Below, one piece after another: positions 1 to 64,000 of a DNA stretch of 64,000 bases (the first letter of the stretch is position 1; the number at the start of each line of letters is the position of its first letter). A program made the translations under genes and the position numbers. This DNA is from Clostridia bacterium (GTDB taxonomy: Bacteria; Bacillota; Clostridia; Oscillospirales; Acutalibacteraceae). The notes under the pieces are model-generated. The model made no database searches. It was given only the letters and a program-made list of their open reading frames with translations, and was not told the DNA's origin. The stretch covers positions 116,720 to 180,719 of the forward strand of contig JAFXAK010000024.1 of the NCBI GenBank assembly GCA_017517135.1, written 5' to 3'.

Positions 1-181
1 GAACAGAGGCAATTTCCGTGCAGGTACTTCCCTTTCCGTTAGTACCTGCAATATGAACAAATTTCAGCTCATTCTGCGGATTGCCGAGCTTTTCGCATAA
101 AGCGGATATTCTTTCAAGTCCCGGATTTATACCGAACTGCTGTAATGAATGATAATATTCAACAGCTTCTTTTTCATTCAT
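1..181 (-). CDS. folC: Folylpolyglutamate/dihydrofolate synthase, N-terminal fragment
   Basis: The gene runs off the left edge; only the first 60 residues are present. They contain the ATP-binding P-loop HIAGTNGKGST at residues 44-54, preceded by the FolC-type lead-in GLERISALCEKLG. FolC adds glutamates to folates (and in many bacteria makes dihydrofolate) in the cytoplasm. The ATG lies 11 nt after the valS stop, with AGGTG just upstream, so it is probably co-transcribed with valS, a common clostridial order. Murein ligases share a similar P-loop, but the valS neighbourhood and short N-terminus favour FolC. Confidence 0.9.
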   Translation of the reverse strand, partial: MNEKEAVEYYHSLQQFGINPGLERISALCEKLGNPQNELKFVHIAGTNGKGSTCTEIASV

Positions 182-192
182 AAAAACACCTG

Positions 193-2898
193 TCAACCAA
201 GCTTTGCAAGACTTTCTTTAAGAAGCTTTGCCTTTTCGTTAAGCTTTATCTGATTTGCCTTCTGCTCTTCAATAACCTGAGCAGGAGCCTTTGCAAGGAA
301 GCCTTCATTTGAAAGCTTACCGTTTATCTGTGCTAATTTCTTTTCAACCTCTTCAAGCTCCTTATTGATACGCTTTCTTTCAGCTTCAAAATCAACAAGC
401 TCTGCCATAGGAATATAGATGGTTGCAACATCAGTTACAACGCTTACACAGCCGTTAAGATCAAACACACTCTCATCTGCAGAAACTGCGAGTGAAGAAG
501 CTGATGCAAGACGGACAAAATATTTTGTGCCGTCGCTGAAAAGCTCAGTTTCCTTTGTTACAACATTGAGATGCGCTTTCTTTGACGGAGGAACATTCAT
601 TTCCGCTCTGCGGTTTCTGACAGCTCTTACGGCAGTCATAATATGCTCCATCTTTTCTTCATCTGCTGTAAACACATATTTTTCATCAAATACGGGCCAC
701 TGTGAAATCATAACAGCTTCACCGCTGTGAGGCAATGTCTGCCAGATTTCCTCTGTGATAAAGGGCATAAAGGGATGAAGAAGCTTTAATGTGTTGCTCA
801 TTACATAAACAAGAACTGCTCTTGCTGTTTTCTTGAGCTCAATATCCTCCGAGGAAAGACGGATTTTGCATATTTCAATATACCAGTCGCAAAGAATATC
901 CCATATAAACTCATAAAGCTTCTGAACTGCAACACCAAGCTCAAACTTTTCGAGATTATAAGTAACCTCTTTGACAAGAATATTGAACTTTGTGAGAATC
1001 CATTTATCTTCAAGAGCAAGCTTTTCGGGGATGTGGGGAACGGGCTCGTCCTCACCGAGATTCATAAGAACAAATCTTGCCGCATTCCATAATTTATTTG
1101 CAAAGTTTCTTGATGCTTCAACCTTTTCATCGGAGAAACGCATATCGTTTCCGGGAGAGTTACCCGTTGCAAGAGTAAATCTAAGAGCATCTGCACCGTA
1201 TTTATCAATAATTTCAAGAGGATCAATACCGTTACCGAGAGATTTTGACATCTTTCTGCCCTGTGCATCACGGACAAGACCGTGAATAAGAACAGTATCA
1301 AAGGGAACCTGTCCTGTATATTCAAGAGCTGAGAAAATCATTCTGGAAACCCAGAAGCCGATGATATCGTAACCTGTAACGAGGGTGTTTGTGGGATAAT
1401 AATGCTTCAGATCTTCTGTATTTTCGGGCCAGCCGAGTGTTGAGAAAGGCCATAATGCAGAAGAGAACCATGTGTCAAGAGTATCGGGATCCTGTGAAAG
1501 ATGCTTGCCGCCGCACTTGGGACAAACATCAACATCTGTTTTGGAAACAACCGTTTCACCGCAATCCTCACAATACCATGCGGGAATTCTGTGTCCCCAC
1601 CAAAGCTGACGGGAAATACACCAGTCACGGGTGCCGTTCATCCAGTTGAGATAAACCTTTGTAAATCTGTCGGGAACGAATTTTGTTTCGCCCTTTTCAA
1701 CTGCTTCAATAGCGGGCTTTGCAAGAGGAAGCATTCTTACAAACCACTGCTTTGAAATCATAGGCTCAATTGTGTTGTGACAGCGATAGCAGGTGCCGAC
1801 CTCGTGCTTACGGGGCTCTACCTCTTTAAGATATCCGCCTGCTTCAAGGTCTTCGAGTATAGCCTTTCTTGCCTGCATGGTTGTCATACCGGCATACTTA
1901 CCGCAATCGAGAACCTCGGGTTCATTTTCTGCTGCTCTTCCGCTTGCAATCAGCTCGTCTGCAATTGCCTTATCGGCAGCACCTGTAAGATGACCGTCAT
2001 AGGTAAATGTACGGACAATGGGAAGTGAATTTCTCTGACCGACCTCAAAGTCGTTAGGATCGTGAGCGGGTGTGATTTTAACAACACCTGTTCCCTTTGT
2101 CATATCAGCATGCTCATCGCATACAATCGGGATTTCTTTATTAAGCAAAGGTAAAATAACATGACAGCCGTGAAGATGCTTATATCTTTCATCCTCTGCA
2201 TTTATAGCAACTGCTGTGTCACCGAGCATTGTTTCGGGACGGGTTGTTGCAAGCTCAAGCTTTTCGCCTGTTTCCATAACAGTATAAAGAAGATGCCAGA
2301 AATGTCCGTCCTTTTCCTCGTATTCAACCTCAGCATCAGAAATTGATGTGTTACAGCAAGGGCACCAGTTTACCATACGGTTACCTCTGTATATGAGGTC
2401 TTTTTCGTAAAGACGGCAGAACACCTCGTTAACTGCTTTGTTGCAGCCTTCATCCAGAGTAAATCTTTCTCTGTCCCAGTCGCAGGAGGAACCGAGCTTT
2501 TTAAGCTGTTCAATAATTCTTCCGCCGTACTGCTTCTTCCAGTCCCAGGCTCTTTCAAGGAAGGCTTCTCTGCCTATATCCTCTTTGCTGATACCTTCTT
2601 TTCTCATTGCCTCAACAATCTTAGCCTCTGTTGCAATAGATGCATGGTCTGTGCCGGGAAGCCAGAGAGTGTCAAAGCCCGCCATTCTCTTGTAACGGAT
2701 AAGAATATCCTGCAAGGTATTGTCAAGCGCATGTCCCATATGAAGCTGACCTGTGATATTGGGCGGAGGAATAACTATTGTATATGTGGGCTTATCGGCT
2801 TCGCATTTTGCGTGAAAATACTTACCGTCAAGCCATGATTTATAAATTCTGTCCTCTACATTTTTAGGATCGTAGAGCTTTTCTAATTCTTTACTCAT
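193..2898 (-). CDS. valS: Valyl-tRNA synthetase
   Basis: A class I aminoacyl-tRNA synthetase that charges tRNA-Val in the cytoplasm. At 901 residues it has the normal family length. Visible are the HIGH-type motif HMGH at residues 53-56 after PPPNITGQL, the editing-domain region, two Cys-rich zinc-knuckle-like pairs (WCPCC near 178; YCEDC...CPKC near 440) and the KMSKS loop near residue 548. The C-terminus is the usual ValRS coiled-coil arm, rich in Lys and Glu. A good TTTACA-17-TATAAT promoter lies upstream and folC follows after 11 nt. No T-box leader is present: the predicted 5' UTR is only about 40 nt. Confidence 0.98.
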   Translation of the reverse strand: MSKELEKLYDPKNVEDRIYKSWLDGKYFHAKCEADKPTYTIVIPPPNITGQLHMGHALDNTLQDILIRYKRMAGFDTLWLPGTDHASIATEAKIVEAMRKEGISKEDIGREAFLERAWDWKKQYGGRIIEQLKKLGSSCDWDRERFTLDEGCNKAVNEVFCRLYEKDLIYRGNRMVNWCPCCNTSISDAEVEYEEKDGHFWHLLYTVMETGEKLELATTRPETMLGDTAVAINAEDERYKHLHGCHVILPLLNKEIPIVCDEHADMTKGTGVVKITPAHDPNDFEVGQRNSLPIVRTFTYDGHLTGAADKAIADELIASGRAAENEPEVLDCGKYAGMTTMQARKAILEDLEAGGYLKEVEPRKHEVGTCYRCHNTIEPMISKQWFVRMLPLAKPAIEAVEKGETKFVPDRFTKVYLNWMNGTRDWCISRQLWWGHRIPAWYCEDCGETVVSKTDVDVCPKCGGKHLSQDPDTLDTWFSSALWPFSTLGWPENTEDLKHYYPTNTLVTGYDIIGFWVSRMIFSALEYTGQVPFDTVLIHGLVRDAQGRKMSKSLGNGIDPLEIIDKYGADALRFTLATGNSPGNDMRFSDEKVEASRNFANKLWNAARFVLMNLGEDEPVPHIPEKLALEDKWILTKFNILVKEVTYNLEKFELGVAVQKLYEFIWDILCDWYIEICKIRLSSEDIELKKTARAVLVYVMSNTLKLLHPFMPFITEEIWQTLPHSGEAVMISQWPVFDEKYVFTADEEKMEHIMTAVRAVRNRRAEMNVPPSKKAHLNVVTKETELFSDGTKYFVRLASASSLAVSADESVFDLNGCVSVVTDVATIYIPMAELVDFEAERKRINKELEEVEKKLAQINGKLSNEGFLAKAPAQVIEEQKANQIKLNEKAKLLKESLAKLG

Positions 2899-2942
2899 AA
2901 ACTATCCCTTTCTTTGCTTGAATATCGAAAAATTTACAGATT

Positions 2943-2971
2943 ATTATATCACAATCAAACTGAATTGTAAA
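2943..2971 (-). promoter_or_regulatory. Promoter of valS-folC
   Basis: On the minus strand, -35 TTTACA (2966-2971), a 17-nt spacer and -10 TATAAT (2943-2948), preceded by TG one base upstream (extended -10). It lies between recD2 and valS. Confidence 0.7.
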
Positions 2972-2973
2972 TA

Positions 2974-5175
2974 TTAAGTACATAAAAAAGACTTCAAAGC
3001 AGAATATCGTTTATTCTGTCGGTTATTCTCAACCATTTTTGATATTTTTTCTTCATTTCCTACAAGCAAAAGCATTTTCTTTGCTCTTGTTACTGCAGTA
3101 TATAAAAGATTTCTGTATAAAAGCATAGGCGGAACATCACACAAAGGCATAATAACAACAGGATATTCACTTCCCTGACTTTTATGTACGGTGACGGCAT
3201 ATGCCAAATCAAGCTCCGATAAATTATCGGCAGGATACTGTGCTACTCTGTCGTCAAATATTATTGTCATTACACCTGCGGCATAATTTATTTTTTTCAG
3301 AATGCCTATGTCACCGTTAAAAATTCCTTCGCCCACTTCGGCTCCTTTGTTCCAGGGAATATTATAGTTATTGCGCACCTGCATAACTTTATCCCCTTCC
3401 CGAAAAAGGCGACCGCCCGATGTTTTCAGCTCATTTTTTGTTCTGTCGGGTGGATTAAGAACCTCCTGCAGCTTTCGGTTGAGATTTACCGTACCACAGT
3501 CTCCTTTTCTTGAGGGACACAGAATCTGTATATCGTCAAGCGGTGAAAAACCGTATGCTTCAGGAAGGCGGTTTGCAACAAGCTGAGAAACAGTTGAAGC
3601 ACATACAACAGGATTTTCTCTGTTCATAAAGAAAAAGTCATTATCTTTGATATTCAAGACAGGCATTTCTCCTGAAATAATCCTGTGTGCATTCATAACT
3701 ATGAGACTTTTCTGTGACTGACGGAAAATTTCTGTAAGACAAACCATCGGCAGCATATCTGATTGCATAAGATCGCTGAGCACATTCCCCGGTCCCACGC
3801 TCGGAAGCTGATCGGAGTCACCGACCAGAATAATTCTGCAGCTCATAGGAACAGCATCAAGAAGTGAGGCAAAAAGCTGAGTATCAACCATTGACATTTC
3901 ATCAATTATTATTGCTCCTGCTATCAGAGGATTCTGGGCATTGCGCCTGAAAACGGGCTTATCGCTATCATCCCATTCAACCTCTAAAAGCCTGTGTATT
4001 GTTTTGGCTTCCCTGTCCGTTACCTCGCTCATCCGTTTTGCTGCTCTGCCCGTAGGTGCACACAGGAGAACATCCATCCGCTTTCTTTCAAAAAGCTCAA
4101 TTATTCCCTTTACTGCTGTTGTTTTTCCCGTACCGGGGCCGCCCGTAAGAATAAGCAAACCTTTTTCTCCGGCTATCTTTATTGCCTCTTTTTGTTTATC
4201 CGCATACTGAATATTGTTTTCATATTCAATATTTCTTATATCATCATCAACAGTTAAAATCGGCGTGGGAGAAAATTTTACAGCCGTGCGTATTCTTGAA
4301 CTTATGGATTTTTCTGCAACATATATTTCAGGCAGAAACAAAAATTCTTCCCCGTCTATTGTGTCACACACTATCTGTCTCATAGAGCAAAGCTCGTCTA
4401 TTGTGAGCTGTGTTTCCTCTTCGTTTATACCGAGTAAGCTTTCTGCGGGAGAAATAAGCTTTCTCCGCGGAATACAGGTATGTCCGTTTCCGAGGTTGTG
4501 TTTAAGAATATATATAAGACCTGCACGGTTTCTGTAGCAATCCTTAGGGGTAAGCTTCATACTTTCGGCAAGAAGCTGTGCTCTTTCAAAAGAAAAACCG
4601 TTGACGGTCCCGCAGAGAATATACGGATTTTCTCTTATGACATTTATTGCGTTAACACCGAAATACTTGTAAATTGAGGTACATTCCGACGGTGTTATTC
4701 CGTGATTTTCAAGCTCAATTATAACCTTTCGCATAGCATATTGATGATTGAATTCATTTGATATATCAATAGCCTTCTGTTTTGATATTCCGCTTATAAC
4801 CGCAAGCTTTTCAGGCTCGCTTTCAATCACCTGAAAGCTTTTATCCCCGAAATGCTCAATTATTTTCATAGCAGTTTTAGGCCCCACGCCCTTTATCGCT
4901 CCCGAAGCCAGATAACGGTAAAGTTTGCCCGCAGTATCAGGCATTGAGCGTGAGCATGAAGCAATTTCAAACTGTCTGCCGAAAACATTGTGTGATTTCC
5001 ATTTACCGTCCATTACAAGGTCTTCACCGACTGCAACCTCAGCCAATACCCCTACTGCGGTGATTATTTCTCCGTCGCAATTGACCTCAAGCACGGTGAA
5101 GCCGTTTACAGTATTATGAAAAACTATATTTTCAACAGTTCCCTCTATTCTGTTTTGAGGTATATTTTCTGACAT
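2974..5175 (-). CDS. recD2: RecD2-type ATP-dependent 5'-3' DNA helicase
   Basis: A superfamily 1B helicase related to RecD but found without RecBC; in Firmicutes it acts in replication-fork and mismatch-repair-linked DNA metabolism. The protein has an N-terminal OB-like region (GTVENIVFHN), helix-hairpin-helix repeats around residues 90-180 (SGAIKGVGPKTA), Walker A GGPGTGKTT near 345, Walker B IIIDEMSMVD, and the C-terminal UvrD_C_2 motif VTVHKSQGSEYP. The open frame extends 26 codons upstream into the MreB-like gene, but the ATG at 5175 has GGAGA five nt upstream and gives 733 residues, the usual RecD2 length, so I chose that start. The gene begins 19 nt after the MreB-like stop and is probably co-transcribed. 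Confidence 0.93.
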   Translation of the reverse strand: MSENIPQNRIEGTVENIVFHNTVNGFTVLEVNCDGEIITAVGVLAEVAVGEDLVMDGKWKSHNVFGRQFEIASCSRSMPDTAGKLYRYLASGAIKGVGPKTAMKIIEHFGDKSFQVIESEPEKLAVISGISKQKAIDISNEFNHQYAMRKVIIELENHGITPSECTSIYKYFGVNAINVIRENPYILCGTVNGFSFERAQLLAESMKLTPKDCYRNRAGLIYILKHNLGNGHTCIPRRKLISPAESLLGINEEETQLTIDELCSMRQIVCDTIDGEEFLFLPEIYVAEKSISSRIRTAVKFSPTPILTVDDDIRNIEYENNIQYADKQKEAIKIAGEKGLLILTGGPGTGKTTAVKGIIELFERKRMDVLLCAPTGRAAKRMSEVTDREAKTIHRLLEVEWDDSDKPVFRRNAQNPLIAGAIIIDEMSMVDTQLFASLLDAVPMSCRIILVGDSDQLPSVGPGNVLSDLMQSDMLPMVCLTEIFRQSQKSLIVMNAHRIISGEMPVLNIKDNDFFFMNRENPVVCASTVSQLVANRLPEAYGFSPLDDIQILCPSRKGDCGTVNLNRKLQEVLNPPDRTKNELKTSGGRLFREGDKVMQVRNNYNIPWNKGAEVGEGIFNGDIGILKKINYAAGVMTIIFDDRVAQYPADNLSELDLAYAVTVHKSQGSEYPVVIMPLCDVPPMLLYRNLLYTAVTRAKKMLLLVGNEEKISKMVENNRQNKRYSALKSFLCT

Positions 5176-5194
5176 ATTTTTCTCCGAATTGTAA

Positions 5195-6220
5195 TTATTC
5201 GTCTTCTTCCGAGTCATCCTCACGGGTTTTGAATATATATCCGTTATTTTCAAGATATGTTAAATCTTTAAGAAGTCTTCCCAAGCCCAGCACGGCACAG
5301 TTTTCGGGATGTTCGCCTTTGTATGTACGGATTCCTGTATTCCATTCAATAAATCGGTCAAGTCCGTAAAGATTTGCCGTACCGCCCGTAAGAATGATGC
5401 CGTTTTCAAAAATATCCGAAATTAGCTCCGGCGGTGTTTTTTCAAAAACACTTTTTATACAGTTGAACACCTTGTCCACATGCCCTTTAAGAATCCAGTA
5501 AACCTCGGTTGAGGTGATTTCAAAAAGCACGGGAAGTCCCGTTTCACAGCTTTTTCCGCCTGCAACAATTGCAACCTCTTCATTTCTGAAAACCGCAGTA
5601 CCTACCGTCCTTTTTATATGATCGGCTGTTTCATATCCTACCTCTATGTTATGCTCATGGAAAATGTAGTCCGATATTGTTTTAGTAAAATCATTTCCGC
5701 CGACCTTTTCTTTGCCTGAAACTGCAATATTTCCCATTGTTACAACAGCACAGTCAGAAGTTCCGCCGCCGATATCACACACAAATGTACCTTCGGGCTG
5801 AGTAAGGCTTACACCTGCCCCGATGGCAGCAGCCAAAGCCTCATCAACAAAGCAGGCTCTTGCCGCACCTGCATCGATAACCGCATCAAATATTGTTCTC
5901 TTTTCAAGCTCTGTTACCGTACTTGGCACACACATTAAAATATTAGGTCTGAAAAGCTTATTTGCACAAAGCTTATTGAGATAAGTGCGAAGCATCATAC
6001 AGGCAATATCGTAATTATTTACTATTCCGTCTTTTATAGGATTTACCGCGTACATTGACGCGGGAAGCTTTCCGAGCATCTTTTTTGCAGCATTTCCCAT
6101 TGCAAGCGGCTTTCCCGAAAAGCTGTCACAAACAACAAGAGAAGGCTCACTCATAACAATACCTTTATCTTCAACGAAAACCGTAAAGTTACTTGAACCG
6201 AAATCTATACCTATTTTCAT
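5195..6220 (-). CDS. MreB/Mbl-family bacterial actin (rod-shape protein)
   Basis: An actin-like ATPase that forms membrane-associated filaments guiding lateral wall synthesis. Family marks are phosphate loop 1 GIDFGSSN at the N-terminus, phosphate loop 2 DIGGGTSD near 170, and the adenosine motif GIILTGGTANLYGLD near 295. It is about 341 residues, slightly long for MreB because of an acidic C-terminal tail (DDSEEDE). It is not next to mreC/mreD, so it is probably an extra MreB/Mbl paralogue. ATG 6220 was chosen because it begins the conserved MKIGIDFG; a GTG at 6229, closer to the AAAGGTGG ribosome site, is an alternative. recD2 follows. Confidence 0.88.
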   Translation of the reverse strand: MKIGIDFGSSNFTVFVEDKGIVMSEPSLVVCDSFSGKPLAMGNAAKKMLGKLPASMYAVNPIKDGIVNNYDIACMMLRTYLNKLCANKLFRPNILMCVPSTVTELEKRTIFDAVIDAGAARACFVDEALAAAIGAGVSLTQPEGTFVCDIGGGTSDCAVVTMGNIAVSGKEKVGGNDFTKTISDYIFHEHNIEVGYETADHIKRTVGTAVFRNEEVAIVAGGKSCETGLPVLFEITSTEVYWILKGHVDKVFNCIKSVFEKTPPELISDIFENGIILTGGTANLYGLDRFIEWNTGIRTYKGEHPENCAVLGLGRLLKDLTYLENNGYIFKTREDDSEEDE

Positions 6221-6269
6221 TCCGAGCACACCGCTCACCACCTTTTTAAGACATAATAACACAAAAAAC

Positions 6270-6299
6270 ATTCTATCACAAATACATATACATTTTCAA
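6270..6299 (-). promoter_or_regulatory. Promoter of the MreB-like gene and recD2
   Basis: On the minus strand, TTGAAA (6294-6299), an 18-nt spacer and TAGAAT (6270-6275), with TG one base before the -10. It is back-to-back with the plus-strand promoter at 6325-6353. Confidence 0.5.
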
Positions 6300-6324
6300 G
6301 TGAATAACATTATTTTATTGGTAG

Positions 6325-6353
6325 TTTACATCTTTTTTAATTTATGCTAAAAT
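6325..6353 (+). promoter_or_regulatory. Promoter of the 6381 hydrolase
   Basis: TTTACA (6325-6330), 17 nt, TAAAAT (6348-6353) with an extended TG at 6345-6346. The SD site AAAGGAG at 6367-6373 sets the start at 6381. Confidence 0.7.
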
Positions 6354-6380
6354 AAATAAAAAAAGCAAAGGAGCATCAAT

Positions 6381-7313
6381 ATGAGTTTTATGCATAATGA
6401 ATATTCCCTCCCGTCTGAAACCGGTACGGCAGATATTTATATTCAGAGCCTTTCCCCCGAAAACACAAATGACATAATCGGAGTAATTCAGATTATTCAC
6501 GGCATGGCAGAGCATTCCGACAGATACCTTGATGTTGCCGAATACCTTTGCACAAGAGGCTTTGCTGTTGTTCTGTATGACCACGCAGGTCACGGAAAAT
6601 CAATAAAAACAAACGATGACTTAGGCTTTTTCTGTGAAGAGAACGGATTTATAAAAATTGTTGAGGATGCCAATCAGGTAACAAAGCTTGCAAAGGAAAA
6701 ATTTCCCGATAAAAAACTGATATTATGGGGACATTCTATGGGCTCCTTTGTTACAAGAAGCTATATTTCAAAATACGCCGAGGATGTTGACGGTGCTGTT
6801 ATCTGCGGAACGAGCGGTAAAAATCCCGCAGCAGACATAGGCATTATGCTTGCGAATGCCGTTGCAAAAATAAAAGGTGCCCGCTACCGTTCAAAGTTTA
6901 TAGATTCTATGGCTTTCGGCACATACAACAAAAAATTTGACGGTAATACAGGCTTTGAATGGCTTTCAAAAAATGAAGAAAACATAAAAAAATATGTGGC
7001 TGATGAAAAATGCGGTTACCTTTTCTCTGCGTCTGCCTTTGCGGATTTATTCTCACTTCTCAAAGAGGTTTCTTCGGATGAATGCTTTGACAAAACACCG
7101 AAAAATCTGCCCCTGTACCTTATTGCAGGCGATATGGATCCCGTCGGTAATTACGGCAAGGGAGTAAAAGAGGTTTATGAAAGGTATAAAGCCACAGCTC
7201 ACAATGTTCAGATAAAGCTTTATCCTTCATTACGCCACGAAATACATGATGAGCTTGAAAAAGAAGAAATTTATAAGGATATTGCAGATTTTGCATTAAG
7301 TATCTGTAAATAA
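6381..7313 (+). CDS. Alpha/beta hydrolase, lysophospholipase/monoacylglycerol lipase type
   Basis: A cytoplasmic serine hydrolase of 310 residues in the family once called PldB/Hydrolase_4. It has the oxyanion segment IIHGMAEHSDRY near residue 40, the nucleophile elbow GHSMG with Ser119, an acid region AGDMDPVG near 252 and a late His in SLRHEIHDE, so the triad looks intact. There is no signal peptide or membrane segment. The likely substrate is a monoacylglycerol or lysophospholipid, but this family is broad. It is monocistronic, with its own promoter and terminator, and a second such hydrolase lies at 18071. Confidence 0.85.
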   Translation: MSFMHNEYSLPSETGTADIYIQSLSPENTNDIIGVIQIIHGMAEHSDRYLDVAEYLCTRGFAVVLYDHAGHGKSIKTNDDLGFFCEENGFIKIVEDANQVTKLAKEKFPDKKLILWGHSMGSFVTRSYISKYAEDVDGAVICGTSGKNPAADIGIMLANAVAKIKGARYRSKFIDSMAFGTYNKKFDGNTGFEWLSKNEENIKKYVADEKCGYLFSASAFADLFSLLKEVSSDECFDKTPKNLPLYLIAGDMDPVGNYGKGVKEVYERYKATAHNVQIKLYPSLRHEIHDELEKEEIYKDIADFALSICK

Positions 7314-7319
7314 AAAAAT

Positions 7320-7342
7320 ACCGACAACTCAATAGCTGTCGG
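7320..7342 (-). terminator. Terminator of the 7382 GDPD-like gene
   Basis: Read on the minus strand, CCGACA (7342-7337) and TGTCGG (7326-7321) form a stem followed by TATTTTTTTA. It sits immediately beside the plus-strand terminator at 7347-7380, so the two convergent genes have separate signals. Confidence 0.55.
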
Positions 7343-7346
7343 CGAA

Positions 7347-7380
7347 ATGGCTGTATCGCTCCGATACGGTCATTTTTTTT
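7347..7380 (+). terminator. Terminator of the 6381 hydrolase
   Basis: A 12-bp stem, ATGGCTGTATCG paired with CGATACGGTCAT with two G-U pairs, followed by an eight-T tract. Confidence 0.8.
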
Positions 7381-7381
7381 G

Positions 7382-8053
7382 TTAAAACTGTTCAATCAGC
7401 TTTTTAAGCTTTGAGGGATATCTTGTTGTGATATTATCGGGAGCCAAGCTTATTATCTTTTGCATTTCAAACCTGTTATTAACAGTCCAGACGGATACAA
7501 GAAGGTTTTTTTCGTGAAACAGCTCAACCAATTTTTCTGAACATCCCCTTTTGTTGAGGTTTATTCCTATCGCACCCTGCTGCTCAACAAGGTCAGCAAG
7601 AGAATTGAGATATTCAATATTGTTTTTTCGTTTCCTGTCAACGCCAACATTCAGATAATAACTGACAGACGGTGTCTGTTGTTTTACTGCAGACACATCT
7701 TTTTGTTGAATACCCGTATAAAAAATACGCTCGGTCAACAAATATTTTTCCGCACAAGCAACAACTGCTTTAAGATTATCTGTTTTCTTGACATCAACAT
7801 TAACCTTTATTTTTTCATATTTTGCAATACATCCGAATGCTTCATCAAGTGTAGCACATCCATCAACGGGAGCGTTATGTGAAAGCACGGCATTACCCTG
7901 AGAGTCAAAATTCAGATCAAATTCTACTATATCTGCACCCGATGTACAGCCGACCTTGAGCGAATCAATAGAATTATCCTTGCTTTTCTCACATCCTGTG
8001 TGAGCAGTAACCGTAAAATTCTCAGGTAATGCGATTGTGGATTTTCTTTTCAT
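7382..8053 (-). CDS. Glycerophosphodiester phosphodiesterase-like protein with altered active site
   Basis: A TIM-barrel protein of 223 residues resembling GDPD enzymes, which cut glycerophosphodiesters such as glycerophosphoethanolamine to glycerol-3-phosphate and an alcohol. The core pattern AHTG...KDNS...GADIVEFD...LSHN is recognisable: both catalytic-region His residues and the acidic pair in VEFD remain. The usual AHRG has Thr for Arg, the usual ENT is DNS, and HD is HN. The C-terminal WTVNN barrel strand is typical. ATG 8053 has AAAGAGG upstream; the longer frame (to 8104) lacks a site. A second, canonical GDPD is at 17257, so this copy may have a different substrate or reduced activity. 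Confidence 0.75.
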   Translation of the reverse strand: MKRKSTIALPENFTVTAHTGCEKSKDNSIDSLKVGCTSGADIVEFDLNFDSQGNAVLSHNAPVDGCATLDEAFGCIAKYEKIKVNVDVKKTDNLKAVVACAEKYLLTERIFYTGIQQKDVSAVKQQTPSVSYYLNVGVDRKRKNNIEYLNSLADLVEQQGAIGINLNKRGCSEKLVELFHEKNLLVSVWTVNNRFEMQKIISLAPDNITTRYPSKLKKLIEQF

Positions 8054-8069
8054 AATATCTGCCTCTTTA

Positions 8070-8123
8070 AAAATCAGAGACCGCATCAGACATATGTTTG
8101 TCATTTGTATAATGCAGTCTCTG
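8070..8123 (-). terminator. Terminator of the XRE-SH3 operon
   Basis: On the minus strand, CAGAGAC then GCAT pair with ATGC then GTCTCTG (one mismatch between the blocks), followed by ATTTTT. It lies just upstream of the GDPD-like start at 8053, so that gene may depend on read-through or on a promoter I could not identify. Confidence 0.6.
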
Positions 8124-8131
8124 TTATTAAC

Positions 8132-9004
8132 TTAGTTTACTTTCTGAAGATAAGCCATTGAAACATAGCCTGTGTGACCAAGGTGCACAATTTTACCCCA
8201 ATAACGGTTATTTCCGTTTGCAACACCGGTATCAACAACCTCAAGAACAGTAATCTGTGAGTGTTCCGGAATACTTAAGATAGCAGTAGCAGTTGCAGAA
8301 GCGGACTGTCTTAAAGTAAGAGTATAGCCCCCTGTAACAACCTTATAGTCGCCTGCTGTATATTTTGAAGCTGTTGCCTGAGTTGTTGTTTCTGTTGTAT
8401 TGGATGAAGCTGCTGTAGTAGTCTCTGTTGTGGGATTCTGCTGTGTGGATGCTGCAGTTGTGCCTTCAGCAGCGGTTGTGCTTTCAACAGCGGTGGTGCT
8501 TTCATCTGTGGGCAGCTCCTCGGGAGTCACAATATCCTCGGAGAAAGCATTTTCAAGATAAGACATTGTTACCCAACCTGTGTGACCGAGATAAACTACC
8601 TGTCCCCAATACTTGAAATCTTCTTCTGCTGTTTCATCATAATAGATTTCAGTAACGGTAAGCTGAGTTTTGTCAGGAATATCGGTTATGCTTTCTGCAT
8701 CCTTAGCGTGATCCTTTCTGAAACGAAGAGAATATCCGCCTGTTGCAACAATATAGTCCCCTGCCTTATAAAGCTCCTCGGGCAATGTTGTTGTTTCAAC
8801 CATTTCTTCTGTTGTGGTTTCTGCAAGCTCAGTTGTTGTTTCCTGAGTATCTGTTTCCTGCATTCCGAACAATATGCCGAGAACAACGGAAAGCACAATC
8901 AATGCTGCGATAACAACAGCAAAAATTGCCTTCACCGGACGGTCTGTTGATTTTTTCTCTTTATCCTTTTCATAGGTGTATGTATAGTTGTTGTTGTCTT
9001 CCAT
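8132..9004 (-). CDS. Membrane-anchored protein with two SH3-like domains
   Basis: No gene name recognised. The 290-residue protein has a short charged cytoplasmic N-terminus (YTYEKDKEKK), one transmembrane segment at about 24-48 and then an extracellular part. Two bacterial SH3-like domains (about 88-155 and 217-288) share AGDY..VTGGY.L..R near the start and LGHTG.V.M.YL at the end, so they are duplicates. They are joined by a Thr/Ala/Glu-rich linker at about 165-212, typical of surface-exposed, glycosylatable spacers. Such SH3b domains usually bind peptidoglycan. It is the second gene of an operon with the XRE regulator (14-nt gap; SD AGAGAGG). A wall-sensing role is inference. Confidence 0.75.
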   Translation of the reverse strand: MEDNNNYTYTYEKDKEKKSTDRPVKAIFAVVIAALIVLSVVLGILFGMQETDTQETTTELAETTTEEMVETTTLPEELYKAGDYIVATGGYSLRFRKDHAKDAESITDIPDKTQLTVTEIYYDETAEEDFKYWGQVVYLGHTGWVTMSYLENAFSEDIVTPEELPTDESTTAVESTTAAEGTTAASTQQNPTTETTTAASSNTTETTTQATASKYTAGDYKVVTGGYTLTLRQSASATATAILSIPEHSQITVLEVVDTGVANGNNRYWGKIVHLGHTGYVSMAYLQKVN

Positions 9005-9018
9005 AATATTTACCTCTC

Positions 9019-9615
9019 TTAAAATGTGTATGTATATTCAACGGCAATGCCGATTATTTCAAAATCATCCTGTGAATCGACAAAAACAGGCGGATTGTTA
9101 CCCGAATTCAGAAGAATTCCTCCGCTGAAATAATACAGCCTTCTCAGGAAAAATTCTTCTCCCACTCTCATAAACACCGTTTGTCCGTTAAGACAGGAAT
9201 CCTGCCTTCGGATAAGAACATCTGCACCGAAGGGGATTTCCGACAGAATATTGTTCTGATCGTTTCTGATATAAATATATGCATTTCCGTCATCGGTATA
9301 TTCTGCAGGAATCCGTCTGAAAATATGAGTGTCTGAACTTAATTTCAGCGAATATTCACTTATGTTTATAACTTCAACATTTGTTCTTACCGCACCGGGA
9401 GAACCCTTTACAATATCACGGCACAAAAGATAATCAAGACTTGAATCAAAAATTGAACTTAACTTAACAAGCGTTTTTATGTCAGGTTCATTTGTTCCAA
9501 GCTCCCACATTCTTACTGCACTTGTGCTCTTACCAAGCATCAATGCCAACTGTGCCTGTGTTAATCCGGATTTTTTACGAAGAAGTTTAAGCCTGCCGCC
9601 AAAGCCGTTTTCCAT
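9019..9615 (-). CDS. XRE-family regulator with S24/LexA-like C-terminal domain
   Basis: Of 198 residues, 6-63 form a Cro/CI helix-turn-helix (LTQAQLALMLGKSTSAVRMW). Residues ~95-195 resemble the LexA/S24 fold, with GADVLIRRQD, GQTVFMRVGEEFFLRRLY and LNSGNNP. The expected Ser-Lys dyad is not evident: the SMEP-type position reads NDQNN and the VKRL-type Lys reads LRRL, so this looks like a sensor or dimerisation domain rather than a self-cleaving one. An inverted repeat at 9636-9652 overlaps its own -10, suggesting autorepression. It is followed by the SH3 membrane protein in the same operon. SD AGGGTGG supports ATG 9615. Confidence 0.8.
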   Translation of the reverse strand: MENGFGGRLKLLRKKSGLTQAQLALMLGKSTSAVRMWELGTNEPDIKTLVKLSSIFDSSLDYLLCRDIVKGSPGAVRTNVEVINISEYSLKLSSDTHIFRRIPAEYTDDGNAYIYIRNDQNNILSEIPFGADVLIRRQDSCLNGQTVFMRVGEEFFLRRLYYFSGGILLNSGNNPPVFVDSQDDFEIIGIAVEYTYTF

Positions 9616-9635
9616 TTCAAATCCACCCTATTTTT

Positions 9636-9652
9636 TATACATTCTCAGTATA
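9636..9652. promoter_or_regulatory. Candidate operator of the XRE regulator
   Basis: Inverted repeat TATAC-7 nt-GTATA covering the -10 hexamer of the XRE promoter, the position expected for autorepression. It was seen by eye in this one site only. Confidence 0.4.
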
Positions 9653-9675
9653 CAACAAATGCGGTAAATTTTCAA
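9647..9675 (-). promoter_or_regulatory. Promoter of the XRE-SH3 operon
   Basis: On the minus strand, TTGAAA (9670-9675), 17 nt, TATACT (9647-9652). Confidence 0.65.
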
Positions 9676-9688
9676 GCATTGAAAAATA

Positions 9689-11530
9689 TTATTTTGTAAG
9701 AGTGAAAATAACATTACCCTCATCATCAACAGCATCAAGAGAATCAATATTAAGCTCTGTTACAAGTGCCTGCCAACGCTCACGCATATCTGCAGTATCA
9801 ATAACGGGTAAAAAGCCTGCGGTTACATAGGATTTGACAGCAGCTTTTCTGAAATCATCGGTCGTAAGCTGAACATAACGGTAATTTTTATCTTCAATAT
9901 TCTTCAGCGCAATTTCGCAAAGACAGTTTGAAAGTCCCTTACCCCTGAAATCGGAACGGACAGAAACCATATGTAAGCCGCCTGCATTATCCTCATCAAA
10001 ATGACGGGTTGTGATACTTGCGCAATACTCTCCGTCATTGCTTATAATAAAGATAACATCTTTTTCGGGGACAATATCATCAAGTCCGAGTATGGTATTC
10101 TTAAAAGATTCCATATCATCTGTTGCAACAAGACCGTTTTCACAGATTCTTACCCATTCTTTAATTTCAGATTCATCCGAATAATATTTAACGGTATATC
10201 CCTCGGGGAGAGAGTATGATTTGATTTCTCCTCCGAATCTTCTCATTAACAGCTGAGGACGCTTAACTTCTCTTTCCATAAATGATATCTCACTTTTCTT
10301 TTTTATTTCATCATAGACACTTTGAGGTATTTCGGGATTTCCGGTTGAAAGGCTGGGAACAAGCATATCGCCTGCAACATTAGGATCCGTACAAAGTGTG
10401 TCATTTCTGTATTTTTCTCTTGTTTCCTTATTTCTTAAATCGGGAATTTCAAGAGGAATACCGCCCTGCAGAATACTGCGGTAAGCAAATAAGCCGGGAA
10501 GGAACATATCCAGAGCTTCATAAATACCGATAACATCTGCGCTCTCGTCTCCGAGAAGTCTGTTACAGAAGTTATACAGAATATAGTAATCCGCTCCGCC
10601 GTGACCGTAGCTCTTTGCTTTTTCGGTCAATTCGTTTTCGGGAGAATAGCAAAGCTCGTTTGATGTGTATGCACAGTCTTCTTCATTCTCGTTTACATTC
10701 ACATAAATCTTTGCCGTACATTCTTCACTCTCACCCGTGCTCTCTCTTGCACTTTCTGCTCTTCCCTTTGTGCCGTAAACAGAAAACCAGAGTGACGATT
10801 TTGACGGACCTACACCGTGCAGACTTTTTATAATACTGCCGTTTTCAAGAGTTATCATTTCTATGCCTATGGGACTTGATTTTGCACCCATTCTTCCCAT
10901 ACGGGCATTGAATGCGGTTTCAAGACCTGTAACCTTCACGGGCTTAAGACCTGTGATATGGAGCAAAGGTCCTATAGAGTGCGTGCAGTAGAAGGTTGAA
11001 TACATAGTATTACGCCAATGATTCGGATTGCCTGCTGTTATATTGTGCCAGTCATTTTCACAGTTGTGCAGGTATTCTCCCTCACCGTATTCAAACTCTC
11101 CGAGCTTTCCCTCTTCATACAATTTTTTCATTTCCAATGTTGAAGGCAGGAAACAGCAATTTTCCGCAAAAGCATATGTAAGTGAATATTTTTCGGCAGC
11201 CTCAATAAGCTCAACAGCCTCTTTCATACACTGAACGGGCAATACCTCACTTAAAACATGCTTGCCGTGTTCAAAGCACTTTATTGCAAAAGGCGCATGC
11301 GCATTTGCAAAATTTGCAAGAATAACAGCATCCATATCATACTTGATAAATTCATCAAAATCTGTAAAAAACTTCACATCTGCGCCGTAAAGTTTTTTTG
11401 CATTGTTAAGAAGCGGTTCGTAATTTTCGCAAACAGCAACAAGCTGGGCATTATCAGCATTCTTGCAGTAATTTGCAAGCGCAACTCCTCTGCCTGCACC
11501 TAAAACACCAAGTTTTACTTTTCTTTGCAT
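9689..11530 (-). CDS. Gfo/Idh/MocA oxidoreductase fused to a GNAT acetyltransferase
   Basis: A two-part protein of 613 residues. The N-terminal ~390 residues are a Gfo/Idh/MocA NAD(P)-dependent sugar oxidoreductase: Rossmann motif GVLGAGRG, the strand ending LSEVLP where the usual EKP sits, and a C-terminal substrate barrel with ENDWHNITAGNPNHWRN. The final ~160 residues are a GNAT domain with the acetyl-CoA loop RSDFRGKGLSN and a late AAVKSYVTAGFLPV segment. Lys is replaced by Val in the EKP-like motif, so hydride chemistry may differ. ATG 11530 begins the Rossmann strand and has GGAG about 11 nt upstream; the longer frame to 11575 has no site. The fusion suggests oxidation and N-acetylation of one amino sugar, but the substrate is unknown. 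Confidence 0.8.
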   Translation of the reverse strand: MQRKVKLGVLGAGRGVALANYCKNADNAQLVAVCENYEPLLNNAKKLYGADVKFFTDFDEFIKYDMDAVILANFANAHAPFAIKCFEHGKHVLSEVLPVQCMKEAVELIEAAEKYSLTYAFAENCCFLPSTLEMKKLYEEGKLGEFEYGEGEYLHNCENDWHNITAGNPNHWRNTMYSTFYCTHSIGPLLHITGLKPVKVTGLETAFNARMGRMGAKSSPIGIEMITLENGSIIKSLHGVGPSKSSLWFSVYGTKGRAESARESTGESEECTAKIYVNVNENEEDCAYTSNELCYSPENELTEKAKSYGHGGADYYILYNFCNRLLGDESADVIGIYEALDMFLPGLFAYRSILQGGIPLEIPDLRNKETREKYRNDTLCTDPNVAGDMLVPSLSTGNPEIPQSVYDEIKKKSEISFMEREVKRPQLLMRRFGGEIKSYSLPEGYTVKYYSDESEIKEWVRICENGLVATDDMESFKNTILGLDDIVPEKDVIFIISNDGEYCASITTRHFDEDNAGGLHMVSVRSDFRGKGLSNCLCEIALKNIEDKNYRYVQLTTDDFRKAAVKSYVTAGFLPVIDTADMRERWQALVTELNIDSLDAVDDEGNVIFTLTK

Positions 11531-11565
11531 ATCTGTGTTATCTCCGTTAAAAAAATATATAATTA

Positions 11566-11594
11566 AGAATAACATATAAAAACTGTCTTGACAA
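11566..11594 (-). promoter_or_regulatory. Promoter of the Idh-GNAT gene
   Basis: On the minus strand, TTGTCA (11589-11594), 17 nt, TATTCT (11566-11571) with TG one base upstream of the -10. Confidence 0.45.
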
Positions 11595-11626
11595 GATATA
11601 TATAAAATTTTTATATTTACAACCGT

Positions 11627-11661
11627 AAAAAAACGGAGACACTTTTTTCAAGCATCTCCGT
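11627..11661 (-). terminator. Terminator of the 11679 lipoprotein gene
   Basis: On the minus strand, an ACGGAGATGCTT/AAGTGTCTCCGT stem (12 bp including G-U pairs) followed by seven T. Confidence 0.8.
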
Positions 11662-11678
11662 CATCTCATCATATTTTC

Positions 11679-12032
11679 TTATGCTTCTTCTTTGAAAAGT
11701 CTGTAGGTTGTGTCACCGTCAACCAATGTAAGAACATCATCTTCAAGAGTGTATGTATAAACTGTGTCATTTGCAACTCCGAGAGCCGATGTTGTTACGG
11801 TAAGCGTTTCATCATCAATTGTGTATGAAATTTCAATTTCAACACCAAGGAAGGTTTCTGTTTTGCCTGTGCCGTCTTCGTAGAAAGTGAAGGTTTTTTC
11901 TGTTACAACACCACCAAGAACAGGGGTTTCACCTGTCCATGTGCCTACAATCTCTTTCTGAGGATTGGAGCAACCTGCAAAAACAGTAAGAACCATTACA
12001 AGAAGCAACGCTACGCTGATAACTTTTTTCAT
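11679..12032 (-). CDS. Small lipoprotein of unknown function
   Basis: 117 residues with a clear type II signal peptide: Lys-Lys, a hydrophobic stretch and lipobox VFAGC with Cys20 as the lipidated residue. The mature part is a short beta-rich domain (GTWTGE...KTFTFYEDGTG...YTIDDETLTVTT) like the DUF5640-type lipocalin-ish folds of Firmicutes lipoproteins. It is expected on the outer face of the cytoplasmic membrane. SD AAGGAG fits the start; it has its own promoter and terminator. Function not recognised. Confidence 0.75.
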   Translation of the reverse strand: MKKVISVALLLVMVLTVFAGCSNPQKEIVGTWTGETPVLGGVVTEKTFTFYEDGTGKTETFLGVEIEISYTIDDETLTVTTSALGVANDTVYTYTLEDDVLTLVDGDTTYRLFKEEA

Positions 12033-12062
12033 ATTTCTTCTCCTTAACTAATATTTTATTAT

Positions 12063-12091
12063 ATTTTACAACATTGTACGCTTTTTTGCAA
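12063..12091 (-). promoter_or_regulatory. Promoter of the 11679 lipoprotein gene
   Basis: On the minus strand, TTGCAA (12086-12091), 17 nt, TAAAAT (12063-12068). Confidence 0.6.
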
Positions 12092-12154
12092 TACTTTTTT
12101 ATATAAAATTTTTATGCAACGGGTAAACCAAAGATACAACTGACATTCACAAAA

Positions 12155-14671
12155 TCATATCGCAAAAAAAGTTTTTCTGATTAAATCTGCAAGCTGACAG
12201 TCTGAGAAAGGTCTGGGATAACCGATAAGCTTAGCTTCATCCTGCACACGGCGGACAATATCATCGATATCCTCTTCTCTCAGGCTGATTGCTTTTACAT
12301 CAGAAGCTATACCGATATCACTTATCAATTTATCAACAGCCTCAAAGAAAAGATTTGCATTTTCGATATCGGAAAGTTCTTTTTCTCCCACACCTGCAGA
12401 CATAGCTAATTTTGCACATTTATCCGCAGAATAAGGCATATAGGCTTTAAGTACAGCGGTAAATACCGATGCAATTGCAAGACCGTGAGGAATATGACAG
12501 AATTCTCCGAGCCTGTGTGCAATTGCGTGAATATATCCCGTGCCTATTCTTCTGAATGAAAGACCTGCATTAAAGGAAGCCTTTTGCATATGAGCTCTTG
12601 CTTCAAGATTTCCCGGTTCTCTGCAGCAAACAGGAAGCCGTGTAAATATTTCTTTACAAACTTCCGGCGCAAGTGCAGCATCATCAGAAAACGAATCCGC
12701 AAACAAGCTTAAATACGCTTCAACTGCATGAGAAAGAGCATCAATTCCCGTAAATGCTGTACTTTTTGCAGGTACGGAAGCAGTAAGCTCAGGTTCAAGA
12801 GCTATTGCAACGGGCAGATATTTATCACTAATAAACGGACGCTTCTTATTTTCGTCCTCTTGAGTTGCAACAGCAAATAAGGTTACCTCTGAACCCGTTC
12901 CCGCTGTTGTGGGTGCAACAAAAAGAGGCCTACATTCGTCTGCATAGGAATCAAGCTTACAGATATCATCTATATCGCTTTCGGGGTTGGCGGCTCTCAA
13001 TGCAGTAATTTTTGCAGTATCTATCACAGAGCCGCCGCCTATGGCAACAACACAGTCACATTCATTATCAAGATAAAGCCTTGTTGTTTCATCAGTAAGC
13101 TTAACGGTCGGTTCTGCATATATTTCATCATAGACCGTTGCATGTTTGAACTGTGAAATAAACCCGTTTATTTTTTGTGAACGGTACTTTTCTTCAAGCG
13201 TTATAATAAACGGTCTGTTATACTTTTCTTTTATTCTTGCACAAAGCTGCATCAATGAATTTTCGCCCTCAAAAAGCTCACTTTCGGTAATGTGTGCATC
13301 CTTTATTACACCGAGAGTCAGTTTTTGTATCGGTGTAAGCGTACCGCCCGTGTTTCTCATTGGCTCAAGCTTATACGGCTCAGAATCAAAGCAATGACCT
13401 TTTGCACCATCTTTATCTGTTGAAGTAAGATATTTTTTATCGGGTACACTCCACTCAAATCCCGTTTCGGCAAGTCTTGCAAGAGTAAAAGAGTTGTGCA
13501 TTTCAACATTTGACGATCTGCCCGAAATTATCATATAGAACATATAAACATGTATATCTCTGTCATCCGTGTTTGCCAAAGCCAGCTCAATCATTTCTGC
13601 AGTGGAGACATATCGGTAATTCACTCCTAATTCAGTCAGAAATTCTTTTGCAGACAGGAATTTATGATTATACAGATGATAAATTTCATTTGTGTTCTGT
13701 AAGAATGCGAGATTGACAAAAGCTTTTGCACATTCATCAACAGCGGTAAAATCCATCGGGAATTTATCCATATTATCCTGATATACGCCCATTTTAATCA
13801 TTGCGCGAATACGGTGAAGAAAACCGTTATTCTCACTGTTTTTCTGGAATTTGCCGTCGGTTGTACGCCAGGTAAGATTGCCTATTCTGTATATATTTGC
13901 TTTAAGCCCCTGTTTACGGGCAAGCAAAACCGCCTCTTCCGCGCAATACTTACTGTGAATATACACATTGTTCCAATAGTGCTGACCTATATCGAGTACA
14001 TCCTCAGAAAATTCAGCCTTTGAATATTTCTGCAAAACAGTAGCGGCTCCGTGAACGGAAACGGTAGATGTATGATGCAGTACGGCATTTGCAGACACCG
14101 AGAAATCTATAATATTTTTTGTACCGATAACATTTGTTTTTTCAAGCACAGAATAGTCACCTGCATGATTGACATTTGCCGCAATATGAAAAACACCGTC
14201 AACCTCTTTGGTTAAATCGTTATACACTTCTTCGGAAAGCCCGAGAAGGTTTTCTTCTATATTACCCTTTACACAGAAAACACCCGATGTGTCAAGCTTA
14301 CCGAAATAATATTCAATCTGCTTTTCAAGACGCTTTTCGTCTCTCACAAGACAGTATATTTTTGTTTTTCTGTCAACAAGCTCTTTGAGTATATGTATAC
14401 CCAAGAAGCCCGTTGCCCCCGTAAGCAATACACATTTATAGTCTTCTGCTTTCGCTGAGGACCTTGTTTCTTTTATAATTTCGTTGATATTTTCAACTCT
14501 TTGAGATATCTTTTTGCTCTCTTCATCCAACACCTTTGCCAAGGCAAAAAGGAAAGGATTGTCATATACACTCTGAGGCTCAATATTGAGTGTCAATGCA
14601 AGCTCAACGGCAGAAAGTGAATCGCCGCCAACGGCAAAGAAATTGTCTGCCATACTCAGCTCTTTTATCAT
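12155..14671 (-). CDS. Carrier protein - thioester reductase - iron alcohol dehydrogenase multidomain protein
   Basis: From the first ATG (14671) this is 838 residues with three parts. Residues 1-50 are the back half of a phosphopantetheine carrier domain with GGDSL, Ser18 being the attachment site. Residues ~75-400 are an NAD(P)H thioester reductase (TGATGFLG; catalytic YIHSK). Residues ~440-838 are an iron-containing alcohol dehydrogenase (GGGSVIDTAK; metal region SHAVEAYLS, HAIAHRLGEF, HGLA). Such an enzyme would release a carrier-bound acyl chain as aldehyde and reduce it to alcohol. The ATG lacks an SD site, and the same frame upstream (14672-14746) encodes the missing first carrier helix, including VLPLTENEEKVFNAV. 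The true protein therefore begins upstream, most likely as a fusion with the adenylation gene at 14743. Confidence 0.85.
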   Translation of the reverse strand: MIKELSMADNFFAVGGDSLSAVELALTLNIEPQSVYDNPFLFALAKVLDEESKKISQRVENINEIIKETRSSAKAEDYKCVLLTGATGFLGIHILKELVDRKTKIYCLVRDEKRLEKQIEYYFGKLDTSGVFCVKGNIEENLLGLSEEVYNDLTKEVDGVFHIAANVNHAGDYSVLEKTNVIGTKNIIDFSVSANAVLHHTSTVSVHGAATVLQKYSKAEFSEDVLDIGQHYWNNVYIHSKYCAEEAVLLARKQGLKANIYRIGNLTWRTTDGKFQKNSENNGFLHRIRAMIKMGVYQDNMDKFPMDFTAVDECAKAFVNLAFLQNTNEIYHLYNHKFLSAKEFLTELGVNYRYVSTAEMIELALANTDDRDIHVYMFYMIISGRSSNVEMHNSFTLARLAETGFEWSVPDKKYLTSTDKDGAKGHCFDSEPYKLEPMRNTGGTLTPIQKLTLGVIKDAHITESELFEGENSLMQLCARIKEKYNRPFIITLEEKYRSQKINGFISQFKHATVYDEIYAEPTVKLTDETTRLYLDNECDCVVAIGGGSVIDTAKITALRAANPESDIDDICKLDSYADECRPLFVAPTTAGTGSEVTLFAVATQEDENKKRPFISDKYLPVAIALEPELTASVPAKSTAFTGIDALSHAVEAYLSLFADSFSDDAALAPEVCKEIFTRLPVCCREPGNLEARAHMQKASFNAGLSFRRIGTGYIHAIAHRLGEFCHIPHGLAIASVFTAVLKAYMPYSADKCAKLAMSAGVGEKELSDIENANLFFEAVDKLISDIGIASDVKAISLREEDIDDIVRRVQDEAKLIGYPRPFSDCQLADLIRKTFFAI

Positions 14672-14760
14672 AAGAAGGTCTTTTACTGCATTGAAAACCT
14701 TTTCTTCGTTCTCAGTTAAAGGTAAAACAGCTTCAGCCTTTTTTATTTTTGCATGATTTC
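14672..14760 (-). other. Frame break joining adenylation and carrier domains
   Basis: The adenylation frame ends in codons CAA AAA TAA (14751-14743). The carrier-domain frame is open across the same bases in the -1 register and has no ATG, GTG or TTG start. One extra A in the run at 14746-14750 would make a single 1374-residue protein. There is no SD site before ATG 14671. Either a base is missing here (error or mutation) or the ribosome slips at AAA-TAA. Confidence 0.7.
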
Positions 14761-16278
14761 TCTTTTTATTTTTGAGGATGCGGTTCTCTCAAAAGGAATA
14801 TCTCTTAAAACAAAACCCGATATTCTCTGATATACGGCAAGAGTGGAATTTACCCTCATAAGCAGATCGGTTATTTCTGCATCAATATCTGTTATATTAT
14901 TCTCTTTGATATAAGCCTTGTCCGGATAAATTTCTGCATAAATTGCACCGTTGTCACCGAAGCAAACAACCTCCCCGACAAGCGGCTCCTTTGCAAAGCG
15001 TTCCTCTAACATTTCGGCAGAAACATTTTCTCCGTTATCAAGCAATATAAGATTTTTGCATCTGCCTGTTATATAAAGATATCCGTCTTCATCGAAGTGC
15101 CCGAGATCTCCCGTATGCAGCCATCCGTCTTCTGTGAAGGCTTCGGCGGTAGCCTCGGGATTTTTATAATATCCCTTAGTTACACTCGGCCCCTTTACAA
15201 GAATTTCACCGTTTACTATTTTTACCTGCATACAGGGAATAGGTCTGCCTACAGATCCGTGACGGAATGAGCCTACGGCATTATTTGATATAATGGGCGA
15301 ACACTCTGTCATACCGTAGCCGTTAAGCACAAGTATACCCGTAGCATTGAAACGGGCATTCACATCAGCTTCAAGAGGTGCACCGCCTGAAATAATATCA
15401 ATGATATTACCGCCTAAAAATTCCTGAATAGCATCCGTCTGATTCATTTCGGGCTTTGAAGCGGCATATTTAATAGCCGCACCCATTATTTTTTTAACAA
15501 GCTGAGGAACGGCAACAATGCTGTCAGGCTTAAACAAACGCAGATCCTGTATTATATTTGCAAGATTATCATTAACGCAGACTGTTTTTCCGCGGCAGAT
15601 ACTCTTTGTTATATTGGCGGTAAAGCAGAAAGCATGATGTATCGGCAGACAACAGAACATTTTTGTTGTGGGACACGCAAGATGTACACTCACGGCAGAA
15701 TATACAAGATTGAGATGTGTTGTCATAACTCCTTTCGGGAAGCCTGTTGTTCCGGAAGTAAACACAATGGCACAAAGGTCATCTCCGTCGGGTTCTCCGT
15801 AATATTCTCCTGCATATTCATTAAGAATATCATCCATATTGACTGAAAAATCATCAGCCATATTGTCCGAAGAAATGAACAGCTTTATATCAGGACAGCT
15901 CTTTTTTGCTGTTTCATATAAGGCTTTGCATTTTGAATCAAAAACAAGCACATCAACATCGGCAAACTCCATAAGGCGGCAGTTCATTTCTGCCGTTTCA
16001 TTAGGTGCAAGAGGAACACAGACACCTGATGAATCTGCCGTTCCGAAATATGCTGCAATCCAATTAAAGCTTGTGGCTCCTACAATAGCAACATGAGCCC
16101 CTTTGAGATTTTTCTTTTCAAGCATATTGCTGAATGCATCGCATGAGGCTTTGAGCTGTGTGTATGTTTTATGAGCAATGCCGTCCTCGGTTTTATACTG
16201 AATAAAATCTCTGCTGCCAAATTCACTCGCAGCATAATCTATCATCTGTTTAAGATTTTTTAATTGAGTAATATCCAT
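14743..16278 (-). CDS. AMP-dependent acyl (long-chain fatty acid type) ligase / adenylation domain
   Basis: A 511-residue ANL-superfamily enzyme that activates a carboxylate as acyl-AMP. It has the A3 loop VFTSGTTGFPKG near 172, A5 NGYGMTECSP near 320, A7 HTGDLGHFDEDGYLYITGR near 392 and the catalytic Lys of A10 in SSKIKRE at the C-terminus. In NRPS-like carboxylic acid reductases this domain is followed directly by a carrier and reductase, exactly what the next gene encodes two bases away in another frame. I read the pair as one A-T-R-ADH reductase. It is the first gene after a TTGTTT-17-TAACAT promoter. The substrate cannot be predicted from sequence alone; similarity is to fatty acyl ligases more than to amino-acid adenylators. 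Confidence 0.87.
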   Translation of the reverse strand: MDITQLKNLKQMIDYAASEFGSRDFIQYKTEDGIAHKTYTQLKASCDAFSNMLEKKNLKGAHVAIVGATSFNWIAAYFGTADSSGVCVPLAPNETAEMNCRLMEFADVDVLVFDSKCKALYETAKKSCPDIKLFISSDNMADDFSVNMDDILNEYAGEYYGEPDGDDLCAIVFTSGTTGFPKGVMTTHLNLVYSAVSVHLACPTTKMFCCLPIHHAFCFTANITKSICRGKTVCVNDNLANIIQDLRLFKPDSIVAVPQLVKKIMGAAIKYAASKPEMNQTDAIQEFLGGNIIDIISGGAPLEADVNARFNATGILVLNGYGMTECSPIISNNAVGSFRHGSVGRPIPCMQVKIVNGEILVKGPSVTKGYYKNPEATAEAFTEDGWLHTGDLGHFDEDGYLYITGRCKNLILLDNGENVSAEMLEERFAKEPLVGEVVCFGDNGAIYAEIYPDKAYIKENNITDIDAEITDLLMRVNSTLAVYQRISGFVLRDIPFERTASSKIKREIMQK

Positions 16279-16319
16279 TTTTTTCTCAATCTTTCTGATA
16301 AGTTTGTTTATTTGCTAAT

Positions 16320-16348
16320 ATGTTAACATTTTATGAACAAAAAAACAA
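16320..16348 (-). promoter_or_regulatory. Promoter of the reductase operon
   Basis: On the minus strand, TTGTTT (16343-16348), 17 nt, TAACAT (16320-16325) with TG one base upstream. Confidence 0.5.
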
Positions 16349-16359
16349 TAGCAAACAAC

Positions 16360-16397
16360 AAAAAAATTAAGCACCCAAAAAAAATTTCAGGTGCTTT
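16360..16397 (-). terminator. Terminator of the GDPD-isomerase operon
   Basis: On the minus strand, an AAGCACC/GGTGCTT stem with a T-rich loop, followed by AATTTTTTT. Confidence 0.75.
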
Positions 16398-16402
16398 TGG
16401 AT

Positions 16403-17242
16403 TTATAAACACTTCACAGCAATTCTGCATGCGCGTTTATAGGCTTCAGATATATATTCCTTAATGTCCATTTTGGAATATATATCGTTATCATATCTGC
16501 CGGGCTTTGATTTGTTGCAAATCTCAAATGTAAGAAAACCGTCAAAATTGCATTTTTTAAGTCTTTTTGCATTATAATCCCAGTCTGCAATACCGTCAAA
16601 GGGCAACAAATGCAGATCATCGGTATAATAAATACTGCCGTTAAAATCCTTTATTCCGAGATTATCATTAAGATGCGTTGCAATAAGCTTATCTCCGTAC
16701 ATCGAGAGTAAATCCTCAGAATAATTATAGCACATTTCGTGACCTGAATCCCAACAGAAGCCGACAGAGTCACTCGACCAAAATCTGTTCATAAGTGCGG
16801 CAAGAAATTCCTCACCCTCTGTATTTTCAAAGGCTATTTTTACATTTGTTTTTTCTGCAGCTTCAACCAATTTACCGAATCTTTCAAGTCCCCTTTCAGA
16901 TGGCGGCTCATGCTCGCCGAAGCCGATATATGTATGCACGATCATAATCGGAATATCGTATTTTTCACATACCGAGAGACATTCAAGCAGCTCATTCAAT
17001 GCTTTTTCGGCTTTTGCCTCATCGTCTCCCCACATATCGGCACTGCCGCCGAAAGGTGCATGGACGGACTGATATATCATCCCGTTTTCTTTTGCACATT
17101 TTACCCATTCTTCAACAGGTGCACCGTACTCCCAGTGAGTAAAGAAGCCTTCAAATCCGACCTGCTTAAAAAGCTTTATCTGCTCTTCAACAGAAAGTCC
17201 GAAAGTGCTGTTTACACCCAGGCATAATTTCTTCTGCCACAT
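16403..17242 (-). CDS. Sugar phosphate isomerase/epimerase (xylose isomerase-like TIM barrel)
   Basis: A 279-residue AP-endonuclease-2 superfamily barrel. Typical features are the N-terminal GFEGFFTHWEY, HAPFGGSADMW near 60, the metal-region VHTYIGFGEHEP near 105, the Glu in KIAFENTEGEE, CWDSGHEMCY near 173 and ATHLNDN near 195; these His/Glu/Asp positions are the usual divalent-metal ligands. Members isomerise or epimerise sugars, inositols or related polyols; the substrate is unknown here. It follows the GDPD gene after 14 nt, with SD CGGAGAG, so the two share one transcript. Confidence 0.8.
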   Translation of the reverse strand: MWQKKLCLGVNSTFGLSVEEQIKLFKQVGFEGFFTHWEYGAPVEEWVKCAKENGMIYQSVHAPFGGSADMWGDDEAKAEKALNELLECLSVCEKYDIPIMIVHTYIGFGEHEPPSERGLERFGKLVEAAEKTNVKIAFENTEGEEFLAALMNRFWSSDSVGFCWDSGHEMCYNYSEDLLSMYGDKLIATHLNDNLGIKDFNGSIYYTDDLHLLPFDGIADWDYNAKRLKKCNFDGFLTFEICNKSKPGRYDNDIYSKMDIKEYISEAYKRACRIAVKCL

Positions 17243-17256
17243 CTTTTTTCTCTCCG

Positions 17257-17949
17257 TTATTCTTTACCGCTGAAAAAATCCGATTCAATAAAATCAACAT
17301 TTTTGCTCAGGCAAAAGTCAAGTGCTTCTTTTGTGTTTGCAGTCCATAAAGCCACTTTAAGTCCTTTTTTATGGAACATTTCAACAGTTGCATCCTCAAT
17401 ACCGTCATAAGCCATATCTATATCAAAGCCGTCGGCAAGACATCTGTTAACATTCTCATCGTGCTTACAACAGGTAAGCATAATTTTCAGCTTCGGGAAA
17501 GCCTTATGTGCTCTGAGAAGATTATCATAATCAAAGGACTGTAATTCACACATTTCAAGGTCATAAACCTTATCGGCAAGAATAAATGCTTCGTTTATTT
17601 TTTCATCGGGGAAGCTGCCCTTGAATTCAATAAAACAAACCATATTCCCGTCACGGCAGATTTCGAGATATCTCTCAAATGTACAGACATAAAGCTTTGT
17701 ATCGGTAAATTCGTTTTTAAGAGACTTCGCGGTAAGCTCTTCATATGTAGCCTCGGCTATCAAAAGCTCCGTGCCATCCTCAAAAACTGCTTCTTCATTA
17801 TGATTTACAACAAGAACACCGTCTTTTGTAACTCTGACATCGGTTTCAATACCGCCTGAGCCGTGTCTGACCGCCTCAATAAAGGCTTCTTCGGTATTAT
17901 GAAGATATTTTCCGCTGTATCCTCTGTGGGCTATAAAACAAACTGACAT
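17257..17949 (-). CDS. Glycerophosphodiester phosphodiesterase
   Basis: A 230-residue GDPD with a canonical active site: AHRGYSG at residues 7-13, NTEEAF near 18, the acidic pair in GGIETDVRVTKDG and the second His in VVNHNEE. It hydrolyses glycerophosphodiesters from phospholipid turnover to glycerol-3-phosphate and the free head-group alcohol. No signal peptide, so cytoplasmic. It is the first gene after a consensus promoter and is co-transcribed with the sugar isomerase. The nearby EutH transporter suggests ethanolamine-containing substrates, but that is only context. Confidence 0.88.
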   Translation of the reverse strand: MSVCFIAHRGYSGKYLHNTEEAFIEAVRHGSGGIETDVRVTKDGVLVVNHNEEAVFEDGTELLIAEATYEELTAKSLKNEFTDTKLYVCTFERYLEICRDGNMVCFIEFKGSFPDEKINEAFILADKVYDLEMCELQSFDYDNLLRAHKAFPKLKIMLTCCKHDENVNRCLADGFDIDMAYDGIEDATVEMFHKKGLKVALWTANTKEALDFCLSKNVDFIESDFFSGKE

Positions 17950-17979
17950 ATGTAAACCTCTGTTCTGCTTTTTTATTTA

Positions 17980-18008
17980 ATTGTAGTAAACAAAAAATAT
18001 TCTGTCAA
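17980..18008 (-). promoter_or_regulatory. Promoter of the GDPD-isomerase operon
   Basis: On the minus strand, TTGACA (18003-18008), 17 nt, TACAAT (17980-17985). Its -35 is only four bases from the divergent -35 at 18013, so the two promoters may interfere with each other. Confidence 0.75.
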
Positions 18009-18012
18009 GATA

Positions 18013-18041
18013 TTGTTTTTCAAAATTTGTTGGTGTAAAAT
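18013..18041 (+). promoter_or_regulatory. Promoter of the 18071 hydrolase
   Basis: TTGTTT (18013-18018), 17 nt, TAAAAT (18036-18041). SD AAGGAG at 18056-18061. Confidence 0.5.
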
Positions 18042-18070
18042 TACATTAATATATTAAGGAGCTTATATTT

Positions 18071-19015
18071 ATGAATATTGTACGGAACATCTATCGCGAT
18101 ACTGTTTTTAAAAGAGCCGACGAAACGGAGGCTGTTTTCTATTTTACGCACAAGGATTTTGAAAATCTTAACTGTGTTGAATTTCCGTTTTTGTCCTCAG
18201 ACGGACATACCCTGCAGGGATATTTTTATTCATACGAAAACCCCGTTAACGGAAGACTGGTTATTTTTGATCACGGTATGGGCTCAGGTCACACGGGATA
18301 TATGAAAGAAATTGAAAAGTTAGCTTCTCACGGCTTCCTTGTATTTGCATACGACCACACGGGCTGTATGAAATCAGGCGGTGAAACAACGGGAGGCTTT
18401 GTGCAATCACTCAAGGACCTCAATGATGCTGTAAATGCACTCAGAGCAACCGAGGAATATAAAAACATTGATATTTCCGTAATCGGTCACAGTTGGGGAG
18501 CATTTTCTACTATGAATATCTGCGCATTGCATCCCGATATTTCTCATATTGTTGCTCTTTCAGGCTTTATCTCGGTTGAAAGCTTTTTGAAACAGAATCT
18601 CGGCACTTTTTATAAAAAAATCTATGAAGAGGAAGCTGAAATAAATCCCGTTTTTATCAGATACAATGCCTGTGAATCTCTCGCAAAAACCGAAGCACAC
18701 ACGCTGATTATTCATTCGGATGATGATAAAATGGTAAAATGCTCTTCATCCTTTGATGTTCTGCAAAAAGAATTGTCGCATAAAAAAAATATCCGCTTTG
18801 TTAAGGTAAACGGCAAAAATCACAACCCGAACTATACCTTTGATGCGGTTGAATATAAAGACGATTTCTTTTTTGAATACAGAAAAGCGATGAAAAGAAA
18901 TATTCTTAAAACTAATCAGGAAAAACACGCTTTCCGAAACAAATTTGACTGGGACTCAATGACACAGCAGGATGAAGACATCTGGAATATAATTTTTGAA
19001 ACATTAGACAAATAA
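18071..19015 (+). CDS. Alpha/beta hydrolase (serine hydrolase)
   Basis: A 314-residue cytoplasmic hydrolase. The HG oxyanion motif is in FDHGMGSGHTGYM near 68, the nucleophile elbow GHSWG gives Ser141, an acid residue sits in IIHSDDDKMV near 220 and a late His in NGKNHNPNY near 258, so the triad appears complete. The N-terminal ~35 residues form an extra helical lead. It belongs to the broad esterase/lipase group; the substrate is unknown. It is transcribed divergently from the GDPD operon and ends at the strong terminator at 19130. Confidence 0.82.
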   Translation: MNIVRNIYRDTVFKRADETEAVFYFTHKDFENLNCVEFPFLSSDGHTLQGYFYSYENPVNGRLVIFDHGMGSGHTGYMKEIEKLASHGFLVFAYDHTGCMKSGGETTGGFVQSLKDLNDAVNALRATEEYKNIDISVIGHSWGAFSTMNICALHPDISHIVALSGFISVESFLKQNLGTFYKKIYEEEAEINPVFIRYNACESLAKTEAHTLIIHSDDDKMVKCSSSFDVLQKELSHKKNIRFVKVNGKNHNPNYTFDAVEYKDDFFFEYRKAMKRNILKTNQEKHAFRNKFDWDSMTQQDEDIWNIIFETLDK

Positions 19016-19046
19016 GAAAAAATCTTACGATTTATCAACCCCCCTG

Positions 19047-19110
19047 CCCCCACTCTTGGGGGAAAGGTGTTTCTTGATATAAGCTAAATTGCTCACTTCG
19101 CGAGCAATTT
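19047..19110. repeat. Palindromic intergenic element
   Basis: Two hairpins lie between the hydrolase stop and the terminator: CCCCC-6-GGGGG at 19047-19062 and AAATTGCTC-7-GAGCAATTT at 19086-19110. Neither has a U tract, and the local GC pattern differs from the flanks. It may be a small repeated element; copy number cannot be tested from this window. Confidence 0.4.
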
Positions 19111-19129
19111 CCTATACATTAAGACCAAA

Positions 19130-19167
19130 GCCATCAATACAGCACAAAGCTGTGTCGATGGCTTTTT
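19130..19167 (+). terminator. Terminator of the 18071 hydrolase
   Basis: A 14-bp stem starting GCCATC and ending GATGGC, with one mismatch and one G-U pair, followed by TTTTTC. It may also act weakly on the convergent eutH transcript. Confidence 0.75.
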
Positions 19168-19168
19168 C

Positions 19169-20239
19169 TTATGCTTTTCTTTTATGATTTTTATAAAGTG
19201 CGAGTGCAAGCAATAAAGCACTTACCCCCGAAATGAGCTTACCTGCAAAAAGATATGGTACATATTCTGCATTATAAGACAGGGTGAATGCAAGATGATC
19301 TATAAAAACAAAGGATGCGGAAACGGCAAAAGCAGAATTAAGAACTATCCCCTTTTTGTCCATTTTATCAACACTTTCAAATGTTGTAACACATGTACCG
19401 AGCGTTGCGAGAAGACCGAAGGAAGAATTCTCATTTATACCGAGCATTTTACCCAATGCTTTCAGAACAACCTTAAGCAGCTTATTTATTATAGACAGCA
19501 GCGGAAATGCACCCGCCATAACACAGGCGATATTGATTATAACACTCATTGAATTTTCAAGAGTATCAACATACGGTAAAATACTGTATCCGGTTAAAAA
19601 TTCAATAATACCTATAACAAGACCTGCAATTATTATCAGCTGTATAATAAAAGCCAATACCTTGAAAAATTTTATCATAAATGAACGGAATTTTATAAGA
19701 CCGAATGCAATAAGTCCCGCTATAACAAGCAAGGGAACAAGGTCAAGTATAATTTCCTTAATCGGAAAACCGAGCATAAGTCCCGCAACAATGCAGCCTA
19801 CGGGAATTGTTACGATACCGCACAGAATACCGAAAAGTATATCGGAGTGGTGTTTTTTATCTGCAACCTGTAAAGCATAGGGAATAATAAAGGATACGGT
19901 ACAGCCCATCATAGATGCAACAATAAGACCGTTGAAATATCCCATTTCGTCACTGCCTGCCAGATTGAGAGAGAGCGGTGCTGCGCCCATATCGTTTGCA
20001 AGTATACACGACGGAATTACCGAAAACTCAAGAAAATCGGGAAAAATATCCGAAACGGAACTCAGCAGCTGTGAAATCAGAGGTGCCATAATGAGCATAC
20101 CCGTCATTGAAAGAGTGAGCGGTCCTAACATCATTATTCCCTTTTCAAATTCCTTGCCGAGCCCCAGCTTACTTCCGAAAATTCTGTCCGCTGCACCTAT
20201 AACGGCAAAGGCAATAAAAACATAAGTAACTATTTTCAT
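19169..20239 (-). CDS. eutH: EutH-type ethanolamine transporter
   Basis: A polytopic membrane protein of 356 residues with about ten hydrophobic segments. Recognisable EutH signatures are the N-terminal GLGKEFEKGIMMLGPLTLSM, the ILANDMGAAPLS loop and KGIVLNSAFAVSASF followed by DHLAFT. EutH moves ethanolamine across the cytoplasmic membrane. No eut microcompartment genes are in the window; the partner is the GH25 lipoprotein, whose stop is three bases upstream of the eutH start. It may scavenge ethanolamine released from phosphatidylethanolamine, possibly with the GDPDs nearby. The family call is firm; the role is inference. Confidence 0.88.
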   Translation of the reverse strand: MKIVTYVFIAFAVIGAADRIFGSKLGLGKEFEKGIMMLGPLTLSMTGMLIMAPLISQLLSSVSDIFPDFLEFSVIPSCILANDMGAAPLSLNLAGSDEMGYFNGLIVASMMGCTVSFIIPYALQVADKKHHSDILFGILCGIVTIPVGCIVAGLMLGFPIKEIILDLVPLLVIAGLIAFGLIKFRSFMIKFFKVLAFIIQLIIIAGLVIGIIEFLTGYSILPYVDTLENSMSVIINIACVMAGAFPLLSIINKLLKVVLKALGKMLGINENSSFGLLATLGTCVTTFESVDKMDKKGIVLNSAFAVSASFVFIDHLAFTLSYNAEYVPYLFAGKLISGVSALLLALALYKNHKRKA

Positions 20240-20242
20240 AAT

Positions 20243-21118
20243 TTATCCTACAACACCTTTTGAAGAATAATCAACAAGAGAAATATTAATATCAACAGCA
20301 CCCTCTATTCCGTCTACTGTGCCCTTATCGGTATACTGCCATATCTTATAGTCATAGTAAAAGGACGGAGTTGAAAAATACTCGGCAAGCCAGAAATGAT
20401 AATTATTTATCTTTGATAAATCATAATTGAAATATCCGAGCTCGCGGTTAAAGTATATAACGGTTTCATATCCGGCATTTTCAATAACCTCACAAAAAGC
20501 GTTTGCACAGGCAGTTATCTGCTGTGTGGTCATATTTTTTGTTCTTGCGCTGTCGTCATATTCAATAGTCTCCCAATCGTATGCGACGGGATAGGTTATA
20601 TTGTAATCTTCAATAATGTCAAGCACAAAACGCGCTTCTTCGGCAGCTTCAGCTTCAGTTATTGCCTGTGAGAAAAAATATACTCCCACGCTGAGCCCTG
20701 CCGCAAGTGCATTTTTGCAGTTCTCTCTGAAACGGGCATCTTCATTGAGCGTACCGTTTTCACCGTAGCCTCTGAAGCCTGCTCTTATCATAACAAAATC
20801 AATACCGTCTTCCCTGACCTTATTCCAGTCTATATCGCCCTGAAAAACAGAAACATCTATACCTGTAAAGGTTCTGACAGTTGCATCAGCATAATACACT
20901 CTGTCGTTTTCGTCTCTGAGAAAATTTGACGCATCAAACTGTGTTGTTTCAACATCCTCATATACGGGAACAAAATTACCGTTTTTATCGGTCATAAACT
21001 CCCCTGTTGTACCTTGAGTTGTCGGCTCCCCCGAAAAGATACTCAGACTGCACGCAGAAAAAACAAAAACAATTATTAAAAACAATCCGATTAAACTGAT
21101 ACTGAATTTATTTCTCAT
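20243..21118 (-). CDS. GH25 family lysozyme-like lipoprotein
   Basis: 291 residues. A type II signal peptide ends in VFSAC (Cys23 lipidated), followed by a Thr/Gly-rich spacer and a glycoside hydrolase 25 domain from about 85. GH25 marks are GIDVSVFQGDIDW at the first strand (catalytic-face Asp), FVMIRAGFRGYG, VGVYFFSQA, PVAYDWETIEYDD with the Asp-Trp-Glu catalytic motif, and WQYTDKGTVDGI...VDIN at the end. It cleaves the beta-1,4 link between MurNAc and GlcNAc and should sit outside the membrane. The frame opens at GTG 21127, but ATG 21118, after GGGTGG, is preferred. It is co-transcribed with eutH. Confidence 0.88.
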   Translation of the reverse strand: MRNKFSISLIGLFLIIVFVFSACSLSIFSGEPTTQGTTGEFMTDKNGNFVPVYEDVETTQFDASNFLRDENDRVYYADATVRTFTGIDVSVFQGDIDWNKVREDGIDFVMIRAGFRGYGENGTLNEDARFRENCKNALAAGLSVGVYFFSQAITEAEAAEEARFVLDIIEDYNITYPVAYDWETIEYDDSARTKNMTTQQITACANAFCEVIENAGYETVIYFNRELGYFNYDLSKINNYHFWLAEYFSTPSFYYDYKIWQYTDKGTVDGIEGAVDINISLVDYSSKGVVG

Positions 21119-21129
21119 TTTTACCACCC

Positions 21130-21172
21130 AAAAAAACAGACATACATTGTCGAAAAATCGAAATGTATGCCT
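21130..21172 (-). terminator. Terminator of metY-metA
   Basis: On the minus strand, an 11-bp AGGCATACATT/AATGTATGTCT stem followed by GTTTTTTT, ending only 12 nt before the GH25 ATG. The left arm abuts the GH25 -10 hexamer, so transcripts starting there should not contain the whole stem. Confidence 0.75.
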
Positions 21173-21201
21173 ATTATAATGTTTTTTTGAGTTTAATTCA
21201 A
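21173..21201 (-). promoter_or_regulatory. Promoter of GH25-eutH
   Basis: On the minus strand, TTGAAT (21196-21201), 17 nt, TATAAT (21173-21178). It lies between the metA stop and the metA terminator. Confidence 0.7.
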
Positions 21202-21216
21202 CCGTTGTTTTCTTAA

Positions 21217-22143
21217 TTATTTATTATTTTTCAGTTCATTAAGGTCATAAGGAGTTGTCTGATATACGAAATAATTAAGCCAGTTACAGTAAAGCAGATT
21301 TGCATGCGCACGCCAACGGACAATCGGCGGTAACTCGGGATTGTTATCGGGATAGTAATTAACGGGAACATCAATTTCAAGTCCCTTGTTTACATCTCTG
21401 ACATATTCCTCATGAAGCGTGAGCGGATCGTATTCGGAATGTCCCATAATAAATACCTGCTTGCCCTTTTCTATGGCAACAGCATAAACACCTGCCTCCT
21501 CTGAAGAAGCAAGAATACGCAATTCGGGTACTTTTTCTATCTCCTCACGGTGAACGGTTGTGTGACGGGAATGAGGCACCCAGAAGATATCGTCAAAGCC
21601 TCTGAACAAAATGGAACGCTTGTATTCAACAGTATGCCTGAAAACACCGAACATCTTTTTATCAAGAGGACTTTTCTTTACACCGTAGTGATAATAAAGT
21701 CCTGCCTGTGCGCCCCAACAGATATGAAATGTGCTGTGAACATGAGTTTTGCTCCATTCCATAATTTCACAAAGCTCTTCCCAGTAATCAACCTGTTCAA
21801 ATTCAAGCTGTTCAACGGGTGCACCTGTAATTACCATTCCGTCAAAATACTTGTCTTTTATATCGTCAAAGGTCTTATAAAATGCAAGCAGATGCTCCTC
21901 AGACACATGAGAAGGTCTGTGGGATGCGGTCATAATCAGCTCAAGCTCTATCTGCAAGGGAGTATTTCCGAGAATTCTTGACAGCTGTGTTTCCGTTGCA
22001 ATTTTTTTTGGCATAAGGTTAAGAACAAGAATTTTAAGAGGTCTTATATCCTGTGTCATAGCCCTGTTATCCGTCATAACAAAGATATTTTCATCATTAA
22101 GAGTTTTTACGGCGGGTAACTCGTTCGGAATTTTTATAGGCAT
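21217..22143 (-). CDS. metAA: Homoserine O-acetyltransferase (MetA family)
   Basis: 308 residues, full length for MetA. Catalytic Cys142 (HICWGAQAG), His235 and Glu237 (IMGHSEYD) are all present. The acyl-donor residue at position 111 is Glu (GAPVEQLEF), which in characterised MetA enzymes goes with acetyl-CoA; Gly at this site goes with succinyl-CoA. It therefore should make O-acetyl-L-homoserine, the substrate of the metY product encoded just upstream in the same operon (11-nt gap). Cytoplasmic; first committed step of methionine synthesis. Terminated at 21130-21172. Confidence 0.95.
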
Positions 22144-22154
22144 AATTAATCTCC

Positions 22155-23441
22155 TTATTCAATAAAAGAAAGAGCCTGTGCAATATCTGCGATAAGGTCT
22201 TCACTACTTTCAAGACCGCAGGAAAGTCTTACAAGGTCAGAGGGTACACCTGCTGCGATAAGCTCTTCCTCAGACATCTGTCTGTGTGTTGAGTTTGCAG
22301 GATGCAAACAGCATGAACGGGCATCTGCAACATGAGTTTCAATAGCAATAAGCTTGAGATTCTTCATAAAGGTCTCGGCTGCTTTTCTGCCGCCCTTAAC
22401 ACCGAAGCTTACAACACCGCAGGTGCCGTTGGGCATATATTTTTTGGCTGTTTCATAATACTTGCTTGATTCAAGATCAGCGTAATTTACCCATGCAATC
22501 TTATCATTGCTTTCAAGGAATTTGGCAACGGCAAGACCGTTTTCGCAATGTCTTTTCATTCTTACATGAAGGCTCTCAAGACCGAGATTGAGAAGATATG
22601 CATTCTGAGGTGCGGGAGTTGAGCCGAAATCACGCATAAGCTGTGCTGTTGCTTTTGTGATATATCCGCCTTCAAGACCGAACTTCTCAGCATAGGTAAT
22701 GCCGTGATAGCTGTCATCGGGAGTGCAGAGTCCCGGATATTTTTCCTTGTGAGCGAGCCAGTCAAACTTACCCGAATCAACAATAACACCGCCTACTGCA
22801 GCACCGTGACCGTCCATATACTTTGTTGTTGAATGTGTGACAATATCTGCACCCCATTCAATGGGACGGCAATTTACGGGTGTGGGGAAAGTGTTGTCTA
22901 TAATAAGAGGAACACCGTGAGCGTGAGCTACTCTTGCAAACTTTTCGATATCAAGCACTTTAAGTGCAGGGTTTGCAACAGTCTCACCGAAAACAAGCTT
23001 CGTGTTCTCTCTGAATGCGGCGTGGAGCTCCTCTTCGGTACAATCAGGATCAACAAATGTTACATCTATACCCATTTTCTTCATTGTTACTGCAAAAAGG
23101 TTGTATGTGCCGCCGTAAATCGCGGAAGAAGCGATAAAATGACCGCCTGTTTCGCAGATATTGAAGGTTGCATAGAAATTTGCTGCCTGACCTGAGGAAA
23201 GGAGCATTGCGGCAGTACCGCCCTCCATATCGCAGATTTTTGCTGCAACATAGTCACTTGTGGGATTCTGAAGACGGGTATAGAAATATCCGCTTGCTTC
23301 AAGGTCAAAAAGCTTGCCCATATCTTCGCTTGTGTCATATTTGAATGTTGTGCTCTGATAAATCGGAATCTGTCTGGGCTCACCGTTTCCGGGGGTATAA
23401 CCGCTCTGAACACATTTTGTTTCAATTTTGTAGTTGCTCAT
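22155..23441 (-). CDS. metY: O-acetylhomoserine aminocarboxypropyltransferase / sulfhydrylase
   Basis: A PLP enzyme of the Cys/Met metabolism fold type I family, 428 residues. The PLP Lys is in [11 protein letters not shown] near residue 206; other marks are the N-terminal YTRLQNPT, the cofactor loop SSGQAAN and DNTFPTP. The ~430-residue length and central insertion ([14 protein letters not shown]) match sulfhydrylases rather than the shorter cystathionine synthases. It condenses O-acetylhomoserine with sulfide to homocysteine. ATG 23441 has AAAGGA at good spacing; the ATG at 23450 overlaps that site. A T-box-like leader precedes it and metA follows. Confidence 0.93.
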
Positions 23442-23459
23442 AAAAACCATCCTTTCAAG

Positions 23460-23564
23460 AAAAAGCTCCCGTCCTCAGCATAAGGACGAGAGCAGAAAAT
23501 ACTTCGTGTTACCACCTTAATTTAAATTATAACCTACTCTTCCCATCACAGTTTTTAGAAATAT
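23460..23564 (-). promoter_or_regulatory. Short T-box-like leader of metY-metA
   Basis: On the minus strand the T-box element AAGGTGGTAACACG lies at 23505-23518. Its AAGG and CACGA can pair with TCGTCCTT in the 5' arm of the terminator, giving an antiterminator with the UGGU bulge that reads a tRNA acceptor end with discriminator A, as in tRNA-Met. The alternative terminator GCTCTCGTCCT/AGGACGGGAGC (23465-23493) is followed by TTTTT. Upstream, GGGAAGAGTAG resembles the start of Stem I, but only about 45 nt separate the predicted transcript start from the T-box, too little for a full Stem I with specifier loop. Confidence 0.75.
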
Positions 23565-23570
23565 ACAAGA

Positions 23571-23599
23571 ATTTTAACACACAGCCGTCTTCAAGTCAA
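23571..23599 (-). promoter_or_regulatory. Promoter of the metY T-box leader
   Basis: On the minus strand, TTGACT (23594-23599), 17 nt, TAAAAT (23571-23576). The -35 overlaps the TGA stop of the GH95 gene. Confidence 0.65.
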
Positions 23600-25944
23600 T
23601 ACTTTTTAACAGAATAACAGGTATTTGCATTCAAATTAAATACTGTATTGCCGTCGGAAATTTCTGTATGTATCTTTTTGCCGTCTTCATATATTTCATA
23701 TTCACCGACCAAAGCACACCTTCTGTTTTCGTCACAGAGCATTTCACAGTTTTTAAGCTGTCCGTTTTCCCATTCGAGGGAGACCTTTATATTACCTCTT
23801 GCCGTAATTGAGCTGATTTTACCGTTTTTCCAGTCAGAGGGCAAAGCAGGGAAAAGCTTAATCAAAAATGTGCCGTCTTCAAGCAACACATGGCTTTGCA
23901 AAAGCATTTCACAAATTCCCGAAACTGCACCGAAGTTGCCGTCTATCTGGAAAGGCGGATGAGCATCAAAGAGATTAGGATAAACACCGCCGCCGTTTGA
24001 ATAGTTAAATTTTCCCGTATAAACAGGATTAAGCAAACGCTTTATAAGCTTATATGCTCTGTCTCCGTTATAAAGTCTTGCCCAGAAATTTATTTTCCAT
24101 GCAAGTGACCAGCCTGTGCCGTCATCTCCTCTTAAATCAAGTGTTTTTTCACACGCTGAAGCAAGCTCGGGTGTTTTTTCAACAGAAATCATTGTGCCCG
24201 GATGAAGACCGTATAAATGCGATACATGGCGGTGATGTATTTCGGGTGCATTGAGGTCCCAGTCGCCCTCCCATTCGCAAAGCTGACCTGCTTTACCTAT
24301 TTTCAAGGAAGCAAGCTTGTTTTTTGCAGTCTGTACTTTATCTCTGAATTCCTTATCAACACCTAAGATATCACAGATATAAACCATATCGGTAAAATCT
24401 TCATAAAGCATTTCGATATCCATTGCCGTGCCCTTGCATACCCAGCCCTCATTACCGTCATCGTCTCTGAAGGTATTTTCGGGAGAGGTTGCAGGACAGG
24501 TTACATAAGTACCGTCTTCATTTTCAAAAAGAACTGACAGATTGAAAATGCAGTTTTCCTTTATAACAGGATAAAATTCCTCAAGCAGAGCTTTATCCAT
24601 AGTATAATTATAGTATTCAACGAGGTGCTTGCAAAGCCACGCTCCTCCGAGAGGATACTGTGACCATGCACCGCCCCAGCCGGGAGAAGTCCACAGCCAG
24701 GGATTGGTTATTGTGTAAATAGTCCAGCCGTCTGCATTATAATATGCCCTTGCAGTTTTTCTTCCGTTTTCAACCAAAGCCTCAATAAGCTTTGACAAGG
24801 GACGGGTACATTCAGCAAGACCTGCAGGACCTGCGGGCCAGTAGTTCATCTGTACATTTATATTTGCGTGATAATCCGCATGCCACGGTGCTTTATAGTC
24901 CTTGCACCACAAGCCCTGTAAGTTCGCGGGAAGTATATTTTCTTCTCTGCTGCAGGAAATCAGAAGATATCTTCCGAAATTGAACAGGAGTGCAACCAGC
25001 TGTAAATCTTTAGCGTTTTTCTTGAAGGCTTTAAGTCTTTTTGGCAACGGTATATCTGTATTTTCTTCACCGAGCGTCAATACACAGGTGTCATACATCC
25101 TTTTATAGTCTTCAATATGAGCCTTTTTTATTTCAGAATATTCTTTTGCTTCGATTGCACAAAGATTTTCACGGCATATCTCGCTCGGTTTTTTATCACC
25201 CTTGAAATTTTTTGACTTATCAAGAACATAGTCCGTAGCCGCGGTAAAACACATTATAATTTCACTTGCATCATTTATTTTAAGTGACTTTCTGTCTGCC
25301 TTTGCTGTACCGTCGGTTTCAATTTTAAGCTCCCCTGCAAATGCCATATGAGAAGCAATACCGTCACAGTTACCCTCGAAAACAAAGCCCGACTGAGTAT
25401 ATTTTATAAAACTGCAGTCTTTTCTTTCAAATCTTACGGAGCAATTCAGGGATTTTTCTTTGTCTGCCGTAATTTTTATCCCTATAACATTGTCAACTGC
25501 GGTAGAAAAATATTCTCTTGAAACCTTTGTACCGTTTGTTACAAACTTATCCGAACAAACAGCATTGTCAATATCAAGCTGACGGGAAAATGACGAATAT
25601 CTCTTAGTATCAAAGGTCAGATACATATCTCCGAGTGTCTGATATGAGCCCGAATACGCACCCTCAAAGCCGCCGCCGTTATTGATAAATTCCGTATCAA
25701 GCAGCTCCTGTGCTTTGGAAAACTCTTTTTTTGTTATAAGCTCTCTCAAATCGTCAAGATGCTTATAGGCATCTTTTTTATCGGCATTCTCATAAGGCTC
25801 ACCGCTCCAGAGAGAAATTTCATTCAACTGTATTCTCAGCTTCTTCGGGTGTGAAAAAACCATCGCTCCGAGTCTGCCGTTTCCTATGGGCAAGGCTTCC
25901 TCCCAGATTTTTGCAGGAGTATTAAAATATAATATATTTTTCAT
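23596..25944 (-). CDS. GH95 family alpha-L-fucosidase/glycosidase
   Basis: 782 residues with the three-part GH95 layout. The N-terminal beta domain opens with ALPIGNGRLGAMVFSHP and LNEISLWSGEP. The (alpha/alpha)6 barrel has NINVQMNYWP near 365, CEWEGDWDLN near 557 (general-acid Glu region) and FQIDGNFGA near 666 (Asp helping activate the water through Asn). A C-terminal beta domain follows. GH95 enzymes remove alpha-1,2-linked fucose, or in some members galactose, from glycans. No signal peptide is seen, so it probably acts in the cytoplasm on imported oligosaccharides. ATG 25944 follows CGGAGG; the frame opens further upstream without a site. Confidence 0.9.
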   Translation of the reverse strand: MKNILYFNTPAKIWEEALPIGNGRLGAMVFSHPKKLRIQLNEISLWSGEPYENADKKDAYKHLDDLRELITKKEFSKAQELLDTEFINNGGGFEGAYSGSYQTLGDMYLTFDTKRYSSFSRQLDIDNAVCSDKFVTNGTKVSREYFSTAVDNVIGIKITADKEKSLNCSVRFERKDCSFIKYTQSGFVFEGNCDGIASHMAFAGELKIETDGTAKADRKSLKINDASEIIMCFTAATDYVLDKSKNFKGDKKPSEICRENLCAIEAKEYSEIKKAHIEDYKRMYDTCVLTLGEENTDIPLPKRLKAFKKNAKDLQLVALLFNFGRYLLISCSREENILPANLQGLWCKDYKAPWHADYHANINVQMNYWPAGPAGLAECTRPLSKLIEALVENGRKTARAYYNADGWTIYTITNPWLWTSPGWGGAWSQYPLGGAWLCKHLVEYYNYTMDKALLEEFYPVIKENCIFNLSVLFENEDGTYVTCPATSPENTFRDDDGNEGWVCKGTAMDIEMLYEDFTDMVYICDILGVDKEFRDKVQTAKNKLASLKIGKAGQLCEWEGDWDLNAPEIHHRHVSHLYGLHPGTMISVEKTPELASACEKTLDLRGDDGTGWSLAWKINFWARLYNGDRAYKLIKRLLNPVYTGKFNYSNGGGVYPNLFDAHPPFQIDGNFGAVSGICEMLLQSHVLLEDGTFLIKLFPALPSDWKNGKISSITARGNIKVSLEWENGQLKNCEMLCDENRRCALVGEYEIYEDGKKIHTEISDGNTVFNLNANTCYSVKKY

Positions 25945-25967
25945 AAAATCATCCTCCGTTTTTTTAG

Positions 25968-25996
25968 ATGTTAGCATATATATTTTTGCTTGTCAA
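25968..25996 (-). promoter_or_regulatory. Promoter of the GH95 gene
   Basis: On the minus strand, TTGACA (25991-25996), 17 nt, TAACAT (25968-25973) with TG one base upstream. Confidence 0.65.
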
Positions 25997-26008
25997 ACAA
26001 AAATTTTC

Positions 26009-26037
26009 TTTACAATTATTGCACTGTGTGTTACCAT
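26009..26037 (+). promoter_or_regulatory. Promoter of the Dabb gene
   Basis: TTTACA (26009-26014), 17 nt, TACCAT (26032-26037) with an extended TG. It is divergent from the GH95 promoter, with the two -35 hexamers 12 nt apart. Confidence 0.5.
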
Positions 26038-26066
26038 CATAAAAAACAAACCCAAGGAGTAACGCT

Positions 26067-26375
26067 ATGATAAATCATATAATCATCTGGAATCTTGATA
26101 AAAATTTAAGCGCTGAAGAAAAGCAAAAGGTTAAGTCGGAAGCAAAAGAAAATCTTGAAGGTCTTTACGGAAAAATAGACGGACTTACAAAAATAAAGGT
26201 TGAAATAAATCCTCTTGAATCCTCAAATGCTGATATGCTTCTGTTCACACAGTTTACAGATGAAGAAGCCTTGAAAAATTACCAGCAGTCCCCCTTGCAC
26301 AATGCTGTTGCAGATAAATATGTACGCCCATATACTGTCAGCAGAGCTTGTCTTGACTATATCTGTGAAGAATAA
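26067..26375 (+). CDS. Dabb (stress-responsive A/B barrel) domain protein
   Basis: 102 residues forming a single ferredoxin-like Dabb domain: the N-terminal INHIIIWNL strand, a central IDGLTKIKVEIN, the strand MLLFTQFTDEEAL and the diagnostic YQQSPLHNAVADKYV. These proteins dimerise into barrels; some are enzymes or stress proteins, but most in Firmicutes have no known reaction. SD AAGGAG is nine nt before the ATG. It sits divergently beside the fucosidase gene and may share its control region. Confidence 0.8.
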   Translation: MINHIIIWNLDKNLSAEEKQKVKSEAKENLEGLYGKIDGLTKIKVEINPLESSNADMLLFTQFTDEEALKNYQQSPLHNAVADKYVRPYTVSRACLDYICEE

Positions 26376-26388
26376 AAATTAATAAGCT

Positions 26389-26443
26389 AAAAAAATCTCC
26401 TTAATATCTGCCCCGAAAGAGGCTTTATTAAGGAGATTTTTTA
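26389..26443. terminator. Bidirectional terminator between Dabb and S41 genes
   Basis: AAATCTCCTTAATA pairs with TATTAAGGAGATTT around an ~18-nt loop; T tracts on both strands serve the two convergent genes. Confidence 0.8.
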
Positions 26444-26444
26444 A

Positions 26445-27659
26445 TTATTCTGTTAAATAGCTATATGCAGCCTGATACTGAACATCATCTGTCTGAGGAA
26501 GAACTGCAAGCTGATTTTTGATATTTTCCGTTGTGAGAATAATCTCATCGGGTAAAACACCGACATCATCATAGCAATCACTTATATACGGATATATTTT
26601 TGCAACTGTGAGCAAAACAGCGCCGCCGTCATCCAAACGGAAAATCTTCTGCATAGTGCCGTGTCCCGCAGTTGTTTCACCGATAAGTCTTGCTTTGCCG
26701 AAATCACGCAGATCGCAGGCTAAAAGCTCTGCCGCGCCCTCTGTTCTGTCATTCATAAGAACTGCAATCGGAAGCGATATACTCGAAGCATCTGAGGAAT
26801 ATATTTCCACCGTATCTCCGTTTGAATTTTTTGCAACCGCAAGTGCTCCGGCACCGTCTGTTGCAAGAGGAACAATAATATCAATAACATCAACAGCATA
26901 TTCAAGATTATCGCTGACATTGTTTCTTACATCAATGATAATTCCCGTAACACCGTTTTCGTTAAAATATGCGATAGCTTCGGAAAAGCTCTCGGCTGTA
27001 TTTTCATAAAATGCCGTAAGTCTTATATATCCCACAGTTCCCGATATACTGTAGTAACAGGACTGTGCTTTATAGCCCTTCGCAACATTGACCGTGTTTG
27101 AAACCTCGTCTCCGTTTTCATCAATACTGAGAATACTGAGATTGATGCTTGTGAGCTTGTCACCGCCGAAGGAAGCAAGAAGCTCCCCCGCATTTTCCTG
27201 AGTTACAATTTCTGTGTCAACAGCGGTTATATAAAAGCCTTTTTCTATTCCCGCAAGAGCCGCAGGCGAATCCTGGGCAACATCGCCAACAAGAAGATAG
27301 CCCGAATCCTTATCATAAGCCGCCTCAAGACCTATTCCCGAAACATTACCGAGCATTTCGCTGTAGTATTCGGCATATTCCTCGGCAGACAGATAAACGC
27401 TGTATTCGTCATCAAGTCCCTCAATATATCCCTTTGCAATGCTCGCATTAAGCTTTTCGGAATCAACATTTCCGTAATACTGTGCTCTTACAAGCTCATC
27501 TATATCAGAAAGCTTTGAATATAACTGTGCTCTCTGAGGCAAATCCTCAATAAGCTCATTGTATACATTCATATAAACAGTTACGGTAACTGCAACGGTA
27601 GCTGCAATTGTTATGAATATTAACGCTATCGCTATTCCGAGAGGAATTTTTTTACTCAT
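26445..27659 (-). CDS. S41 (C-terminal processing peptidase) family protein, catalytic dyad missing
   Basis: 404 residues: a transmembrane anchor at about 6-28, a CtpA-type N-terminal region, a PDZ domain (~95-180; VSGIGLEAAYDKDSGYLLVG) and an S41 core. In active S41 enzymes the nucleophile Ser lies in a SASASE-like motif and the base Lys in GKG about 25 residues on. Here the first motif reads DRTEGAAELL (near 308) with no Ser, and the second reads TTAGHGTMQ (His near 333) with no Lys. The fold is otherwise well kept (VRNN, VLPDEII), so this is probably a pseudoprotease acting as a PDZ scaffold. It closes the ftsE-ftsX-M23 operon. ATG 27659 follows AAGGA. Confidence 0.88.
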   Translation of the reverse strand: MSKKIPLGIAIALIFITIAATVAVTVTVYMNVYNELIEDLPQRAQLYSKLSDIDELVRAQYYGNVDSEKLNASIAKGYIEGLDDEYSVYLSAEEYAEYYSEMLGNVSGIGLEAAYDKDSGYLLVGDVAQDSPAALAGIEKGFYITAVDTEIVTQENAGELLASFGGDKLTSINLSILSIDENGDEVSNTVNVAKGYKAQSCYYSISGTVGYIRLTAFYENTAESFSEAIAYFNENGVTGIIIDVRNNVSDNLEYAVDVIDIIVPLATDGAGALAVAKNSNGDTVEIYSSDASSISLPIAVLMNDRTEGAAELLACDLRDFGKARLIGETTAGHGTMQKIFRLDDGGAVLLTVAKIYPYISDCYDDVGVLPDEIILTTENIKNQLAVLPQTDDVQYQAAYSYLTE

Positions 27660-27683
27660 CAAGTCACATCCTTAGGAGTAGTA

Positions 27684-29024
27684 TTATCTTGAGTTGAGAG
27701 AAACATAATTCAGGGGATTAACCTTCTGTCCGTTTACACGGACTTCAAAATGCACATGTGCACCCTTAACATAACCCGTAGCACCTGCATACGATATGGT
27801 CTGACCTTGCTTTACCTTTTGTCCTTCCGATACGAGAAGCTTACTGTTATGAGCATAAAGTGTTGCTATGCCGTTACCGTGGTCAATAATAACATAATAA
27901 CCGTACATTGAATGACGGGTTGCCGTGATTACCGTGCCCGAAGCCGCAGCTGAAACATTCTTTCCGAGGGTTCCGCTCCAGCAGCAGGTATCAACCGCAT
28001 AATGCGTTTTGTATTTACCTGTTATAGGATCGTTTCTGCCTCCGAAATAAGAGGAAATGTATACATCGGAATACTGCAAGGGCCATATAAAACCGTCTTC
28101 AACGGTTTCAACATCTCCCGAGCCGTGAGAAGCGTTTGCAAGAATCTTCTCAATCTCCCTATCAAATGCAGCCTGTTCATCTTCATATTTTTTAACAAGC
28201 TTTTTATATGCATCACTCTGTTTATCAAGAGAATCAAGCTTGTTCATTGCAGTAGACTGTAAATCCGTAATCTTATCCTGAGAAGCCTGCAGTTCACTTC
28301 TTGAAGCTTCAATTTCAGACTGTTTCTCTTCAAGAACTGCTATCTGCTTCTTGTGTTCATCCTTTTTTACCTCAATGTCCTCAATCATAAGATTGTATTC
28401 TTCCGTTAAAACTGCAATCTGAGCGATACGGTCATTAAGAGTATCAATCATAGCACTGTCATTTTCTGCAATACCGGAGGTAAGCTCAAGAAGAATGAGG
28501 AATGAAGAAAAGTTTTCACAGCCTAAAAGCATCTCTACAGTTGATGCTGAGCCGTACATATATATTTCACAAAGGCGTTCCTTTAAGTCGGAATAAACAT
28601 CTTCTATTTCCTGCTGTGTATTGATTGTTTCTATCTGATTATGATTTATATCTGCTTCTATGGATTCAATTTCTTTATCAAGGGTATTTATCTGCGACTG
28701 AACAGAATCAATATTACCCTGCAGAGATGAAATATTTTTATTAAGCACATCTATTTTGGACTGATAGTTATCTATCTGTCCTGTAAGCTCGGAAACATAA
28801 GCCTCCTGCTTTGCGATATCTCCCTTAAGAGCGTTAAGCTTATCTTCCGTTTCTTTGATCTTGTCTTCAAGAGCGGCTTGCTGATCTCTTATATTTTCAA
28901 TTTTCTCTTCGTCTTCCTTGCTTATCGTTGTTTCTTCATTCACCGAGGAAGCAAATGCAACGGGAATAATAAAGCTTGCTGCCATTATTGAAAAAACCAT
29001 TAACAAGGAGAGGACTTTTTTCAT
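27684..29024 (-). CDS. M23 family murein endopeptidase with coiled coil (EnvC/PcsB type)
   Basis: 446 residues: Sec signal peptide (to about residue 26), a long coiled coil (~35-285) and a LytM/M23 domain at the C-terminus. The zinc and catalytic positions are intact: His341 and Asp345 (THYAVD), His423 and His425 (GAHVHFEV). It cuts peptide cross-links in the wall outside the cell. The coiled coil is the part that in EnvC/PcsB proteins docks on the outer loop of FtsX, which fits its position after ftsE-ftsX. ATG 29024 gives a normal signal peptide with AAGG upstream; an ATG at 29039 inside the ftsX end also has GGGGAG before it. Confidence 0.9.
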   Translation of the reverse strand: MKKVLSLLMVFSIMAASFIIPVAFASSVNEETTISKEDEEKIENIRDQQAALEDKIKETEDKLNALKGDIAKQEAYVSELTGQIDNYQSKIDVLNKNISSLQGNIDSVQSQINTLDKEIESIEADINHNQIETINTQQEIEDVYSDLKERLCEIYMYGSASTVEMLLGCENFSSFLILLELTSGIAENDSAMIDTLNDRIAQIAVLTEEYNLMIEDIEVKKDEHKKQIAVLEEKQSEIEASRSELQASQDKITDLQSTAMNKLDSLDKQSDAYKKLVKKYEDEQAAFDREIEKILANASHGSGDVETVEDGFIWPLQYSDVYISSYFGGRNDPITGKYKTHYAVDTCCWSGTLGKNVSAAASGTVITATRHSMYGYYVIIDHGNGIATLYAHNSKLLVSEGQKVKQGQTISYAGATGYVKGAHVHFEVRVNGQKVNPLNYVSLNSR

Positions 29025-29028
29025 AAAA

Positions 29029-29943
29029 TCAGCCTTCATCTACAACACTCCCCTGTTCCTTGAGGTATTTACCTATGGAGAATGTGCTGCCGAGTCCGCC
29101 GGTAACAACACTTAAAATAATGTATACAATGAGAATATATCCCGCATAATCCCAGAAATTTACAAGTCCGCCGCCGAGGATACCGAAAATTGTCAGCAAT
29201 GCATCGGATGCAAGATAATAAATTCCGAACAGAACAACAACCGACAGAAATGCGGATATTATACCGATAAATATACCCTCAATAAGGAAGGGCCAACGGA
29301 TAAATGAATTGGTTGCACCAACAGCCTTCATTATGCTGATTTCTCTTTTTCTGGAGAACATTGTTATCTTTACGGTGTTTGCAATAATAAACAAAGCAAC
29401 GATAAACAGTAACGCAATAACACCAACACATACATAAGATACTGCTGTGCGTATCTCTGTAAGCCTTGAAGCAAGATCGCTGTTTTCCTGAATGCTCATA
29501 ACATTCGGAATTGTTCTTATCTGCTCAACGGTCTGTGAAAACAAGAGCATATCCCCGACGGTTACTCTGAAGCCGTCAGGCAAAAAGGAATTATCAACTC
29601 CGTTAAGTATAGAAGCATTGTCACCTAAGGATTCAAGCACCTCTTCGTATGCCTGTTCTTTGGAAACAAATTCAACATTTGTGATATTTTCTGTTTTTTC
29701 AATTTCAGCTTTTACTGCTTCAACGGTTTCATCGTCACTTTCCTTTTCAACAAAAACCATTATAACATTCTGTGATTCAATATTCTGCAACAGAGAATCA
29801 ACATTGAAGAAAAGAAGAACAGCAACACCTATCATAACAAGACAGGACATTAAAACCGCTATTGAAGCCAGCGACATTAATCTGTTCGCACCTATATTTT
29901 TGATACCTTCTCGGGTGAGATATCTTAAATTTATGCTTTTCAT
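29029..29943 (-). CDS. ftsX: FtsX cell division ABC transporter-like permease
   Basis: 304 residues with four predicted membrane segments (about 24-46, 170-195, 220-245, 270-295) and a large outer loop between the first two, as in FtsX. Family signatures are the MLRYLTREGIKN-like N-terminus (RYLTREGIKNIGANR), MSIQENS and KREISIMKAVGATNSFIRWPF. With FtsE it transmits ATP hydrolysis to activate a wall hydrolase outside, here the adjacent M23 protein. SD GAAAGG. It starts 20 nt after the ftsE stop and its end nearly abuts the M23 gene. Confidence 0.95.
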   Translation of the reverse strand: MKSINLRYLTREGIKNIGANRLMSLASIAVLMSCLVMIGVAVLLFFNVDSLLQNIESQNVIMVFVEKESDDETVEAVKAEIEKTENITNVEFVSKEQAYEEVLESLGDNASILNGVDNSFLPDGFRVTVGDMLLFSQTVEQIRTIPNVMSIQENSDLASRLTEIRTAVSYVCVGVIALLFIVALFIIANTVKITMFSRKREISIMKAVGATNSFIRWPFLIEGIFIGIISAFLSVVVLFGIYYLASDALLTIFGILGGGLVNFWDYAGYILIVYIILSVVTGGLGSTFSIGKYLKEQGSVVDEG

Positions 29944-29963
29944 TTATAAAAAACCTTTCAGAT

Positions 29964-30806
29964 TTATTCCGAAGCTTCGGATGTACCGTCAGAAGCTGAC
30001 TGTGCTTCGGGAGCTTGACTTTCATTGCCGTAGCTTGAGAGGAAGGATTCTATTTCCGCATCCTCGGTGGGAGCCTGATAGAATCCGCTGGGAGCAGTCT
30101 CGGGCACAAAATCATCGTTTCCGTCAACAATAATTTCGGGATGTGCCGTATCGGAAACAACTGTTCCGTTCTGGATTGTAATTATTCTTTTTCCGTATGA
30201 CTTGGCAAGGTCAACCTCATGTGTAACCATAATTATTGTTGTTTTGCTGTTCAGATTTATCTGATTAAGCAGCTCAACAATATTTTTTGACATCTCGGGA
30301 TCTATATTTCCCGTGGGCTCGTCCGCAACAATGATATCGGCATGGTTTACAAGTGCTCTTGCAAGAGCTACTCGCTGCTGCTCACCGCCCGAAAGCTCAT
30401 TGGGAAGCATTTTTGCCTTGGTGCTCAGTCCCACAAGACTTAAAGCGTATGCAACCCTGCGGGAAACATCCTTGGGCTTTGCTCCTATTACATGCATTGC
30501 AAATGCAACATTTTCATAAACAGTTTTATTGGGAATAAGACGGAAATCCTGAAAAACAATTCCGAGCTTTCTTCTGTAATACGGAATTTTTCTGGCTTTC
30601 AGCTTATTTAATTCTATTCCGTCAACAACAATACTGCCTGAAGACGGGACTTCTTCGCGCATTATCATTTTCAGAAATGTACTTTTACCTGCGCCTGATG
30701 AACCGACAACAAAAACGAATTCGCCTCTGTCAACATGCAGACTGAGATCTGTAAGCGCTTTTGTGCCGTTGGCATATGTTTTTGAAACATTCAGAAAATC
30801 TATCAA
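29964..30806 (-). CDS. ftsE: FtsE ATP-binding protein, TTG start
   Basis: An ABC ATPase with Walker A GSSGAGKST, the FtsE loop FQDFRLIPNKTVYENV, signature LSGGEQQRVALARAL and Walker B IIVADEPTGN. The frame opens at ATG 30842, but the TTG at 30806 has AAGGAGG at ideal spacing and begins the conserved IDFLNVSKTYANG, so I chose TTG (280 residues). After the usual ~220 residues it has an acidic, Ser/Glu-rich tail of about 55 residues not found in classical FtsE, possibly a contact site. First gene of ftsE-ftsX-M23-S41. Confidence 0.93.
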   Translation of the reverse strand: MIDFLNVSKTYANGTKALTDLSLHVDRGEFVFVVGSSGAGKSTFLKMIMREEVPSSGSIVVDGIELNKLKARKIPYYRRKLGIVFQDFRLIPNKTVYENVAFAMHVIGAKPKDVSRRVAYALSLVGLSTKAKMLPNELSGGEQQRVALARALVNHADIIVADEPTGNIDPEMSKNIVELLNQINLNSKTTIIMVTHEVDLAKSYGKRIITIQNGTVVSDTAHPEIIVDGNDDFVPETAPSGFYQAPTEDAEIESFLSSYGNESQAPEAQSASDGTSEASE

Positions 30807-30852
30807 AAATATTTTCCTCCTTCGTAAAATAACAATATTCAAACAAAGAGAT

Positions 30853-30877
30853 AGGCGGTATGATAAACCATCCGCCT
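30853..30877 (-). terminator. Weak hairpin between the PucR-type regulator and ftsE
   Basis: AGGCGG(T/A)ATG and CATCCGCCT arms form a stem of nine pairs with a bulge; on the minus strand it is followed by ATCTCTTTG, a poor U tract. It may attenuate read-through from the regulator gene into ftsE. Confidence 0.4.
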
Positions 30878-30892
30878 TTAATTACGCTTAAA

Positions 30893-31978
30893 TTAATACT
30901 TTATGGGTGAAGAATCGAGATATTTCTTAACCATAAGAGCTACTTTGAAAACAATGGCATCATCAAATTCTCTCAGGTCAAGACCTGTGAGCTTGCGTAT
31001 TTTTTCAAGTCTGTACACAAGAGTATTTCTGTGAACAAAGAGCTTTCTTGATGTTTCGGAAACATTAAGATTGTTCTCAAAGAATTTCTGTATAGTGAAA
31101 AGAGTTTCATGGTCAAGAGTGTCTATAGAGCCTCTTTTGAATACCTCACGAAGGAACATTTCGCAGAGAGTTGAAGGAAGCTGATAAATAAGTCTTGCAA
31201 TACCGAGATTTTCATAGCTGATAATAGTTTTTTCCGTATCAAAAACCTTACCGACCTCGAGTGCTACCTGTGCTTCCTTGAATGAACGGGCAAGATCCTT
31301 TATACCCTTGACGGTTGTGCCGATACCGACAACAGAATGCCCTGCAGCATCTGCACCGAGAGAATCAACGATTGATCTTGCAAGCTTTTCAAGGTCCTTG
31401 CTTTCAACAGCAACGGAAATTTCCTTGATAACCGCAATATCTGTTTCGTTGATATTTATTACAAAATCCTTATTCTTATCGGGGAACAGGGACTGTATTG
31501 TATCAAACACGGTTGTGTCATTTGTTTTTGCAAAACGAAGCAGGAAAACAACTCTTGTTGAATCGTTGTTAAAATGCAATTCTCTTGCTTTGAGATAAAT
31601 ATCACCGGGTAAAATGTTATCCAGCATTACATTCTTTATAAAGTTGCCTCTGTCATACTTTTCATCATAATATTGCTTGATGCTTGACAGAGATACTGCA
31701 AGTATTGAAGCATACTTTTCTGCAAGAGCATCGTTGCCCTCAACAAAAACCGAATATTCAGGCTGCATGGGAGAACCGAAGGAACGATATGTATTTCCGT
31801 TAATCGTAACGGCAGAATTAACAGAAAAAGCATCTGCTGCACCTGAAACCAGAACATCGCCTATTCTGCCGAGTTCCGTACAGGAAACAATAGTGCCTGT
31901 TTCGTCAACAACACCGATAGTTCTGCCTACTGCATCTTTCATCTGATGGACAACGCTCTGAAAAAGTCTGTTCGCCAT
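30893..31978 (-). CDS. PucR/CdaR-type transcriptional regulator
   Basis: 361 residues. The C-terminal ~60 residues are a PucR-family helix-turn-helix (NVSETSRKLFVHRNTLVYRL, then EKIRKLTGLDLREFDD). The middle resembles the GGDEF-like CdaR region (VVGIGTTVKGIKDLARSFKEA), and the N-terminal ~130 residues resemble a sugar-diacid-type sensory domain (GRTIGVVDETGTIVSCTELG). Family members respond to carbohydrate diacids or purine catabolites; the ligand here cannot be told. It has its own promoter and lies upstream of ftsE, from which a weak hairpin separates it. SD AAAGGAAG fits ATG 31978. Confidence 0.8.
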   Translation of the reverse strand: MANRLFQSVVHQMKDAVGRTIGVVDETGTIVSCTELGRIGDVLVSGAADAFSVNSAVTINGNTYRSFGSPMQPEYSVFVEGNDALAEKYASILAVSLSSIKQYYDEKYDRGNFIKNVMLDNILPGDIYLKARELHFNNDSTRVVFLLRFAKTNDTTVFDTIQSLFPDKNKDFVININETDIAVIKEISVAVESKDLEKLARSIVDSLGADAAGHSVVGIGTTVKGIKDLARSFKEAQVALEVGKVFDTEKTIISYENLGIARLIYQLPSTLCEMFLREVFKRGSIDTLDHETLFTIQKFFENNLNVSETSRKLFVHRNTLVYRLEKIRKLTGLDLREFDDAIVFKVALMVKKYLDSSPIKY

Positions 31979-32076
31979 AATCTTTTCTTCCTTTCAACAA
32001 CAAAAAAACAATATAAAAATGCACTTTGTGTTCAGATTTATACTATTTATACATTTTCACAATATGTAACAGCTAT

Positions 32077-32105
32077 ATAATACTTTTTTTTTGACGAAAT
32101 TGCAA
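32077..32105 (-). promoter_or_regulatory. Promoter of the PucR-type regulator
   Basis: On the minus strand, TTGCAA (32100-32105), 17 nt, TATTAT (32077-32082). It predicts an A/T-rich 5' UTR of about 90 nt. Confidence 0.45.
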
Positions 32106-32179
32106 GTAGTTTTATAAAAATATACAAATTTTTTTATACTTTTTTATTCAAATATGTTATAAAGCTGACCAGATAGCAT

Positions 32180-32228
32180 AAAAATACACAACAGCTTTAA
32201 CCTTTTTTTGTCAATAAAGCCGTTGTGT
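32180..32228 (-). terminator. Terminator of the rsuA-type gene
   Basis: On the minus strand, an ACACAACGGCTTTA / TAAAGCTGTTGTGT stem with a G-U pair, followed by ATTTTT. Confidence 0.75.
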
Positions 32229-32239
32229 AAATTAACCAA

Positions 32240-32974
32240 TCATATTTTTCTCTGAATTATTCTCTCCACTTCTTCATCGGAAAGCTCTCTGCATTCACCC
32301 AAATCAAGAGATTTATCAAGCCTCAGAGCCCCCATTCTTATACGGTTAAGTTCAAGCACCTTGTTTCCCGTTGAAGCGAACATACGCTTTATCTGATGAT
32401 ACCTTCCTTCGGTTATAACAATGGAATACTGCGGCTTATCTTCCCTGTCTTTATTAAATTGAAGAAAGTCCAGAGAGGCAGGCTTCAATAATATATCACC
32501 TAAATTGATTCCCTCGGAAAAAGCCGATATTTCATCCCCACTTACCTCGCGTTCAAGGGTTACCTCGTATTCTTTTTCAATATGGTGGGAGGGGGAAAGA
32601 ATATTATGTGCAAATTCACCGTCATCGGTAATCAGCACAAAGCCCGTTGTGTCCTTATCAAGACGGCCCGCAGGAAAAAGTCCGCTTCTTTTAAGGCTTT
32701 CGCTGACCAAATCAACCACCGTTACATCTGTTTCGGATGCGGAGGCGGATACTACCCCTTTGGGCTTATTAAGCATTATATATATATACTTCTTATAAGA
32801 AACCTCTTTTGAGCCGACGCATACCTTATCATAAGCTGTGTTTACGGAAAATTCTGCCTTTGAAACACCCGTGCCGTTCACCGTAACAGTCTTTGATTTT
32901 ATAAGCTTCTTTGCATCCGTTCTTGAAATATTCAGTTGTGAAGACAGAAATTTATCAAGTCTGATTTTTTCCAT
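32240..32974 (-). CDS. rsuA: 16S rRNA pseudouridine synthase, RsuA/RluB/E/F family
   Basis: 244 residues: an N-terminal S4 RNA-binding domain (IRLDKFLSSQLNISRTDAKKLI) and the RsuA-type catalytic domain with the essential Asp in GRLDKDTTG near 103, plus VTEGRYHQIKRMF and NRIRMGAL. It converts one uridine of rRNA to pseudouridine; in RsuA this is U516 of 16S rRNA, but RluE/F paralogues act on 23S, so the exact site is not certain. It follows the DUF4830 gene after nine nt and ends at a strong terminator. Confidence 0.88.
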   Translation of the reverse strand: MEKIRLDKFLSSQLNISRTDAKKLIKSKTVTVNGTGVSKAEFSVNTAYDKVCVGSKEVSYKKYIYIMLNKPKGVVSASASETDVTVVDLVSESLKRSGLFPAGRLDKDTTGFVLITDDGEFAHNILSPSHHIEKEYEVTLEREVSGDEISAFSEGINLGDILLKPASLDFLQFNKDREDKPQYSIVITEGRYHQIKRMFASTGNKVLELNRIRMGALRLDKSLDLGECRELSDEEVERIIQRKI

Positions 32975-32983
32975 AAAACCTCT

Positions 32984-33454
32984 TCACTTTTTAAATCCGT
33001 GCATAAAGCCGTTGAGCTCAACAGAGCACACATCACCGCCTATAACATATCCGTTATAAACAAGCAGCGTTATCTGTATACAATCCTTATCGGCATAGCC
33101 CGGATAATTTACAATTCTGTATACCCATTTTGTTACCTGAAAGCCCTTGTAAGCGGAAAGGTCGTAGTCCTGGGAAAGCTGAATTTCATTGTAAGCATTA
33201 TAGGTATCGTCAAATTCGTCGGGAATGTAAACTTCCCTTACATCAATCGGATCCTCTTCAATCTCCCAACCGAAAGAAGAGATAAAAGCAATTCTTTCGT
33301 CGGCATCGCCTGCTTTTGAAGCAACCTGCATATACTTATCCTGTTTATATTTTTCAGACAGCGAAAAAATAAGCACTATTGATAAAACAACCGCAAGACT
33401 GCCTAAAACAGCACTTATGCGAAATCCTAAGGACTTGATTGAAAAAACAAACAT
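32984..33454 (-). CDS. DUF4830 membrane-anchored protein
   Basis: 156 residues with an N-terminal transmembrane segment (about 8-30) and one extracytoplasmic domain recognisable as DUF4830: RIAFISSFGWEIEEDP, IPDEFDDTYNAYNEIQ, YKGFQVTKWVYRIVNYPG and a C-terminal GGDVCSVELNGFMHG. Function unknown; the family is found in clostridia. ATG 33454 has GAGGTG seven nt upstream; a TTG two codons earlier is less likely. That ribosome site lies inside the stem at 33464-33486, so translation may depend on melting of that hairpin. Confidence 0.75.
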   Translation of the reverse strand: MFVFSIKSLGFRISAVLGSLAVVLSIVLIFSLSEKYKQDKYMQVASKAGDADERIAFISSFGWEIEEDPIDVREVYIPDEFDDTYNAYNEIQLSQDYDLSAYKGFQVTKWVYRIVNYPGYADKDCIQITLLVYNGYVIGGDVCSVELNGFMHGFKK

Positions 33455-33463
33455 AAACAAACA

Positions 33464-33486
33464 CCTCGCACAATATATATGCGAGG
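33464..33486 (-). promoter_or_regulatory. Hairpin covering the DUF4830 ribosome site
   Basis: On the minus strand, CCTCGCA pairs with TGCGAGG; the second arm contains the GAGG of the SD site. It could block initiation or act as a poor terminator (followed by TGTTTGTTT). Confidence 0.4.
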
Positions 33487-33509
33487 CTGATTGTTAAAAT
33501 TTACAAAAA

Positions 33510-34067
33510 TCAGTTATTTACAGATTTTTTAACAGTTGCATTCTTGAGCTGCTGTGAGGCTGTTCTTACCTTATTGAGACTTCTTGTGAAATCTTCAATG
33601 CTCTGTGAAAGAATTTCGTCGCTCTCACTCATTATGGTGTCAACAAAATTACTTGCACCGCTTCTGAGCTCTGCAGCCCATTTCTGAGCATTGTCAACAA
33701 TCTCGTTTGCATTTGCTTTTGCTTTATCCATTATGTCTGCCGATTCTTTTTTAGCCTGAGCAATAATCTCCTGTGCATTCAATTCTGCATTTTTTGTAAT
33801 CTCATGTTCTTCAACGAGCTTACGAGCCTGAATTTCAGCCTGCTTGATTTTAAGCTCAGCTGCATCTGATGCCTGTGAGAGAATCATTTTTCTTTCAGCT
33901 GCAATTTTTCTTGCCTGAATAACCTCATCCGGCATACTGATACGGATATCAGCAATAATGGAACGGATAGCCTCGGCATCAACCTTTACCTTGCCGCCGC
34001 CTACTATTGAGGGCTTTCCTTCTTCAAGGATATCCTCAATCTGATAAAGTAAATCTTCTACGCTCAT
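33510..34067 (-). CDS. Coiled-coil protein resembling DivIVA or F0F1 b-subunit stalks
   Basis: 185 residues without signal peptide or membrane segment. After a short lead (SVEDLLYQIEDILEEGKPS) the central ~100 residues form an uninterrupted charged helix rich in Ala, Glu, Lys and Gln (ARKIAAERKMILSQASDAAE; IIAQAKKESADIMDKAKANA). The frame opens at GTG 34076, but ATG 34067 after AAAGGTG is better. Proteins like this often follow coaD in clostridia and are annotated loosely as ATPase or cell-division initiation protein. I can support a coiled coil, not a function. Confidence 0.65.
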   Translation of the reverse strand: MSVEDLLYQIEDILEEGKPSIVGGGKVKVDAEAIRSIIADIRISMPDEVIQARKIAAERKMILSQASDAAELKIKQAEIQARKLVEEHEITKNAELNAQEIIAQAKKESADIMDKAKANANEIVDNAQKWAAELRSGASNFVDTIMSESDEILSQSIEDFTRSLNKVRTASQQLKNATVKKSVNN

Positions 34068-34072
34068 ATTTT

Positions 34073-34561
34073 TCACCTTTCTCCTATTCGGTCAATAATA
34101 TCCTGTTTTATTTCAGGCGGAACAAAATCCGAAATATCGCCGCCGAAATTGCCGACCTCTTTAACAACACTTGAGCTCAAAAACATATATTCGGTGTTTG
34201 TTACAAGAAATACGGTTTCAACATTTTCCGCCAGTTTTTTATTTGTTAATGCCTGCTTGAATTCGTCTTCATAATCTGAAAGAACACGCAAGCCTTTAAC
34301 TATTGCTACCGCACCTTTTTTTACAGCATAATCCGCAAGTAAGCCGTCGTAAAAATCGACCTCTACATTCGGAATATGTGCGGTTGAACGCTTTATAAAA
34401 TCAACTCTTTCTTCAGGAGAGAACATTCCGCCTGCTTTTCTTGAGTTTATAAGTACAACAACTATAACCTTATCAAACATTTTCGCCGATCTTGAAATAA
34501 TATCAAGATGACCTACGGTTATGGGATCAAAGCTACCCGGACATATTGCAACAGACTTCAA
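34073..34561 (-). CDS. coaD: Phosphopantetheine adenylyltransferase, TTG start
   Basis: CoaD transfers AMP from ATP to 4'-phosphopantetheine, the penultimate CoA step. The nucleotidyltransferase signature is complete: CPGSFDPITVGHLDII with the GHxD-type His near residue 18, and the C-terminal YMFLSSSVVKEVGNFGGD. The frame extends 23 codons upstream into rsmD, but the TTG at 34561 has CGGAGG nine nt before it and gives 162 residues, the family norm. Its start is one base after the rsmD stop, so the pair is translationally coupled. Cytoplasmic. Confidence 0.95.
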   Translation of the reverse strand: MKSVAICPGSFDPITVGHLDIISRSAKMFDKVIVVVLINSRKAGGMFSPEERVDFIKRSTAHIPNVEVDFYDGLLADYAVKKGAVAIVKGLRVLSDYEDEFKQALTNKKLAENVETVFLVTNTEYMFLSSSVVKEVGNFGGDISDFVPPEIKQDIIDRIGER

Positions 34562-34562
34562 T

Positions 34563-35117
34563 TTATTCAACCTCCGTTTTTTCGGGTTTTCTGTACACCG
34601 TAAGCTTAACTGAAGAATACTTATATTCACGGTCTATTTCAAGAGAAGCTACCTTTTCGGGCAAAGCCTCATCTGATTGGGTTTCACATATAACAACAGA
34701 AGTTTCCTTAAGCACCGCAGGTAATAATGCGAATGCCTTGTCGCAAAGCTGCTTATGATACGGAGGATCAAGAATAACTATATCGAATTTTTCTTTTGCC
34801 AGAGCAAGATAGGAAAAAGCATCGGAAAACACAACAGAGGACTCTTTTTCAAAATGAACAAGTGAAATATTCTGTTTAATAATTTCAACAGACTTTTTGC
34901 TGCTGTCAACAAAAACTGCTCTTTCGGCACCGCGGCTTATTGCTTCAATTCCAAGCTGACCGCTTCCTGCAAAAAGATCAAGAACATTTCTGCCCTCAAG
35001 CTCAAACTGTATAATACTGAACAAGGACTCTTTGACTTTATCCGTTGTGGGACGGACATCCATCCCCTCGGCAGAAACAAGTCTGCGTCCGCGCGCTGAT
35101 CCTGTTATAACTCGCAT
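34563..35117 (-). CDS. rsmD: 16S rRNA (guanine-966-N2)-methyltransferase
   Basis: 184 residues, full length for RsmD. Marks are the N-terminal MRVITGSARGRRL, the SAM loop VLDLFAGSGQLGIEAISRGA near 45-64 and the catalytic VILDPPYHK near 113. It methylates G966 of 16S rRNA in assembled 30S particles. SD CGGAGA precedes the ATG, and a TTGACA-18-GATAAT promoter overlaps the end of the HAD gene. rsmD-coaD is a widespread pair. Confidence 0.95.
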   Translation of the reverse strand: MRVITGSARGRRLVSAEGMDVRPTTDKVKESLFSIIQFELEGRNVLDLFAGSGQLGIEAISRGAERAVFVDSSKKSVEIIKQNISLVHFEKESSVVFSDAFSYLALAKEKFDIVILDPPYHKQLCDKAFALLPAVLKETSVVICETQSDEALPEKVASLEIDREYKYSSVKLTVYRKPEKTEVE

Positions 35118-35147
35118 AAATAAATCTCCGTATTATAATCTCATTAT

Positions 35148-35177
35148 ATTATCACACCAAAGATACTGTTTTGTCAA
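35148..35177 (-). promoter_or_regulatory. Promoter of rsmD-coaD
   Basis: On the minus strand, TTGACA (35172-35177), 18 nt, GATAAT (35148-35153) with TG one base upstream. The -35 overlaps the TGA stop of the HAD gene. Confidence 0.5.
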
Positions 35178-35827
35178 CTGTTTTTTTCAATTATATCAAT
35201 AATATCCCGAACTTCACGGGCAATTTCATCAAAACCGCAGCTTTCGAGAATATCTTCATCTCTGAATCCCCATAAAACTCCTATGCTTCTGACAGAAGCG
35301 TTAATTGCTGTCTCAGCATCAACCTCTGAATCTCCGATATAAACAATATCGTCTTTGTTTACATTGAGATATTCTGAAATACGCTCTATTCCGTCGGGAG
35401 CAGGCTTTAACTTATCCGTACCGTTATCTCCGCATACCATATCAAAGCATCCCGGGAATAAATCGGCACAAAGTTTTTTTGCCGCGCTTTCAAGCTTATT
35501 TGTCAGAACAGCACTTTTTATGCCTTTTTGTTTTATTGCATCAAGACATTCAAAAATACCGTCATACGGTTTTGTTTTTATCCTTGAATGAAGTGCATAA
35601 TACTCCTTCAGTCTTATGGTTACCTCACTGACGGTTTTATCATCACATTTGGAGGGTAAAGCTCTTTTTGCAAGCATTCCCAGACCGTTACCGACAAAGC
35701 TTCTGATTTCAGCTTTTGTGCGAACAGGGAAACCAAACTCACACAAAACGAAATTCATACTGTCCGTCAAATCGTCAAGAGTATCAATAAGAGTGCCGTC
35801 CAGATCAAAAATAACTGCCTTAATCAT
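35174..35827 (-). CDS. HAD-family phosphatase, phosphoglycolate phosphatase type
   Basis: 217 residues with all four HAD motifs: VIFDLDGTLID at the N-terminus (nucleophile and acid Asp), VLTNKLES near 106, a Lys in the DKLKPAPDG loop and VYIGDSEVDAE near 165. The helical cap between motifs I and II matches Gph/PgmB-type enzymes. The exact phosphate ester is unknown. ATG 35827 with AGAGGAG was chosen; it overlaps the last eight bases of uvrC, indicating coupled translation. A longer frame (to 35866) lies inside uvrC and is unlikely. Confidence 0.85.
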   Translation of the reverse strand: MIKAVIFDLDGTLIDTLDDLTDSMNFVLCEFGFPVRTKAEIRSFVGNGLGMLAKRALPSKCDDKTVSEVTIRLKEYYALHSRIKTKPYDGIFECLDAIKQKGIKSAVLTNKLESAAKKLCADLFPGCFDMVCGDNGTDKLKPAPDGIERISEYLNVNKDDIVYIGDSEVDAETAINASVRSIGVLWGFRDEDILESCGFDEIAREVRDIIDIIEKNS

Positions 35828-37661
35828 CGTTTTCTCCTCTGAAAAACAAATAAATATTATTCGCAACCGTTTCGTTTATACCGTCAAGTGCCAGCAAATC
35901 CTCAACCTCTGCCTTGCTTAGTGCATCGATACTCTTAAAGCTTTTCAGAAGTATCTTTGCTCTCTTTTCACCCACACCGTCAATCTGAGTAAGAATGCTT
36001 CCCAGCGTCCGCTTCTTTTTAAGCTGTCTGTGATAAGTGATGGCATAGCGATGTACCTCTTCCTGAATATCGGCAACAAGATTGAACACGCTCCTGTTGT
36101 CATTTATCGCAATTTCCGCGCCGCCTGAGCTTATGGCTCTTGTTCTGTGCTTGGAATCCTTTACCATACCGAACAACGGAACATCAAAGCCCCGTCTTTC
36201 AAGCACCTCTTTTACCGTGTTTACCTGACCTGCACCGCCGTCGAGCAGAATAAGGTCAGGCTTTACACCGAAGCCCTCTTGAGCACCTTCATTGAGGTGG
36301 TATTCATTGATTCTTCTGTTTATAACCTCGGCAAGAGAACGGTAGTCATCCTGTCCTTCAAAGCTTTTTATCATAAAGCGTCTGTAATTTTTCTTGCTCG
36401 GTCTGCCGTTTCTGAAAACAACCATACCCGCAACATTTTCACTGCCGTTTGTATTGGAAATATCATACGCTTCAATATATCCGGGAAAATCTTTAAGCTG
36501 TAATATTTCCTGCAGCTCAATAAGTGCCGCTCTTTTTTTGTCGTCATACGCCATTTTTCTTGCAAGCTTTTCAGAGGCATTTTTCTTTGCCATTTCAACA
36601 AGAGTTACACCCTCCCCTGCCTTGGGATGATAAAGTGTTACCTTTTTCTTTGCAACAAAAGAAAGATATTCCTCAAGAAAGCTGAAATTTTCCAGCTGTA
36701 CATCAACGCATACACGGTCGGGAAAATCGGGATGCTCAGCATAAAAATTTGCTATTATTTCTGTGTATTCATCTTCAATATTTTCAATTCTGTCAAACAC
36801 AAAGGTATCTGTATCAACAAGGTCTCCGTTTCTGAAGCGCAGAACGGACAGACAGGATTTTGCATTAAGAGATGCTATACCGAAAATATCCTGATTTTTA
36901 TATTTAAGTGAAACAACATGCTGTTTTTGTGAGGTCTTTTCAACAGCCTGTATTCTGTCACGCAGCTTTGCAGCCTTTTCAAATTCAAGATTTTCGCTCG
37001 CTTCAAGCATTTCCTTTTTCCATTGAGAAACTGTTGCACTTTTACCGCCCAAAACAAAATCGAGTGCGGCATCAACCGCTTCATTGTGCTCTTTCTGTGT
37101 TACCTTGCCGCAGCAAGCCCCCGAGCAAAGCTTTATATAGTAATTAAGACACGGACGGGAATTTTTACTTATATCCTGCGGAAAAACCTTTTTGCAATGA
37201 GGCAGTCTGAACACATCGAGTGCCTGTTTTACCGCAGAGGAAACATATTCCGAGGCAGTATACGGTCCCAAAAATTCCACATCAGGCTCGTCAGTTTTCT
37301 GCTTAACGGAATAAAGCATTTTCCATTCGCCTTTTTTGACCTTTATATAATGATAGCCCTTATCGTCTTTTAAGAGAATATTATATTTAGGGGTGTGCTG
37401 TTTTATCAGATTACATTCAAGCACAAGTGCTTCAAATTCGGTGGAAACGATTATATAGTCAAAATCTCTGACATTCTCAACCATTCTCAGCACCTTAAGA
37501 GTGTGACGGTTCTGTGAGCCGAAATACTGACTTACTCTGTTTTTAAGATTTTTTGCTTTTCCTATATATATAATTTCACCCGATGAATTCTTCATAAGGT
37601 ATACACCGGGCTGTTCGGGCAAGGCCTGAGCCTTTTTCAATAAAACATCCAATACTGACAC
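35820..37661 (-). CDS. uvrC: UvrABC excinuclease subunit C, GTG start
   Basis: 613 residues. The N-terminal GIY-YIG nuclease has PGVYLMKN...IIYIGKAKNLKNRV; a UVR domain lies near 200, the RNase H-like nuclease domain has DISNTNGSENVAG and LILLDGGAGQV, and two helix-hairpin-helix motifs close the protein. It makes both incisions in nucleotide excision repair. The frame opens at ATG 37748, overlapping the ptsH stop, but the first 29 residues would cover the ptsH terminator. GTG 37661, nine nt after a GGGGGG site, gives the normal length. Confidence 0.95.
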   Translation of the reverse strand: MSVLDVLLKKAQALPEQPGVYLMKNSSGEIIYIGKAKNLKNRVSQYFGSQNRHTLKVLRMVENVRDFDYIIVSTEFEALVLECNLIKQHTPKYNILLKDDKGYHYIKVKKGEWKMLYSVKQKTDEPDVEFLGPYTASEYVSSAVKQALDVFRLPHCKKVFPQDISKNSRPCLNYYIKLCSGACCGKVTQKEHNEAVDAALDFVLGGKSATVSQWKKEMLEASENLEFEKAAKLRDRIQAVEKTSQKQHVVSLKYKNQDIFGIASLNAKSCLSVLRFRNGDLVDTDTFVFDRIENIEDEYTEIIANFYAEHPDFPDRVCVDVQLENFSFLEEYLSFVAKKKVTLYHPKAGEGVTLVEMAKKNASEKLARKMAYDDKKRAALIELQEILQLKDFPGYIEAYDISNTNGSENVAGMVVFRNGRPSKKNYRRFMIKSFEGQDDYRSLAEVINRRINEYHLNEGAQEGFGVKPDLILLDGGAGQVNTVKEVLERRGFDVPLFGMVKDSKHRTRAISSGGAEIAINDNRSVFNLVADIQEEVHRYAITYHRQLKKKRTLGSILTQIDGVGEKRAKILLKSFKSIDALSKAEVEDLLALDGINETVANNIYLFFRGENDD

Positions 37662-37699
37662 GCACTTATTCCCCCCCTTTTTCTTAGCATCATAAAATG

Positions 37700-37728
37700 A
37701 AAAAAGTGCATCGGCAAAACCGACACAC
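37700..37728 (-). terminator. Terminator of ptsH
   Basis: On the minus strand, a GTGTGTCGG/CCGATGCAC stem (nine pairs, two G-U), TTTT loop and six T. It lies between ptsH and uvrC. Confidence 0.75.
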
Positions 37729-37747
37729 CAATTTTCAAACAACTGCA

Positions 37748-38011
37748 TTATTCGGCAAAACCGGAAACAACGAGTTTTTCAAGAGCATCAACTGCTTCAT
37801 TTTCATCAACACCATCTGCGATAATCTTGATTTCTGTTCCGCCTGTGATACCGAGTGAAAGGACACCGAGAAGGCTCTTAGCGTTTGCTCTGCGTTCTTC
37901 TTTTTCAACCCAAATGGATGAACGGAATTCATTTGCCTTCTGAATAAAGAATGTTGCAGGACGGGCATGAAGGCCAACCTGATTCTGAACTAAAATATCC
38001 TTGCTGATCAT
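37748..38011 (-). CDS. ptsH: Phosphocarrier protein HPr
   Basis: 87 residues, the classic HPr size. His15 (QVGLHARPA) accepts phosphate from enzyme I, and Ser46 (NAKSLLGVL) is the site used by HPr kinase in Firmicutes carbon-catabolite control; both are present, so it is HPr and not Crh. Enzyme I and HPr kinase are not in the window. It has an extended -10 promoter upstream and a terminator just after the stop; SD AAAGGAG. Confidence 0.96.
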   Translation of the reverse strand: MISKDILVQNQVGLHARPATFFIQKANEFRSSIWVEKEERRANAKSLLGVLSLGITGGTEIKIIADGVDENEAVDALEKLVVSGFAE

Positions 38012-38051
38012 AAAAAATCTCCTTTTCGGAAAATAAAAAGATTTCTAATAT

Positions 38052-38079
38052 ATTATATCACAAACTTAAATGCAGTCAA
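38052..38079 (-). promoter_or_regulatory. Promoter of ptsH
   Basis: On the minus strand, TTGACT (38074-38079), 16 nt, TATAAT (38052-38057) with an extended TG. Confidence 0.65.
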
Positions 38080-38090
38080 TCAAAATAATT

Positions 38091-38111
38091 AAACGAAAAT
38101 TTAATTCGTTT
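38091..38111. promoter_or_regulatory. Inverted repeat upstream of the ptsH promoter
   Basis: AAACGAA-7 nt-TTCGTTT, 11 nt upstream of the ptsH -35. It could be an operator or a weak trmD terminator (on the minus strand followed by AATTATTTTG). The rest of 38112-38198 is A/T-rich with nothing recognisable. Confidence 0.35.
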
Positions 38112-38198
38112 GAAAATCTAAAACAAACCAAAATGACAACTTATGTTTTGTGCATATTGACTACAATAACTTTACAAAATACAACAATACATCTAAAA

Positions 38199-38936
38199 TT
38201 ATTTGTCTTTTTGCAAGCTATCCAAATATTCCTTATCTGATTTTGACAGCTGAACCTTCTGCAGCAAATCGGGCCGTCTTTCAAAAGTCCGCTTCAGAGA
38301 CTGCTCATGCTTCCATTTTTCTATGTTTGCATGATGCCCTGAAATGAGAACAGCAGGCACCTCTTTTTCATTCCAGCAAAAGGGCTTCGTGTACTGAGGA
38401 TGCTCAAGAAGTCCCGAATAGTGGCTTTCAAGAGAAAAGGCTTCTTCGTTGGGCAATACACCGTCCACCATTCGTGCAATACAGTCCGTAAGCACCAATG
38501 CGGGCAGCTCACCGCCTGTCAGCACATAATCACCGATTGAAATTTCCTCATCAACAATTTCCTCTAAAACTCTTTCGTCGATACCTTCATAATGTCCGCA
38601 CAAAAGAGCAATGTTATCCATACAGGCCAACTGCTTTGCTCTTTCCTGCGTGAGTACCTGTCCCTGCGGGGAAAGATAAATCAGATGAGGCTTTTTGCCC
38701 AGCCTTGAACACAAATCCTTATAGCAATCATAAATCGGTTGAGCCTGCATAAGCATTCCCATACCGCCGCCATAGGGTGTATCGTCAACACGGTTGTGCT
38801 TATCAAGAGTAAAATCTCTGATGTTTACGGCATTAATTTCTATTAATCCTTTTGCCTTTGCTCTTCCGACTATGCTTTCATTAAACACAGCCTGACACAT
38901 ATCGGGAAATAAAGTCAGGATATCAATCCGCATCAT
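38199..38936 (-). CDS. trmD: tRNA (guanine-37-N1)-methyltransferase
   Basis: 245 residues. SPOUT-class TrmD methylates G37 of tRNAs reading CNN codons and prevents frameshifting. Marks are MRIDILTLFPDM at the N-terminus, DDTPYGGGMGMLM, LLCGHYEGIDERV near 110 and ISIGDYVLTGGELPA near 130, which form the SAM-binding trefoil knot. ATG 38936 and 38933 are both possible after AAAGGA. It overlaps the rimM end by 14 bases, so the two are coupled; the usual rpsP-ffh neighbours are absent. Confidence 0.95.
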   Translation of the reverse strand: MMRIDILTLFPDMCQAVFNESIVGRAKAKGLIEINAVNIRDFTLDKHNRVDDTPYGGGMGMLMQAQPIYDCYKDLCSRLGKKPHLIYLSPQGQVLTQERAKQLACMDNIALLCGHYEGIDERVLEEIVDEEISIGDYVLTGGELPALVLTDCIARMVDGVLPNEEAFSLESHYSGLLEHPQYTKPFCWNEKEVPAVLISGHHANIEKWKHEQSLKRTFERRPDLLQKVQLSKSDKEYLDSLQKDK

Positions 38937-39444
38937 CAAAAATTCCTTTCAACGGTCTTATATATGCCTTACCCTCAGCAACATCTACCTTAATAACAAC
39001 ATCCTTTATTGCGGGAAGCAGATATTCGTTCTTTTCGTCATCCGTTACATACCAGACATCATTAGCCCCTGTTGAAGTGACATCTGTAAGGACACCGTAT
39101 TTTTTATCATTATCATCTGCATCAAGCACATCACAGCCGATAAGCTCCTCAATAAACCAAGTGCCCTCGGGCAATTTTGCATCCGCACGCTTTATATACA
39201 GCACGGTATTTCTCAGAGCTGCGGCTTCATCAACGGAATTTACAGTATCAAGCTTCATAAGGATAATATTTCCGTGAGGACGGCAAAGGGTTACCTTTGC
39301 ACTCTTCTCCCCCTTTTTGTCAAAATACACGGTTCTGAACTGCTTTGCGAATTCGGGAGAGTCACACCAGGGGTTAACTCTGAGTTCACCCCTGATGCCG
39401 TGTGTGCTTACTATCTGACCTAATTCAAGATATTCTTTTATCAT
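38923..39444 (-). CDS. rimM: Ribosome maturation factor RimM
   Basis: 173 residues: N-terminal RimM beta-barrel (LELGQIVSTHGIRGELRVNP) and C-terminal PRC barrel (LIGCDVLDAD, YLLPAIKDVVIKVDV). It binds ribosomal protein S19 and helps mature the 30S head. It starts only five bases after the Gfo/Idh stop and has no clear SD of its own, so it is probably translated by coupling. trmD follows with overlap. Confidence 0.93.
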   Translation of the reverse strand: MIKEYLELGQIVSTHGIRGELRVNPWCDSPEFAKQFRTVYFDKKGEKSAKVTLCRPHGNIILMKLDTVNSVDEAAALRNTVLYIKRADAKLPEGTWFIEELIGCDVLDADDNDKKYGVLTDVTSTGANDVWYVTDDEKNEYLLPAIKDVVIKVDVAEGKAYIRPLKGIFDDAD

Positions 39445-39449
39445 AGCAA

Positions 39450-40601
39450 TCAGATTTCGGGAATTTCAATTTCAACTTCTCTGCCTGCCTTAGCGGAACG
39501 GGAGATACCGTCAATAATAGCCTGATTATAGAGAATCTGGCTTGAGGGTACGGGAGAAGCAAGACCGTTCTTTACAGCATCAACGAAGTATCTTATCTTG
39601 CTGTAGAAATTATCGCAATGATTTTCTCTTTCGGGCACCTCTGTTTCAACATCGCTGCCTGCTATTGTGCGGTAAATCTTGAGAGGACCGCCGATAGAGC
39701 CGTTCCAGCATTCTGTTGAGGGAATACGAAGACCTGCTTTTGTACCGAGGATGATTGTGTCACCGGGAGTGTCAAGATTCATAGCCCATGCAATTCTGAA
39801 GTCGAGAATAATACCGCCCTCAAGACGGACAAAAGCTGCTGCGAAATCGTCAACATTGAAAAGCTTTGCATATTCGGGATGCTCGGGATAAGTGACGGGA
39901 TCAGTTCCGAAGAATCTTGATGTGTAGCCCGAAACCGTAAGGGGCTTGGGATAGCCTATTGCATTAAGCACCATATCAAGTGAATAACAGCCGATGTCTG
40001 CAAGAGCACCGATACCTGCTGTTTTGTCTTCAATAAAGCTTGTGCCGTAGGGGGTGGGAATACCTCTTCTTCTGCCGCCGCCCGTCTGGATATAATAGAT
40101 ATCACCAAGCTCACCGGATTCAACGATCCTCTTGACCATTTTCATATTTTCATCAAAACGGGGCTGGAAGCCGATTGAGAGAAGCTTGCCGCTCTTCTTT
40201 TCTGCACGGCAGATTTCAACAGCTTCTTCAAGTGTTACACACATAGGCTTTTCAAGAAGAACATTAACACCGTTTTCGAGTGCATAAATTGTACATTCCG
40301 CATGAGTTCTGTTATATGTGCAAACGCTTACGATATCAAGCTCTTCCGCATCAATCATTGACTTGTGATCGGGATAAAGACGGGCATATTCTATGCCGTT
40401 TGCCTTGCAGAATTTTTCAGCCTTACCGGGAATAAGATCTGCTGCCGCAACAATCTCAACATCGGGGCATTTAAGATAGTTAGCAACATGTGCCTCTGCT
40501 ATCCAGCCTGTTCCGATAATACCAACCTTTACCTTTTTGCCGTCATCCACTCTTTCTTCAACAACGGCTTCCTTGAAACGATCAAGAATATTGTCTGCCA
40601 T
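39450..40601 (-). CDS. Gfo/Idh/MocA family oxidoreductase
   Basis: 383 residues: Rossmann motif KVGIIGTGWIAEAH near 25, CTYNRTHAE, the catalytic-region LLEKPMC with Lys, GFQPRFDE and the substrate-domain GIGALADIGCYSLDMVL with conserved Asp near 215. It should oxidise or reduce a sugar, inositol or related polyol using NAD(P)H; substrate unknown. The SD TTTGGAGG supports ATG 40601. It lies in an operon with an inositol-monophosphatase-like gene, compatible with cyclitol or sugar use, though rimM-trmD follow in the same transcript. Confidence 0.87.
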   Translation of the reverse strand: MADNILDRFKEAVVEERVDDGKKVKVGIIGTGWIAEAHVANYLKCPDVEIVAAADLIPGKAEKFCKANGIEYARLYPDHKSMIDAEELDIVSVCTYNRTHAECTIYALENGVNVLLEKPMCVTLEEAVEICRAEKKSGKLLSIGFQPRFDENMKMVKRIVESGELGDIYYIQTGGGRRRGIPTPYGTSFIEDKTAGIGALADIGCYSLDMVLNAIGYPKPLTVSGYTSRFFGTDPVTYPEHPEYAKLFNVDDFAAAFVRLEGGIILDFRIAWAMNLDTPGDTIILGTKAGLRIPSTECWNGSIGGPLKIYRTIAGSDVETEVPERENHCDNFYSKIRYFVDAVKNGLASPVPSSQILYNQAIIDGISRSAKAGREVEIEIPEI

Positions 40602-40620
40602 AAAAAAATACCTCCAAAAT

Positions 40621-41424
40621 TTAGTTATTTATAATTGAGAGAACCTCATTTTTAACACTTTTTGTAACACAAAGCACCGAAGACGGAGATGTTAGACTTA
40701 TTTGTTGTCCGTCCATCTGCAGCATTTCACCGCCTGCCTCGGTTACGATAACATAGCTTGCGGCATAATCCCAGGGGGACAGCAATGCTTCAAAGAAAAT
40801 ATCCGTTCTGCCGCACGCAAGAAAACACAAGTCAACGGCAGCCGAACCGCTTCTTCTTATGTCTGCTGTCTTCATAAACAGACGCTTTGCAACATCAAAC
40901 GAAGCATCTGCAAGCTCCTCCCGGTAATAGGGAGAAGTGCCGAAGGACACCAAAGCTTCTTCAAGAGTACGGGACGCGGTATGTATCGGTTTTCCGTTAA
41001 GATATGCACCCTCTCCCTTGCTTGCAACAAACATTTCGTCAATATAGGGAGCATACACCGCACCGAAAACAGGCTCGTTATCACAGAGCATTCCCACACT
41101 CACCGCAGAACAGCGCATATCGTGAATGAAATTTGCCGTGCCGTCAATAGGATCTATAACAAAACATATACCCTTTGAATAATCCTCAGAAAAGCTGGCA
41201 CTTTCCTCTGCAAGAAAGCGGGCTTCGGGTAAAATCTGCAAAATTCCCCGAATCAGAGTTTCCTGTACCTTTACATCAAAAACGGTAACAAAATTTCCCG
41301 CTCCGCTTTTTACACTTATATTTTCTTCGTTGCTTTCAATATCGTGAGCAGACAGCATTATTTTTCCGCACTCACGAATAAGAGCTATAATTTTTTCCTG
41401 TTGTTCTTTTGTTAAAATACTCAT
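40621..41424 (-). CDS. Inositol monophosphatase family protein
   Basis: 267 residues with the full Mg-dependent phosphatase signature: EESASFS near 72, DPIDGTANFIHDM near 90 and WDYAAS near 210. Members act on inositol phosphates, 3'-phosphoadenosine phosphate (CysQ) or sugar phosphates; this cannot be decided from motifs. The frame also opens at GTG 41430, but ATG 41424 is preferred. It begins at the GNAT stop (41427), indicating coupling. Confidence 0.87.
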   Translation of the reverse strand: MSILTKEQQEKIIALIRECGKIMLSAHDIESNEENISVKSGAGNFVTVFDVKVQETLIRGILQILPEARFLAEESASFSEDYSKGICFVIDPIDGTANFIHDMRCSAVSVGMLCDNEPVFGAVYAPYIDEMFVASKGEGAYLNGKPIHTASRTLEEALVSFGTSPYYREELADASFDVAKRLFMKTADIRRSGSAAVDLCFLACGRTDIFFEALLSPWDYAASYVIVTEAGGEMLQMDGQQISLTSPSSVLCVTKSVKNEVLSIINN

Positions 41425-41426
41425 AT

Positions 41427-41993
41427 TCACACTTCAAAATCCAGAGCCATTGCATGTCCCATTTTGGTTGTAAGCAGACTCTTGAATCCGTTCTTTCTGT
41501 AAAAATTAATTGCTTGCTGATTATCTGCACCGCAAACCAGCATAACACCGTTGATTTTCTTTTTTCTCAGGTTTGCTTTAAGTGCGGCAACAAGCATTGA
41601 GCCCAAGCCCATTCGCTGATAATTTGAATCAATATCAATATGCAGATGAGCAGGATAGCTTTTCTTGAACATTGAATGTGACAGCAAGTCAAGCTTTGCC
41701 TCAACATATCTTTTAACGCTTATTGCGGCTGCCTGAGGAAGATATATTTCCTTAAAAACCTCTTCATATTTTTTATAATCCTGTGCACAGATTATGTAGC
41801 CTACCGCAACATCGTTTTCATCAACAGCAACAAAGCAGTTTTCGGGCTCCTGTTCAATATAATAATTACAATACATTATAAGAATATACTTTTTTGTATC
41901 TTCAGGTGTATCAGCAGTACAGTCCGCATTGGCAAGACAAATCTGCTGTACAAGCTCTTTATCCTTCTCCTGATACGGTCTTACAGTCAGCAT
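41427..41993 (-). CDS. GNAT family N-acetyltransferase
   Basis: 188 residues. Motif A for acetyl-CoA is DIDSNYQRMGLGSMLV near 133, and the C-terminal NQQAINFYRKNGF is typical of GNAT enzymes. Between them is a distinctive middle section (IYLPQAAAISVKRYVEAKLD). The acceptor is unknown. The frame extends 40 codons upstream without a site, whereas ATG 41993 follows GGGGGAG, so I used it. First gene of GNAT-IMPase-Idh-rimM-trmD; a TAGACT-17-TACAAT promoter lies at 42017-42045. Confidence 0.8.
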   Translation of the reverse strand: MLTVRPYQEKDKELVQQICLANADCTADTPEDTKKYILIMYCNYYIEQEPENCFVAVDENDVAVGYIICAQDYKKYEEVFKEIYLPQAAAISVKRYVEAKLDLLSHSMFKKSYPAHLHIDIDSNYQRMGLGSMLVAALKANLRKKKINGVMLVCGADNQQAINFYRKNGFKSLLTTKMGHAMALDFEV

Positions 41994-42016
41994 ACTATCG
42001 CTCCCCCTCGGGTATT

Positions 42017-42045
42017 TTTTATAATTGTACACTTTTTTTTCAAAA
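42017..42045 (-). promoter_or_regulatory. Candidate promoter of the GNAT-to-trmD operon
   Basis: On the minus strand, TAGACT, 17 nt, TACAAT, within the divergent 107-bp region to the 42101 gene. The plus strand of this region has only an extended -10 (TG-T-TATATT at 42071-42079) for that gene. Confidence 0.4.
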
Positions 42046-42100
42046 AAGTCTATAAGAATATAAAAAAATATGTTATATTTAAATAGAGGTGATAAAAAAA

Positions 42101-43078
42101 ATGAATTATGCAACCATAGGAACTTCGTGGATTACCGAGAAATTCATATCTGCCGCAAAATGTGTTGAGGATATGAAGCTTTATGCTGTATATTCGAGAA
42201 ATGAATACACAGCAAGGGCTTTTGCCGAAAAACACGGTGCCGAAAAATATTTCACATCCCTTGAAGACCTTGCAAATGACAAAAATACGGACAGCGTTTA
42301 TATAGCAAGTCCGAATGCTTTTCATTTTGAGCAGAGCAAATTTTTACTTGAGCATTCAAAAAATGTTATCTGCGAAAAGCCTGCAACCACAACAAAGGAA
42401 CAGATGGAATACCTTATAAAGCTCGCAGAAGAAAAAAATCTTGTGTATACGGAAGCTATAATGTCCGTACACACAAATGCTTTTGACACTCTGAAAGAGC
42501 TTCTTTGCCAAATCGGCAGAATAAGAAGCGTAAATCTTAATTTCTGTCAGCTGTCTTCAAAATATCCCGCTTACCTTGAAGGAAAAAATCCGAATATATT
42601 CAACCCCGAAATGCACACCGGCTGCCTTATGGATATAGGTGTATACAATCTTTATATTGCCGCCGCTTTATTCGGTGAGCCTGACAAAATACTTTCAGAT
42701 GCTCATTTTCTTGAAAGCGGAGCAGATTCCAACGGCTGTGCTATTTTTTCCTATAAAGACAAAAGTATAAGTCTATTGTATTCAAAAACAGGACAAAATT
42801 ATGCTCCGAGCGAGATAATCGGTGACAAGGGTACAATAAGCATCGATTCAATTTCACAGCTTACGGGCATTGATTTTATATCAAAAGAAACAAAATACAA
42901 TGTTGTACCGTATGAGCTTGACAGAGATACAGTAATGAGCGGTGAGGCACGCTTTTTCAAGGATATGGTACGAAGCAAGGACTTTACAAATCCGAAATAC
43001 ATATTTGCGACACAAACCGCACTTACAGTCAGAAAGATGTGCGACATTATAAGACAGCAGAATTCATTTCCTTTTTAA
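42101..43078 (+). CDS. Gfo/Idh/MocA family oxidoreductase
   Basis: 325 residues, the third member of this family in the window. Rossmann start NYATIGTSWITEKF, SPNAFHFEQ, catalytic-region ICEKPATTTKEQ with Lys near 93, and HTGCLMDIGVYNLYIAAALFG with the conserved Asp near 190. The short C-terminal domain matches the family subgroup with dihydrodiol or sugar-1-oxidoreductase members. ATG 42101 has AGAGGTGA upstream; the GTG at 42089 is unlikely. Its stop overlaps by four bases with the convergent Cof-type gene. Confidence 0.85.
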   Translation: MNYATIGTSWITEKFISAAKCVEDMKLYAVYSRNEYTARAFAEKHGAEKYFTSLEDLANDKNTDSVYIASPNAFHFEQSKFLLEHSKNVICEKPATTTKEQMEYLIKLAEEKNLVYTEAIMSVHTNAFDTLKELLCQIGRIRSVNLNFCQLSSKYPAYLEGKNPNIFNPEMHTGCLMDIGVYNLYIAAALFGEPDKILSDAHFLESGADSNGCAIFSYKDKSISLLYSKTGQNYAPSEIIGDKGTISIDSISQLTGIDFISKETKYNVVPYELDRDTVMSGEARFFKDMVRSKDFTNPKYIFATQTALTVRKMCDIIRQQNSFPF

Positions 43079-43884
43079 CAAAATCTGCTTTCTATAATTT
43101 CTATAACCTCAGCTACGGCACCGTCATCGTTTGAGCAGACAAAAACATCTCCTGCCTGTTTAGCTTTTTCATCGGCACTTTCGGGTACAAAGCTCAGAAA
43201 AGCATCCGTCAGCATATCAACATCATTTGAGCCGTCGCCCACGGCAAAAACACGGTTATGGGGTACTGCAAGTATATCAGCAAGTCTGTAAAGCCCCTTG
43301 CCCTTATCAGATGTTGTGCTGACTATCTCAAGGAATGCTCCGTCTGACGGTATCGGACGCACCTTTCCCAAATCCGTAGCAGCAAGAAGCTGTTGTACGG
43401 CAGCGGAGTTCTCCCCCACACCTATCATAAGTTTTACAAGGGAAACATCAAATTCATCAATTGAGCTTACAACGCAATATCTTATATACTGTCCTTCCAG
43501 ATGTCTGCGGGTTCTTTCATCAGGGTTTATAACAAAGGTTTCAAAATTATCGCAATACATCTCTATACACATATCGGGATATTTAGAAAGAACTGTTTTT
43601 ACAAGCTTTTCGGCATCCTCTTTCATTAAATCCGCAAAAACAGTTTTCTGTTCCCCATAGTCATATGCCATCATCCCGTTTGCACAAAGCACGGGGGCAT
43701 TGATTATATCCGGCGAATATCGGTGAAAGCCCTGCATTGTTCTGCCCGTACAAACGGTAAAAATACCGCCGTTTGCAATGAAATATTTAATTTTCTCTCT
43801 GACTTTCTCAGGTATATTCCCCGAAGAATCCGCAAGTGTTCCGTCAAAATCAGAGGCTAATAACATATTACTGAATTTTCCCAT
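43075..43884 (-). CDS. HAD-superfamily phosphatase, Cof type
   Basis: 269 residues with the C2-cap HAD plan: ASDFDGTLADSSG at the N-terminus, FTVCTGRTM near 43, Lys in TSDKGKGLYRLA near 195 and AVGDGSNDVDML near 216. Cof-type enzymes remove phosphate from sugar phosphates, nucleotides or FMN; substrate not predictable. ATG 43884 follows TTAGGAG; the frame opens further upstream without a site. It lies convergent to the 42101 oxidoreductase and divergent from the aldolase gene at 44006. Confidence 0.85.
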   Translation of the reverse strand: MGKFSNMLLASDFDGTLADSSGNIPEKVREKIKYFIANGGIFTVCTGRTMQGFHRYSPDIINAPVLCANGMMAYDYGEQKTVFADLMKEDAEKLVKTVLSKYPDMCIEMYCDNFETFVINPDERTRRHLEGQYIRYCVVSSIDEFDVSLVKLMIGVGENSAAVQQLLAATDLGKVRPIPSDGAFLEIVSTTSDKGKGLYRLADILAVPHNRVFAVGDGSNDVDMLTDAFLSFVPESADEKAKQAGDVFVCSNDDGAVAEVIEIIESRFC

Positions 43885-43942
43885 AATGCACTCTCCTAAC
43901 AGGAAAAATTTTATCACAAGCAATTTTCAAAAGCAATTATTA

Positions 43943-43970
43943 TTGACAAATAAACAAAAATATTTATACT
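43943..43970 (+). promoter_or_regulatory. Promoter of the 44006 aldolase gene
   Basis: TTGACA (43943-43948), 16 nt, TATACT (43965-43970). SD AAAGGAAG at 43991-43998. Confidence 0.65.
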
Positions 43971-44005
43971 TTTATATATCATCAATAAAAAAAGGAAGAA
44001 TTAAA

Positions 44006-44926
44006 ATGATTAAAACAATTCCCAACGGTGTTTATCCCACCATGATAACCCCCTATACCGCAGACAATAAGATAGACTACAATGCAGTTGAACAGCTCCT
44101 TCATTGGTATCACGAAAGAGGCGTTGCAGGCATATTTGCAATATGCCAGTCAAGTGAAATCTTCTTTTTAAGCTTTGAAGAAAGACTTGAATTACTTGAC
44201 TTTATTATGAAGCACAAGCCTGCCGATATGACAGTTGTTGCATCAGGCCATACTGCAGATGACCTTGACAGACAGATTTATGAAGCAAACAAATTCATTG
44301 AAAAAAATATTGATGCTTATGTTTTCATTTCAAACAGATTTGCAAAGGCAGACGAAAGCGATGATGTTCTTCTCAAAAATATGGAATATGTGGCATCCGC
44401 TCTGCCCGAAATCGGTCTCGGCGTTTATGAATGTCCTTATCCCTACAAGAGATTGCTCACCCCTTATGTGCTCAAAAAGATGGCTGAAACAGGCAAATAT
44501 CAGTTCCTCAAGGACACCAGCTGTGACCTTAAGCAGATTCAGGCAAAGCTTGATGCCTGCGCGGGCTCTGAGCTTAAAATATACAATGCAAACTCCGCAA
44601 CCTTGCTCGAATCTCTTAAAATCGGCTGTGCGGGCTTCTCGGGTGTTATGGCAAATTTCCATCCCGAGCTTTATTCGGAGCTTGTTTCAATTTACAAAAA
44701 CGATCCTGCAAAGGCTCAGAAAATTCAGGACTTTGTAGGCTTCTTCTCCGTTGCGGAATGTCAGTGCTATCCCGTAAATGCAAAATACTATCTTTCTCTT
44801 GAAGGACTGGATATCAACATAGATTCCCGTGCAAGAAATAAGGCTGAATTCACCCCCAACAGACAGATGGAAATTCAGCAGATGTTTGAGCTTACAAAGC
44901 TTTATAAGGAAAATATACTTAAATAA
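44006..44926 (+). CDS. DapA/NanA-type class I aldolase (dihydrodipicolinate synthase family)
   Basis: 306 residues of a (beta/alpha)8 lyase. The N-terminal PNGVYPTMITPY and AVEQLLHWYHERGV, the Schiff-base Lys in FLKDTSCDLKQI near 163 and the Tyr in GVYECPYPYKRL near 135 define the family. The usual GTTGE loop is replaced by CQSSEIFF, so it is probably not a true DapA; candidates are sialate or other keto-acid lyases. It is transcribed alone from a good promoter, near a Gfo/Idh enzyme and a HAD phosphatase, which would fit sugar-acid use. The frame opens upstream at 43778, but ATG 44006 has the SD site. Confidence 0.82.
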   Translation: MIKTIPNGVYPTMITPYTADNKIDYNAVEQLLHWYHERGVAGIFAICQSSEIFFLSFEERLELLDFIMKHKPADMTVVASGHTADDLDRQIYEANKFIEKNIDAYVFISNRFAKADESDDVLLKNMEYVASALPEIGLGVYECPYPYKRLLTPYVLKKMAETGKYQFLKDTSCDLKQIQAKLDACAGSELKIYNANSATLLESLKIGCAGFSGVMANFHPELYSELVSIYKNDPAKAQKIQDFVGFFSVAECQCYPVNAKYYLSLEGLDINIDSRARNKAEFTPNRQMEIQQMFELTKLYKENILK

Positions 44927-44938
44927 TTCAGATACATC

Positions 44939-44978
44939 AAAAAAAACAAGGTCGGGTTTTAAAAGAATCCCGACCTTG
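44939..44978 (-). terminator. Distal terminator of pckA
   Basis: CAAGGTCGGG and CCCGACCTTG form a 10-bp stem; on the minus strand it is followed by eight T. On the plus strand there is no U tract. Confidence 0.75.
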
Positions 44979-45025
44979 CTGTAAAAATATCATTGACTTG
45001 AGTAATAAACACAAAACAAACTCAA

Positions 45026-45065
45026 AGGCGGTATCAACATCCCAACGGATGTGTTGATACCGCCT
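45026..45065. terminator. Long hairpin between pckA and the 44006 aldolase
   Basis: AGGCGGTATCAACA pairs with TGTTGATACCGCCT (14 bp), with an inner ATCC/GGAT extension and a two-base bulge. Neither strand has a clean U tract (plus: CTTTGTTATT; minus: TTGAGTTTG). It may protect the 3' end of either mRNA or terminate weakly. Confidence 0.55.
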
Positions 45066-45083
45066 CTTTGTTATTAAACAGCC

Positions 45084-46862
45084 TTATGCAAGTCTTGCCT
45101 TGAGACCTTCAAGCTCAGCCTTGATAGCTTCGGGAAGCTTATCACCGAACTTAGCATAGAATTCTTCTATACCGGGAATTTCGTTCTTCCAGAGATCCTT
45201 TTCAACTGTAAGGATTGTTTCAAGAGATTCAAGTGAAACCTCATCCTCAAGACCTGTAAGATCGATATCCTTTGCAAAGGGAACATAACCGATGGCTGTT
45301 TCCTTTGCATCTACCTTGCCGTCGCAACGGTCAAGAATCCAGTTAAGAACACGAAGGTTGTCACCGAAGCCGGGCCACAGGAAGTTACCTTCATCGTCTT
45401 TTCTGAACCAGTTAACATTGAATATCTTGGGAGCCTTTTCGGGATCAAGTGTCTTACCGATGTTAACCCAATGCTGCCAGTAGTCACCCATATTGTAGCC
45501 GCAGAAAGGAAGCATAGCCATGGGATCACGACGGACAACACCAACAGCACCTGCTGCTGCTGCTGTTGTTTCGGAAGCCATAATTGAGCCTACGAATACA
45601 CCGTTGTTCCAGTCTCTTGACTGATATACCAAGGGAGCGAGCTTTGCTCTTCTTCCGCCGAATACGATAGCAGAAATCGGAACACCCTGAGGATTTTCAA
45701 ATTCGGAGCTGAGACAAGGACAGTTTACTGCGGGAGCAGTAAATCTTGAGTTGGGATGAGCACCCTTGATTTCGCTTGTCTGACCGTTCCAGTCTTCACC
45801 GATCCAATCCTTTGCATTTGCAGGAGGATTCTTGTCAAGACCTTCCCACCAAACTGTGTTGTTTTCAAGATTGTGAACAACATTGGTGAAGATTGTGCCC
45901 TGCTTTGTTGAAAGAAGAGCATTGGGGTTGGACTTCATATTTGTGCCGGGAGCAACACCGAAGAAACCGTTTTCGGGGTTGATCGCATAAAGTCTGCCGT
46001 CATCGCCTTTACGGATCCATGAAATATCGTCACCTACGCACCATACTTTATATCCTGCCTTCTTGAAGCCTTCGGGAGGAATAAGCATAGCAAGGTTGGT
46101 CTTACCGCAAGCAGAGGGGAATGCTGCACAGATATACTTTGTTTCACCCTGGGGATTTTCAACACCGAGGATAAGCATATGCTCAGCCTGCCAGCCTTCT
46201 TTCCAGCCCTGGTAAGAAGCAATTCTGAGTGCGAAGCACTTTTTGCCGAGAAGAACATTTCCGCCGTAACCTGAGTTTACGGAGATGATAGTGTTATCCT
46301 GGGGGAACTGACAGATCCAACGCTTTTCTGCATCGATTTCACATTTGCAGTGAAGACCTCTTACCCAGTCATTTGAGTCACCGAGTACATCAAGAACACT
46401 CTTACCTACTCTTGTCATAATAGCCATATTGAGAACAACATAGATAGAGTCTGTAAGCTCAATGCCTGCTTTTGAGAACTTTGAGCCAACGGGTCCCATT
46501 GAATAAGGGATAACATACATAGTTCTGCCCTTATATGAATCCTTAGCTATATCATAAAGCATTTCATAGCAAGCGTTGGGTTCCATCCAATGGTTTGTGG
46601 GGCCTGCTTCTTCTTTTGTGGGAGTACAGATAAGAGTTCTGTCTTCAACACGGGCAACATCATTGGGGTTTGTTCTGTGAAGATAGCATTCAGGAAGAAG
46701 TTCATCATTAAGCTTGATTAATTCACCTGTTGCAATAGCCTGAGCACGAAGCTCATCAATCTGTTCCTTTGAACCGTCAATCCAAACGATTTTGTCAGGC
46801 TTAACAAGTTCAACCTTTTCTTCAATCCAGGAAAGGATTGATTTGTTTGTTGTAAGTGCCAT
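45084..46862 (-). CDS. pckA: Phosphoenolpyruvate carboxykinase (GTP)
   Basis: 592 residues, matching the GTP-dependent class rather than the ~530-residue ATP class. Visible are RTMYVIPYSMGPVGS near 120, YGGNVLLGKKCFALRIAS near 220, the P-loop FPSACGKTN with the reactive Cys near 270, GDDISWIRKGDDG near 296 and the C-terminal FGGRRAKLAPLV. It interconverts oxaloacetate and PEP; in anaerobes it often runs toward oxaloacetate. ATG 46862 follows AAGGAGAGG. It has a consensus promoter and two downstream hairpins, so it is probably highly expressed. Confidence 0.97.
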   Translation of the reverse strand: MALTTNKSILSWIEEKVELVKPDKIVWIDGSKEQIDELRAQAIATGELIKLNDELLPECYLHRTNPNDVARVEDRTLICTPTKEEAGPTNHWMEPNACYEMLYDIAKDSYKGRTMYVIPYSMGPVGSKFSKAGIELTDSIYVVLNMAIMTRVGKSVLDVLGDSNDWVRGLHCKCEIDAEKRWICQFPQDNTIISVNSGYGGNVLLGKKCFALRIASYQGWKEGWQAEHMLILGVENPQGETKYICAAFPSACGKTNLAMLIPPEGFKKAGYKVWCVGDDISWIRKGDDGRLYAINPENGFFGVAPGTNMKSNPNALLSTKQGTIFTNVVHNLENNTVWWEGLDKNPPANAKDWIGEDWNGQTSEIKGAHPNSRFTAPAVNCPCLSSEFENPQGVPISAIVFGGRRAKLAPLVYQSRDWNNGVFVGSIMASETTAAAAGAVGVVRRDPMAMLPFCGYNMGDYWQHWVNIGKTLDPEKAPKIFNVNWFRKDDEGNFLWPGFGDNLRVLNWILDRCDGKVDAKETAIGYVPFAKDIDLTGLEDEVSLESLETILTVEKDLWKNEIPGIEEFYAKFGDKLPEAIKAELEGLKARLA

Positions 46863-46911
46863 AATAGCCTCTCCTTCTTTTAGTGGGGTCATTTTTTTCA
46901 AAATCCATTAA

Positions 46912-46940
46912 ATTATACAGTATTTCTTATGATTTGTCAA
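46912..46940 (-). promoter_or_regulatory. Consensus promoter of pckA
   Basis: On the minus strand, TTGACA (46935-46940), exactly 17 nt, TATAAT (46912-46917). The -35 lies inside the last codons of tsaD. Confidence 0.85.
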
Positions 46941-47937
46941 TATCCAAAGCAGCAGTTGCATTAAGAGACAGGTCGGCAATTTTTCCGCTTTCAAATTCAT
47001 AATATGCCTGTGAGCCTATCATTGCCGCATTGTCGCCGCAGTACTTAAGTTCGGGCATATAAAGTCTGATTTTATATTTTTCACAAAGTGTCTGCATTTG
47101 CTTTCTCAGAACGGAGTTAGCAGAAACGCCTCCGGCAAGCACAAGTGCAGACGGAGAATATTTTTCAATAGCAAGTGCTGTTCTGTCACAAAGACAGGAT
47201 GCAACCGTGTGCATATATGAAGCACCGATATCCTTAATATTGATTTCCTCGCCCTTTTGCTCAAGGTTATGCACAAGATTGATAACAGCGGTTTTCAACC
47301 CCGAAAAGCTGAAATCAAGCTCACTGTTTTCAACGGACGGCTTGGGGAATTTATACGCGAGAGGGTTTCCGCCCTGTGCCGCCTTATCCATATTAAGTCC
47401 GCCGGGATACGGCAAGCCCATAGTTCTTGCCGCCTTATCCATAGCTTCGCCCGCAGCATCATCCTTTGTTCTGCCGATAACCTCATAGTCCGTATACGAT
47501 TTGACATTTATAAGGTGTGTGTGACCGCCCGATACAACAAGTGCAAGAAACGGCGGCTTAAGTTCCGTATGTGAAATATAGTTCGATGCGATATGTCCTC
47601 TTAAATGATGCACGGGAATCAGGGGCAGGTCAGCAGAATAAGACAGCCCCTTTGCGAAATTAACACCGACAAGCAAGGCACCGATAAGACCGGGAGCATA
47701 TGTACACGCAACCGCATCTATATCCGACAAGGTCATTTCTGCCTGCTGTAAGGCTTGCTTTACAACGCCTGAAATTGATTCACAATGTCGGCGTGAAGCG
47801 ATTTCGGGAACAACACCGCCGTACAGTATATGCTCGGGAACCTGTGAAGCGATAACACTTGAAAGCACTTCCCTACCGTCTTTCACAACGGCAGCAGCAG
47901 TATCGTCACAGGAAGATTCAATAGCTAATATATTCAT
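46927..47937 (-). CDS. tsaD: tRNA N6-adenosine threonylcarbamoyltransferase
   Basis: 336 residues, full length. TsaD with TsaB and TsaE places threonylcarbamoyl on A37 of tRNAs reading ANN codons. Marks are LAIESSCDDTAAAVV at the N-terminus, the metal-binding VHHLRGHIASN near 108, LVVSGGHTHL and LAGGVSANSVLR near 270. The frame opens 48 codons upstream inside rimI, but ATG 47937 follows CGGAGA and begins the conserved strand. It follows rimI after 13 nt. Confidence 0.96.
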   Translation of the reverse strand: MNILAIESSCDDTAAAVVKDGREVLSSVIASQVPEHILYGGVVPEIASRRHCESISGVVKQALQQAEMTLSDIDAVACTYAPGLIGALLVGVNFAKGLSYSADLPLIPVHHLRGHIASNYISHTELKPPFLALVVSGGHTHLINVKSYTDYEVIGRTKDDAAGEAMDKAARTMGLPYPGGLNMDKAAQGGNPLAYKFPKPSVENSELDFSFSGLKTAVINLVHNLEQKGEEINIKDIGASYMHTVASCLCDRTALAIEKYSPSALVLAGGVSANSVLRKQMQTLCEKYKIRLYMPELKYCGDNAAMIGSQAYYEFESGKIADLSLNATAALDIDKS

Positions 47938-47950
47938 AAAATTTCTCCGA

Positions 47951-48391
47951 TTAAAAATATATGGTATAAATACATGCGTCCTCTGCAGGATGCGAATAGA
48001 AGTTCCGTCTTTCTCCCGCAAGAACCATTGAGCATTTTTCATAAAGCTTTTTTGCAGCCGTATTTGACTTTCTGACCTCAAGTGTCAGAAAACTGCAATT
48101 CTGATTTTTCGCAATGCTTATTATTTCCTTCATCAGAGCATATCCGATGCCTTTGCCTTGATGCTCCTGCTTTACGGCAATATTGCCGATATATAATTCC
48201 CCCGCAATATTGTCTCCGCTTACATATCCTGCAAATTCTCCTTCACAGATACATACAAGAAATATTGCACTTTCTTTGTCTATTTCACTTTCAATCTGTG
48301 CGGGTGACCAGGGCGGATAAAAGCAAAGCTTTTCGAGCTCTGCGATATCATTGATATGAGATTTATCTGCATTTATAATAAGTGTTTCCAT
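47951..48391 (-). CDS. rimI: Ribosomal protein alanine N-acetyltransferase family (RimI)
   Basis: 146 residues, a GNAT enzyme. The N-terminal LEKLCFYPPWSPAQIESEI, acetyl-CoA loop VKQEHQGKGIGYALM near 75, EVRKSNTAAKKLYEK near 106 and the closing NFYSHPAEDACIYTI match RimI, which acetylates the N-terminal Ala of S18 and sometimes other proteins. It sits between polA and tsaD; rimI-tsaD pairing is common in Firmicutes. It starts two bases after the polA stop. Confidence 0.9.
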   Translation of the reverse strand: METLIINADKSHINDIAELEKLCFYPPWSPAQIESEIDKESAIFLVCICEGEFAGYVSGDNIAGELYIGNIAVKQEHQGKGIGYALMKEIISIAKNQNCSFLTLEVRKSNTAAKKLYEKCSMVLAGERRNFYSHPAEDACIYTIYF

Positions 48392-48393
48392 TG

Positions 48394-51012
48394 TTATCCC
48401 TTTGCCTCATACCAGGTTTTTCCTACAGCCGCCTCAACGGAAAGCTTAACCTTCATCTGAATTGCATTTTCCATTTCCCTCACAAGGATTTCACAAACCT
48501 CCTGAGCTTTATTCTCGGGACACTCAACCATCAGTTCATCGTGTACCTGCATAATAAGCCTTGCCTCGGGTACCTTTTCCGCCAATTCATCATAAACCTT
48601 TATCATTGCAAGCTTTATGATGTCGGCAGCTGTACCTTGTATAGGCATATTTCTTGCAACTCTCTCACCAAAGGCTCTTATCATACCGTTAGAGGATGAC
48701 AACTCCGGAAGATATCTTCTCCTGTGCAAAAGTGTTTCAACATAGCCGTTTTCTTTTGCCGAGACAATACATTCCTTCATATATTTATCAACACCGCTGT
48801 ACAGCGACAGATAAGATTTTATAAAGCTTTCTGCCTCGCTTCTTGTGGTTTTGATATCCTTTGAAAGAGAAAATGCACCGATGCCGTAAACAATACCGAA
48901 ATTAACTGCCTTTGCCTTTGAACGAAGCTCGGATGTTATTTCCTCAAGCGGAACACCGAACACCTTTGAAGCGGTTACTGAGTGAATATCCGTATTACTG
49001 TTAAAGGCTTCAATCATATTATTGTCATCCGCAATAGCGGCAAGAACACGAAGCTCAATCTGTGAATAGTCGGCATCAACAATACAGTAACCTTCTTTAG
49101 CCTTGAAAAATTTTCTGAACTCTCTGCCGACAGCAGTTCGTACGGGAATGTTCTGTAAATTAGGCTCTGTTGAAGACAGTCGGCCTGTTTTTGTTTCGGT
49201 CTGATTAAAGGTTGTGCGTATTCTCCCGTCTGCCTCAACAGCCTTTATAAGCCCGTCACAATATGTGCTTTTAAGCTTTGAAAATGTGCGGTATTCGAGA
49301 ATATATGATACAATCGGGTAATCATCGGCCAATCCTTCAAGCACATCTGCACTTGTTGAATACCCCGATTTTGTTTTCTTTTTACCGGGCAAATTAAGCT
49401 TTTCAAAGAGAATAACTCCTAACTGCTTGGGTGAATTGATATTAAAGGTCTCTCCTGCCAGCTCAAAAACCTTTGCTTCAAGCTCTTTTGCCTTTGCTTC
49501 AAGAATTTTTGAATAATCCTCAATTCCCTTTGTATCAACCGCAATTCCCTCTATTTCCATAGAAGACAGCACTTTTGCAAGCGGGATTTCAATTTCTGAC
49601 AGAAGCTCCTGCTGATTGTTATCGTTAATCAGCGCTTCAAGACGGTGCGAAAGCAGCATAAGCACAGCCGCATTATTGCAAAAATCTGTGTTTTCTTCAA
49701 AAAAGACTTTTGCTTCATCATCAGAAAAAGTCAGCTCTGCAAAAGGAATATTATAGCTTAATGCGAGAACATTCAGAGAAAAATCAGAGGTGTTGGGATT
49801 GAGCAGATATGCAGCAAGAGTTGTGTCAAACACAACATTGTTAAGCTCAATACTGTTCAAAAAACAATACTTGTAAAGCTCTTTGGCATTACACACATAT
49901 TTTTTTATGCTTTTGTTTTTCAGCAGCTCACTTACGGCAGACATAAAGAAAAGGTCTGTATTTTCAACAATATAAACATTTTTCTCGTCACTTATGCCGA
50001 CAGCTTTCAGTTCGTCTTCTGCAAACAAAGCAGTAAAGAAAATGCCTTCACAGTCTGCCGTTACTTTGACAAGGTCTGAGCTTGCAAGCAATTTGAGAGT
50101 AATATTGCTTTTCAGCTCGTCCTTATGAATTTTTTTACCGTTATCGTTTTTGTCAAGTCCGAGCCTTGACAGGAGCTTGAACATTTCGTGGTATGCGAGC
50201 TGATTTTTAAGCTCCTCCTTGTCCTGCTCTTTCAATAAATAAGCAGAAACATCGGTTTCAATCGGTGCGGACAGATTAATCGTACCGAGAGTTTTACTTA
50301 AAAATGCATTCTCTTTACCGACAACAAGCTTGTTTTTCACGGAAGCTGTAGCTTCAAGAGCATCTATATTTTCATATATGGCTTCAATACTTTTATATTT
50401 TTTTATAAGCTCTCCGGCAGTTTTAGGACCTATTCCCGCAACACCGGGAATATTGTCGGAATTATCCCCCTGCAGAGCTTTAAGCTCAATCATCTCAGAA
50501 GGAGTAAGCCCGTATTCTTCAAGCAAGACAGCGGGAGTATATTCAATTGTATGAGTTTTACCGAGCTTTGTTGTTGTAAGCAAAACGGAAACATTATCAG
50601 AAACTATCTGCAAGGAATCCCTGTCACCTGTTGCAACATAGCATTTGCCGTCTTTATACGAATGTGAAAGAGTACCGAGAATATCATCTGCCTCAAATCC
50701 CGGACATTCTATGATTGTACAGCCGTAGGCTCTGAGAATTTTCTTTAACGGCTCAATCTGCTCGGCAAGCTCGGGAGGCATTTTCTTTCTGCCCGCCTTA
50801 TAGCCGTCAAACATATTATGCCTGAATGTGGGCTTATCCGTATCAAATGCAACGGCAACCGCCTCGGGATTGGTCTGCTCAATAAGACTTAAAAATATAT
50901 TCATAAAGCCGAAAATAGCATTGGTATAATGACCGTCCTTTGCAGTAAGCAGTTTTATACCGTAAAAGGCTCTGAATAAAAAGCTGTTACCGTCAATAAC
51001 AAGAAAATTCAT
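48394..51012 (-). CDS. polA: DNA polymerase I
   Basis: 872 residues. The 5'-3' exonuclease covers ~1-290 (FLVIDGNSFLFRAFYG; GDNSDNIPGVAGIGPKTA). The middle domain (~300-470) lacks the DxE pair and the YxxxD of proofreading exonucleases, so 3'-5' activity is probably absent, as in Bacillus PolA. The polymerase domain (~480-872) has DADYSQIELRVLAA, RSKAKAVNFGIVYG and QVHDELMVECPE. It processes Okazaki fragments and repair gaps. SD GGGAG precedes ATG 51012. It heads polA-rimI-tsaD. Confidence 0.97.
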   Translation of the reverse strand: MNFLVIDGNSFLFRAFYGIKLLTAKDGHYTNAIFGFMNIFLSLIEQTNPEAVAVAFDTDKPTFRHNMFDGYKAGRKKMPPELAEQIEPLKKILRAYGCTIIECPGFEADDILGTLSHSYKDGKCYVATGDRDSLQIVSDNVSVLLTTTKLGKTHTIEYTPAVLLEEYGLTPSEMIELKALQGDNSDNIPGVAGIGPKTAGELIKKYKSIEAIYENIDALEATASVKNKLVVGKENAFLSKTLGTINLSAPIETDVSAYLLKEQDKEELKNQLAYHEMFKLLSRLGLDKNDNGKKIHKDELKSNITLKLLASSDLVKVTADCEGIFFTALFAEDELKAVGISDEKNVYIVENTDLFFMSAVSELLKNKSIKKYVCNAKELYKYCFLNSIELNNVVFDTTLAAYLLNPNTSDFSLNVLALSYNIPFAELTFSDDEAKVFFEENTDFCNNAAVLMLLSHRLEALINDNNQQELLSEIEIPLAKVLSSMEIEGIAVDTKGIEDYSKILEAKAKELEAKVFELAGETFNINSPKQLGVILFEKLNLPGKKKTKSGYSTSADVLEGLADDYPIVSYILEYRTFSKLKSTYCDGLIKAVEADGRIRTTFNQTETKTGRLSSTEPNLQNIPVRTAVGREFRKFFKAKEGYCIVDADYSQIELRVLAAIADDNNMIEAFNSNTDIHSVTASKVFGVPLEEITSELRSKAKAVNFGIVYGIGAFSLSKDIKTTRSEAESFIKSYLSLYSGVDKYMKECIVSAKENGYVETLLHRRRYLPELSSSNGMIRAFGERVARNMPIQGTAADIIKLAMIKVYDELAEKVPEARLIMQVHDELMVECPENKAQEVCEILVREMENAIQMKVKLSVEAAVGKTWYEAKG

Positions 51013-51084
51013 ATAATTACTCCCAAAATAAAAAATAATATTTTCTGACTTTATATTTTAACACAAAAATAATGATAATTCTAC

Positions 51085-51113
51085 TTTATTTTAAATATTT
51101 TTTATGTTAATAT
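51085..51113 (+). promoter_or_regulatory. Candidate promoter of dusB
   Basis: TTTATT (51085-51090), 17 nt, TAATAT (51108-51113) with TG at 51105-51106. The ATG at 51104 lies inside this promoter, supporting the TTG start further down. Confidence 0.45.
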
Positions 51114-51151
51114 ATCCGTTGTCAGATTCATTTTTTTCGGAGGATGTAATT

Positions 51152-52114
51152 TTGTTTATTGCAGATGTTGAAATTTCGGGATATTGTGCCTTAGCGCCTA
51201 TGGCAGGAGTTGCAGACAGAGCCTTCAGAGAGCTGTGTAAAAACTTCGGTGCGGCATATACCGTGGGTGAAATGGTAAGTGCCAAAGGTATCACAATGAA
51301 TGACAAAAAATCACAGGAGCTTTTAACAATTTCCGATTGTGAAAGACCGAGTGCGGTGCAGTTATTCGGAAATGTTCCCGAAATAATGGCAAAAGCCGCT
51401 GAATATTCCTTGAAATTCTCCCCCGAAATAATTGATATCAATATGGGCTGCCCGGCTCCTAAAGTCATCAAAAACGGCTGCGGCTCCGCATTGATGAAAG
51501 ACACAAAACTTGCAGGAGAAATAGTAAAAGCCGTTTCTGAGGCGGTAAATGTGCCCGTTACGGTTAAAATGAGAACAGGCTGGGATAAAGATTCTGTTAA
51601 CTGTGTTGAATTGGCAAAAACAGTTGAAGAAAACGGTGCGGCAGCAATATGCGTTCACGGCAGAACAAAGGAACAGATGTATACTCCCCCTGCCGATTTA
51701 GACTCAATAAAGGCTGTTAAATTGGCGGTGTCTATTCCCGTTATCGGCAACGGAGATATTTATACTCCCGAGGATGCAAAGAGAATGTATGACTACACAG
51801 GCTGTGACCTTGTAATGGTCGGCAGAGGTGCATTGGGTATGCCGTGGATTTTCGGACAGATAAATGAATATCTTGAAAAAGGCTCATACTCCCCCGCCCC
51901 CTCTGTTGAAGAACGAATGAAAATTATGCTCGGACACGCAAACAGAATCTGTGAGCTTCGCGGAGACAAAATCGGTATGTGTGAAATCAGAAAGCACGCT
52001 TTATGGTATACAAAAGGACTTAAAGGCTCTGCTAAACTGAGAAAAGAGTTAAGTACCGTACAAAATATGGACGAATTATATGAGCTTAGTAAAAAAATCG
52101 CTTCGGGACTGTAA
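51152..52114 (+). CDS. dusB: tRNA-dihydrouridine synthase, TTG start
   Basis: 320 residues of an FMN-dependent TIM barrel that reduces uridines in tRNA D-loops. Marks are CALAPMAGVADRAFREL near residue 12, the catalytic Cys in INMGCPAPKVIKNG near 95, VKMRTGWD near 138, ICVHGRTKEQ near 166 and IGNGDI followed by DLVMVGRGALG. The frame opens at ATG 51104, but TTG 51152 is preceded by CGGAGG at eight nt and gives the family N-terminus. It is a DusB-type enzyme by length. tRNA-Ser follows from its own promoter. Confidence 0.92.
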   Translation: MFIADVEISGYCALAPMAGVADRAFRELCKNFGAAYTVGEMVSAKGITMNDKKSQELLTISDCERPSAVQLFGNVPEIMAKAAEYSLKFSPEIIDINMGCPAPKVIKNGCGSALMKDTKLAGEIVKAVSEAVNVPVTVKMRTGWDKDSVNCVELAKTVEENGAAAICVHGRTKEQMYTPPADLDSIKAVKLAVSIPVIGNGDIYTPEDAKRMYDYTGCDLVMVGRGALGMPWIFGQINEYLEKGSYSPAPSVEERMKIMLGHANRICELRGDKIGMCEIRKHALWYTKGLKGSAKLRKELSTVQNMDELYELSKKIASGL

Positions 52115-52162
52115 GCTTATAAATTTTTGCAAAAATTAATCTCATATTTTTACAAAAAAGAC

Positions 52163-52191
52163 TTGATTTTTTTGTGTGTGTCGGTTATAAT
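52163..52191 (+). promoter_or_regulatory. Promoter of tRNA-Ser
   Basis: TTGATT (52163-52168), 17 nt, TATAAT (52186-52191); transcription should start around 52198, a few bases before the tRNA. Confidence 0.75.
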
Positions 52192-52205
52192 ACATTTCGG
52201 CTTGT

Positions 52206-52297
52206 GGAGAGTTGTCCGAGTTGGCCGAAGGAGCACGATTGGAAATCGTGTATACGTCATAAGCGTATCAAGGGTTCGAATCCCTTACTCTCCGCCA
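52206..52297 (+). tRNA. tRNA-Ser (anticodon GGA)
   Basis: A 92-nt class II tRNA. The acceptor arms GGAGAGT and ACTCTCC pair, discriminator G and encoded CCA follow; the D arm is CCGAGTTGGCCGAAGG, the anticodon loop TTGGAAA (GGA) sits in stem CACGA/TCGTG, the long variable arm is TACG...CGTA and the T arm GGGTTCGAATCCC. It reads UCC and UCU codons. Confidence 0.97.
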
Positions 52298-52298
52298 G

Positions 52299-52333
52299 AA
52301 AAAATCGACTTGCAATAGCAGGTCGATTTTTTT
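52299..52333 (+). terminator. Terminator of tRNA-Ser
   Basis: An AATCGACTTGC/GCAGGTCGATT stem with one G-U pair, followed by seven T. Confidence 0.85.
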
Positions 52334-52335
52334 AT

Positions 52336-52505
52336 CCATTGCGAAAGCAATGGTATATCATCACGCTTTAGCGTGTATATCATCGCCGAAGGCGTATATC
52401 ATCACACGAAGTGTGCATAAAGCTTTCGCAATGATGATATACAAGACTGTGTCTTGATGATATGCAATTCCTTACGGAATTGATGATATACACGGCTTTG
52501 CCGTG
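52336..52505. repeat. Array of seven different hairpins with a conserved linker
   Basis: Seven short perfect palindromes with unlike sequences are spaced by one linker. Stems: CCATTGC-GAAA-GCAATGG (52336), CACGC-TTTA-GCGTG (52362), CGCC-GAA-GGCG (52384), CACAC-GAA-GTGTG (52403), CAAGAC-TGT-GTCTTG (52442), CAATTCC-TTAC-GGAATTG (52465), CACGGC-TTT-GCCGTG (52491). The linker is TATATCATC after the first three and its complement GATGATATA (once ...TG) before the last three. CATTGCGAAAGC (52337-52348) is also complementary to GCTTTCGCAATG (52422-52433), so the two halves can fold on each other. Not a CRISPR and not coding. Confidence 0.85.
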
Positions 52506-52606
52506 ATTAATATGCAGTGGGTTAAATCCATACGCCAACAATTCAAATGACATCAAATTTATACAACCCCTTTTTATTAATGTAAAATCAAACATTATCC
52601 GCATAT
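52506..52606. other. A/T-rich spacer with no recognisable feature
   Basis: Between the hairpin array and the hairpin at 52607 I see no gene with a ribosome site, no promoter of quality and no repeat. Confidence 0.4.
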
Positions 52607-52647
52607 ACAACAAAACAACCGTCTTCAACAGGCGGTTGTTTTGTTGT
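52607..52647. terminator. Hairpin terminator downstream of the zinc-ribbon gene
   Basis: ACAACAAAACAACCG pairs with CGGTTGTTTTGTTGT (15 bp). The T-rich arm may replace a separate U tract; on the minus strand the stem lies 51 bases after the 52698 gene. Confidence 0.6.
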
Positions 52648-52697
52648 GTATAAATCTGAAACAAAAAACTTTGTCTTGCAATACTGAAATATTTTTA

Positions 52698-53609
52698 TTA
52701 TTTCACAATATCATTTTCAGCAGTTATAAGCTCACCTTTTTCATTCCATGAGGCTTCATCGGCTCGGTAATAAATATTTCCGTCATTATCCGCATACGGA
52801 TAATCGTAGTATTTATATTCTTTGTCATACAGCTCCATCAGATTATTGTAATATTCATCAAGCTCTTCTTCGGTCATCGAGGATGTATCCTCCTCGAAAA
52901 GCTCAAGAAGACCGCCTTTATCACAATAAAACCAGCCGTCTTCGGTCACATAGCAGTCATATATAAAGTATTTTTCTCCGTCCTCACTGACATAATAATA
53001 CTCATTATAACTAAAAAACTCATCTTCTTCATTTACCACCTCTTCAACTGAAAAGCTGTATATTTTTCCGTCTTTATCATACAAAAGCACACTTTGGTCG
53101 TCATTATAACTTTCACCCGTTTTGTCATAATAAATACCGTCTACGGGTATTCTCTCAATATAATCGATACTCATATCATCAAGACTGTCAATTATACTGT
53201 CAGTCATTGTCGCACCCCAGATTATACCTGTAGTTACAGCAGCTATAAGCATAATTATAATTAATATACCAAATACTTTGCTTAGTTTTTTCTCTTTTTT
53301 CTTTTCTTCTTCATTGATAGTCGGAAGTTCAATCAGACAATCAGAGCAAATCTGAAAGCTGTCTGCAAATTTTTTCCCGCACTGAGAGCATACTTTTGTA
53401 TTCGGTCCGGGAAAGTCTTTTCTTTTTATAAGAAAAATTATAAGTGTCCAGAATCCGAACAAAACACCGCATATGTACCAAGCTAATGAAAGCTGCTGAT
53501 TTCTGTACTTTGCCGAATAGTGCATAAAAAGTATAGACAATACAATAGTCAGCACCTCTAAAACACCTATCACGGGTAAAAATACCGTAAAATTAAATAA
53601 ATCGTCCAT
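52698..53609 (-). CDS. Zinc-ribbon membrane protein of unknown function
   Basis: 303 residues. Two membrane segments (about 8-30 and 38-60) come first, then a four-Cys zinc ribbon (CSQCGKKF...CSDCL) near 72-92, a Lys/Glu stretch, a third membrane segment (about 109-131) and an acidic outer domain of ~170 residues rich in Tyr and Asp (DNDGNIYYRADE; YDKTGESYNDDQ). No enzyme motif is seen. The preceding M28-like gene ends three bases before, and its GGAGGA stop region supplies the SD site. A sensor or assembly role is only a guess. Confidence 0.6.
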   Translation of the reverse strand: MDDLFNFTVFLPVIGVLEVLTIVLSILFMHYSAKYRNQQLSLAWYICGVLFGFWTLIIFLIKRKDFPGPNTKVCSQCGKKFADSFQICSDCLIELPTINEEEKKKEKKLSKVFGILIIIMLIAAVTTGIIWGATMTDSIIDSLDDMSIDYIERIPVDGIYYDKTGESYNDDQSVLLYDKDGKIYSFSVEEVVNEEDEFFSYNEYYYVSEDGEKYFIYDCYVTEDGWFYCDKGGLLELFEEDTSSMTEEELDEYYNNLMELYDKEYKYYDYPYADNDGNIYYRADEASWNEKGELITAENDIVK

Positions 53610-53612
53610 TTT

Positions 53613-55091
53613 TTATCCTCCTGATTTTATTTTACTTATTAAACCTTTTACGCTGAAATCATAACCGCCCGAAACGCTTTTTGCTTTAAGAATTGAATAA
53701 AAATCACTTCTTCCTAACTCTTTTGCTGATATATTCTCAAGTTTTTCAATAAGTCTTGCAAAGGTTTCAGTCTGCTCGGTCATAAGGTCGATATCAAACT
53801 TTTCCATTTCGTGACTGTCACTTACAACGCAAAGATAGTAAGGGGCCGGCACAAGACTGATTTCGGGAATACCCATAGTAAAGAAATTCTGTCCCTCGCC
53901 AAAATGCAATGCGTTGTGACCGCGAAGTGTCATTGTGCGAATAACTTTTCTGTCCTTTACGGTGTCAATATAGAGCTTATCCATAAACTTATTGCCCGTA
54001 TAAACAAGATCTATTTCAGGCTTTCCGGTATATTTATATTCACCGTCAATATCACGCCATTCTTTACAACCGAGATGCTCAAGAGTAAGATTAGCAATAC
54101 ATCTGAAATGGTCACCCTTACCGTCCCAAAGCTCTCTGTGACCTGCAAGCCAACGGGAACCCGATTGAAATCCGCCCGTTCTTTTATCTTCAAAATGAGG
54201 CAAGCGAAAGTGTCCTGTTGTAAAAACAAATATATGCGTTCTTTCAGGTACACTTTTCTTCATATTTCTCATAAGCTCCAATAATGCTATCGGACCGTTT
54301 TCCTCAACACAGTTTGTGCCGTCGGTATGAGTGTTTACAATAATATTTTCTTTCTTGTTTTTCCCTTCAATTATGCAATAAAAGCTTTCGGTAAAAGCGT
54401 GCTCTTGAGTTTCTGCCTCAAGAACAAATTTTGCCTTTTTGTGCTCTTTAGCCGCCTGAATAACCTTCTTACCGTTGGTTTCATTAATCCACAGCATCGG
54501 AATGTTCTGATAATCCATAATAAATGAAAGATACTGTCCCTGTATCATTTCATCATGAAGTCCTTTCCATATAAGGATAACCGCTTTTGCCTTAGTAAGC
54601 TTTGAAAGAATACCGTAAAAGCACTGAACAAAGCTTGTTATAACAGGACCTTCATATTTCTTTTCCAAAACAACATCTTGGGGATAACTTGAACGCTTAT
54701 TAAAAGCAATTTCGCTGGGCAAAAAGTTTATATTTGAAATATTGAAAACAGCTATCTTACCTGCTGTTTTAGGAGCATCCTTAATATTTTTTACAAATAC
54801 AAGCTCTTCTGTTATACCGCATTCAGATGTTTTTCCTGAATAGGGATAGGCAGAAGAAACAGGAATGTTGATTTTTTCATCACCGTCGATGATTTCAACA
54901 GATGAATTCTTTTCTTCCCATCGGGTGAAATAAAACGGATCGCTGAATGTTGGAATATCCATTTCTGCAATTTCAGCTTTAAGCCACTTTATAAAATCAT
55001 TATGTCCCTTACTGCCGGTAAGTCTTGTGCCGAAAGAATTCATCATATGAATACCTTCGAGCATTCTTTCTTTTGACACACAAAAACTCAT
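53613..55091 (-). CDS. M28-like metallopeptidase-fold protein with altered active site
   Basis: 492 residues without signal peptide. The layout resembles M28 aminopeptidases with an inserted PA-like lid (~95-230). Metal-type residues remain in VNTHTDGTNCVEENG near 255 and SDSHEME near 430, but the catalytic Glu-Glu pair expected after the FVF strand reads TTGHFRLP, and the later Asp is replaced in ANLTLEHLG. Either the substrate or mechanism is different, or it is inactive. SD AAGGAGG supports ATG 55091. It is co-transcribed with the zinc-ribbon gene and lies just downstream of the giant LRR gene's terminator. Confidence 0.6.
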   Translation of the reverse strand: MSFCVSKERMLEGIHMMNSFGTRLTGSKGHNDFIKWLKAEIAEMDIPTFSDPFYFTRWEEKNSSVEIIDGDEKINIPVSSAYPYSGKTSECGITEELVFVKNIKDAPKTAGKIAVFNISNINFLPSEIAFNKRSSYPQDVVLEKKYEGPVITSFVQCFYGILSKLTKAKAVILIWKGLHDEMIQGQYLSFIMDYQNIPMLWINETNGKKVIQAAKEHKKAKFVLEAETQEHAFTESFYCIIEGKNKKENIIVNTHTDGTNCVEENGPIALLELMRNMKKSVPERTHIFVFTTGHFRLPHFEDKRTGGFQSGSRWLAGHRELWDGKGDHFRCIANLTLEHLGCKEWRDIDGEYKYTGKPEIDLVYTGNKFMDKLYIDTVKDRKVIRTMTLRGHNALHFGEGQNFFTMGIPEISLVPAPYYLCVVSDSHEMEKFDIDLMTEQTETFARLIEKLENISAKELGRSDFYSILKAKSVSGGYDFSVKGLISKIKSGG

Positions 55092-55111
55092 AATCTGCCT
55101 CCTTATCTTTT

Positions 55112-55143
55112 AAAACGGACTTCCGAAATATCTTCGGAAGCCC
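55112..55143 (-). terminator. Terminator of the LRR surface protein gene
   Basis: On the minus strand, a GGGCTTCCGAA/TTCGGAAGTCC stem (11 pairs, one G-U) followed by GTTTTAAAA. It lies only ~20 nt upstream of the M28-like start. Confidence 0.65.
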
Positions 55144-55183
55144 ATTGATATTATTCTGAAACAAAGGAATTTGAGCTTACAAA

Positions 55184-58100
55184 CTATTTTTTTAACAAAA
55201 AACTCTCTAAAACAGCCCTAAGCTTAGCAATAATATTCTTTAACATGTTAATTATATTATTGATGCTATTTTCAGAAGCTGTTTCACAGCTAAGCACTTC
55301 TCCCTGTTCACCCCAGTATGTTTTTCCGTTTTCATCCTTCATATAAGCACGCACAAGAAAACGGTATTCAGTGTCATGTTCAAGAGAAGTTATCTTATAG
55401 CTTCCGTTTTTTGTATCTGCGATTTTTGTCAGAGTTCCGCCTGTATCTACAGAATATACACGGTAAACAAGATCAGAATGGCCTTTTGTCCAGTTGAGAG
55501 TAATACTGTCAGCACTTAATGCATAAATCTCAGGTACAACAGCATCAATAATGATCTTATAATAAAGAGTTTTTCCGCCTGCATAATTACCGACATAATC
55601 AACCCTTACACTGTATTCACCGCAATATTTAGAATCAGATGAATAAGTAACCTTATAATCCCTGTTCAGGATTAAGGACACTCCTGTACTGTCTTTTACG
55701 GTAACAACGGGCTTCTGAACCTTACCGTTATAAGTTAACTTGCTGCTTGAAAGCTTTACTTCGCCGACCTTATAGATAACCGTTTTGTCGATGTTACTCA
55801 TACAAACATTATTTTTCTGAGTAAAAGTAATAGTAATATCTACACCGTCATTTGCCGTAGTAGCGGCAGAAAACTTATATGCAGTAACAGCAGAATCATC
55901 AACAATTATATCGTACTCACTGTGAGCAATAAGCTCACGCTTAACTACAGTTTCACCGCAGACAGAACAATGGCTCTGATGGGTGTAACCGGGCTCGGTG
56001 CTTGTGGGTGCAACAGCAGGAATGTCAATAACTTCAGTATGACCGAGGGGTTCAATAACGGTTATATCCGATCTTGTTTTACCGCAGTAGCAATGTCGGG
56101 TTTTAAGCCCCGGTTCAGTACAGGTCGGATTTTTTTCTGTTTCAAACTCCTTGTATTTATGTGATGAACTGCTTATTGTTTTTTCATAGCTGTAGCCGCA
56201 TTCACAGGTATATATTTCCTTACCTGCAGTATAGCATTTCTTTTCTCCATCAATTACGACGGTAAAGCTGTGAGCATGTCCCTGTATTTCATAATATGCA
56301 ATGTTGTTTTCAACAGCATATTTTTCGCCGTTGCTGCCTTTAATCGCATAAATCTTAACATTCAAGGGCAATGAGCCTAATGTGCATTCGGGCATCACAG
56401 GATTAAGAATGGTTATCTTTTTCAGACTTCTGCAATCATCAAATGCATTTGCTAAAACTACAGTGCCTTCAGTAATTTCAAACTCCCTGAGAGAGGTACA
56501 GCCCTTAAATGCACAGCCGTATATAGTTGAATTATCTCCGACATTCACCCTTACAAGAGCTATGTTCCCCTCGAAGGCAGACACACCTACAGTAGAATTC
56601 TCACTCACGGAAAGTGATTTTATTCCTGTGCATCCCTTAAAGGCATTGTTCCCGATTTCCACAGGATTTTGAAAAACTAAGTTTTCTATACTTATTTTCG
56701 TATTCTCAAAGGCAGAAATACCTATTTTCGAAACACTTTTAGGGATATTTATGCTTTCAAGTGATATACAATTATAAAAACTGCGAAAATCAATCGTTTT
56801 TACTTCCCCGTGAATTGTTACACTTTCAAGTGATGAACATTCGGAAAATACATTTGAGTTTATTGTTGTAAGGTTTTCAGGCAAGGTAATTTCAGTAAGA
56901 GCCGAACAATATTCAAAAGCATACATTCCGATTTCGGTGAGACTGTCACCAAAATCAATATTTTTAAGAGCCTTACAGTATTGGAACGCCGATGCCCCTA
57001 TTTCAGATACTGAATTTTCAAAAGTGATTTCCTCAAGCGCGTAGCAATATGAAAATGAATCATCACCTATTTTTACATTTTCACCCTTAAACTGTACCTT
57101 TTCAAGTGCTTCACATCCGTAAAAGGTGTCCCCGTAAAGAACTGTTACTTTTTCGGGAATGACAATTTCTCTGATGCTTTTACTGTTCAGAAAAGCCCTC
57201 TCGCCTATTTCTTCAAGGTTTTCAGGTAAGACAATCCCTTCAAGCCCACAGGATGCAAATGCTTGCTCGCCTATCTTCTCTAAGCACTCATTAAGCTTTA
57301 TCTCCCTAAGATCTGTACAACCGCAGAACATATAATCGGAAATTTCCGTCTGTTTTTCGGGAAAAGTAACATTTTTAAGATTTTTACAGTTATAAAAGAT
57401 TTTTTCTCCGAAGGTGATGTTATTTTCTCCGAATACAACTCTATCAAGATTTTCACAGTACAAAAAGGCTTCAGAGTCTATTTTATTCACGGATGAAGGC
57501 AAAATGATTTCCTTTAATTTGTAGCAATATTTGAAGGCACTTGCTCCTATTTGCTCAAGACCTGTTGCTTCACTTAAATCAACTTCAGTCAGATTTGTAC
57601 AATCCATAAAAGCACTTTTGCCTATAAATTTTACATTTGACGGTATTTTTATTGATGTGAGATCAGCCGACGAAAAGGCATTGTTGCCAATTTCAATAAG
57701 ACTTTCGGGAAGCTCAACCTCTTTTAATTTATTTGCTCTCAAAGCTCCGGATTCTATTTTTGTAATGCCATCTTCAATTATAAGCTTTTCAACATTGCAG
57801 CCCCATCTGTAAAGCATATTCTCTCCGATAACCGTTACCTTTTTACCGTCGAATTCAGACGGAATAGTCAAAATCTTTTCAGATGATATATATCGCCTCA
57901 GTCTGAGTGTTCCATCGGATAAAATTTCACTGTCAAATATATTGGTTTCTCTGAATATAAGACTGCTGCTTGTGCTGTTATATGTAATAATATAGGTTTC
58001 TCCTGCTGTAAAGCTATAGCTGAAGGAATCCGAAAAATAACCCTTGGTGCCGTTATTATCCGGCAGTGTTAAATGTATAGTGCTTGCATTTTCAAACACA

Positions 58101-61100
58101 AAGTAGTAAACTCTTGATTCCTTGGGAATAAAACGGATTGTATTATAATTTCTGCTATCAAACTCAAGCACACTGCCCTCAACAAAATCCAGCGTTTTTG
58201 TTTCCTCACTCGGTACATCCGGATTTTCTTCCTCAACAGTTACAGCAAAAGTTACTTCCAGCCCTTTATAAACAATTACAGGATTATATGTACCCGCCTT
58301 TGTTAAATCCGTATCGTTCACATTAACAGTAAAACCACTCGTAAGGTCAATATAAGCCCCGTTACCGAAATAAACCCTTAAAACAATACCCTTTGTGTCA
58401 ATTTTTGACGCTTTTTCTGAAACATAATATATGCTTTTTGTCGGCGTAGTTACTACCTCAATTCTGACAGGCTCCTCAGAAACATCAATACCCTTAAAGG
58501 TATAACCGTATTCAAGTGCAAAGCTATGAGCCTTTGAACCTGTAGCAGCATATATAACCGTTGTCTTCGGAATTGCGGGATACTTCTTGCCGTCCTGTGT
58601 ATAAACACCTGCAATTGTAATATCCTTATTGCATACAGTAAGCTCATCAAGCTCAGTACATCCGTAAAATGCTTTTGCTTTTATCTGTGTTACATTTTCA
58701 CCCAAAGTTATTTCCGTAAGACCTGTACACTCTCTGAATGCAGCAACGCCGATACTTGTAATATTTGAAGGCATGTCAACAGTTTTAAGAGCAATACATT
58801 TTTTGAACATCTGCTTCGGAATTTCTGTAAGTCCTGCGGACAAGGTAACACTTTCCAAAGCTGTACAGTTCTGAAAAACTCCTACACCAAAATTATCTGT
58901 TTTTGAAGACATTATAACTTCTTTCAATGCCGTGCAGTGCGCAAAAGCAAAATCCGATATCTTGCCCGAGCAATCAAGATTCACCTGTGTGAGAGATGTG
59001 CATTTAATAAAGGCCTCTTCACCTATACTTGAAACCTTTTTCCAAGGAACCTCTTTCAGAGCCGAACAGTAAGCAAAGCTATGATATTCAGTATAAAGCT
59101 TGCCCGATGATGTCGTGACACTTACAAGTGCACTACACTTTTCAAACATACCTTCACTTACGGTAGCAAAATCTGCAAGATCTGCCGTTATAAGTTTGAT
59201 ACAATTATAAAACACATAGTTTCCGCATTTTTTTACTTTTTCAGACAGTTTTACATAAGTAAGTCTGCTGCAGCCTGTAAAAGCATAGTCTCCGATATAT
59301 TCCGTATTGTCAGGTAATACAAGACTTTCAAAAGCATCACATTCTGCAAAGGCTCTTTCACCTATTTTGTAAATAGTGTCAGGGAAAGCAGGCACTTGTA
59401 ATTTTCTGCAATTTTCAAAAGCAGACTTACCTACGGAAATAATTATGTTTGACAATTCTATATTTGTAAGATTTTTGCAATTATAAAAGGCAAAATCACC
59501 TATTTCGGTAATTCCGTTTTCAAGCTTAACGCTCTCAATACTTGACATACCGCTGAAAAGAGCTTCTCCGATTTTGCTGACCGTTCCTTTGACAGTTATC
59601 CTTTTAACCTGGTTTTCGTTTATCAGTGCATTCCATTTTGCTGCTTCCTGCTCATCAACGGCTTTTCCTATTTCCCCGCTGCCGTAAATTACAAGCTCAT
59701 CTTCATTATGTAAAATCCACACGCCGTTTTCAATAACACCGCTGTCTGCAATATTATCGTTTTCGGGAACATTTTCACCGCATATTGTGCATACACCGTC
59801 AATTAAAGTTTCAGAGTGCTGAATTTCCGATGAAATACCGTAACCTAATTTCCATGTGTTGCATTTTTCACACCACTGACCGTCCTTATAATTAAGCGTA
59901 CCGTCGCAAAAACTCGGTTTTCCTGCAACAAAAATTGTATCTTCACATAAACAGAGACGGTAAAAAGTCAAATCATTATCTTTTGCATATTTTTCTGCCG
60001 TTGAGCCTTCCAAAGCCATAACCGAGCAGTTTGAGGGCAGAGAACTTATAAAACAGTCCGGATTTTCAATAATAATTCTGTCACCCTGATTAAAAATTCC
60101 TGATGCAACGGAATTAACACTCTTATCAACAAAAACATAACCGTTTTTATTACAGTTAACAAGACAACCCGATACAACAAGAAGACCGTCTTTGTAGTTT
60201 GATTCATCATTTATAAAGGGAGTTTTACCGAAAACCTGAGGCTTTATATCTATATGCTCCCCTTTAATTGCAACCCTTGAAAGATTAGGGCAATCGTAAA
60301 AGGCTGACTGTCCTATTATTTTAACATTCTCACCGAAAGTAACGCTTTCAAGATAGTTCAAGTACGAAAAAGCCCAACTGTCAATTTCATTTATATCTCC
60401 ACCGATAATAATATTAACAAACTTATGGGAATCACTTAGGGGCATTGTCAGTTTACCCGTACCGAAAAACAAAACAGTTCCGTCTTCTTTTTCACACCAA
60501 AAAACATTCTGATTTAACACGCCGGAATCAATAATTTTCTCATCAGTGCTCAACTCACAGTAGTCACAAATTGCATCTTCATTTTCGTCCATGTGATTGA
60601 ATACTGCCTCTTCTTCGTGACCTGAAATCCAGATACCGCAAGTTTCACACCATACCCCCTCACTGTAACCTACAGTTCCGTTACAATAGGTTTTTGTTGC
60701 CTCTACAACCTGTATGTTTTCACAGGTGCAGTAATACTCAAAGGGGTTACCGAAGGAGTTTGCATACCTTTCTGCATCAGAGCCGACTCTGCCTTTAAGA
60801 ATTGTATTTCTACCAAAAGTAGAATTTTGTATTGTCTGATAACAGAATTTTAAGTTTTCAAAGGTTATTTTCGGAATTTCACTGTCTGCACCGAAGCAAC
60901 CCTGCGCAATAGTGGTAATATTCTTTCCGATATAAAGTTCCTCTGAGCCTCTGCCGGCTATAAGTGCATCAGAAATAATCAAGAGTCCGTTATTCCAGTT
61001 TTCCTCGTTTTCAAAAAGAGGACAGTCACGAAATGCGCCGAACTTAATATCTATAGCCGCACCGAGAATTTCTGCCTTTTCAAGTCCTGTATTTTCCAGA

Positions 61101-61516
61101 CCTTCGATGCTGTTTACATATTTCGGAATAACAATGCTTTTAAGCTCTTTACAGTTATCAAAAGCCCCTGCTAAAATTTTTTTAACAGGAAATGAGCCTA
61201 TTTTTTCAAGAATAACAACATCAGACGGCATATTTTCACCTGCACCGACGACCTCAGCATAAAGGCTTTGTGTGTGGTACACTACTCCGTCAATCGTATA
61301 AGTGCTGAATTCTTCATATTCAGGCTCATTTACTGCTTCTGTATTGGTAGTTTGGTCTTCTGTTACCGGCTCTGTTTCATATATAGCAGTCTGCTCTTGA
61401 GCAGTACCGTTTTCTCCGTTCGCGGTTGTCTCAATAGCACATATATTCAAAGGCAAGGATGTAAAAATTATAAGTATAACAAGCAACAGGCTGATTATCC
61501 TTTTAATGTTAAACAT
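55184..61516 (-). CDS. Giant BspA-like leucine-rich-repeat surface protein
   Basis: 2110 residues. A signal peptide ends near residue 27 (SLPLNICA). Three blocks of LRR_5/BspA-type repeats follow (about 60-240, 350-520 and 640-1030), a Big_3-like Ig domain (~1045-1120) and a further long LRR block (~1210-1670) of the form AF..C..L..I.LP..V..IG. Cys-rich inserts (CETCGIW; CDYC; CEKCN; CTICG) separate the blocks, and a segment near 1690-1780 has the PTCTEPGLKTRHC motif of gut Firmicutes surface proteins. A fibronectin-III-like domain (~1990-2075) precedes a C-terminal amphipathic helix, IINMLKNIIAKL. There is no LPXTG. Adhesion to host or other cells is the usual role. ATG 61516 has AAGGAGG. 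Confidence 0.88.
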   Translation of the reverse strand: MFNIKRIISLLLVILIIFTSLPLNICAIETTANGENGTAQEQTAIYETEPVTEDQTTNTEAVNEPEYEEFSTYTIDGVVYHTQSLYAEVVGAGENMPSDVVILEKIGSFPVKKILAGAFDNCKELKSIVIPKYVNSIEGLENTGLEKAEILGAAIDIKFGAFRDCPLFENEENWNNGLLIISDALIAGRGSEELYIGKNITTIAQGCFGADSEIPKITFENLKFCYQTIQNSTFGRNTILKGRVGSDAERYANSFGNPFEYYCTCENIQVVEATKTYCNGTVGYSEGVWCETCGIWISGHEEEAVFNHMDENEDAICDYCELSTDEKIIDSGVLNQNVFWCEKEDGTVLFFGTGKLTMPLSDSHKFVNIIIGGDINEIDSWAFSYLNYLESVTFGENVKIIGQSAFYDCPNLSRVAIKGEHIDIKPQVFGKTPFINDESNYKDGLLVVSGCLVNCNKNGYVFVDKSVNSVASGIFNQGDRIIIENPDCFISSLPSNCSVMALEGSTAEKYAKDNDLTFYRLCLCEDTIFVAGKPSFCDGTLNYKDGQWCEKCNTWKLGYGISSEIQHSETLIDGVCTICGENVPENDNIADSGVIENGVWILHNEDELVIYGSGEIGKAVDEQEAAKWNALINENQVKRITVKGTVSKIGEALFSGMSSIESVKLENGITEIGDFAFYNCKNLTNIELSNIIISVGKSAFENCRKLQVPAFPDTIYKIGERAFAECDAFESLVLPDNTEYIGDYAFTGCSRLTYVKLSEKVKKCGNYVFYNCIKLITADLADFATVSEGMFEKCSALVSVTTSSGKLYTEYHSFAYCSALKEVPWKKVSSIGEEAFIKCTSLTQVNLDCSGKISDFAFAHCTALKEVIMSSKTDNFGVGVFQNCTALESVTLSAGLTEIPKQMFKKCIALKTVDMPSNITSIGVAAFRECTGLTEITLGENVTQIKAKAFYGCTELDELTVCNKDITIAGVYTQDGKKYPAIPKTTVIYAATGSKAHSFALEYGYTFKGIDVSEEPVRIEVVTTPTKSIYYVSEKASKIDTKGIVLRVYFGNGAYIDLTSGFTVNVNDTDLTKAGTYNPVIVYKGLEVTFAVTVEEENPDVPSEETKTLDFVEGSVLEFDSRNYNTIRFIPKESRVYYFVFENASTIHLTLPDNNGTKGYFSDSFSYSFTAGETYIITYNSTSSSLIFRETNIFDSEILSDGTLRLRRYISSEKILTIPSEFDGKKVTVIGENMLYRWGCNVEKLIIEDGITKIESGALRANKLKEVELPESLIEIGNNAFSSADLTSIKIPSNVKFIGKSAFMDCTNLTEVDLSEATGLEQIGASAFKYCYKLKEIILPSSVNKIDSEAFLYCENLDRVVFGENNITFGEKIFYNCKNLKNVTFPEKQTEISDYMFCGCTDLREIKLNECLEKIGEQAFASCGLEGIVLPENLEEIGERAFLNSKSIREIVIPEKVTVLYGDTFYGCEALEKVQFKGENVKIGDDSFSYCYALEEITFENSVSEIGASAFQYCKALKNIDFGDSLTEIGMYAFEYCSALTEITLPENLTTINSNVFSECSSLESVTIHGEVKTIDFRSFYNCISLESINIPKSVSKIGISAFENTKISIENLVFQNPVEIGNNAFKGCTGIKSLSVSENSTVGVSAFEGNIALVRVNVGDNSTIYGCAFKGCTSLREFEITEGTVVLANAFDDCRSLKKITILNPVMPECTLGSLPLNVKIYAIKGSNGEKYAVENNIAYYEIQGHAHSFTVVIDGEKKCYTAGKEIYTCECGYSYEKTISSSSHKYKEFETEKNPTCTEPGLKTRHCYCGKTRSDITVIEPLGHTEVIDIPAVAPTSTEPGYTHQSHCSVCGETVVKRELIAHSEYDIIVDDSAVTAYKFSAATTANDGVDITITFTQKNNVCMSNIDKTVIYKVGEVKLSSSKLTYNGKVQKPVVTVKDSTGVSLILNRDYKVTYSSDSKYCGEYSVRVDYVGNYAGGKTLYYKIIIDAVVPEIYALSADSITLNWTKGHSDLVYRVYSVDTGGTLTKIADTKNGSYKITSLEHDTEYRFLVRAYMKDENGKTYWGEQGEVLSCETASENSINNIINMLKNIIAKLRAVLESFLLKK

Positions 61517-61557
61517 AACCTTTTCCTCCTTTTTCTTTCTCATTTATAAGTATATCA

Positions 61558-61592
61558 TTCATAGTAAATAAAGTCTATCCTTTCAAAGTATA
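61558..61592 (-). promoter_or_regulatory. Candidate promoter region of the LRR gene
   Basis: Two weak options on the minus strand: an extended -10 (TG-G-TATACT, hexamer 61587-61592) without a -35, or TTGAAA (61581-61586), 17 nt, TATGAA (61558-61563). Confidence 0.3.
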
Positions 61593-61672
61593 CCACTTAA
61601 ATAAAAAGCAAATATATGCTATAATCAGTTGAACATCTGAAGGCTCTCACAACTATAAACGGATAAAAAATA

Positions 61673-61711
61673 AAAAAACTTACAAAAAAATCAAAAAAAT
61701 GTAAGTTTTTT
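61673..61711. terminator. Symmetric A/T-rich hairpin between the LRR and sigma genes
   Basis: AAAAAACTTACA pairs with TGTAAGTTTTTT (12 bp) around a 15-nt A-rich loop. It has T tracts on both strands, yet both flanking genes are read away from it, so it is not the terminator of either. It may be an insulator or a regulatory stem. The rest of 61593-61767 is A/T-rich and holds two copies of TGAACATCT. Confidence 0.5.
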
Positions 61712-61767
61712 CAAATATCTTCCGTTTAATATTATGAACATCTAAAAACACAAGCAGGAGTAAATAT

Positions 61768-62322
61768 ATGTTACTTTTTTATACTCTTCTCATAGAAGAA
61801 GATAACGACAAAGCAAAGTTCGAAAAAATTTATACCTTATACAGAAAGAAAATGTGGTATACGGCAAATTCGGTTTTATCCGATGCATTTCTTGCCGAGG
61901 ATGCAGTACATAATGCATTCATCGGTATAGCAAAAAACATAAAAAGAATTGAAGCCGCAAACTCCTCAAAAACTCTTTCTTATGTCATTACAGCCGCAAA
62001 AAATGCCGCACTTGATATATTAAGGAAAAACAAAGGCTTATCCGAAACAAATATTGACGAGCTTTATAATGTCAGCGACAAAGAAAGCAGTTCATTTTAT
62101 CAGAACCTCGAAACAAAGGATTGGATAGAAAAAGCTATCTCCGATATGCCCGAAATTTACAGAGATGTCCTGTACTTGCTGATAGTAGAGCAGATGTCCG
62201 AAAAGGAAATTGCTGAACTTTTAGGCAGAAAACCGGGCACAGTCAACCAACAGGTAAAACGAGGCAGAATGATTCTTCAAAAAGAACTTACGAAAGGAGC
62301 AAAGGTCAATGGAAATAAGTGA
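61768..62322 (+). CDS. ECF-type RNA polymerase sigma factor
   Basis: 184 residues. Region 2 (FEKIYTLYRKKMWYTANSVL...LAEDAVHNAFIGIAK) and region 4 (DMPEIYRDVLYLLIVEQMSE, KEIAELLGRKPGTVNQQVKR) are both present, with no region 1 or 3, as in extracytoplasmic-function sigma factors. It directs polymerase to a stress or envelope regulon. The next gene overlaps its end by 14 bases and encodes a membrane protein, the classic sigma/anti-sigma arrangement. SD GCAGGAG. It is divergent from the LRR protein gene, a candidate target. Confidence 0.9.
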   Translation: MLLFYTLLIEEDNDKAKFEKIYTLYRKKMWYTANSVLSDAFLAEDAVHNAFIGIAKNIKRIEAANSSKTLSYVITAAKNAALDILRKNKGLSETNIDELYNVSDKESSSFYQNLETKDWIEKAISDMPEIYRDVLYLLIVEQMSEKEIAELLGRKPGTVNQQVKRGRMILQKELTKGAKVNGNK

Positions 62323-63013
62323 CACTATATTAGCTTCAGCATTAATAAAAGTAAAAAACTATGACATTTCCTGCATTCCCGATGACAGCGAGATTAATTA
62401 TACCTTCAGTACCGATTTTGAAAAGAAGATGAATAATCTGATCTCCTCTTTCGACAAAAAAGAAAAAAACATATCATTTTTCAGAAATGCCCTTACAAAA
62501 GCTGCTGTAATAATTCTTACTCTTTGCATCAGTGCTTTTTTACTGATTATGATAAGTCCTCAGGCAAGAGCAGATTTAAAAAATGCAATTATGGAATTTT
62601 ACGAAACATACATCAAATTCTATTTTATCACAAGTGATGAAATATCAGGCGATTTCACAAGCTACGAAAATATAATCGCCGAATATCTTCCTCAAGGCTT
62701 CACTCTGCAAGAAATATATGAAGAATATGAAGCTGTGGGATACAGATATGAAAACGCTGAAGAAAATCTTTCCTACAACATCTATATTTCGCTTAATGAC
62801 GGTCTTGCTGTTCATACGGATAAAGACAAAAACAATATTGAAAGTATTAATATATCAGGCAGAGAGGCATACCTTATTACAGGAGAAAACAACGAAAAAC
62901 CATATTCCACTCTTATTATCACAGGGAACAAAATAACTGTTACAATTTACGGTCAGCTGAACAAAGAAGAAATTATTAAGGTAGGCGAATCCCTTAAAGA
63001 AAAAACCAATTAA
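62309..63013 (+). CDS. Membrane protein with DUF4367 domain, probable anti-sigma factor
   Basis: 234 residues: cytoplasmic N-terminal ~55 residues, one transmembrane helix (about 67-87; AAVIILTLCISAFLLIMIS) and an outer domain of the DUF4367 type (ISGREAYLITGENNEKPYST, LIITGNKITVTIYGQL). No zinc-binding HC2 motif is seen at the N-terminus. The 14-base overlap with the ECF sigma gene implies coupled translation and a regulatory partnership. It is therefore likely to hold the sigma factor at the membrane until an outside signal releases it; that is inference. Confidence 0.78.
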   Translation: MEISDTILASALIKVKNYDISCIPDDSEINYTFSTDFEKKMNNLISSFDKKEKNISFFRNALTKAAVIILTLCISAFLLIMISPQARADLKNAIMEFYETYIKFYFITSDEISGDFTSYENIIAEYLPQGFTLQEIYEEYEAVGYRYENAEENLSYNIYISLNDGLAVHTDKDKNNIESINISGREAYLITGENNEKPYSTLIITGNKITVTIYGQLNKEEIIKVGESLKEKTN

Positions 63014-63062
63014 AAACTTAAGTTAAATACATGTTCTATCTACAGCGAATGTAAAACAATTC

Positions 63063-63101
63063 AAAAAAAGAGGTATTCCGTTCAAGAATACCTCTTTTTT
63101 T
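63063..63101. terminator. Bidirectional terminator
   Basis: AGAGGTATTC and GAATACCTCT form a 10-bp stem, extended by A/T pairs, with T tracts on both strands. It serves the anti-sigma gene (+) and the Big_2 gene (-). Confidence 0.85.
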
Positions 63102-63115
63102 GCTTTATAAATATT

Positions 63116-64000
63116 TTATTTAAACAGATTTGCAATCCAGTTAAAGAAATTCTTTATTGCCTGAATTATCTGCTCAAGTAAAGACAATGATTCTTCAACA
63201 TCGGGAACTTCTGTATCCATAGAAAGAGCACCTATAAGCATATAGCCGTCAACAACAACGGTTATGGTATTTGCTGCGTCAACCTCTATTCTGTCACCGT
63301 TAACATAGAAATCGAATTCATCGTCTATCCACATATCCTGTACGCGGATAACGAGAACAGAGCCTTCGGCAACCTCAAGGGTTGAGTTCGGACCTTGCAT
63401 AAAGAAGTCTTCACCGTTTATTGATACTTCATACCAACCGATACCGTCGGTCTTACCGAAGCAGATATAATGCTTGGGAGAATCAATCGGAAGAGCAATA
63501 ACTGTTACGGGAATAACACGGATATATCCGTTGCCGAAATCTACGGTAATTTCTGCAGTTCCTGCACCGATACCGAGAATATTACCGTCTGCATCAACCT
63601 TTACAACACGCTCGTTGGATGAAGCATATACAGGCTTGAGAGTACCGTCGTCCGGAGTAATGCTGACACCGAGATTCAATTTCTGTCCTATCATAACAGT
63701 AACACTCTCGGGAACCTCGATTACATATTCGGGAGTTTCGGGTTCATCGGGCTCAGGCTCAGCAGAAGCTTTTACTGTAACTGTGATTGTTTCTTTCTTT
63801 GTTATATCATCCTTAGAAGTTACTGTAATAGTTGCAGTACCTTCACCGACTGCCTCAACATTACCGTTTTCGTCTACCTTAACAACGCTTTCGTCTGAGG
63901 ATTTATATGTAACATCCTTATTACTTGCGTTATCGGGTGTTACGGTTACTGTAATCTTATCTGTTTCACCCTCTGTAAGCTCGATTTCTGACTTGTCAAC
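63116..64000 (-). CDS. Surface protein with tandem Big_2 Ig-like domains, C-terminal fragment
   Basis: The gene enters from the right edge in open frame; 294 residues are visible. An internal ATG at 63694 is not the start: the same frame continues to 64000 and encodes a further Big_2 domain (YKSSDESVVKVDENGNVEAV, GEGTATITVTS), then a Pro/Glu linker (EPEPDEPETPE), then a second Big_2 domain (VYASSNERVVKVDADGNILG). A beta-rich segment with FYVNGDRIEVDA follows, and a C-terminal helix QIIQAIKNFFNWIANLFK. Big_2 domains are found in adhesins and surface proteins. The helix resembles the C-terminus of the LRR protein at 55184; there is no LPXTG. Confidence 0.87.
   Translation of the reverse strand, partial: VDKSEIELTEGETDKITVTVTPDNASNKDVTYKSSDESVVKVDENGNVEAVGEGTATITVTSKDDITKKETITVTVKASAEPEPDEPETPEYVIEVPESVTVMIGQKLNLGVSITPDDGTLKPVYASSNERVVKVDADGNILGIGAGTAEITVDFGNGYIRVIPVTVIALPIDSPKHYICFGKTDGIGWYEVSINGEDFFMQGPNSTLEVAEGSVLVIRVQDMWIDDEFDFYVNGDRIEVDAANTITVVVDGYMLIGALSMDTEVPDVEESLSLLEQIIQAIKNFFNWIANLFK

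Follow-up and report, generated by a model that had tools for sequence, protein, structure and literature searches.

A close described relative of the array analysed here is Gut-1 (Rfam RF01706), whose model holds three "word + hairpin" units in the same orientation, with the word GTGAAAT. In the parts of the 2010 report that treat it, Gut-1 comes from human gut metagenomes only and is placed among the motifs most likely expressed as non-coding RNAs; it is read there as an RNA, without a tRNA or S23 context, and its model covers one half of an array only (PMC2864571). A second relative is the intervening sequence (IVS) of Coxiella. According to passages of the paper on it, tandem heptamers lie directly upstream of its S23p gene and the element has terminal inverted repeats; S23p was inferred not to be made in vivo and the RNA to matter more (PMC4990558). 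The Xanthomonas S23 ring, cited from others in the same passages, is pentameric (PMC4990558). STRR-like heptanucleotide repeats of cyanobacteria and xanthomonads, as described in part of PMC4692102, are intergenic words of about 7 nt that often form inverted pairs; the passages searched in two heptamer-repeat papers, PMC4692102 among them, contain neither "S23" nor "four helix". Within the open-licence PMC literature, we found no paper that ties S23 or four-helix-bundle genes to word arrays in general; the Coxiella paper describes heptamers for its own IVS alone. REP, BIME and REPIN sequences, which have RAYT as a cognate gene, are described as dispersed extragenic palindromic units in both orientations, and REP palindromes carry a GTAG or CGTC tag at their foot. 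Avd, a protein of diversity-generating retroelements (DGRs), is a four-helix-bundle relative of S23 and works with a reverse transcriptase.

The array lies in a window of 64,000 nucleotides (the whole stretch of DNA that was analysed; C17:116720-180719 of its own genome, G000). The features around and within it are as follows.

51104..52114, + strand: dus gene (dihydrouridine synthase), upstream neighbour (Pfam PF01207, E 4.5e-100)
52206..52297, + strand: tRNA-Ser (GGA) (ARAGORN; RF00005, 53.7 bits)
52299..52332, + strand: symmetric terminator-like stem (A-run...T-run) that abuts the array (inverted repeat I3, arms 52299-52313 / 52318-52332)
52336..52353, + strand: hairpin 1, CCATTGC-GAAA-GCAATGG
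52354..52361, + strand: word 1, TATATCAT
52362..52375, + strand: hairpin 2, CACGC-TTTA-GCGTG
52376..52383, + strand: word 2, TATATCAT
52384..52394, + strand: hairpin 3, CGCC-GAA-GGCG
52395..52402, + strand: word 3, TATATCAT
52403..52415, + strand: hairpin 4, CACAC-GAA-GTGTG
52422..52433, + strand: core or turning point, reverse complement of the 5' arm and loop of hairpin 1 (inverted repeat I5)
52434..52441, - strand: word 1' (ATGATATA on the + strand)
52442..52456, - strand: hairpin 5
52457..52464, - strand: word 2' (ATGATATG on the + strand)
52465..52482, - strand: hairpin 6
52483..52490, - strand: word 3' (ATGATATA on the + strand)
52491..52505, - strand: hairpin 7, followed by GATT (a right end common among copies)
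52603..52651, no strand assigned: second terminator-like inverted repeat (I2, 22-nt arms, 91% complementary)
52698..53609, - strand: 303-aa ORF, convergent neighbour, without a Pfam match

The element spans about 52334-52508, starts at the T-run of the symmetric stem 3' of tRNA-Ser(GGA), the gene after which a preliminary description had placed it, and ends in GATT. The seven unlike hairpins of that description are all present and every one is perfectly paired, the shortest being hairpin 3. Six hairpins with a stem of at least 5 pairs and a loop of 3-5 nt were counted in the element, against a mean of 0.68 and a maximum of 4 in 1,000 dinucleotide shuffles, and the element is the densest 175-nt stretch for hairpins within the window. 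Its folding z-scores are -9.4 (DNA) and -7.8 (RNA), with none of 200 shuffles folding equally well. The hairpin array is far above chance. The sequence between the hairpins had been presented as a conserved 9-nt linker whose orientation flips in mid-array. It reads TATATCATC three times in the left half, and GATGATATA twice and GATGATATG once in the right half, so conservation and flip both hold, apart from one change in one copy. Because the hairpins open with C and close with G, the word is better given as 8 nt, TATATCAT / ATGATATA; it occurs three times on the left and as its reverse complement on the right (ATGATATA twice, ATGATATG once). The 12-bp inverted repeat 52337-52348 / 52422-52433 is exact, but it is not an outer frame tying the halves together: its second arm is a truncated copy of hairpin 1 at the turning point. 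On the opposite strand, the right half consists again of "word + hairpin" units, the last of which is this truncated hairpin 1. The window array is two oppositely oriented runs of one "word + hairpin" unit. It was rightly set apart from CRISPR, as its variable parts are palindromes from a shared vocabulary, not unique spacers between a constant repeat.

A terminator scan flagged neither of the A-run/T-run stems (52299-52332; 52603-52651), so that "terminator" is here a reading of such stems. Promoter-like sites at the window array show no excess over shuffles, and no rRNA match was found within the 64-kb window. At 52517-52539, 3' of the array, GTGGGTTAAATCCATACGCCAAC resembles a decayed tRNA T-arm and 3' end, and similar stretches lie behind some other copies. 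Elsewhere in the window, 55184-61543 (- strand) encodes a protein of 2119 aa that has BspA-like leucine-rich repeats and, more weakly, matches Ig-like and fibronectin type III domains.

A 201-nt query from the locus matched 11 of the 27 genus genomes, G006 by 29 bases only. In the GTDB collection, the left-end pattern was found in at least 119 stretches; among the 80 matches listed, 79 are titled Clostridia or groups within, one (Buttiauxella) is a chance match, and many come from ruminant gut. From all loci we collected 131 distinct pattern-matching arrays, nearly all from Clostridia. Nine of them hold fewer than three words in total, including the chance matches L221 and L254, and were kept in the counts of position, ORFs and pairing. 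An absence of other copies together with a loss of pairing had been named as the outcome that would speak against a family. Copies are many and pairing is kept, and the family reading stands. In the array collection, pairing is perfect over the full length of the hairpin in 163 of 214 left and 159 of 188 right units. The outer positions of distinct units pair in 93% (left) and 97% (right) of cases, compared with 76% and 74% when 3' arms were swapped among units of equal length (maximum 80% and 79% over 500 rounds). In 117 copies, 1051 of the 1170 positions compared between hairpin 1 and the core match, whereas swapping among copies gives 65%. Stems vary while their pairing is kept, and the word is kept in sequence; the earlier idea that structure rather than sequence is maintained therefore applies to the stems and not to the linker.

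The stems come from a limited vocabulary, and many hairpins are found again unchanged. Exchange of whole hairpins from this shared vocabulary accounts for part of the covariation, which leaves selected and generated pairing unseparated. Such recurrence would fit a mutational product, in which palindromes are perfected by replication template switching without mobility or a protein, and template-directed correction would keep pairing as observed. This explanation leaves the tRNA position, the kept words, the recurrent plan and the S23 link described below unaccounted for, and we consider it highly improbable. The loops give the unit a strand. On the word strand, 95 of 163 left and 115 of 159 right hairpins have a C-GNA-G or C-GNNA-G loop, whereas the corresponding opposite-strand class is found in none on the left and one on the right. 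GNA loops of the C-GNA-G kind are unusually stable in single-stranded DNA. The loop type leans towards a single-stranded DNA form and proves nothing in this respect. DNA and RNA energy models agree on a predicted spine in which word 1 pairs with 3', word 2 with 2' and word 3 with 1'. In this predicted fold, hairpins 2/6 and 3/5 are opposite arms of four-way junctions off the word spine, which is flanked by hairpins 1 and 7. An alternative predicted pairing joins the first arm of hairpin 1 to the core.

Position relative to tRNA genes was counted on 125 arrays, as 6 of the 131 have less than 130 nt upstream. Of these, 69 lie 26-40 nt 3' of a tRNA gene found by ARAGORN, covering 16 amino-acid types, and 116 have a stem of at least 7 pairs within the last 60 nt before the array. 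Some other arrays lie behind an apparent tRNA 3' fragment, the remnant that later insertion of an integrative element into the tRNA gene would be expected to leave. Of 24 tRNA or tRNA-cluster ends in the window's own genome, 10 hold at least 5 perfect hairpins in 330 nt, compared with 2 of 193 window tiles, one of which is the window array. Arrays at so many tRNA ends bear on the reading of tRNA-linked variable regions in gut Clostridia. By eye, the word types at these ends are A (the type of the window), B (TATGTAATC), C (ATTATTCATT), AATGAAG and GAAATA/ATTTCAT. The linker alone has 57 matches in this genome, mostly solitary; apart from the window array, a cluster at C17:35k and one hairpin-flanked word in L019 were conspicuous. 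At L009 1908-2115, a second array with the words TATGTAATC / GATTACAT follows an S23 gene and a small ORF beside the genome's second type-A copy. Five tRNA ends of this genome (L429, L430, L437, L440, L443) show two near-identical stem variants (TGAGTATTCA ... TGAATACTCA) behind different tRNA genes, and the recurring terminator-like stems look as if terminators too were copied between loci.

The tRNA-Ser site was read by eye in 12 informative relatives. It is empty in G001, G013 and G016, and six relatives have other words there: TGATAT arrays (the A word with left and right swapped) in G002 and G014, GTGAAATC in G007 and G023, AATGAAG in G009 and another word in G020. Decayed A-like arrays occupy the site in G010, G015 and G018. 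The preliminary description had proposed a family of structured mobile repeats, and this holds as far as dispersal goes: with many copies, tRNA 3' ends as sites, and sites that are empty or differently occupied, the array family has very probably dispersed. We saw no transposition, target duplication or excision; the species with empty sites are too distant for exact ends to be read. Searches with the array DNA gave no match in a phage collection and two 34-nt matches (E 0.2) in a plasmid collection. Four pattern matches were found in viral contigs: two are due to chance, and the other two, whose flanks are identical, were judged by eye to be true arrays that follow a tRNA 3' fragment.

The same position could mark elements that serve the host as insulators or as topological or nucleoid sites next to highly transcribed tRNA genes. 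Gene conversion would have spread such elements and selection on structure would maintain them, S23 genes being passengers. Hairpin arrays at 10 of 24 tRNA ends, the stem adjoining the array in 116 of 125 copies, the kept pairing and the lack of an S23 gene at most copies agree with this. Against it, the tRNA-Ser site has no array in 3 of 12 relatives and other words in 6, the words differ between loci of one genome, and word arrays of the same logic also occur within gene clusters and within the genes for 23S rRNA and RNase P RNA (see below). We regard a host function of this kind as unlikely.

The halves of an array appear to be exchangeable. At tRNA-His, G003 and G005 have the same right half and tail but a different left half and terminator-like stem, and the left half of G003 nearly matches the left half at its own tRNA-Cys; these patterns indicate that array halves have been exchanged. 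The suggestion that the array is a recombination substrate is borne out to this extent, for the right half that two species have in common. A more specific version is that the arrays are recombination sites that join promoter-gene cassettes behind tRNA genes, through an integron-like or other tyrosine recombinase. Consistent with this, different genes with a promoter-like box come after the right ends, and the downstream DNA changes at the array right end between G003:C40 and G005:C30. Moreover, at tRNA-His, S23 and a second, NUDIX-like gene stand between the array and a carrier gene in G008, whereas the carrier gene directly follows the array in G003, G004 and G005. All 27 genomes encode tyrosine recombinases that score below the integron cut-off. 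Two results speak against cassettes. No integron integrase (TIGR02249) exceeds the curated cut-off in any of the 27 genomes, on which count integron attC sites were rejected, and the ORFs behind arrays, S23 apart, are one triplet, two pairs and singletons. We give this explanation little credence; tyrosine recombinases other than an integron integrase could still be players.

Behind type-A arrays, one gene family stands out. After 21 arrays without an ORF, 14 without a recognised right word and 3 short ones had been left out of the 131, 93 ORFs remained, and 17 of them are one family, the S23/23S_rRNA_IVP protein (PF05635/TIGR02436). The next family consists of 3 carrier genes at one orthologous locus, followed by two pairs and singletons (auxin-carrier-like and NUDIX-like are names given by eye). 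This link is absent from the preliminary description and is added here. Each of the three S23 genes in the window's own genome is preceded by a tRNA and a word array; none lies 3' of the window copy, the PF05635 genes of this genome being only C17:35231, C21:25958 and C22:55610. Genomes with arrays have an A-type S23 in 5 of 11 cases, compared with 0 of 16 other genomes (p 0.006); by the criterion of 80% identity, the remaining six array genomes (G001, G004, G005, G006, G010, G015) have none. The A-type genes lie behind tRNA-Gln (G000), tRNA-Cys (G003) and tRNA-His (G008), behind further arrays after tRNA-Val (G002), and at a site in G013 where no tRNA was found.

The words before these genes go with the protein at close range. 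Upstream of the five S23 genes with at least 80% identity to the A type stand 4-6 A words and no B word, whereas the four genes at 62-64% identity are preceded by 4-7 B words and by one A word at most. Two genes at only 45-48% identity (G002:C40 and C42) also have 7-8 A-like words, in which the left and right orientations are exchanged, and the word is thus no unique mark of a protein clade. Among the own-genome words, AATGAAG (4 tRNA ends) and GAAATA/ATTTCAT (2 tRNA ends) have no S23 gene of their own among the three of this genome. Genus-wide, word and protein similarity correlate (r 0.488; 0 of 2000 permutations reached it). Below 60% protein identity, r is 0.156 for upstream and 0.151 for downstream words; the correlation is not upstream-specific in this range, so the coupling of S23 to its word rested on the nine genes above. 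Joint descent would also yield a match of word and S23 at close range. The PDB relatives of S23, 2RLD and 2GSC, have five chains each. S23 proteins are not known to have a catalytic activity. From these observations, we infer that S23 may be a trans-acting factor for the arrays, a proposal that we see as evenly balanced. If it is true, S23/23S_rRNA_IVP proteins would gain a testable function.

Taken together, we prefer to see in the window array a non-autonomous copy, lacking the gene, of a mobile repeat element linked to S23. Such elements would settle immediately 3' of tRNA terminators. We place this reading slightly on the probable side; the array genomes without a matching S23 gene, the lack of specific coupling among distant S23 relatives and the inference that Coxiella S23p is not made in vivo count against it. 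The mobile element would consist of an S23 gene with inverted arrays of its word, with gene-less copies such as that of the window. The words would be putative binding sites for the S23 ring. The hairpins may be spacers that fold out of single-stranded DNA or RNA and so make the words contiguous, which would leave the stems free to change if they still pair, the feature that the preliminary description had pointed out. In an alternative folded form, the words may pair word-to-word as a spine with four-way junctions. The folded form would be what is copied and inserted, and array halves may recombine with one another. On this evidence, a Y1 transposase, a reverse transcriptase or an integron integrase is not required.

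Gut-1 could place the array in another light, as a structured non-coding RNA of the kind that the sister type was read as in 2010. The window array aligns on the minus strand (52350-52425) to the whole Gut-1 model (positions 1-77 of 77) with 27.3 bits and E 0.001, below the gathering score of 50 bits, its word TGATGATAT standing against GTGAAAT. Gut-1 exceeds its cut-off in 24 of 27 genus genomes; among 14 control genomes, only E. coli gives a signal, which is below the cut-off. One of 20 type-A loci contains Gut-1 above threshold (L070, in a second element next to the A array); among 20 loci whose arrays use other words, 10 contain it, in arrays linked to tRNA genes and ahead of S23 genes. 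The matches coincide with array halves behind tRNA genes at L442 (116-190), L444 (108-184), L271 (1689-1761) and L279, and lie before S23 genes at L334, L341, L342 and L345. Such coincidence, the high number of matches per genome (up to 77 in G002 at E <= 0.001) and the position of the unit on opposite strands in the two halves of one array all argue against an RNA gene. The RNA scaffold that had been suggested for the window copy likewise finds little support, as the copy lies between terminator-like repeats and without an excess of promoters. An RNA role is nonetheless conceivable, because the sister type is catalogued as a non-coding RNA; as an explanation of the array, we rate it as very unlikely. 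What the present analysis adds to Gut-1 is the inverted second half, the tRNA site and the S23 link. If the S23-linked element is real, the Gut-1 "RNA" of Rfam would be re-read as half of a dispersed repeat array.

Another possible origin lies in REP- or BIME-like palindromes that are mobilised, as hairpins in single-stranded DNA, by a Y1 (HUH) transposase of the RAYT or IS200/IS605 type. Like them, the window family is dispersed and consists of oriented palindromic units in two orientations, here with strand-consistent loops, and Y1 matches occur in 17 of 27 genus genomes. Unlike them, the arrays are linked to S23 and have varying stems with a constant linker; no GTAG or CGTC tag stands beside the stems, where the words are TATATCAT / ATGATATA. 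No Y1 gene recurs behind arrays, and two genomes with arrays, G004 (6 array matches, 90% complete) and G010 (12 array matches, 86% complete), have no Y1 match (PF01797), for which reason a Y1 transposase was rejected as a needed mover. A Y1-driven origin thus seems scarcely probable. A reverse transcriptase was rejected in the same role: G000, G002, G003 and G013, all incomplete genomes, have arrays and no PF00078 (RVT_1) match.

S23 genes are accompanied by repeated words beyond type A. In the genus, 78 S23 genes were considered and 3 were dropped for a short upstream region or protein. Some 7-mer occurs at least four times in the 300 nt upstream of 46 of the remaining 75, compared with 1 of 54 control ORFs and 2 of 375 shuffles; the other 29 have no 7-mer four times upstream. 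For other clades, we took 14 plasmid genes, 11 of them cyanobacterial, by our own choice from at least 52 listed matches and examined 29 of the phylum loci returned, of which 3 below the cut-off were set apart, leaving 26. Inverted arms were tested by local alignment, exact 7-mer sharing (10 of 29 phylum loci) being too strict for mismatched words. For 12 of 14 plasmid genes, 16 of 26 phylum genes and 29 of 75 genus genes, the upstream and downstream flanks show more inverted complementarity than any shuffle, compared with 3 of 62 control ORFs; 2 plasmid, 10 phylum and 46 genus genes fail this test. Direct similarity of the flanks exceeds all shuffles in 4 of 14, 5 of 26 and 4 of 75 genes, respectively, and in 1 of 62 control ORFs. 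The plasmid S23 genes occupy gaps of gene clusters and are flanked by a short word repeated on one side and its reverse complement repeated on the other; they separate functionally linked genes, with cas6/cas4 (twice), cas2/cas1, ribonucleotide reductase genes and hsdS/hsdR as the positions at L377, L383, L390, L381 and L388. On one plasmid, at least 8 shared inverted 7-mers are seen at 10 of the 41 genes, and the S23 gene is the highest with 31. Most of the plasmid S23 genes examined lie between arrays of the STRR-like kind. STRR words, however, are contiguous head-to-tail 7-nt words, whereas the window words have 8 nt and are split by hairpins of 11-18 nt.

Seven phylum loci that had been picked by eye as RNA-gene-like were compared with Rfam; five are inside 23S rRNA and two inside RNase P RNA. 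In the latter two, both from Bacillota (L407 in G074 and L409 in G148), the RNase P RNA gene holds an S23/IVP gene between two arms of complementary word arrays, an arrangement that resembles the intervening sequences of 23S rRNA. The 23S rRNA IVS encodes the same protein family (PF05635/TIGR02436) as the gene linked to type A, and in the Bacillota loci examined here its S23 genes have word arrays as arms. The window array, with complementary arms of short repeated words in the predicted fold, is similar in this respect. It differs in that it has no S23 frame, lies outside RNA genes including 23S rRNA, and has its words split by hairpins.

These likenesses allow a wider and more tentative proposal. 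S23/IVP proteins and word arrays (STRR-like heptamers, Gut-1 and other hairpin-spaced arrays, and the arms of rRNA and RNase P intervening sequences) could be one superfamily of minimal mobile elements, in which a ring protein without a catalytic site of its own goes with inverted arrays of its putative binding word, and which insert at stem tips or just behind terminators. An insert placed in this way within an RNA gene would lengthen a helix and so be tolerated. The tRNA-linked hairpin arrays would then be gene-less descendants. We consider this superfamily possible, though short of probable; if it exists, heptamer repeats, rRNA and RNase P intervening sequences and tRNA-linked hairpin arrays would have one cause. 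The three phylum loci set apart above (L417, L418, L419) have PF05635 matches below the cut-off that are bounded by long direct repeats, the setting in which a DGR Avd gene, flanked by variable and template regions, would be expected.
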